This document shows, in pieces, positions 1 to 22,229 of a DNA stretch of 22,229 nucleotides. The notes beneath the pieces were generated by a model. That model had not been told where the DNA came from. It saw only the letters and a list, made by a program, of their open reading frames with translations, and did no database searches. Location of the stretch: the IMG/VR virus record IMGVR_UViG_3300042691_008470, positions 1-22,229 of that record. One strand, 5' to 3'. The DNA is from a virus. Numbering within the stretch: position 1 is the stretch's first letter; every line of letters begins with the position of its first letter. Made by a program: the position numbers and the translations under genes.

Positions 1-155
1 ACCGTGTATGGGGCTTCCAGAGAGACATCACTGTAAACCGTGAATACAAGCCAAAGAAAGACACAATTGAGTACACCGTATTCGTACGTTTTGGTATTCA
101 ATGGGAAGAACTAGATGCAGTCGCTTATGTTGACTCAGATAGTGCTGATTCCTAA
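1..155 (+). CDS. Probable major capsid protein, C-terminal fragment
   Basis: An open frame runs in from the left edge (first full codon at base 3) and ends at TAA 153-155, giving the last 50 residues of a protein. The fragment includes RVWGFQRDITV near its start, FVRFGIQWEELDA in the middle and an acidic, serine-rich end. The capsid call rests on context: it directly precedes a terminator and the head-completion genes, where the major capsid gene normally sits. Its codons are also richer in C-ending and CGT codons than the connector genes downstream, as in the major tail gene at 3373, which suggests high expression. The start and most of the protein lie outside the window. A different highly expressed head protein cannot be excluded. 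Confidence 0.6.
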   Translation, partial: RVWGFQRDITVNREYKPKKDTIEYTVFVRFGIQWEELDAVAYVDSDSADS

Positions 156-176
156 GATCTAAAGGATCAAATATTA

Positions 177-212
177 GGGAGGGTAGCGTAAAAACTACCC
201 TCCTTATTCTTA
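177..212 (+). terminator. Rho-independent terminator after the capsid gene
   Basis: A perfect 9-bp inverted repeat (GGAGGGTAG at 178-186, CTACCCTCC at 195-203) encloses an 8-nt loop, CGTAAAAA. It can be extended by a G-T pair (177/204), and a T-rich tail TTATTCTTATT follows. It lies 22 nt after the capsid stop codon and just before an extended -10 promoter, so it probably ends the capsid transcript and separates it from the connector operon. Confidence 0.85.
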
Positions 213-215
213 TTC

Positions 216-224
216 TGGTATAAT
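216..224 (+). promoter_or_regulatory. Extended -10 promoter P1 (TGGTATAAT)
   Basis: A consensus TATAAT at 219-224 is preceded by TG at 216-217 with one intervening base, the extended -10 arrangement. No TTGACA-like -35 is present about 17 nt upstream, where the terminator stem lies. Transcription would begin near 231, giving a leader of about 16 nt before the ATG at 247 that contains an AGGAGA ribosome binding site. It would drive the connector genes 247-3298. Confidence 0.7.
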
Positions 225-246
225 TACAAATAAGCATAGGAGAGTT

Positions 247-600
247 ATGAATTTAACAATTGAAGAGTTATCAACTAAAACTGTAATGGCATTAAAGGCA
301 TATGCAAAGAAAAATAACATCGAACTATTTGACGCAAATACTAAACTTGAAATATTAGAAATTCTTGCTAGTTGGATTCCCCCAGTAGATACAGAAGAGC
401 GAGTAGAGGAATTAGAAAAAGCAAAAAGTTTATTAAATAAAGTAGCCCTATATTCACAAAAAAACTTACATATGGATAACCTAGGGGCTTTAAAAGTAGG
501 GTACAACATAGTCTCAAAGGAGGCATCGGAAAAGTGGCTAACACACAAACTGGTACGTATTGCACCGCCAGAAGAAGTAGCCTCATACTACGGTAAATAA
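247..600 (+). CDS. HeH/SAP-like head-region protein
   Basis: This 117-residue protein comes first in the connector operon. Residues about 8-43 (from LSTKTVMALKAYAKKNNIEL) look like a HeH/SAP/Rho-N type helix-extended loop-helix, a small fold often used for nucleic-acid or protein contacts. The middle (about 50-70) is charged and helical. The C-terminal part (about 74-117: KNLH, LKVGYNIV, WLTHKLVRIAPPEEVA) resembles a module I associate with small proteins next to the capsid gene in actinobacteriophages, where glycine, asparagine, tryptophan and the PEEVA stretch are conserved. An AGGAGA ribosome binding site precedes the ATG. A role at the head-tail joint or in DNA contact inside the head is inference from position. 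Its precise function is unknown. Confidence 0.6.
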   Translation: MNLTIEELSTKTVMALKAYAKKNNIELFDANTKLEILEILASWIPPVDTEERVEELEKAKSLLNKVALYSQKNLHMDNLGALKVGYNIVSKEASEKWLTHKLVRIAPPEEVASYYGK

Positions 601-602
601 AA

Positions 603-1589
603 ATGCAGATATTACGTCTTCCTCCATACCCACTTTCTGTAACATATACAGTTCCAGACGCTAACGCTGACTATATAATTGTTATTGAAAATGTTGCAGA
701 ACAAACTGAAGTTGAAGAGGCTGTAGAGTCTAACGCTAGCAAAGAAATTACCTATTCTTTGGATGGTAATTTTATTAAATATGATAAGTCATATGCATTA
801 ACAATATACGAAGATGGTGGATCATCTGGAGAAAACCTTGTTCGTGGAGATATTGTTGTAGAAGATAACCTAGAAATTTTACGACCATATGTGGATCCAG
901 TTGCACTTGCTACATCAGGTATTGCAAGTGATATAGCCTTGTATAAGAGTTATGAAGGTTTAGCAAGAACAATAATTGACAATATTACTGGCGGATTTTA
1001 TTACGATAGAACCTATTTAGAGGTTGTTGGTCAAGGAAATGATTATCTACCGCTTTGGAAAAAAACACATAAACTTTTAAAAATATATGAAAATGCAGAA
1101 CTTGTATATGATATAGAAAATGAAGATGGACCAGCATTAACAGATTATACATTTTTAATAACTAAAGATAAGACAGCAATTACTAAAGACCCACTTGAAA
1201 ACGTTGATTCTATAAACCGTGCAGAAAGAAGATATTCTCGTATACCTGTAGGCGTGTCTGATTCTATGAGTTTATTTGATACAGAGGATAGTGGAAACAC
1301 TCAAACTATTGTTCCAGGAGTTGCATTTTCAGAAGGCGCAGATTATATTGTTTTAGCGGAAACAGGTTATAAAGTTGTTCCATATGATATTCAAGATGCA
1401 ACATTAATGCTTATTGATGATATTAAATGTGGAAGGCTAGACTACTACAAAAGATATGTTAAAAACTATAGCACAGATCAGTTTAAGATTGAATATGATA
1501 AAACTTTATTTGAGGGTACTGGAAATATATTAGTAGATAAAATCCTAGATAAATACATAGAAAATATTATACGCCCAGGAGTTTTATAA
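603..1589 (+). CDS. Large head-tail adaptor (gp6-like C-terminus)
   Basis: At 328 residues this is much longer than the roughly 100-150 residues usual for HK97 gp6-type adaptors. Residues about 1-95 are rich in beta-strand-forming sequence (LSVTYTV, YIIVIEN, YALTIYED), suggesting an N-terminal beta-sandwich. The C-terminal half, around VVPYDIQDATLMLIDDIKCGRLDYYKRYV (shown here in part: VPYDIQDATLMLIDDI), has the helical pattern of connector proteins that form a ring under the portal. Its place, second after the capsid and just before the stopper and gp10-like genes, supports the adaptor role. The start follows the previous stop by 2 nt with only a weak ribosome binding site, and its stop overlaps the next ATG (TAATG). 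The adaptor call is moderately sure; the N-terminal domain is unassigned. Confidence 0.5.
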   Translation: MQILRLPPYPLSVTYTVPDANADYIIVIENVAEQTEVEEAVESNASKEITYSLDGNFIKYDKSYALTIYEDGGSSGENLVRGDIVVEDNLEILRPYVDPVALATSGIASDIALYKSYEGLARTIIDNITGGFYYDRTYLEVVGQGNDYLPLWKKTHKLLKIYENAELVYDIENEDGPALTDYTFLITKDKTAITKDPLENVDSINRAERRYSRIPVGVSDSMSLFDTEDSGNTQTIVPGVAFSEGADYIVLAETGYKVVPYDIQDATLMLIDDIKCGRLDYYKRYVKNYSTDQFKIEYDKTLFEGTGNILVDKILDKYIENIIRPGVL

Positions 1590-2038
1590 TGGAATGCTGT
1601 GCAGAGACAGACTTTCTATATCCAATGAAGGCAGACCTGTATTATCCAGTTATAACCCAAACGCAGTATGGTCAAGCAACTAGGCAATGGTTTTATGATA
1701 GAACAATTACACTAAACGCAACATCTATTGGCGGAGCGGGAACTGAGCAAATTAAGCCAGAAGCATTTTTACAACATGAAAATAAATTAGTAGCAAGAAC
1801 AAGACTAGACCCAAGAACATCTTCAAATAATACAGATAACGCTATTAATAACATTTTAGTTACCAATATCCGTAACTCAGGAGATGAAGTTATTTATAGA
1901 GAAACTGCAGGACCAAGATCTGGTCGTGGAACAATCTATGAAGTAGCAACCGTAGATCCATTTACAGGTCCGTTTGGCTCTGTAGAATACTTTAAAATAT
2001 TATTACGTAGAACAGAAAATCAAACCATAGGCGACTAA
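1589..2038 (+). CDS. Probable head-closure (stopper) protein
   Basis: This 149-residue protein is predicted to be mostly beta-strand, consistent with the small barrel of SPP1 gp16 / HK97-type head-closure proteins. These bind below the adaptor ring and stop DNA leaking before the tail joins. Visible segments include LYYPVITQTQYGQ, a loop with the Asn/Thr-rich SSNNTDNAINN, and a C-terminal strand YFKILLRR. The call rests mainly on size and its place between the adaptor and gp10-like genes. Both junctions are 1-nt TAATG overlaps, so translational coupling is likely. No catalytic motif is visible. An alternative is another neck or minor head-tail protein. Confidence 0.45.
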   Translation: MECCAETDFLYPMKADLYYPVITQTQYGQATRQWFYDRTITLNATSIGGAGTEQIKPEAFLQHENKLVARTRLDPRTSSNNTDNAINNILVTNIRNSGDEVIYRETAGPRSGRGTIYEVATVDPFTGPFGSVEYFKILLRRTENQTIGD

Positions 2039-2715
2039 TGATAGTTAGAACAAACACTAAAAGTTTTGATAAAGAGATGAACAATATTATTGACTATGCA
2101 ATTGGTTTTCTAGATGGTGCCCAAAAAGGCAAAAACATTTTTTTAAAAAATTTAGGTGCAGCAACAATAGAGTCTATGGCTAGATATGTAGATGTTTCTG
2201 CAAGGGGCAATCCTGCAGCACTACAACATGTTTATGAGTGGTATCAAACTGGAAGCCCATCTGCAAGATTATTCGATATTAATTATACTGTTAGTAATTT
2301 AGGGTTGAGCATTAACTCTAGTTTTAAACAATCAAGAACAGTAAAAAAAGATTCAAATGTTCCATTTTATAATAAAGCAAAAATTATGGAAGAAGGTATT
2401 CCTGTTACAATTAAACCAACAAGATCTCCAGTACTTGTTTTTAATGAAGGTGGGCAAACCGTATTTACTAAAAAATCTGTAGTAATATCAAACCCTGGAG
2501 GAAGTCAGGCTAGAGGTTCTTTTGAAAAAACTATGGATGAATTTATTTCTAGATATTTTAAACAATCTTTTTTACGTGCTAGCGGAATCTATGATTATAT
2601 TAAAAAACCAACAATATTTAAGAAAAATATAAAAAGTGGTTCAAGGCTTGGCAGATCAAAGGGTATTGATACTGGGTTTAAATGGATTATAAATGCAAAG
2701 GTTAGTGTAGAATAG
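2038..2715 (+). CDS. HK97 gp10-like neck/tail-completion protein
   Basis: This 225-residue protein has features of the HK97 gp10 group, tail-completion proteins at the top of the tail. It starts with an amphipathic helical region (SFDKEMNNIIDYAIGFLDGAQKGKN), here quoted only by its key residues around FDKEMNNIIDYAIGF. NPAALQHVYEW at about residues 58-68 matches the P-x-x-L-x-H-V-Y-E-W pattern I associate with this family in actinobacteriophages. The C-terminus is Lys/Arg-rich (about 185-225). It is longer than typical gp10 proteins because of an Asn/Ser/Lys-rich middle. It overlaps the stopper gene by a TAATG junction and precedes the tail terminator, as in many siphophages. Confidence 0.55.
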   Translation: MIVRTNTKSFDKEMNNIIDYAIGFLDGAQKGKNIFLKNLGAATIESMARYVDVSARGNPAALQHVYEWYQTGSPSARLFDINYTVSNLGLSINSSFKQSRTVKKDSNVPFYNKAKIMEEGIPVTIKPTRSPVLVFNEGGQTVFTKKSVVISNPGGSQARGSFEKTMDEFISRYFKQSFLRASGIYDYIKKPTIFKKNIKSGSRLGRSKGIDTGFKWIINAKVSVE

Positions 2716-2719
2716 TATT

Positions 2720-3298
2720 ATGGCATCTAATATTTTAAATGAAACTGGCTTTCCACCAACCTTTGTAAATGCTTTTATTAATAGTGAACTTAAAGAATTT
2801 GGGTTAATGCCAACTGGACCAGAACCTTTTCAGCCATTTTTTCCAGCACAACTTCCTGAGAATGTTGAGGGTATTTATGATGGAACTCCATTTATTAGAA
2901 ACAATCCAGATACAACAGTTATTATTTTTGATAGGCTTATTAGATTTAGACCAAGTCCTTTTTATAGACACAAAAGAGAGCAATTAGTATACTTTATCTA
3001 TAGCCCTAGCCTTTCAAAACTTATTGACACTACTAGGGTTATTATTGAATGCCTAGATCGAGAAGATGCTGCTGCCCAAGATCTAAATCTTTGGATATCT
3101 CAAAATGACGTTCTTGATGACAATGGAGACCCAATTCCTAAAAATGTATTTTTTCATAATATAAAGGTCTATCAATTAGATGAAAGTAGAGATATTTTAG
3201 AATTGTCATCTGCCAGAACTCTGGGTCTAAATAAACTTGTAATAGAGTATGACTATCATACCCAAGCCGTTGGCAGCCTTGCCCAGCGGTATACATAA
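2720..3298 (+). CDS. Probable tail terminator protein
   Basis: This 192-residue protein is the last of the neck genes and directly precedes the major tail gene. That is the normal place of the tail terminator, which caps the tail tube when it reaches the length set by the tape measure and docks to the head. The alpha/beta pattern fits: helix near the start (FPPTFVNAFI), strands TVIIFDRLIRF and REQLVYFIYS, then a helix LSKLIDTTRVIIECLDR, and a C-terminal strand LVIEYDYHT. There is no clear Shine-Dalgarno site before the ATG (GAATAGTATT), and the previous stop lies only 4 nt upstream, so reinitiation or coupling is likely. The call is mostly positional. Confidence 0.55.
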   Translation: MASNILNETGFPPTFVNAFINSELKEFGLMPTGPEPFQPFFPAQLPENVEGIYDGTPFIRNNPDTTVIIFDRLIRFRPSPFYRHKREQLVYFIYSPSLSKLIDTTRVIIECLDREDAAAQDLNLWISQNDVLDDNGDPIPKNVFFHNIKVYQLDESRDILELSSARTLGLNKLVIEYDYHTQAVGSLAQRYT

Positions 3299-3302
3299 AT
3301 GG

Positions 3303-3311
3303 TGTTATAAT
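3303..3311 (+). promoter_or_regulatory. Extended -10 promoter P2 (TGTTATAAT)
   Basis: TATAAT at 3306-3311 with TG at 3303-3304 starts only 4 nt after the tail-terminator stop codon. No -35 is recognisable. The predicted start near 3318 gives a 5' leader of about 55 nt before the major tail gene, the longest leader among the five promoters of this type in the window. Confidence 0.7.
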
Positions 3312-3372
3312 TAATCTGAGGAAACAAACGCCAAACAACTTAATATCTATTTCTATGGAAAGAGGTGAATAA

Positions 3373-4011
3373 ATGGCATATAGTCGTGGAACATCGACCA
3401 ACATTATCGTTGGTGCTGCAGCACTTTTCGTTGCAGATACAACCCTAACTCCAAATACTCTGGAGACTTTTAGTACAGAAGTATCGTTCAAGGAAACCCT
3501 TGCTGACGATGCAGGCTATACAAACGTGGGTTATACCATGAACGGTCTTGAATTACAGTTCCAACCAGACTTCGGTGAAGTTCAGGTTGACCAAATTCTT
3601 GACGTTGCTAAACTTTACAAGCAAGGTATGCAAGTAAATCTTGCAACTGCTTTTGCTGAGGCTACCCTTGAGAACCTTCTTTTGGCTCTAGCATTTAACT
3701 CAGACGAACTATCTGGTTCAAAGGCATCACACACAGGACAGGTTTTAAACCTATCAGGTGGAGATATCGGAGAATGTCCAGTAGAGCGTGGAATTGTTGC
3801 AGTAGGACCTGGTACAGGTGATTGCGTAGATTCTCCATTCGTGGAGCGTGTTTACACAGCATACCGTGCTTTGTCAATTGAAAACGTAACAGTTTCAGCA
3901 AAGCGTGACGAGGCTTCAATGTTTGAAGTTTCATTCCGTTTGCTACCAGAAGATACTTCAGGCTCATACGGTAAGATCGTTGATCGTACCTTCGGAGACC
4001 TATTGTCTTAA
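3373..4011 (+). CDS. Major tail (tube) protein
   Basis: This 212-residue protein forms the repeated rings of the tail tube around the tape measure. It begins MAYSRGTSTNIIVGAAALFV, then has beta-rich segments (TEVSFKETLADDAGYTNVGYT), here best recognised by YTNVGYTMNGLELQF at about residues 50-64. A helix follows (VDQILDVAKLYKQ), and the C-terminal strands run from VSAKRDEASMFEVSFRLLP. The size and position, between tail terminator and chaperone genes, are those of major tail proteins. It has its own promoter and terminator, an AGAGGTGA ribosome binding site right before the ATG, and codons richer in C-ending and CGT forms than its neighbours. All of these fit a protein needed in hundreds of copies. 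Confidence 0.85.
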   Translation: MAYSRGTSTNIIVGAAALFVADTTLTPNTLETFSTEVSFKETLADDAGYTNVGYTMNGLELQFQPDFGEVQVDQILDVAKLYKQGMQVNLATAFAEATLENLLLALAFNSDELSGSKASHTGQVLNLSGGDIGECPVERGIVAVGPGTGDCVDSPFVERVYTAYRALSIENVTVSAKRDEASMFEVSFRLLPEDTSGSYGKIVDRTFGDLLS

Positions 4012-4030
4012 TAGTCTAACTATTCTACAT

Positions 4031-4064
4031 AGCCCATGTCTTCGGATGTGGGCTTTGTTGTTTT
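4031..4064 (+). terminator. Rho-independent terminator with UUCG tetraloop
   Basis: A 10-bp stem pairs 4031-4040 (AGCCCATGTC) with 4045-4054 (GATGTGGGCT), including two G-T pairs, around the loop TTCG at 4041-4044. This is the very stable C(UUCG)G tetraloop. A T-rich tail, TTGTTGTTTT, follows at 4055-4064. It lies 19 nt after the major tail stop codon and should end that transcript. An extended -10 promoter begins 2 nt after the tail. Confidence 0.92.
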
Positions 4065-4065
4065 A

Positions 4066-4074
4066 TGGTAAAAT
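4066..4074 (+). promoter_or_regulatory. Extended -10 promoter P3 (TGGTAAAAT), likely leaderless
   Basis: TAAAAT at 4069-4074 with TG at 4066-4067 is one base off the TATAAT consensus. The -35 region would fall inside the terminator stem and shows no TTGACA match. Only 9 nt separate the -10 element from the ATG at 4084, so transcription should start at or within 1-3 nt of the start codon, giving a leaderless mRNA. No Shine-Dalgarno sequence is present (TTGAATTTAT). Confidence 0.6.
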
Positions 4075-4083
4075 TGAATTTAT

Positions 4084-4779
4084 ATGGCAACTACAATATA
4101 TACATCTCAAACAATATATTTATTTGATGGTACGGAATTAGAAATAATACCATTAAAAATAAAATATTTACGTGAATTTATGCAAACCTTTGAAACAATA
4201 AAAAAAACAAAAAATGATGATGAAGCCATGGCGGTATTAGTTGAATGTGTGCGGGTATGTATGAAACAATATTATCCATCAATATCCAAAAGCGTTGAAG
4301 ATGTAGAAGATAGTATAGATATGCCTACAATATATAAAGTATTAGACACCGCTGCTGGAATTAAAATTAATAAAAAGTCAGAAGAACCAGTCAAGAATCA
4401 GGCATTAGACAGTGGTCAAACCTGGGAAACTCTAGATCTTGCAAAGTTAGAATCTGAGGTTTTTTTGCTGGGTATATGGAAAGACTATCAAGAATTAGAA
4501 ACATCATTATCTATGCCAGAACTTATGGCAACCCTAGAGGTAAGTAGAGAGTTAGATTACACAGAAAAGAAGTTTATGGCTGCAATTCAAGGGGTAGACC
4601 TAGATAAGGAATCAAATAAAGACAAAGGTCAAAAAGAGTGGGAAGACATGAAAGCCAGAGTATTTAGTAAAGGCAAAACAAATGATAGCAATGATGTTTT
4701 AGCATTACAGGGTATTAATGCACAGAAAGCAGGGTTTGGTATCGGCATGGGTTTGGATTACGAAGACCTAACAAAATAG
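4084..4779 (+). CDS. Tail assembly chaperone, long form
   Basis: This 231-residue protein combines two parts in one unbroken frame. Residues 1-97 are paralogous to the whole protein encoded at 4820 (shared MATT start, DGT, PLKI, LVECV, MPTIYK/LPTVYK, A-G-I), at roughly 40 % identity by eye. Residues about 98-231 are an extension with helices LGIWKDYQELETSLSMPEL and DYTEKKFMAAIQGVDLD and a charged end. This matches the lambda gpG/gpGT pattern, where the G part binds the tape measure and the T part recruits tail-tube subunits. In lambda and most siphophages the long form needs a programmed frameshift; here it does not. Expression is probably leaderless from P3. The chaperone assignment is strong from position before the tape measure; the G/T division is inference. 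Confidence 0.75.
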   Translation: MATTIYTSQTIYLFDGTELEIIPLKIKYLREFMQTFETIKKTKNDDEAMAVLVECVRVCMKQYYPSISKSVEDVEDSIDMPTIYKVLDTAAGIKINKKSEEPVKNQALDSGQTWETLDLAKLESEVFLLGIWKDYQELETSLSMPELMATLEVSRELDYTEKKFMAAIQGVDLDKESNKDKGQKEWEDMKARVFSKGKTNDSNDVLALQGINAQKAGFGIGMGLDYEDLTK

Positions 4780-4787
4780 CCTTCCTA

Positions 4788-4796
4788 TGCTATAAT
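4788..4796 (+). promoter_or_regulatory. Extended -10 promoter P4 (TGCTATAAT)
   Basis: Consensus TATAAT at 4791-4796 with TG at 4788-4789 lies between the two chaperone genes, 8 nt after the stop of the first. There is no -35 match. Transcription would begin near 4803, giving a leader of about 17 nt that contains AGGAGG. It lets the short chaperone, and perhaps the tape measure and later genes, be transcribed separately from the long chaperone. Confidence 0.7.
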
Positions 4797-4809
4797 TGAC
4801 ATAACCTAT

Positions 4810-4815
4810 AGGAGG
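4810..4815 (+). promoter_or_regulatory. Strong Shine-Dalgarno site of the short chaperone
   Basis: AGGAGG, the full core complement to the 16S rRNA 3' end, ends 4 nt before the ATG at 4820. It contrasts with the paralogous long-chaperone gene, which has no ribosome binding site, and so predicts a higher translation rate for the short form. Confidence 0.75.
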
Positions 4816-4819
4816 AAAT

Positions 4820-5143
4820 ATGGCGACAACCACGCATGAGGCAGAACAAGTAACCCTCATTGATGGAACAAAAATAACAGTTCGCCCGTTAAAAATCTCT
4901 CTTCTTCGTCCATTTATGAAGAAGTTTGAAGGGGTGGCTAAGGTTGCAGATGATAATGAGAAATCAATGACTCTGCTCGTTGAATGTGTACAAATTGCTA
5001 TGCAGCAATACAAGCCAGAGTTATCTGGAGACATTCAAAAACTAGAAGATCTACTTGATCTTCCAACTGTGTATAAAATTGTTGAAGCGGCATCTGGCAT
5101 TAATCTGTCATCTGTTACCGACATTCTTAACACACAGGAATAA
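4820..5143 (+). CDS. Tail assembly chaperone, short form
   Basis: This 107-residue protein consists only of the G-like domain found in residues 1-97 of the protein at 4084 (MATT start, LIDGTKITV, RPLKISLLRPFM, LLVECVQIAM, LEDLLDLPTVYK, then a 10-residue tail). It corresponds to the short chaperone (lambda gpG type) that coats the tape measure before tube assembly. It ends 25 nt before the tape measure start, so there is no room for a downstream frameshifted T extension; the only T-like region is in the first gene. It has its own extended -10 promoter and an AGGAGG site. The two DNA sequences have diverged, so the duplication is not recent. Confidence 0.75.
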   Translation: MATTTHEAEQVTLIDGTKITVRPLKISLLRPFMKKFEGVAKVADDNEKSMTLLVECVQIAMQQYKPELSGDIQKLEDLLDLPTVYKIVEAASGINLSSVTDILNTQE

Positions 5144-5168
5144 TTATATATTAGAGAAGGTGTGATAC

Positions 5169-8100
5169 ATGGCTGATGTTAATGCTAATATTGGCGTAAA
5201 TATAGATACGTCTGCAGCGTTAGCACAACTAAAGGCTTTACAGAGACAGATATCTCAGTTTCACTCTTCCATCGCTAAATCTAGCGAATCAGCAGCAATT
5301 GCTCAGAAGTCTCTGCAGAAAAACCTAATTGGTAGTATTAATTCAATTGGCGCTTTTTCTGCAGAACTTAGAACTGTAAGAACAAGCGCAGAATCTTTTA
5401 CTAATTCTTTAGAAAAAAATAAGTTTTCAATGCGGGAATACTTCCGCTATGCTGGTGCATCTACAAAAACTTTTGGAAGACTATTTAAATCAGAATTTGA
5501 CACAATTGGCAAGGTAGCCGAAGAACGTGTAAAGACACTACAAACCCAATATATTAAAATGGGTCGTAATGCTAGTGGGGCAATGGAAGCAATTGCTATT
5601 AGACCTACCTCCCTTAATATGCAAGACTACGGAACAAAAACAGCCGTTGCAGCACAAAAACAAGCATTATTTAATCAGTTAATGAAGCAAGGTACTACCA
5701 ACCTTTTAAATTTTGGTAAAAATACACAGTGGGCTGGTCGCCAACTTATGGTTGGTTTTACAATACCACTAACTATTGTTGGTTCAACTGCCACAAGAAC
5801 ATTTATGGAAATGGAAGCACAAGCCCTTAAATTTAGAAAAGTTTATGGAGACTTGTTTACACCAAAAGAAGAAACTAAACTTGCCTTAGATAATATTACA
5901 GAACTTGGAAAACAATTTACTAAGTATGGCATTGCAGTTTCTACTACTGTTGGATTGGCAGCAGAGGCAGCAGCAGCAGGTTTTCAAGGTTTAGATTTAC
6001 AGCGTCAAACAACAGAAGCAACACGTCTTTCTGTCCTTGGTCAAATTGATAGTCAAAAAGCACTTGAAACAACCATTTCTTTACAAAATGCATTTGGTAT
6101 GTCATCCGATAAACTTGCAGACTCTATTAACTTTTTAAACGCAGTAGAAAACCAAACAGTTGTATCTCTTGATGATATTACTACTGCCATTCCAAAGGTA
6201 GCACCAGTTATTCAGCAATTAGGTGGAGACGTAAAAGACTTAACATTCTTTATTGCAGCCATGAAAGAAGGCGGTATTAATGCATCAGAAGGTGCTAACG
6301 CTTTAAAGTCAGGTCTTGCAGCATTGATTAATCCCACTGGTAAAGCATCTGAAATGCTTGCTCAATTTGGAATAAATGCAAAAGAAATTGTTGTAAAAAA
6401 TAAAGGCGATTTAAAAGCAACAGTTATTGAATTTGCAAATGCTTTAAATCAATTAGATCCTCTTAATAGAGCACAGGCAATTGAACAGATGTTTGGTAAA
6501 TTCCAGTTTGCTCGTTTATCAACATTATTTGCTAACGTAGCAAAAGATGGAAATCAGGCTGCTCGTGTACTTGATTTAGCAAACTCATCAGTAGAAGAGT
6601 TGTCTGCTCTTTCTGAGCAAGAATTAGGAATGACAGCAGATTCTGCAATGAATAAATTTAAAAAGAGTGTTGAAGATCTTAAACTCGCACTTGTTCCAGT
6701 TGGAAAAGCATTTTTAGAAGCAGCAACACCCATTGTAGAGTTTGTTGGTGGAGTGCTAGAAAAATTTGGAAACTTGTCAGATGGTACTAAACGTCTTATA
6801 ACTGTTTTAACTGTTGGTATTGGTGCAGTTGGACCAATATTTTTAATGACATTTGGTTTACTTGCTAACTTACTTGCTAACGCAGTTAAAGGTGCAATGA
6901 TATTAAGGCAAGGATATTTAAGACTAAGTGGTCAATCAGAAATTTTGGGACAACAAACACAGTATTTAAATACCGAACAACTAGAAGCCGCCGCCGCTGC
7001 ACACTCACTAGATCAATCACATGCAAGATTAACACAACAATTTACTGCTGAAACAGCAGCACTTCAAAAATTAATTGCTGCATACCAAAGCGCTGCTAGA
7101 GCAGGTCAATCATTTATGTTTAATAATCCTGGAATGATGATGCCAGGACGGGGCGGTAAAAAATTAGCAAGTGGTATTGTTTCAGTACCAGGACCAAAGG
7201 GTGCAGGAGACATAGTTCCAGCAATGTTATCTCCAGGAGAAGCAGTTATTCCAACAGATATGGCAAAGAAATATGCTCCTTTAATTCAAGGAATGATTGC
7301 AAATAATATTCCAGGATATCAAGATGGAAGAAATCCTTCCAGTTCTATGGGAATGGTTTTTGCTCACGGAGCAGCAGGCAGAAATCTTGATCAACAAGCA
7401 ATTCAACAACTAGCCTCGGCTGTTTCACAATCAGTAGCAAGAAATCTTGAACAAGCAACAAGAGTAAAAGCATTTACTAATTTTGGATTTGTTGCTCCTG
7501 AAAAACTAAATAAAGGAAAAATGTCTGGTACAGAGGGTGGACAATTTTTTGAACAAAACGCAGAATTGGCTACATCAAGAATATATAAGAGTATAACAAG
7601 TCTTTTACCTTCAGCAGCATCTGATCCAGCAGTAAAACAAGATGTAATTTTGTTTGGTAAAAACATAGGAAAGCAACTATCTTTAGCAGGCTCAAAGGCT
7701 GTTTCAGATCCAGAATTTTATAATGCTGTAGAAATTGCTTTGCAAGAAACAATGACACAAGCAACAACTCAAGCATTTAAAGAATCTTTGCCAAAAATAC
7801 AAAAACAAGTAACAACAATAGGTGCATTTGGTGGAGAAATTAATCGTGGAGATCGTGGACAAAGAATAGGTTTATCTAGAAAAGTTCAAATGCAGGGGTT
7901 GGGTTATGAGCAAGGAATAACTTCATATAAATCACAAACCTTATTCTCACAATTACAAAAACAAGGTTTTAATCAAGGACAGCAGTTATCTATGTCTGCT
8001 GTAAGTGGTGCAAAACAAGGTGCTGCTGCTGCGTCTCCATCTAAGAAAACAATAAAAGTTGGTCAAGATATTGCTCGTGGTCTTGAAGTTGGAATGTCAG

Positions 8101-11039
8101 ATAGACAAGACGATGTTGCACTAGTAGGTTCTCAATTAGGTAGGGCTGCTACTGGCGGAGTTAAAGGTGGAGTTGGATCCATTCCATTTAGAGCACCAGG
8201 ACAGCCAGGCTATGTAGCATCAAATGTGCCTAAATCAGCAGGAATTCCATTATCAGAAACAGTTGCAAAAGCAAGGGTAAACAGAGAAAATCTCATAAAC
8301 CTTCAACAACAAAAACAATCACAATTACTAATGGCATCTACTCAAAAATTAGGTAATTTAAATAATAAAATAATGGGCAGTACTTTTGCTCTAACATCTC
8401 TTGCTGGCATTGCATCAATGGCTGGTGGCAATTTAGGAAAACTATCAGAAGTTATATTTAAAATTAGCGGAGTAGCATTTGCATTTTCTAGTATTTTACA
8501 AATACTTCCAAAGAGTTTAATTGGATTTATAAGTAAGTTTAAGTTTGCATTTGGTGGTGCTGCACTAGCATTGACTGCTGGTATTGCAATTATTAAATTA
8601 GTTAATGCTGCAAGAGAAAGAGAAAGAAAACAATTAGAAGCATTTGGCGATGCTGTAAAAAATACAAAAGAACAAATTCAAGGTTTAGGTGATTATTTTG
8701 GAGTTATCCCTACAAAAACTGGATTAGAAACTACTAAGCCACAACTAATTGTTGATAAAAATACAAGAGAAGCACTTGACAAATTTAAGGCATCAGATAC
8801 ATTTAAAGAATTTGCATCTACAATAGAGGCTGTCTCTAAACTATCAGATAATGATGCAATGACTGCATTAAAAACAAAAGGTCAAGAATTGCTTGGAAAA
8901 GGATTTACAAAAGACCAGGTTTCTCTAATTCTTAGAGCAATTCAAGAAGAGGCTGGCAGAACAAGCCTAAAGGTTGACTTTAAAAATATAGATATAAATG
9001 TATTAAATACTGAACTACAAAATGAAATTACTACAAAATTATCAGCATTGCCTAAATTTATTAATGAAAATCTTGAAAGAAAGATGGTGTTAAATGAATC
9101 TGGAAGATGGGTATCGCAACTAGTTCCTGGCAAAAAAATAGAGGCAGAGTTAAAAAATTCAGGAGCATTGCTTAAAACTTTCTTTAACGGATTATCTGGA
9201 ATGTTTAAAAATGGAGTAATAACTGGAAAAGAGTTTAATGCTTCATTTGCTAAGACAATGGATACGTTGATAACACAAATTCCAAATGCAAGACAACAGA
9301 CGTTATTGTTAAATGCTGCATTAAATCAGATGGAGTCAGAACTTGCAAAAAATGCTATACAGATTAATGATGTTAAAGACAAAATTTTGCTTTTACAGGC
9401 AGCGGCAGTTAATGCTACAGTATCTATGGCAGCGCTGGGTGCTTTAAGAATTGCTGCAGATGATCCAAAAGATGTTGATGCCCAAATTAGGGCAGCAGCA
9501 GTTAGATCAGACGTTGCTAAAGCAATTGCTGACGCAACTAAACTACAAGAAATTGCAAATAAGTCATTAAATAATTCGTACAAAGATGTAAACAATACAG
9601 AAACAAAAAAAGTAAAAACACAATTAGATGTATTAAAACAAGCACAAGACTTTATTGCTCTTCAAGAACAATTAATTGATATGCAAAATGCTTCAAAACT
9701 TAAAGCATATAATGATGAATTAGAAAGACAAGAGGAATTATTAAAAGATATAAATAAAGAAATTGATAAAATTACAGAAACTTCAATTACACCAATTGAG
9801 GCAAAAATAAAATCTAACTCTTATTTAATTGATCAAATAGCAATTAAAGAAGAAGAAATTAATGAGCAATATAATTTACAAATTCAAGCACTAAATAAAG
9901 TACGAGACATTAATCAAGAAATTAATGCATCTGAAAAAGAGAGATTAACTCTTGCTGATGCACTTACTCGTGGAGATATTTCTGCTGCTGCGTCAATCGC
10001 ACAAGATGCAAGAGCAAGGCAAGCGGCATTTATTAATGAAAGAATGGAAACATCTTTAGCCACATCAAGAGATTCAAGAATTTCTTCACTTGGTAGAAAT
10101 ACATTAGAAAAAGAAAACAAACAGTTACAACTTGATATTGCTAAAATTCAAAAAGAACAACTGGATGGATTAGGTTTTCAAAAAGACGCAATTCAAAAAA
10201 ATATTAATGCTCAAAATGAATTAAGGTCTAATTTAGAAAAGCAAATTCAAACAACAAAAGAAGGAATTACATACTTAGGTTTAACAAAAGCACAAATTGA
10301 TGAATCTGTTAAGGCTTTAGATCTTGCACAAAATGAAAATATAAATTTAACAAGTGATTCATTTTTAAGAAATGTTTTAAAAGGAGCATTGGGTGACGCT
10401 AACTCTCTAGTTATGGCTTTAGATGCAGTTGCTAAAGCATCAAAAGATGCATTTTCTACTTCAACAGCAAAAAAGATTACAGATATAACTGCTCCATCAA
10501 TACCTTTAGCAGATACCGCTGCAACTCTTGCAAAAGTAAAAACAAATATAGAAAACTTAATTACTAAGGTTCAAACCACAGTAAAAATACCAGATACTCC
10601 CGCTGGTGGCGGAGGCGGTACATCAAAAAATTATGGATATACACCTACTGCTTCAAGTTTTACTTATGGGCAAGGAAATCCAGCAAAAACTTCTGTATAC
10701 GTTCCACCAAAAACAGCCGCAGTGTCTTATCGTGCAAGAGCAATGGGTGGAATAATTCCTAAATATTATGTTTCTGGGGGATACTCTAAGGGTACCGACA
10801 CAATTCCAGCAATGCTTACTCCTGGAGAATTTGTTGTTCGTAAAAATGCTGTTGACTCATTTGGAGTAAATAATCTTAATAAAATAAATGATGGCTCATA
10901 TGGAGGGTCTTCAGTGTATAATTATAGTTTAAGTGTTAATGTTAAATCTGAATCTAGTCCAGACGATATTGCAAGAACTGTTATGACTCAGATTAAACGA
11001 ATTGACAGTCAAAGAATTAAGACTCAAAGAGGGGCATAA
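5169..11039 (+). CDS. Tail tape measure protein
   Basis: This 1956-residue protein sets tail length; at about 0.15 nm per residue it predicts a tail near 290 nm. Residues about 190-450 match the TP901-type tape measure core (GRQLMVGFTIPLTIV, AAEAAAAGFQGLD, GGINASEGANALKSGL). Hydrophobic segments lie near 541-574 and 1072-1147. A long coiled-coil region spans about 1479-1710. Two copies of a PAML(S/T)PGE motif occur, near residue 680 (GDIVPAMLSPGEAVI) and near 1876 (GTDTIPAMLTPGEFVV). An internal SPSKKTIKVGQDIARGLEVG segment near 950 resembles one often seen toward the ends of other tape measures. The ATG has an AGAAGGTG site upstream. The stop overlaps the next start (TAATG). It is assembled with the chaperones encoded just upstream. 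Confidence 0.95.
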   Translation: MADVNANIGVNIDTSAALAQLKALQRQISQFHSSIAKSSESAAIAQKSLQKNLIGSINSIGAFSAELRTVRTSAESFTNSLEKNKFSMREYFRYAGASTKTFGRLFKSEFDTIGKVAEERVKTLQTQYIKMGRNASGAMEAIAIRPTSLNMQDYGTKTAVAAQKQALFNQLMKQGTTNLLNFGKNTQWAGRQLMVGFTIPLTIVGSTATRTFMEMEAQALKFRKVYGDLFTPKEETKLALDNITELGKQFTKYGIAVSTTVGLAAEAAAAGFQGLDLQRQTTEATRLSVLGQIDSQKALETTISLQNAFGMSSDKLADSINFLNAVENQTVVSLDDITTAIPKVAPVIQQLGGDVKDLTFFIAAMKEGGINASEGANALKSGLAALINPTGKASEMLAQFGINAKEIVVKNKGDLKATVIEFANALNQLDPLNRAQAIEQMFGKFQFARLSTLFANVAKDGNQAARVLDLANSSVEELSALSEQELGMTADSAMNKFKKSVEDLKLALVPVGKAFLEAATPIVEFVGGVLEKFGNLSDGTKRLITVLTVGIGAVGPIFLMTFGLLANLLANAVKGAMILRQGYLRLSGQSEILGQQTQYLNTEQLEAAAAAHSLDQSHARLTQQFTAETAALQKLIAAYQSAARAGQSFMFNNPGMMMPGRGGKKLASGIVSVPGPKGAGDIVPAMLSPGEAVIPTDMAKKYAPLIQGMIANNIPGYQDGRNPSSSMGMVFAHGAAGRNLDQQAIQQLASAVSQSVARNLEQATRVKAFTNFGFVAPEKLNKGKMSGTEGGQFFEQNAELATSRIYKSITSLLPSAASDPAVKQDVILFGKNIGKQLSLAGSKAVSDPEFYNAVEIALQETMTQATTQAFKESLPKIQKQVTTIGAFGGEINRGDRGQRIGLSRKVQMQGLGYEQGITSYKSQTLFSQLQKQGFNQGQQLSMSAVSGAKQGAAAASPSKKTIKVGQDIARGLEVGMSDRQDDVALVGSQLGRAATGGVKGGVGSIPFRAPGQPGYVASNVPKSAGIPLSETVAKARVNRENLINLQQQKQSQLLMASTQKLGNLNNKIMGSTFALTSLAGIASMAGGNLGKLSEVIFKISGVAFAFSSILQILPKSLIGFISKFKFAFGGAALALTAGIAIIKLVNAARERERKQLEAFGDAVKNTKEQIQGLGDYFGVIPTKTGLETTKPQLIVDKNTREALDKFKASDTFKEFASTIEAVSKLSDNDAMTALKTKGQELLGKGFTKDQVSLILRAIQEEAGRTSLKVDFKNIDINVLNTELQNEITTKLSALPKFINENLERKMVLNESGRWVSQLVPGKKIEAELKNSGALLKTFFNGLSGMFKNGVITGKEFNASFAKTMDTLITQIPNARQQTLLLNAALNQMESELAKNAIQINDVKDKILLLQAAAVNATVSMAALGALRIAADDPKDVDAQIRAAAVRSDVAKAIADATKLQEIANKSLNNSYKDVNNTETKKVKTQLDVLKQAQDFIALQEQLIDMQNASKLKAYNDELERQEELLKDINKEIDKITETSITPIEAKIKSNSYLIDQIAIKEEEINEQYNLQIQALNKVRDINQEINASEKERLTLADALTRGDISAAASIAQDARARQAAFINERMETSLATSRDSRISSLGRNTLEKENKQLQLDIAKIQKEQLDGLGFQKDAIQKNINAQNELRSNLEKQIQTTKEGITYLGLTKAQIDESVKALDLAQNENINLTSDSFLRNVLKGALGDANSLVMALDAVAKASKDAFSTSTAKKITDITAPSIPLADTAATLAKVKTNIENLITKVQTTVKIPDTPAGGGGGTSKNYGYTPTASSFTYGQGNPAKTSVYVPPKTAAVSYRARAMGGIIPKYYVSGGYSKGTDTIPAMLTPGEFVVRKNAVDSFGVNNLNKINDGSYGGSSVYNYSLSVNVKSESSPDDIARTVMTQIKRIDSQRIKTQRGA

Positions 11040-11668
11040 TGGCAACCGCAGCATACGTTTCAGGCAGAAAACGCTATCAGAGACCACAGGCAATACTTTG
11101 GTCAGAGAATGCTGGAACACTAACTGATGGGCTTTACGTGCCAACTGGACAAGAAATAGGGGCAGATCCAGCCCTTACCACAGGCGGTATTGATCAATTT
11201 TTAATATTGTCAGATCACAATAGATCAGAAATGTCATTTAATTCAGAAAGAATAGAAAAACGTGAAAGAACAATTAATGGTCGCATGAGGTCCTATCACA
11301 TTGCAGATAAACTTACAATGAGTGTATCTTGGAATAATTTGCCATCCCGTGCCTATTTAGACGTTGCAGACTTTAATGCAAGTGGAGTATCACCAAGAAA
11401 AAATACAACAGGAGAATACACTTCTGACGGTGGTGCAGGTGGAATGGAAATACTAGATTGGTATGAAAATCATAAAGGTCCATTTTGGATGTTTTTAGCA
11501 TATGATAAATACAAAAATTTTGGAGATGATGATGCAGCATTTGGGAATTTAGGAAAGTATAATCAAATAATTCAAGTTTATTTTTCAGACTTTAACTATT
11601 CAGTTGTAAAACGTGGTGGCAGCAATCATGATCTTTGGAATATATCGGTAATGCTGGAAGAGGTCTAG
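11039..11668 (+). CDS. Tail-tip protein in the distal-tail (Dit) position
   Basis: This 209-residue protein follows the tape measure directly, where the distal tail protein normally sits. It ends the tube and holds the tip complex. Visible features are a basic N-terminus (VSGRKRYQRPQAILW), a middle with RIEKRERTINGRMRSYHI followed by LTMSVSWNNLPSRAY, a glycine-rich loop, and an aromatic stretch GPFWMFLAYDKY. Alternating strand patterns (LTMSVSWN, IIQVYFSDFNYSV, DLWNISVMLEEV) suggest a tube-like beta fold. I do not recognise a named family; proteins like it are usually labelled minor tail protein in actinobacteriophages. Its TAATG overlap with the tape measure suggests translational coupling. 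Confidence 0.55.
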   Translation: MATAAYVSGRKRYQRPQAILWSENAGTLTDGLYVPTGQEIGADPALTTGGIDQFLILSDHNRSEMSFNSERIEKRERTINGRMRSYHIADKLTMSVSWNNLPSRAYLDVADFNASGVSPRKNTTGEYTSDGGAGGMEILDWYENHKGPFWMFLAYDKYKNFGDDDAAFGNLGKYNQIIQVYFSDFNYSVVKRGGSNHDLWNISVMLEEV

Positions 11669-11669
11669 A

Positions 11670-14600
11670 GTGTTTGTTAGTGAAGCATTAAAGACCCATT
11701 TTGAAACATCTGCAACAATTCAAACAAGATCTTTAGTCTTGGCTGAATGGAATATGAATATGCCAGATAATATTTTTTATGTTGGTAATTATAGATACAG
11801 ACCAACTGGTTCAGAAGTAAAGTATCAAACCCTTCCATCATCTTTTGATCAATTAGATGAAGGAGATTATTATATAGATGCAACAGACTCTGAAATTTCT
11901 GTAGATGGCGGGGTAGACAATCAGGATGTACCGCAACAATTTACATCTATAGAGCAAAAAAGAAAACTATTATACTCATTAGAAGATTGCTTAAAGCCAT
12001 TTAGACCTAGGTCAGGAATCAACAAGCCTTTATTTTTTTATAACAACAAACAATACCTTGCAAATTCTGGAGCATTTTTAGCACAAAGACCAAGATATTA
12101 TATGTCTTCCAGGTATGATCAATTTAAATATTGGAATTCATACAGAAAAGAAAATAGTATAGAGCGTGGAATTGCAAGAAATATATTAAATGGTTTATTT
12201 TATATTGATGATGCGGTTCCGTTTGTAGTATATAAAGAAAATGTGCCAGCAAATAGAATTGTTGTTAAAATGCAAACAAATGTAGGAACTGTAGATTTGT
12301 CAAACTTTATCAATTTTTCATCAACAACCCCAGACCCACTTTATGGAAATGCCAACAAAACAACACCTAAAAGATGGAAAATACAATATTTAAAAAATAA
12401 TAATTGGGTAGATGCCTATTCATTTAATGAAAATTCAACAAGGGCAGACGGTAGTCAAATAATTCAACCAGATGGATATGTAGAATTAGAGTATGGACTA
12501 ATCATTCCAGATGCCTATAAAGAAAATTTTGTTTTTGCAGAAACATATTCATCAGCAACGCTTTTACCAGAAGCATCAATAGATGGATATGCTTACTTGG
12601 TTAAAGAAAATGAATTTAATGTGGGTACATTTTTTGTTTGGAACAATGCAATATCTGACTATGAAACTTTTACTCCAGAATATGGGTGGAGTCTTGGATC
12701 TGAGTCAGTTAACTCACAAACTAATTTCGTTAAAGATCTTGTATCTCCAATAGCATTTTCCGATCCAGTAACGGCAGAATTTAAATATAGAGAATTTGAA
12801 TATATTCGTGGAATTAGAATCGTTGTAGAATTAATGAATAAGAATGAGTCTACTTTTGATTTAATTGAGATGTCTCCAAGACTTGTTGTAGATATATCTG
12901 ATGAGGTTATTGAATATCAAGTAAAGAAATCTCTTTCTGACATTGGCAATACTTCTTTGCCAGTTGGTCAATTACTAGCCTCTACTGGATCTCTTTCTAT
13001 ATTTGATGCAGAACAAGCATTTAATCCTAATAATACAAATAGTATTATTAAAGATTATTTAAGAAAAAATATTAAATTTAATCTTTATGAACAAATTTTA
13101 AATGTAGATGGATCAGATTATTCTGTACCAATAAAAACATTATACTCAGAAGGAATGCCACAGTCTGATGTGACTGGAGGGACATTGTCTTTAGAATTAA
13201 GAGATTTTTATTTCTTTTTAGAATCAATGCCTGCTCCAAGAATGCTTGTTACAGAAGTTTCATTAAGTTATGCTATATCGCTATTGCTTGATTATATTGG
13301 TTTTACTAACTATTCTTTTAAAAGAGTTGATGGTGAAAATGATCCAATTATCCCTTATTTCTTTGTTGCACCAGACCAAAACGTTGCAGAAGTATTAAAT
13401 CAACTTGCAATATCAACACAAACGGCAATGTTTTTTGATGAATACAATAATTTTATAGTAATGAGCAAAGACTATTTAATGCCAACAGAAGAAATGCGTA
13501 GTACTGATATGGGATTACTTGGAAATAATAATCAATCTATTTCTGGAATTATTGAAAATCAGACAACATCAAACATACCAAATATTATTTCTGCAAGCAG
13601 TGAAGATAAAAAAGTATTTAATGATGGAAAAATAAGTTATACAACTAGATATATTCAAAGATCTTATGGATCAATTAGACAATCATCAATGATTGATAAA
13701 GAAAAAACTTGGATATATAAACCAGTTTTATTATGGGAGGCTTCTGGAACTAATTCAACAAAAACAGTAAATGAATTAGCGTCAAAACAAAGTAATTATG
13801 TTTTAGGTGCTATGCCATTAAACTCAGACCTATCTAGTGAGTTGCCAACGGTAGTTGGTGGAGTAGTAACAAATAATATTATTGATATTGGAGAAAACGT
13901 ATATTGGCTAACAAGATATCAAGGATATCTATATTCTAATGGTGAAATAATTAAATACGATGCAGCACAATTTAGCATTACTGGAACTGGAAATGTTTGG
14001 ATTTCAAATAATCAAGAATATCAAAAGTATTTTGCATCACTTCCATTTAATGGAAAGATATATCCAACTGGATTAATTCGTATTTTTTCAACACCATATT
14101 ATGAATCATTTGGTGGCATACCAAGACTACAGCCAGGAGCAGTTTATGAGCATGGTCGTGGTCAATTTGGAACACAAATAACATCTCATTTTGCTGGAAT
14201 AAATTCATATTGGTCTAATAACGATAATGTTCGTGGATGTAACATGGAATCAAAATATTTATTTACAACAGAAATTAATCCTACATTGCCATCAACTTCA
14301 ATTGCTGCAGCAGGAGTTGATAATGTTTTAGCAAAAGAAACATCTAGGAATAGTATTATTAAAAATAATATGGCTACAAGTTATTTTACAGAGACGGAAG
14401 TTAATAGTTTAAAGTCTACTCAGTCTGGAACTATTCAATCTTCTGCTTTAATCATGAATGGACCATCATTTAAAAGTACGGAAACACCAATTAACTTTGT
14501 TTCTTATGTTTATAAAAATTTAAATAATGCCTATAAACATTTTGGAACAAGAATTAGAATAGTGGGCAAAATTGAAAATAGTGAGACTAGAGGGCAAACC

Positions 14601-15986
14601 CCTATTGGAAGCATGCCATATTATCAAATTAGCGGAGTCCAACCAAATCAAAGTATTAGCATTGGTGGTGGATCTGGTGGCTTAGCAGTTATGTTAAATC
14701 CAGAAACAAATAATGGATATTATTTTGAAATTATTGCTCTAACAGAAAATAATGTAGAGTCATATTTAAATTTAGATAAAAATAATGAATCTGACATATC
14801 GATAAACAATATAATTTTTTATAAAATTAAAAAAGATAGTTCTTCTAATAATGCAATTCCAATCAAATTATGGGGCGGTCTTAGCAAAATTTTAGTAGAT
14901 GATGGTAAATTTGCTGGTCAATATAGAGTATCTGGAGAGGAAAATTCAACGGTATATGATTTATCAGTAGAATACCAAGATATAGGAAGCACTAGAAGAT
15001 TCTTTTTATATATTAATAATCAAATAGTACAGGTTGTAGATGATACAGATCCACTCCCTATTTACAACAATATGGCTCTATTTACTCGTGGATCTTCAAG
15101 GTGTATGTTTGAAAATATTTATGCTTTATCAGAAAATTATTCTCAAAATTCTACTGTTCTAGAAGGAGAAACTTTATCTTCTGCATTTGGAGATAAAGAA
15201 ATTAGCGTTAACGAATCATTTAGAAAATATGCAATGAGCGGAATTGTCCAATCAACTTATTTATCTGGCATTAGTGCACAACAACCACCAAAATATAATA
15301 TGTATTTTGAAGAATTTGGATCAATTATGAGAGAGTGTGCATATTTTAATATTAAATATGATCGTGCATATCCAGCACTTTATGCTCAATTATCACCAAC
15401 ATTTAATAGAATTAAAAGTTATACTACGTCTGGATTTTATGCAGATTCTTATGGAGCAGAATTCTTAATTTTTAATTCAACAGACTCTGCAATTAACCTA
15501 GATGAAACAACTGGAAATTATTTAAGAATTCAGGGTATTGCATTTACACAAGATACCACCCATGAATTATCTGTTGATGAATATTTTAAAAAACGTGGCA
15601 ATCTATCAGACCCACCATTTCAAGGAAATTCACTAACCTATTCTCCATTAGTTGAAAAAGATAAATATGATCAAATTAAGTTAAGTAGATTAATTTATGG
15701 AAAAAACGAATTTGCAATAGATACTCCATATATACAAACACAGGATGACGCTGAAGCGTTAATGGGTTGGATTATTAATAAAGTTATGACACCTAAAAAA
15801 TCTGTAGGATTAAAATTATTTGCAATGCCAACCTTGCAGTTAGGAGATATTGTAACTATTGATTATAAAAACTCTGACAATATAGACCTAATATCTTCTT
15901 TAAATAATAGGTTTGTTATATATAATATTGAATATTCAAGAAATTCTAATGGTCCAGATATGACTGTTTACTTAAGTGAGGTATAA
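11670..15986 (+). CDS. Tail hub / central fibre protein with lectin-like insert
   Basis: This 1438-residue protein starts at GTG, with a GGAAGAGG site upstream; the gap to the previous stop is 1 nt. The N-terminal part (about 1-200) is unassigned. Residues about 370-620 look like the hub (gp27/Tal type): EVIEYQVKKSLSDIG, SLSIFDAEQAF, EVLNQLAISTQTAMFFDEY. Residues about 930-1155 look like a concanavalin/LamG-type jelly roll (GGGSGGLAVMLNPE, GYYFEIIAL, RRFFLYINNQIVQVV, NMALFTRGSSRCMFENIYAL), a fold that often binds sugars. The C-terminus (about 1350-1438) returns to hub-like sequence (LGDIVTIDY, FVIYNIEYSRN). It probably closes the tail tip and contacts the cell surface. The hub call is good; sugar binding is inference from fold. 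Confidence 0.7.
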   Translation: MFVSEALKTHFETSATIQTRSLVLAEWNMNMPDNIFYVGNYRYRPTGSEVKYQTLPSSFDQLDEGDYYIDATDSEISVDGGVDNQDVPQQFTSIEQKRKLLYSLEDCLKPFRPRSGINKPLFFYNNKQYLANSGAFLAQRPRYYMSSRYDQFKYWNSYRKENSIERGIARNILNGLFYIDDAVPFVVYKENVPANRIVVKMQTNVGTVDLSNFINFSSTTPDPLYGNANKTTPKRWKIQYLKNNNWVDAYSFNENSTRADGSQIIQPDGYVELEYGLIIPDAYKENFVFAETYSSATLLPEASIDGYAYLVKENEFNVGTFFVWNNAISDYETFTPEYGWSLGSESVNSQTNFVKDLVSPIAFSDPVTAEFKYREFEYIRGIRIVVELMNKNESTFDLIEMSPRLVVDISDEVIEYQVKKSLSDIGNTSLPVGQLLASTGSLSIFDAEQAFNPNNTNSIIKDYLRKNIKFNLYEQILNVDGSDYSVPIKTLYSEGMPQSDVTGGTLSLELRDFYFFLESMPAPRMLVTEVSLSYAISLLLDYIGFTNYSFKRVDGENDPIIPYFFVAPDQNVAEVLNQLAISTQTAMFFDEYNNFIVMSKDYLMPTEEMRSTDMGLLGNNNQSISGIIENQTTSNIPNIISASSEDKKVFNDGKISYTTRYIQRSYGSIRQSSMIDKEKTWIYKPVLLWEASGTNSTKTVNELASKQSNYVLGAMPLNSDLSSELPTVVGGVVTNNIIDIGENVYWLTRYQGYLYSNGEIIKYDAAQFSITGTGNVWISNNQEYQKYFASLPFNGKIYPTGLIRIFSTPYYESFGGIPRLQPGAVYEHGRGQFGTQITSHFAGINSYWSNNDNVRGCNMESKYLFTTEINPTLPSTSIAAAGVDNVLAKETSRNSIIKNNMATSYFTETEVNSLKSTQSGTIQSSALIMNGPSFKSTETPINFVSYVYKNLNNAYKHFGTRIRIVGKIENSETRGQTPIGSMPYYQISGVQPNQSISIGGGSGGLAVMLNPETNNGYYFEIIALTENNVESYLNLDKNNESDISINNIIFYKIKKDSSSNNAIPIKLWGGLSKILVDDGKFAGQYRVSGEENSTVYDLSVEYQDIGSTRRFFLYINNQIVQVVDDTDPLPIYNNMALFTRGSSRCMFENIYALSENYSQNSTVLEGETLSSAFGDKEISVNESFRKYAMSGIVQSTYLSGISAQQPPKYNMYFEEFGSIMRECAYFNIKYDRAYPALYAQLSPTFNRIKSYTTSGFYADSYGAEFLIFNSTDSAINLDETTGNYLRIQGIAFTQDTTHELSVDEYFKKRGNLSDPPFQGNSLTYSPLVEKDKYDQIKLSRLIYGKNEFAIDTPYIQTQDDAEALMGWIINKVMTPKKSVGLKLFAMPTLQLGDIVTIDYKNSDNIDLISSLNNRFVIYNIEYSRNSNGPDMTVYLSEV

Positions 15987-15988
15987 AA

Positions 15989-16498
15989 ATGTCATCTAGC
16001 CTATCTCCAACACCAAACACACCATTAAATATAAACCAAATGTTATCGTCATCTAATGCAAATTTAATTAAAACTGCTACGCCAGATATTGTTTTATTTG
16101 ATGATGAATCAGTTCCAACAGAGCAAATGGCTGATTTAATATTTGAAAATATTGGTGGACAAGAATTAATCAATATAGCAAGAAATGACACAATTAATGG
16201 TCAAAATATATCATACCAACCAATAAAAAATATTCGGTCAATACAACAGTCATACAATCCAAATAATATTTTAGGATTACAAAAAACTTCAGACAAGTAT
16301 TTTTCTGGATTTTCTATTAGGTTTGATCAAAAAACTCCAGATGTTGGCAATGGTTTAGATGGTACCAATGTTTATATTGATGATTTTGGCAGCCTAGTAA
16401 TAGAGGCTACTGGTTTAAATAATGATGAACAGATTGAGGTTCAATTAGTCACGGATGGTACAATATATAGTATACAATTTGACGGGAATGAATCATGA
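15989..16498 (+). CDS. Minor tail protein, unassigned
   Basis: This 169-residue protein follows the hub gene by 2 nt, with a GAGGT site about 8 nt before the ATG. Its first 30 residues are Ser/Asn/Pro-rich and probably disordered. A mixed segment follows (DIVLFDDESVPTEQMADLIF, IGGQELINIARNDTING, then SYQPIKNIRSIQQSYNPNNI), and the C-terminal half is beta-rich (FSGFSIRFDQ, VYIDDFGSLVIEA, IEVQLVTDGTIYSIQF). The pattern suggests an adaptor that joins hub to fibres: a flexible arm, a binding helix and a small beta-sandwich. I associate similar proteins with the tail cassette of large actinobacteriophages but cannot name the family. It overlaps the next gene by ATGA. Confidence 0.5.
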   Translation: MSSSLSPTPNTPLNINQMLSSSNANLIKTATPDIVLFDDESVPTEQMADLIFENIGGQELINIARNDTINGQNISYQPIKNIRSIQQSYNPNNILGLQKTSDKYFSGFSIRFDQKTPDVGNGLDGTNVYIDDFGSLVIEATGLNNDEQIEVQLVTDGTIYSIQFDGNES

Positions 16499-17649
16499 TA
16501 ACTGATGCTGGAAAATCAATTATTGGTAAATACCTGCTTGGTCAGGCTCCATCATATGCTTCATATATTGCTATTGGCTGTGGTCCAACCCCTTTAGATA
16601 CCGCTGATATTCAGGGTGATTTTTCTACTAAGACAAATCTTGATTTTGAAATGTTTCGTGTTCCAATATCTTCAAGAGGTTTTGTAAAAGAAAACGGTAT
16701 TGATAAAATTGTTTTAACTGCAGAACTACCAACAGAAGAAAGATATGAAGTATCAGAGGTGGGACTATATTCTGCTGGATCTAACCCATCTGCTGGAGCA
16801 TATGACAGCAAAACTGTATTTGCTTTTACTGCTGGTGAAAATTGGCAACACCATACGGTTGCTGCTGCTACCGAAATTAATACTTTTACAGCACCGCTAG
16901 ATGATCCAGAAGATGATAATATTATTGCAGTTGCAGATACAGTTTTTCAAACAAATGCTGATAACGCAATATTTTTTAAAACATCTCGTGCAAGTAGATA
17001 TGAAAGATGTAGATTTTTAAATAATATTATTTTAATTCAAGGTGATGATGCAGATTTAACAATTAGTGAAGAAAGTGGTCCAACAGAAGATCATTTTGTA
17101 ATTGAGTCAGGATCAAACCACATACATTTAACTGGACCACAAGTTGATTTTAGTAGGAACTCTCCTAAAGATGAATTAAGGCTAGCATTTTCTTTAGTAA
17201 GTAAAAATGGAAGTTCTTCTGCAATTCCAGACACAATTAGAGTTTTGGTAGATTTTTCATCAACAGATGCGGGATCTGGAGAGTTTGCAAGGTTTGAAGC
17301 AGAAATAAATCATGCAGATTCTGGTAATACAGAATCAAGTCAAGACTTTGAAACAAACAGATATTTTGTTGTTTCTAAAGAATTACAGGAATTATATACA
17401 ACGGCAAATTTTACTTGGGATGCCGTAACAGTTGTAAAAATTTATGCTTGTGTTATAGATGGTGGAGTTCCATCTGAAGACTATTATGTTGCCTTAGATG
17501 CATTAAGATTAGAAAATACCCAAACCATCAATCCTCTTTATGGTTTAACTGGATATTCTATTGTTAAAAATGATAATGCAGAAACAATTATAAAATCTCC
17601 TAACACTAGCAACTATGTAGAGTTTAGGTTTACGGTTGGTGTTTCTTAA
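16495..17649 (+). CDS. Tail fibre protein
   Basis: This 384-residue protein begins MITDAGKSIIGKYLLGQ followed by YIAIGCG and, near residue 85, YEVSEVGLYSAG. This is the layout of tail-fibre N-terminal domains (ITDAGK...IAIG...E-x-G-L-Y) that attach a fibre to the baseplate or hub. Residues about 140-345 form a beta-sandwich-like domain (VIESGSNHIHLTGPQVDFS, ELRLAFSLVSKNGSS, VALDALRLENT), resembling carbohydrate-binding jelly rolls. The C-terminus reads YVEFRFTVGVS. It probably takes part in host surface recognition. The gene starts within the previous one (ATGA) and ends with a TAATG overlap. The fibre role is well supported; the sugar-binding domain is inference. Confidence 0.65.
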   Translation: MITDAGKSIIGKYLLGQAPSYASYIAIGCGPTPLDTADIQGDFSTKTNLDFEMFRVPISSRGFVKENGIDKIVLTAELPTEERYEVSEVGLYSAGSNPSAGAYDSKTVFAFTAGENWQHHTVAAATEINTFTAPLDDPEDDNIIAVADTVFQTNADNAIFFKTSRASRYERCRFLNNIILIQGDDADLTISEESGPTEDHFVIESGSNHIHLTGPQVDFSRNSPKDELRLAFSLVSKNGSSSAIPDTIRVLVDFSSTDAGSGEFARFEAEINHADSGNTESSQDFETNRYFVVSKELQELYTTANFTWDAVTVVKIYACVIDGGVPSEDYYVALDALRLENTQTINPLYGLTGYSIVKNDNAETIIKSPNTSNYVEFRFTVGVS

Positions 17650-18398
17650 TGGTAGACTCAGGTATTAAAAAGTATAGACAGACGTACGGAGACCTTCCAC
17701 CAATAAACAGTGAAACTGAAGGGTACTCAGTAAGATACAGGGTTATCTCTGAAGATAGAAACAGAGTTTCTCATTGGTCTCCAATTTATTTAGTTTTACC
17801 AGAATATACTTACGTCCCTGGAACAATTGAATTTAATAGTGCAAATCAAGTGTCAAATTTTACATGGGACCCAGTCATAGTTTTAAAAAATAAAACAACA
17901 GTTTCTAATATTACAAATAAGCAATTAACCAATGACCTTGCAACATTAACAACTTCCTCTGCTCATTACATGAATGTAGATGATTGGGTAACTGTAGAAG
18001 AGATAGATTCTACTTTTAATGGCACATATAAAATAAATGCTGTAACTGCAAATACATTTACATATTATAAAGATTATGGTAATATTATTTCTACACCAGT
18101 AAGCCCATCTGGAACCTATAAAACTAATTCATTAATTAGAAATGCAACAGGATATGATATTTGGCTGCGTTGGGATAGAGGTGACAGTGGAGACTGGGTA
18201 TATAAAGAAAGAGTTCAAACAACATCAATATCTTATCCACATGTTAATTTTTACACTGTTGGTGGGGTTGTGCAGTCACAGGCTCCAAATAGACTTAGTA
18301 TTGAAGTATATTTAATTGGACAGCCAATTACAAGAGCAGACGGTGCCCCTGGCACACCATTTCTAAAAGTATATAGAATGTTAAACGAAACGATCTAA
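17649..18398 (+). CDS. Minor tail / fibre-associated protein
   Basis: This 249-residue protein has an N-terminal segment with YSVRYRVISEDRNRVSHWSPIYLV, recognisable by the short motif YRVISEDRNRVSHWSP, which fits a fibronectin-III-like strand pair found in tail proteins. Residues about 75-150 form a small insert (LATLTTSSAHYMNVDDWVTV, FNGTYKINAVTANTFTY) that resembles the short beta modules seen in other phage tail proteins. The C-terminal part carries ATGYDIWLRWDRGDSGDWVY and ends FLKVYRMLNETI. It overlaps the preceding fibre gene by one base. It is likely part of the fibre or tip complex; no enzyme motif is visible. Confidence 0.5.
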   Translation: MVDSGIKKYRQTYGDLPPINSETEGYSVRYRVISEDRNRVSHWSPIYLVLPEYTYVPGTIEFNSANQVSNFTWDPVIVLKNKTTVSNITNKQLTNDLATLTTSSAHYMNVDDWVTVEEIDSTFNGTYKINAVTANTFTYYKDYGNIISTPVSPSGTYKTNSLIRNATGYDIWLRWDRGDSGDWVYKERVQTTSISYPHVNFYTVGGVVQSQAPNRLSIEVYLIGQPITRADGAPGTPFLKVYRMLNETI

Positions 18399-18407
18399 TG
18401 ATATAAT
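18399..18407 (+). promoter_or_regulatory. Extended -10 promoter P5 (TGATATAAT), likely leaderless
   Basis: Consensus TATAAT at 18402-18407 with TG at 18399-18400 begins immediately after the stop codon of the previous gene (18396-18398). Only 8 nt (GGATATAT) separate it from the ATG at 18416, so the transcript should begin at or next to the start codon. No Shine-Dalgarno site or -35 is visible. No later promoter of this strength is apparent before 22217, so it may also feed the replication genes. Confidence 0.65.
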
Positions 18408-18415
18408 GGATATAT

Positions 18416-18859
18416 ATGGCTAAATTACCCTTACCAGAACGAGGACAACCCTTAGATGTAACCTATATCTATGAGTTGGTCAAAACTGTAAACGACCTAT
18501 CTACAGAGGTTTCTTCTGCTGCATATAATTTTACAAGCATTGACAATGGTCCATCAATTAAAGAAACTGTAAAAACTTCAAATGCAAGAGTTGTTGGTGG
18601 ATATGTAGAAATTTTTACAAACAGTATTGTGAGTGCAGGTAACGAAAGAGCATTTACTTATTCATTTCAGAATGATTTTAAATTCCCGCCAATAGTTACA
18701 GCAACAGCATTAAACATTGGAAATACAGAGGCTGGTCAAAACGTTACAGTTGTTTTACAAAAACCAACTACGTCTAAAGTTGATGGGTTTGTAAGGTTTG
18801 GAGCATCTGGAAATCTGTCGCTTGCCGTTAACCTAATTGCTATTGGTATTCCGAACTAA
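18416..18859 (+). CDS. Short fibre-tip or receptor-binding candidate
   Basis: This 147-residue protein has a short N-terminal arm (LPERGQPLDVTYIYELV) and a helical stretch (KTVNDLSTEVSS) that could form a trimeric coiled coil. A beta domain follows, ending FKFPPIVTATALNIGN...VTVVLQKPT...DGFVRFG...NLSLAVNLIAIGIPN. The FPPIVTATA plus final hydrophobic IAIGI strand pattern resembles the C-terminal modules (H-type lectin-like) of phage fibres and spikes. Being the last tail-type gene, with its own promoter, it may be a receptor-binding tip made at high level or at a different time from the rest. It appears to be translated from a leaderless mRNA. The fold and role are inferred. Confidence 0.5.
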   Translation: MAKLPLPERGQPLDVTYIYELVKTVNDLSTEVSSAAYNFTSIDNGPSIKETVKTSNARVVGGYVEIFTNSIVSAGNERAFTYSFQNDFKFPPIVTATALNIGNTEAGQNVTVVLQKPTTSKVDGFVRFGASGNLSLAVNLIAIGIPN

Positions 18860-18868
18860 AAGTTATTT

Positions 18869-19060
18869 ATGATTTTTTGTAAAAAATGTGGTGGGAGATT
18901 GTTTGTTGATAGACAATACACAAACATCCAACATATAGAGATATATTGCGTTCGATGTGGAACTAGAAAATTTTTTCATCCACCTATGGAAAGCGGAGAG
19001 GGTAGATGGTTACTGGAAAAGGAATTATCGAGAGCGAAATTTACAATAACGACTCTGTAA
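18869..19060 (+). CDS. Small zinc-ribbon protein
   Basis: This 63-residue protein carries two CxxC knuckles, C4-KK-C7 and C27-VR-C30, separated by 19 residues, the spacing of a zinc ribbon. The second knuckle is followed by G-T-R-K-F-F, and the C-terminus is a short charged helix. Such proteins bind zinc and usually contact nucleic acid or another protein; the partner is unknown. It starts 9 nt after the fibre-tip gene with no clear Shine-Dalgarno site, so coupled translation is likely. Its last 55 nt overlap the start of the next gene in a different frame. Confidence 0.65.
   Translation: MIFCKKCGGRLFVDRQYTNIQHIEIYCVRCGTRKFFHPPMESGEGRWLLEKELSRAKFTITTL
18995..19001 (+). promoter_or_regulatory. 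Shine-Dalgarno site that decides the 19006 start
   Basis: GGAGAGG lies inside the zinc-ribbon gene and ends 4 nt before the ATG at 19006. It supports that early start, and so a genuine 55-nt gene overlap, over a later in-frame start. Confidence 0.55.
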
Positions 19061-19548
19061 TAAAGGGAAGTAAAAAAATATGGTTTCTCAATGGAGACTT
19101 AGTAAGACTCTACCATAGTTCTAGATCTACTGGATTGGTATCAGTATATAATATTACCAAAGACAGAATTGAAACCTGCCTACGTACAGACTTTAGAAAA
19201 AATAGAGAAAAGGCTTATACGGTTGCTGAGACTGCTAAGTTAATTAATCGTCATAGAAAATATATGCCAACATTAATGAAAAAAGGAATTATTCCACCAC
19301 CAATAGGATCAAGATTAAATGGTCAAAGGGGATGGCAAATAAGATCTTATTATTCAGAAAGCACGGTACAGGCAATTCGTGATATACTGGCATCTATACA
19401 TATGGGGCAACCAAGAAAAGATGGACTAGTAACAAATAATATGACGCCAACTAACCAAGAGTTGACACGGCGAATGGGAAAAGGTATACTTACATATACA
19501 AGAACAGATGACGGAAGATATATTCCTATCTGGTCAGAGAATATTTAA
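19006..19548 (+). CDS. MerR/excisionase-like DNA-binding protein
   Basis: This 180-residue protein has an N-terminal beta-rich part (KKIWFLNGDLVRLYHSS, GLVSVYNI) and, at about residues 70-130, a winged helix-turn-helix pattern: YTVAETAKLINRHRKYMPTL, then KKGIIPPPIG and GWQIRSYYSESTVQAIRDIL. This V-x-E-x-A-x-L...L-x-x-x-G-x-I-x-x-P layout is that of MerR/Xis-type DNA-binding domains. The end is basic and polar (ELTRRMGKG). It may regulate the replication module or act as an accessory DNA-binding factor. It overlaps the zinc-ribbon gene by 55 nt and lies 19 nt before the next chosen start. DNA binding is fairly sure; the target is unknown. Confidence 0.6.
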   Translation: MVTGKGIIESEIYNNDSVIKGSKKIWFLNGDLVRLYHSSRSTGLVSVYNITKDRIETCLRTDFRKNREKAYTVAETAKLINRHRKYMPTLMKKGIIPPPIGSRLNGQRGWQIRSYYSESTVQAIRDILASIHMGQPRKDGLVTNNMTPTNQELTRRMGKGILTYTRTDDGRYIPIWSENI

Positions 19549-19556
19549 AACAAGAA

Positions 19557-19565
19557 AAGGTGGGG
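19557..19565 (+). promoter_or_regulatory. Shine-Dalgarno site that decides the 19568 start
   Basis: AAGGTGGGG ends 2 nt before ATG 19568. The alternative in-frame ATG at 19508 lies inside the previous gene with no comparable site, so 19568 is preferred. Confidence 0.55.
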
Positions 19566-19567
19566 TA

Positions 19568-19780
19568 ATGGAAAACGAAAATACAAAAATGTCAGTAACG
19601 CTGGGATACACTCTTAATTTGGGTAACTTCCAATCACTAAGAATTGACCTAGGCGTCGTTGATTCAAAACGCAATAATGAGGATGATAGTCAAGCCTTTG
19701 AAAGAGTTTACAAATTTGTTGAAGACAAATTAACAGAAAAAATTAAAGAGGCACAACTAGAGGCTGACAGCGACAATTAA
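19568..19780 (+). CDS. Small conserved-looking protein before the helicase
   Basis: With the start at 19568 the product is 70 residues: two predicted strands (MSVTLGYTLNLGNFQSLRI, then LGVVDS) followed by a helix (AFERVYKFVEDKLTEKIKEA) and an acidic tail. This beta-beta-alpha layout, with N-x-x-S-L-x-I-x-L-G and a following amphipathic helix, recalls small proteins seen near phage replication genes, but I cannot name the family. An upstream in-frame ATG at 19508 would add 20 residues that overlap the preceding gene. The stop overlaps the next ATG (TAATG), tying it to the replication operon. Function unknown. Confidence 0.6.
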   Translation: MENENTKMSVTLGYTLNLGNFQSLRIDLGVVDSKRNNEDDSQAFERVYKFVEDKLTEKIKEAQLEADSDN

Positions 19781-20088
19781 TGGCTGACCGCAAAGACCGT
19801 ATGGCTTTGCTTAGTAGATATAGTAAATTGCACACAGCAAAATACGAGCAAAAGCCATCTTTAAATTTAAACGTAGAGCAGTGGTCCGCTGATTCTCTTA
19901 TAGAGTCTTATGGTATTTCTGGTTGCTATGATTTGCTTGAATATTATTTTAGTATTGCACAAGAGCCAAGTTGGAATTACTTTTCTTATAATGCAGAAAA
20001 AATTCTTAATGGTAAACTAGATATACAGCAAGATATTAAAGAACGAACAGAGCGCAGGAAATTAGCAAGAAGGTGGTTAAGTGAATAA
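19780..20088 (+). CDS. Small helical protein before the helicase
   Basis: This 102-residue, mostly helical protein contains a basic N-terminus (MADRKDRMALLSRYSKL), a central segment (WSADSLIESYGISGCYDLLEYYF), best recognised by IESYGISGCYDLLEYYF, and a charged C-terminus (KERTERRKLARRWLSE). It starts by TAATG overlap with the preceding gene and overlaps the helicase start by 8 nt. Genes in this place are sometimes helicase loaders or replisome adaptors, and its size would allow that, but no loader motif or ATPase signature is visible, so the role is unassigned. Confidence 0.6.
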   Translation: MADRKDRMALLSRYSKLHTAKYEQKPSLNLNVEQWSADSLIESYGISGCYDLLEYYFSIAQEPSWNYFSYNAEKILNGKLDIQQDIKERTERRKLARRWLSE

Positions 20089-21304
20089 TACAGAAGCAAA
20101 AGTTATTTCAGCACTATTACAAGATAAACAAATGCATGTATTATTGCAAGCCAATGTAGAAAATCTTCTTAGAACTCATAATGATGTGTGGAACTTTATT
20201 CGTTTATACTTTGATAATAATGGATCCATTCCACCAGCATCTTTAGTAATAGAAAAATTTAGAGACTTTCAGCCAATAGAAGGTGTTGGTGCTACTAAGC
20301 ACCATCTTGAAGAATTACAAACAGAATACTTAAATGATAGCCTTAAAGACATTTTAAGGTCTGCAGCAGGTGAGGTGCAAGTTGGCAATGGCACAGAAGC
20401 ACTAAATGGATTAATTACAAAAACCTCTGAGTTAAAGAAAAACACTTCTGCTATACGTGATATTGATGCTACAGATCTTGACTCTGCCGTCGCATATTTT
20501 GAAAAGATTCAACAACAAAAATTAACTGGTCAGGTTGGAATTAAAACAGGTTTGCCAGGATTTGACAATTACCTACCTTCTGGAATTATGCCAGGACAAC
20601 TTGGTGTGTTCTTAGCATATCCAGGCATTGGCAAATCTTGGCTTGCTCTTTATTTTGCAGTACAGGCATGGAAGCAAGGCAAGTCCCCATTGGTTATATC
20701 CCTTGAAATGTCTGAGACGGAAGTTCGTAACCGTGTATTTGCAATTATGGGTGAAGGTCTTTGGTCTCATCGTAAACTAAGCAATGGCGAAGTAGAACTT
20801 GATATGCTTAAGAATTGGCATGCTAATAAAATAGCAGGTAAGCCAGAGTTTCATATTATCTCAAACGATAATGGCGGAGAAGTAAACCCATCTGTAGTTC
20901 GTGGAAAGATTGATCAATATAAACCAGACTTTGTTATTGTTGACTACCTGCAATTAATGTCACCAAACCAAAAATCGGATAATGAAACGGTACGTATGAA
21001 AAATCTTTCAAGAGAACTTAAACTTATGGCTATTGGTGAAGAAGTTCCTATTATTGCTATTTCATCTGCTACCCCTGACGATGTAAAAGATTTAAGTAGT
21101 GCTCCAACACTTGGTCAAACAGCATGGTCTAGACAGATTGCCTATGATGCTGACTGGGTAATGGCATTGGGTCGTGCTACCAACAGTGATATTATTGAAT
21201 GTGTATTTAGAAAAAACAGAAATGGTTTTATGGGTGACTTTTTAGTGCAGGTAGATTTTGATAAAGGCTATTACAGATATAAGGATTATGAAGATGGTAA
21301 ATAA
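20081..21304 (+). CDS. dnaB: DnaB-type replicative helicase
   Basis: This 407-residue protein starts at GTG with an AAGAAGG site upstream. Residues about 1-110 form a helical N-terminal domain. From about 150 there is a RecA-like ATPase: IKTGLPGFDNYLPSGI, Walker A AYPGIGKS (A179-S186, with K185 binding phosphate), VISLEMSE, and Walker B VIVDYLQLMSP (D288). The arginine-rich end has VMALGRATNSDIIECVFRKNRNG, here recognised by FRKNRNG. This is the DnaB C-terminal order. It should unwind DNA at the phage fork as a hexamer and work with the primase encoded just downstream. It is a little shorter than bacterial DnaB (about 450-470 residues), mainly in the N-terminal domain. Confidence 0.92.
   Translation: MNNTEAKVISALLQDKQMHVLLQANVENLLRTHNDVWNFIRLYFDNNGSIPPASLVIEKFRDFQPIEGVGATKHHLEELQTEYLNDSLKDILRSAAGEVQVGNGTEALNGLITKTSELKKNTSAIRDIDATDLDSAVAYFEKIQQQKLTGQVGIKTGLPGFDNYLPSGIMPGQLGVFLAYPGIGKSWLALYFAVQAWKQGKSPLVISLEMSETEVRNRVFAIMGEGLWSHRKLSNGEVELDMLKNWHANKIAGKPEFHIISNDNGGEVNPSVVRGKIDQYKPDFVIVDYLQLMSPNQKSDNETVRMKNLSRELKLMAIGEEVPIIAISSATPDDVKDLSSAPTLGQTAWSRQIAYDADWVMALGRATNSDIIECVFRKNRNGFMGDFLVQVDFDKGYYRYKDYEDGK
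21281..21285 (+). promoter_or_regulatory. Shine-Dalgarno site that decides the primase start
   Basis: AAGGA lies 8 nt before ATG 21294, a good spacing. It lies only 2 nt before the in-frame ATG at 21288 and downstream of that at 21258, so 21294 is preferred. Confidence 0.5.
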
Positions 21305-22217
21305 TATTTATAGTAAAGAACAAATACAAAGAGTTTTAAATGGTGCAGGTATTGATGTAGAAGCAGAATTTGGTAATGACTTTATTATCTATTGCCCATA
21401 TCACAATAATACAAGAACTCCCGCTGCTGAGGTTGCAAAAGATAGTGGTTTGTTTTTTTGCTTTGGCTGTCAAACTACAAAAAATCTTGAAGAGTTTGTT
21501 ATGTTTGTAACTGGCAGAACTTATTTTGAGGCAGCACGGTATATAAAAAGCAAACAAACAGAAACAAATATTGAGAGTGTAATTAATAAAACAATGTATG
21601 CTCCACCAGACTTTGTTCAGTATGATGAAGTATTAATTAAAAGATTAAACAATCAAGCCTTAGAGTCTCCAAGAGCAATGAGATATTATTCTAATAGACT
21701 TATAACAGAAGAATCAGTAAAAAAGTTTGCTTTAGGGTATTCAGAGAAACAAGATATGGTTACAATACCAGTTCACTCTCCAGATGGAATGACTCTTGGT
21801 TTTGTTGGTAGATCTATTGAAGGTAAAGAATTTAAAAATACTCCAGGACTTCCAAAAGGTAAACTATTATTTAATTTGCACAGAATTAAGGCATCTAGTT
21901 TAGTATATGTAGTTGAATCATCTTTTGATGCTATAAGACTAGACCAAGTAGGATTCCCAGCAGTTGCAACACTGGGCGCTAACGTATCTGCATCGCAGAT
22001 TAAGTTATTAGAAAAGTACTTCAATAATGTTGTACTTGTTGCAGACAATGACGAGGCTGGCGCAATAATGAAAGATAAGTTAATTGAAAAACTTGGTTCA
22101 TTAGTCAGCGTAGTAAATATAGATAAAAAATATAAAGATATAGGCGATATGGATGATGATGCAATTAGAAGCCTTGAGTTTCAATTTGACAAATCTATAT
22201 CATCTATGCTAAACTAA
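21294..22217 (+). CDS. DnaG-type DNA primase
   Basis: With the start at 21294 the protein has 307 residues. An N-terminal CHC2-type zinc finger is visible: CPYH (C34, H37) and FFCFGC (C56, C59). The middle includes YYSNRLITEESVKKFALGYS, here recognised by ITEESVKKFALGY, which is typical of the DnaG catalytic core N-terminal part. The TOPRIM domain follows: VYVVESSFDAI (E208) and VLVADNDEAG (D251, D253), the acidic residues that bind metal. The end carries YKDIGDM. It should make RNA primers for the phage fork with the DnaB-type helicase, whose gene it overlaps by 11 nt. It is about half the length of bacterial DnaG and lacks an obvious helicase-binding C-terminal domain, as in many phage primases. 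Confidence 0.9.
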   Translation: MVNNIYSKEQIQRVLNGAGIDVEAEFGNDFIIYCPYHNNTRTPAAEVAKDSGLFFCFGCQTTKNLEEFVMFVTGRTYFEAARYIKSKQTETNIESVINKTMYAPPDFVQYDEVLIKRLNNQALESPRAMRYYSNRLITEESVKKFALGYSEKQDMVTIPVHSPDGMTLGFVGRSIEGKEFKNTPGLPKGKLLFNLHRIKASSLVYVVESSFDAIRLDQVGFPAVATLGANVSASQIKLLEKYFNNVVLVADNDEAGAIMKDKLIEKLGSLVSVVNIDKKYKDIGDMDDDAIRSLEFQFDKSISSMLN

Positions 22218-22229
22218 AATAACAAATCG

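Follow-up and report, generated by a model that had tools for sequence, protein, structure and literature searches.

The described systems closest to the locus analysed here come from phages of several kinds, among them the Stanwilliamsviridae, which are siphophages, and the T4 group, whose members have contractile tails. In lambda, G and GT are produced at a ratio of 30:1 by a -1 frameshift at one locus; G binds the tape measure protein and T recruits the tail tube protein, and G/GT frameshifting is described as widely conserved among long-tailed phages (PMC5009743). Some T4-like phages are reported to have a short gene together with a fused long gene (PMC10885494, citing Vladimirov, Gautam and Davidson 2022). 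The chaperones of Microbacterium EA1 phages are said to come 'from two separate genes' (PMC11659878).

Leaderless genes are in wide use among Actinobacteria (PMC3160421), and such genes carry a TANNNT element a few nucleotides before the start codon and no Shine-Dalgarno sequence (PMC3898074, PMC3160421). Leaderless promoters have also been predicted in Cluster O mycobacteriophages (PMC4351075). In the literature searched, which leaves most subscription papers outside, we found no paper that connects leaderless initiation with the gene of a tail chaperone.

We analysed a stretch of 22,229 nucleotides of viral DNA, hereafter the window (IMG/VR virus record IMGVR_UViG_3300042691_008470). Its genes at 4084 and 4820, here called GT and G, are identified by their sequences as two tail assembly chaperones of an uncultured phage lineage. 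Like G and GT of lambda, they encode a short and a long form with a common N-terminal domain, but lambda obtains the two forms by frameshifting at one locus instead of from two genes. The Stanwilliamsviridae (Coruscant, Jay2Jay, Circinus and Patelgo) have homologous G and T in the same position between the tail protein and tape measure genes, with a terminator-like site and an extended -10 element upstream of the chaperone locus. Unlike the window, they have one G place per record (124/124) and T in the -1 frame; in the Patelgo record the two chaperone pieces are annotated as a joined CDS. The likeness to the T4-like phages is one of description: short and fused long forms come from separate genes and no frameshift is needed. 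As PMC10885494 states the arrangement, a short gene and a long gene that fuses the short one with a downstream part, it is also what the window contains, but its description of the arrangement does not mention leaderless initiation. Compared with the known leaderless genes of Actinobacteria and their phages, the difference is that here one paralogous chaperone is predicted to be leaderless and its partner is not. We argue below that the locus probably represents a two-gene chaperone lineage in which the leader was lost from GT and the ratio of the two proteins is set by initiation instead of slippage.

Methods

Relatives were collected in seven IMG/VR scans, from each of which the best 80 loci were fetched; in four of the scans, these were the best 80 of about 600 or more candidates. 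The counts given below describe the loci fetched in this way together with four phage records, and exceptions to the patterns are possible beyond the best 80 loci per scan. The 541 fetched loci and the window, less the window's own copies L165 and L166, gave 540 loci for analysis. We left out L121, which has no T, and L098 and L328, which are one contig and have no upstream G, and took 537 loci further. The 437 loci with both neighbours complete were reduced by k-mer clustering to 114 representatives, comprising 91 in which G and T are fused in one frame and 23 in which they are in split frames. The split-frame loci L171, L180, L205 and L209 are without one neighbour and are absent from the trees. 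Four fused representatives without an automatic G start (L073, L425, L456 and L501) are absent from the G counts (n=87); read by eye, all four have AGGAGG. Counts on the full set (298 GT and 284 G) exclude duplicates as well as units whose upstream sequence is too short. In one seed alignment of G, two of the six sequences (L162 and L164) carried an altered residue (V5 to M); the profile made from it served to find hits and for nothing else.

Results

The initial annotation had read the 4820 gene as coding for a lone G-like domain and the 4084 gene as coding for a diverged copy of that domain, joined in one unbroken frame to a T-like extension. Both readings hold (Table 1). The N-terminal domains of the two proteins have 42/97 identities (43%) with one 1-residue gap, and the BLASTP E of 2e-31 rules out a chance similarity. 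Profile comparison also makes them homologous, as both match PHROG 10504 (GT 5.7e-24, G 9.1e-21). PHROG 10474 is matched by GT only (2.9e-16, residues 131-222), and the 107-residue G protein has no such match. In the Streptomyces phage Jay2Jay, PHROG 10504 is the G frame and PHROG 10474 the -1 T frame, and thus the extension of GT is a true T homologue. Among 10 fused members that were aligned, the T extension is 42-49% identical to the T of Coruscant. The absence of a T-like frame behind the short gene, also part of the earlier reading, was borne out: the stop codon of G ends at 5143 and the ATG of the tape measure gene is at 5169, with 25 nt between them, and no T frame concealed behind the short gene was found in the ORFs or the sequence of the window.

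Table 1. Features of the chaperone locus and its neighbours in the window
Feature	Position	Strand	Details
Probable major tail protein gene	3373..4011	+	PHROG 2175 1.2e-32 (Ig-domain protein)
Terminator-like hairpin with T-rich tail, behind the tail protein gene and ahead of GT	4031..4064	+	10 pairs, loop 4, tail TTGTTGTTTT
Extended -10 TGGTAAAAT, predicted leaderless GT promoter	4066..4074	+	9 nt before ATG
GT-like long tail assembly chaperone gene	4084..4779	+	231 aa; G domain and T extension in one frame; no Shine-Dalgarno site
T extension within GT	4423..4767	+	PHROG 10474; homologue of the -1 frame T of Streptomyces phages
Extended -10 TGCTATAAT, predicted leadered G promoter	4788..4796	+	23 nt before ATG
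Strong Shine-Dalgarno AGGAGG of G	4810..4815	+	-9.9 kcal/mol in the window
G-like short tail assembly chaperone gene	4820..5143	+	107 aa; PHROG 10504, ORF, BLASTP
Tail tape measure protein gene	5169..11039	+	PHROG 10030 5.5e-79; TIGR01760 6.2e-30

Pfam and NCBIfam gave no named family for GT or G. Both genes are flanked by the probable major tail protein gene upstream and by the tape measure gene downstream, which is the position of the chaperone class. The product of the upstream neighbour also matches PHROG 885 (major tail protein), weakly (E 0.23), and its gene occupies the syntenic place of the gene annotated as major tail protein in Coruscant, Circinus and Patelgo. By analogy, the tape measure protein would be the expected partner of G. 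Using tblastn, we found GT to be related to chaperones in 130 phage records (127 Streptomyces and 3 Rhodococcus) and G to chaperones in 124, all Streptomyces, with one place per record; many of the 40 matches listed per query are annotated 'tail assembly chaperone'. Behind the tail genes, the window also harbours a gene for a DnaB-like helicase (20081-21304) and one for a DnaG-like primase with a zinc ribbon and a Toprim domain (21258-22217).

AlphaFold models of the two proteins are of middling confidence (pLDDT 72 for GT and 67 for G) and have a strand pair and a helix run in common. In BFVD, a collection of viral predicted structures, the best named matches of both models are tail assembly chaperones. 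The HK97 chaperone 2ob9 was aligned by VIA-align with the GT model (Z 3.9, 85 residues, rmsd 4.7) and with the G model (Z 4.7, 87 residues, rmsd 4.8), both scores being tied with those of unrelated chains. A Foldseek search of the PDB with the GT model yielded no match under E 0.001, and sequence-profile searches of solved structures yielded none for GT and a single match, at E 0.88, for G.

The same gene pair is common to uncultured relatives in IMG/VR. Among the loci fetched (the best 80 per scan), G and T are in one frame in 294 of the 321 distinct units that show both domains, and the other 27 are split-frame. There are 322 distinct T sequences in these loci, of which 285, the window's included, are fused and have a second G downstream, and 25 are split-frame with the second G absent. 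The other 12 could not be scored, as the sequence behind T is too short in 9 fused and 2 split-frame loci and 1 locus starts after the first G, showing T and then G. A second G is thus found behind all of the fused units with at least 450 nt after T (285/285), and the rule that fused units have a second G and split-frame units have none is without exception in the 310 scored units, which are related and do not amount to 310 independent cases. With so many distinct T sequences in this arrangement, a sequencing or assembly artefact or the oddity of a single contig can be dismissed. In L292, a class I methyltransferase-like gene (L292:3403-4032; Pfam Methyltransf_25, 8.2e-16) lies between GT and G, which shows that the pair need not be adjacent.

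In all 23 split-frame representatives, T lies in the -1 frame. Among the loci fetched, the nearest split-frame relatives are L186, L199, L203, L230, L251, L316, L476 and L519. They have the same synteny and promoter module as the window, and their mean identities to the fused group are 62% in T and 54% between their G and the lone G. In contrast with the window, they possess a single G, the heptamer GGGAAAC and a leadered promoter with a Shine-Dalgarno sequence, and no second G follows. The heptamer is in phase (G GGA AAC) in 8/8, and the G frame ends 12 to 39 nt after it. Eight other split-frame representatives have CCCAAAT, and in the remaining seven (L161, L163, L167, L168, L170, L174 and L175) we found no strict slippery heptamer in the overlap. 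On these signals, the split-frame relatives look like real frameshifters. The proposal in the initial annotation that two genes stand in place of frameshifting is thus sustained by the in-frame GT with its second G and by the existence of close frameshifting relatives.

The hosts of these phages are probably actinobacterial. Two scans detected no relatives of the chaperones in genome contigs, and the host inference therefore rests on a WhiB gene, present in 17/22 contigs of relatives (15/18 fused and 2/4 split-frame; the window is not among them) and in 1/14 control genomes, that of C. glutamicum.

A backbone tree was built from the tail and tape measure proteins, with the chaperones excluded. 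It has one change of state in the 114 representatives, compared with a shuffled mean of 21.2, and supports the fused side with an SH-aLRT of 91. In a careful 42-row tree, the nearest split-frame loci group together (98/88) and the fused group lies on one side of a branch with values of 30/56, a weak support that we attribute to the remoteness of the Streptomyces outgroup and that would allow a reversal of state. A quick T-only tree (39 rows) gave two changes for each group, with an unclean separation of fused and split-frame loci. Frameshifting is the likelier ancestral state, given that the trees contain 15 representatives from the Streptomyces side and all of them are split-frame.

The two G copies do not relate to the split-frame G in the same manner. 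Within the set, the lone G has a mean identity of 66%, compared with 52% for the G domain of GT. In trees holding both G copies, the lone G joins the nearest split-frame G (support of 100/100 in a careful tree and 90 in a quick one) and the G domain of GT stays outside. The 54% mean identity of the lone G to that split-frame G compares with only 40% for the G domain of GT, despite the 62% identity of the T parts. The G half of GT would thus be either fast-evolving, freed from the role of bulk chaperone, or of older or foreign origin. The second option, under which recombination brought in the G domain of GT from another phage, or the duplication predates the split and the relatives later lost one copy, would fit both this grouping and these identities. 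Nevertheless, a domain that evolves faster, as the within-set identities indicate for the G of GT, can be drawn towards the outgroup. In addition, the AU test rejects neither a clade of the two G copies (p 0.267) nor a grouping of the first G with the split-frame G (p 0.244). We therefore keep an older or foreign origin as a tentative alternative that deserves some weight.

The initiation signals upstream of the two genes differ, a point that the initial annotation had missed. Calculated with the general bacterial anti-Shine-Dalgarno sequence, which may not be that of the host, the median Shine-Dalgarno duplex energy is -2.9 kcal/mol for GT (n=91) and -9.9 kcal/mol for G (n=87). The signal of GT is weaker than that of G in 86/87 representatives and equal in 1; in the full set, it is weaker in 277/284, equal in 1 and stronger in 6. 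Conversely, a TANNNT element ends 5-10 nt before the ATG of GT in 88/91 representatives, compared with 19.9 after shuffles that preserve the letters of each upstream stretch but not its dinucleotides, and the extended form TGNTANNNT is present in 79/91 (2.5 shuffled). The full set gave 292/298 for TANNNT at 5-10 nt and 279/298 for the extended form. The same test for a near TANNNT was positive for only 2/87 G genes and 0/23 split-frame G, and, with starts picked automatically, for 1/90 tail protein genes and 0/91 tape measure genes. The G gene has an extended -10 TGNTANNNT further away, 11-60 nt upstream and mostly at 24-28 nt, in 87/87 representatives (6.2 shuffled), and 22/23 split-frame G also have an extended -10 upstream (2.0 shuffled). 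A leadered G promoter was detected in 275/284 units of the full set.

In mycobacteria, most primary transcription starts have a TANNNT centred 7-12 bp upstream of them (PMC3898074). By this spacing, the near TANNNT implies that the GT transcript should start at the ATG or within a few bases of it, and the GT mRNA should thus be leaderless or nearly so. As judged from these signals, GT falls in the class of leaderless genes, with a -10 from which transcription would begin no more than about 5 nt from the start codon and no Shine-Dalgarno sequence. In the window itself, the -10 sits 9 nt from the ATG, and hence a leader of a few nucleotides is likelier than none. A near -10 combined with a weak Shine-Dalgarno sequence was found just for GT and for the gene at 18416 among the 21 window genes checked; in the latter, the upstream stretch 18399-18415 contains an extended -10, TGATATAAT, 8 nt before the ATG. 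This gene may also be leaderless.

Not all units conform. Six of the 298 GT units have no near TANNNT (L135, L142, L147, L157, L160 and L231), and in 19/298 an extended -10 is found more than 10 nt from the ATG. Read singly, L135, L142, L147, L154 and L213 have the extended -10 14-20 nt away, followed by a short leader with a G run. A partial return to the leadered state is possible in these five, and also in L157, L160 and L231. Alternative in-frame starts upstream of GT are available in 32/91 representatives, and 4 loci (6 starts) have a Shine-Dalgarno-like stretch there.

Terminator-like sites were scored in the gap between the tail protein and chaperone genes in 74/91 fused and 20/23 split-frame representatives. 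The scorer is crude and had no shuffle control; stems made of A-T pairs only pass it, and for the window it chose a weaker site than the hairpin of Table 1. Between GT and G, this crude scorer found such a site in only 6/87. Where the distances are measurable (64/91 fused and 6/8 nearest split-frame loci), the hairpin and the -10 are similarly spaced, with medians of 10 nt in fused and 8 nt in split-frame loci, whereas the -10 and the start codon are separated by 7 nt in fused loci versus 31.5 nt in the nearest split-frame ones. This combination would fit a GT gene that retained the promoter without its leader. Correspondingly, the tail protein and chaperone genes are closer together in fused loci, with a median gap of 72 nt, versus 85-101 nt in the eight nearest split-frame loci.

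The paralogue pair might replace frameshifting without any contribution of leaderless initiation to the ratio. In that case the leaderless promoter of GT would be incidental, and the ratio would result from promoter strength, mRNA decay or protein turnover. In M. smegmatis reporters, leaderless mRNAs gave less protein than leadered ones, but genome-wide in M. tuberculosis the protein per mRNA does not differ systematically between the two classes, such that leaderless status alone is no predictor of it (PMC7148126). Leaderless initiation is thus not always weak, which counts against it as the mechanism that keeps GT low, and both GT and G have extended -10 elements, whose strengths could set the ratio. 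Nevertheless, an incidental arrangement should drift, and the near -10 is kept in almost all of the diverged units (292/298) and missing from the other genes tested. Overall, we consider an incidental promoter fairly unlikely and favour a ratio set by initiation.

Near the junction of the two domains, we found no conserved slippery site in the 91 fused GT genes. Strict in-phase heptamers of any kind are present there in 13/91 genes, which is scarcer than the 24.6 expected from codon shuffles. GGGAAAC occurs anywhere in 18/91 GT genes and is not found among the in-phase junction sites. On this ground, we set aside a frameshift still present in GT as improbable. The locus also departs from the lambda type, with its -1 T behind G and its slippery site, as T is in frame and no site is conserved. 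GT seems, on this evidence, to make no short frameshift product. It is highly improbable that a residual frameshift, or a transcriptional slip at a possible candidate place such as the A8 run (4200-4207) of the A8-C-A6 stretch contained in the window's GT (4200-4214), yields the short product and leaves the downstream gene otherwise employed, since that stretch lies inside the G domain, away from the junction, in-phase heptamers near the junction are below expectation, and of the two G copies the second is the better conserved.

Discussion

The two-gene reading that we favour can be laid out as a series of steps. The ancestor would have had a single locus, from which a -1 frameshift yielded GT beside G. 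In the lineage of the window, GT would then have become one continuous gene, with a separate G gene supplying the short form; the comparison of relatives points to this direction as the likelier one. In the simplest reading, GT retained the old terminator-promoter module and lost a leader of about 25 nt together with its Shine-Dalgarno sequence, and the G gene resembles the ancestral state in its promoter and leader. The leaderless start would be the sole source of GT. For G there would be two sources, its own promoter and probably also the GT transcript, since terminator-like sites between the two genes are rare, and a strong Shine-Dalgarno sequence would serve in both cases. Many copies of G and few of GT would thus be set by the number of promoters and the mode of translation initiation, not by slippage, and the result should be an imbalance of the sort that slippage produces in lambda. 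By analogy with lambda, G would bind the tape measure protein and T would recruit the tail tube protein.

A broader claim can be made, namely that control of the protein ratio shifted from frameshifting to a paired initiation switch, with a leaderless mRNA for the long chaperone, obtained when the old promoter lost its leader, and a Shine-Dalgarno mRNA for the short paralogue, which was then kept through a large radiation of uncultured phages. We regard this claim as evenly balanced.

The principle of a short gene accompanied by a fused long gene is not new, given the precedent described for the T4-like phages. As far as the literature was searched, what is new is its occurrence in a lineage related to the Stanwilliamsviridae, the comparison with close frameshifting relatives, and the pairing of leaderless with Shine-Dalgarno initiation.

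These loci are also a warning to annotators, as no frameshift should be forced on such genes. To our knowledge, whether slippage itself matters in the production of tail assembly chaperones, or only the ratio, is not settled. With split-frame and two-gene relatives that have the same promoter module, this question becomes directly askable, and the lineage offers a natural test of leaderless versus Shine-Dalgarno initiation as a device for setting a protein ratio.
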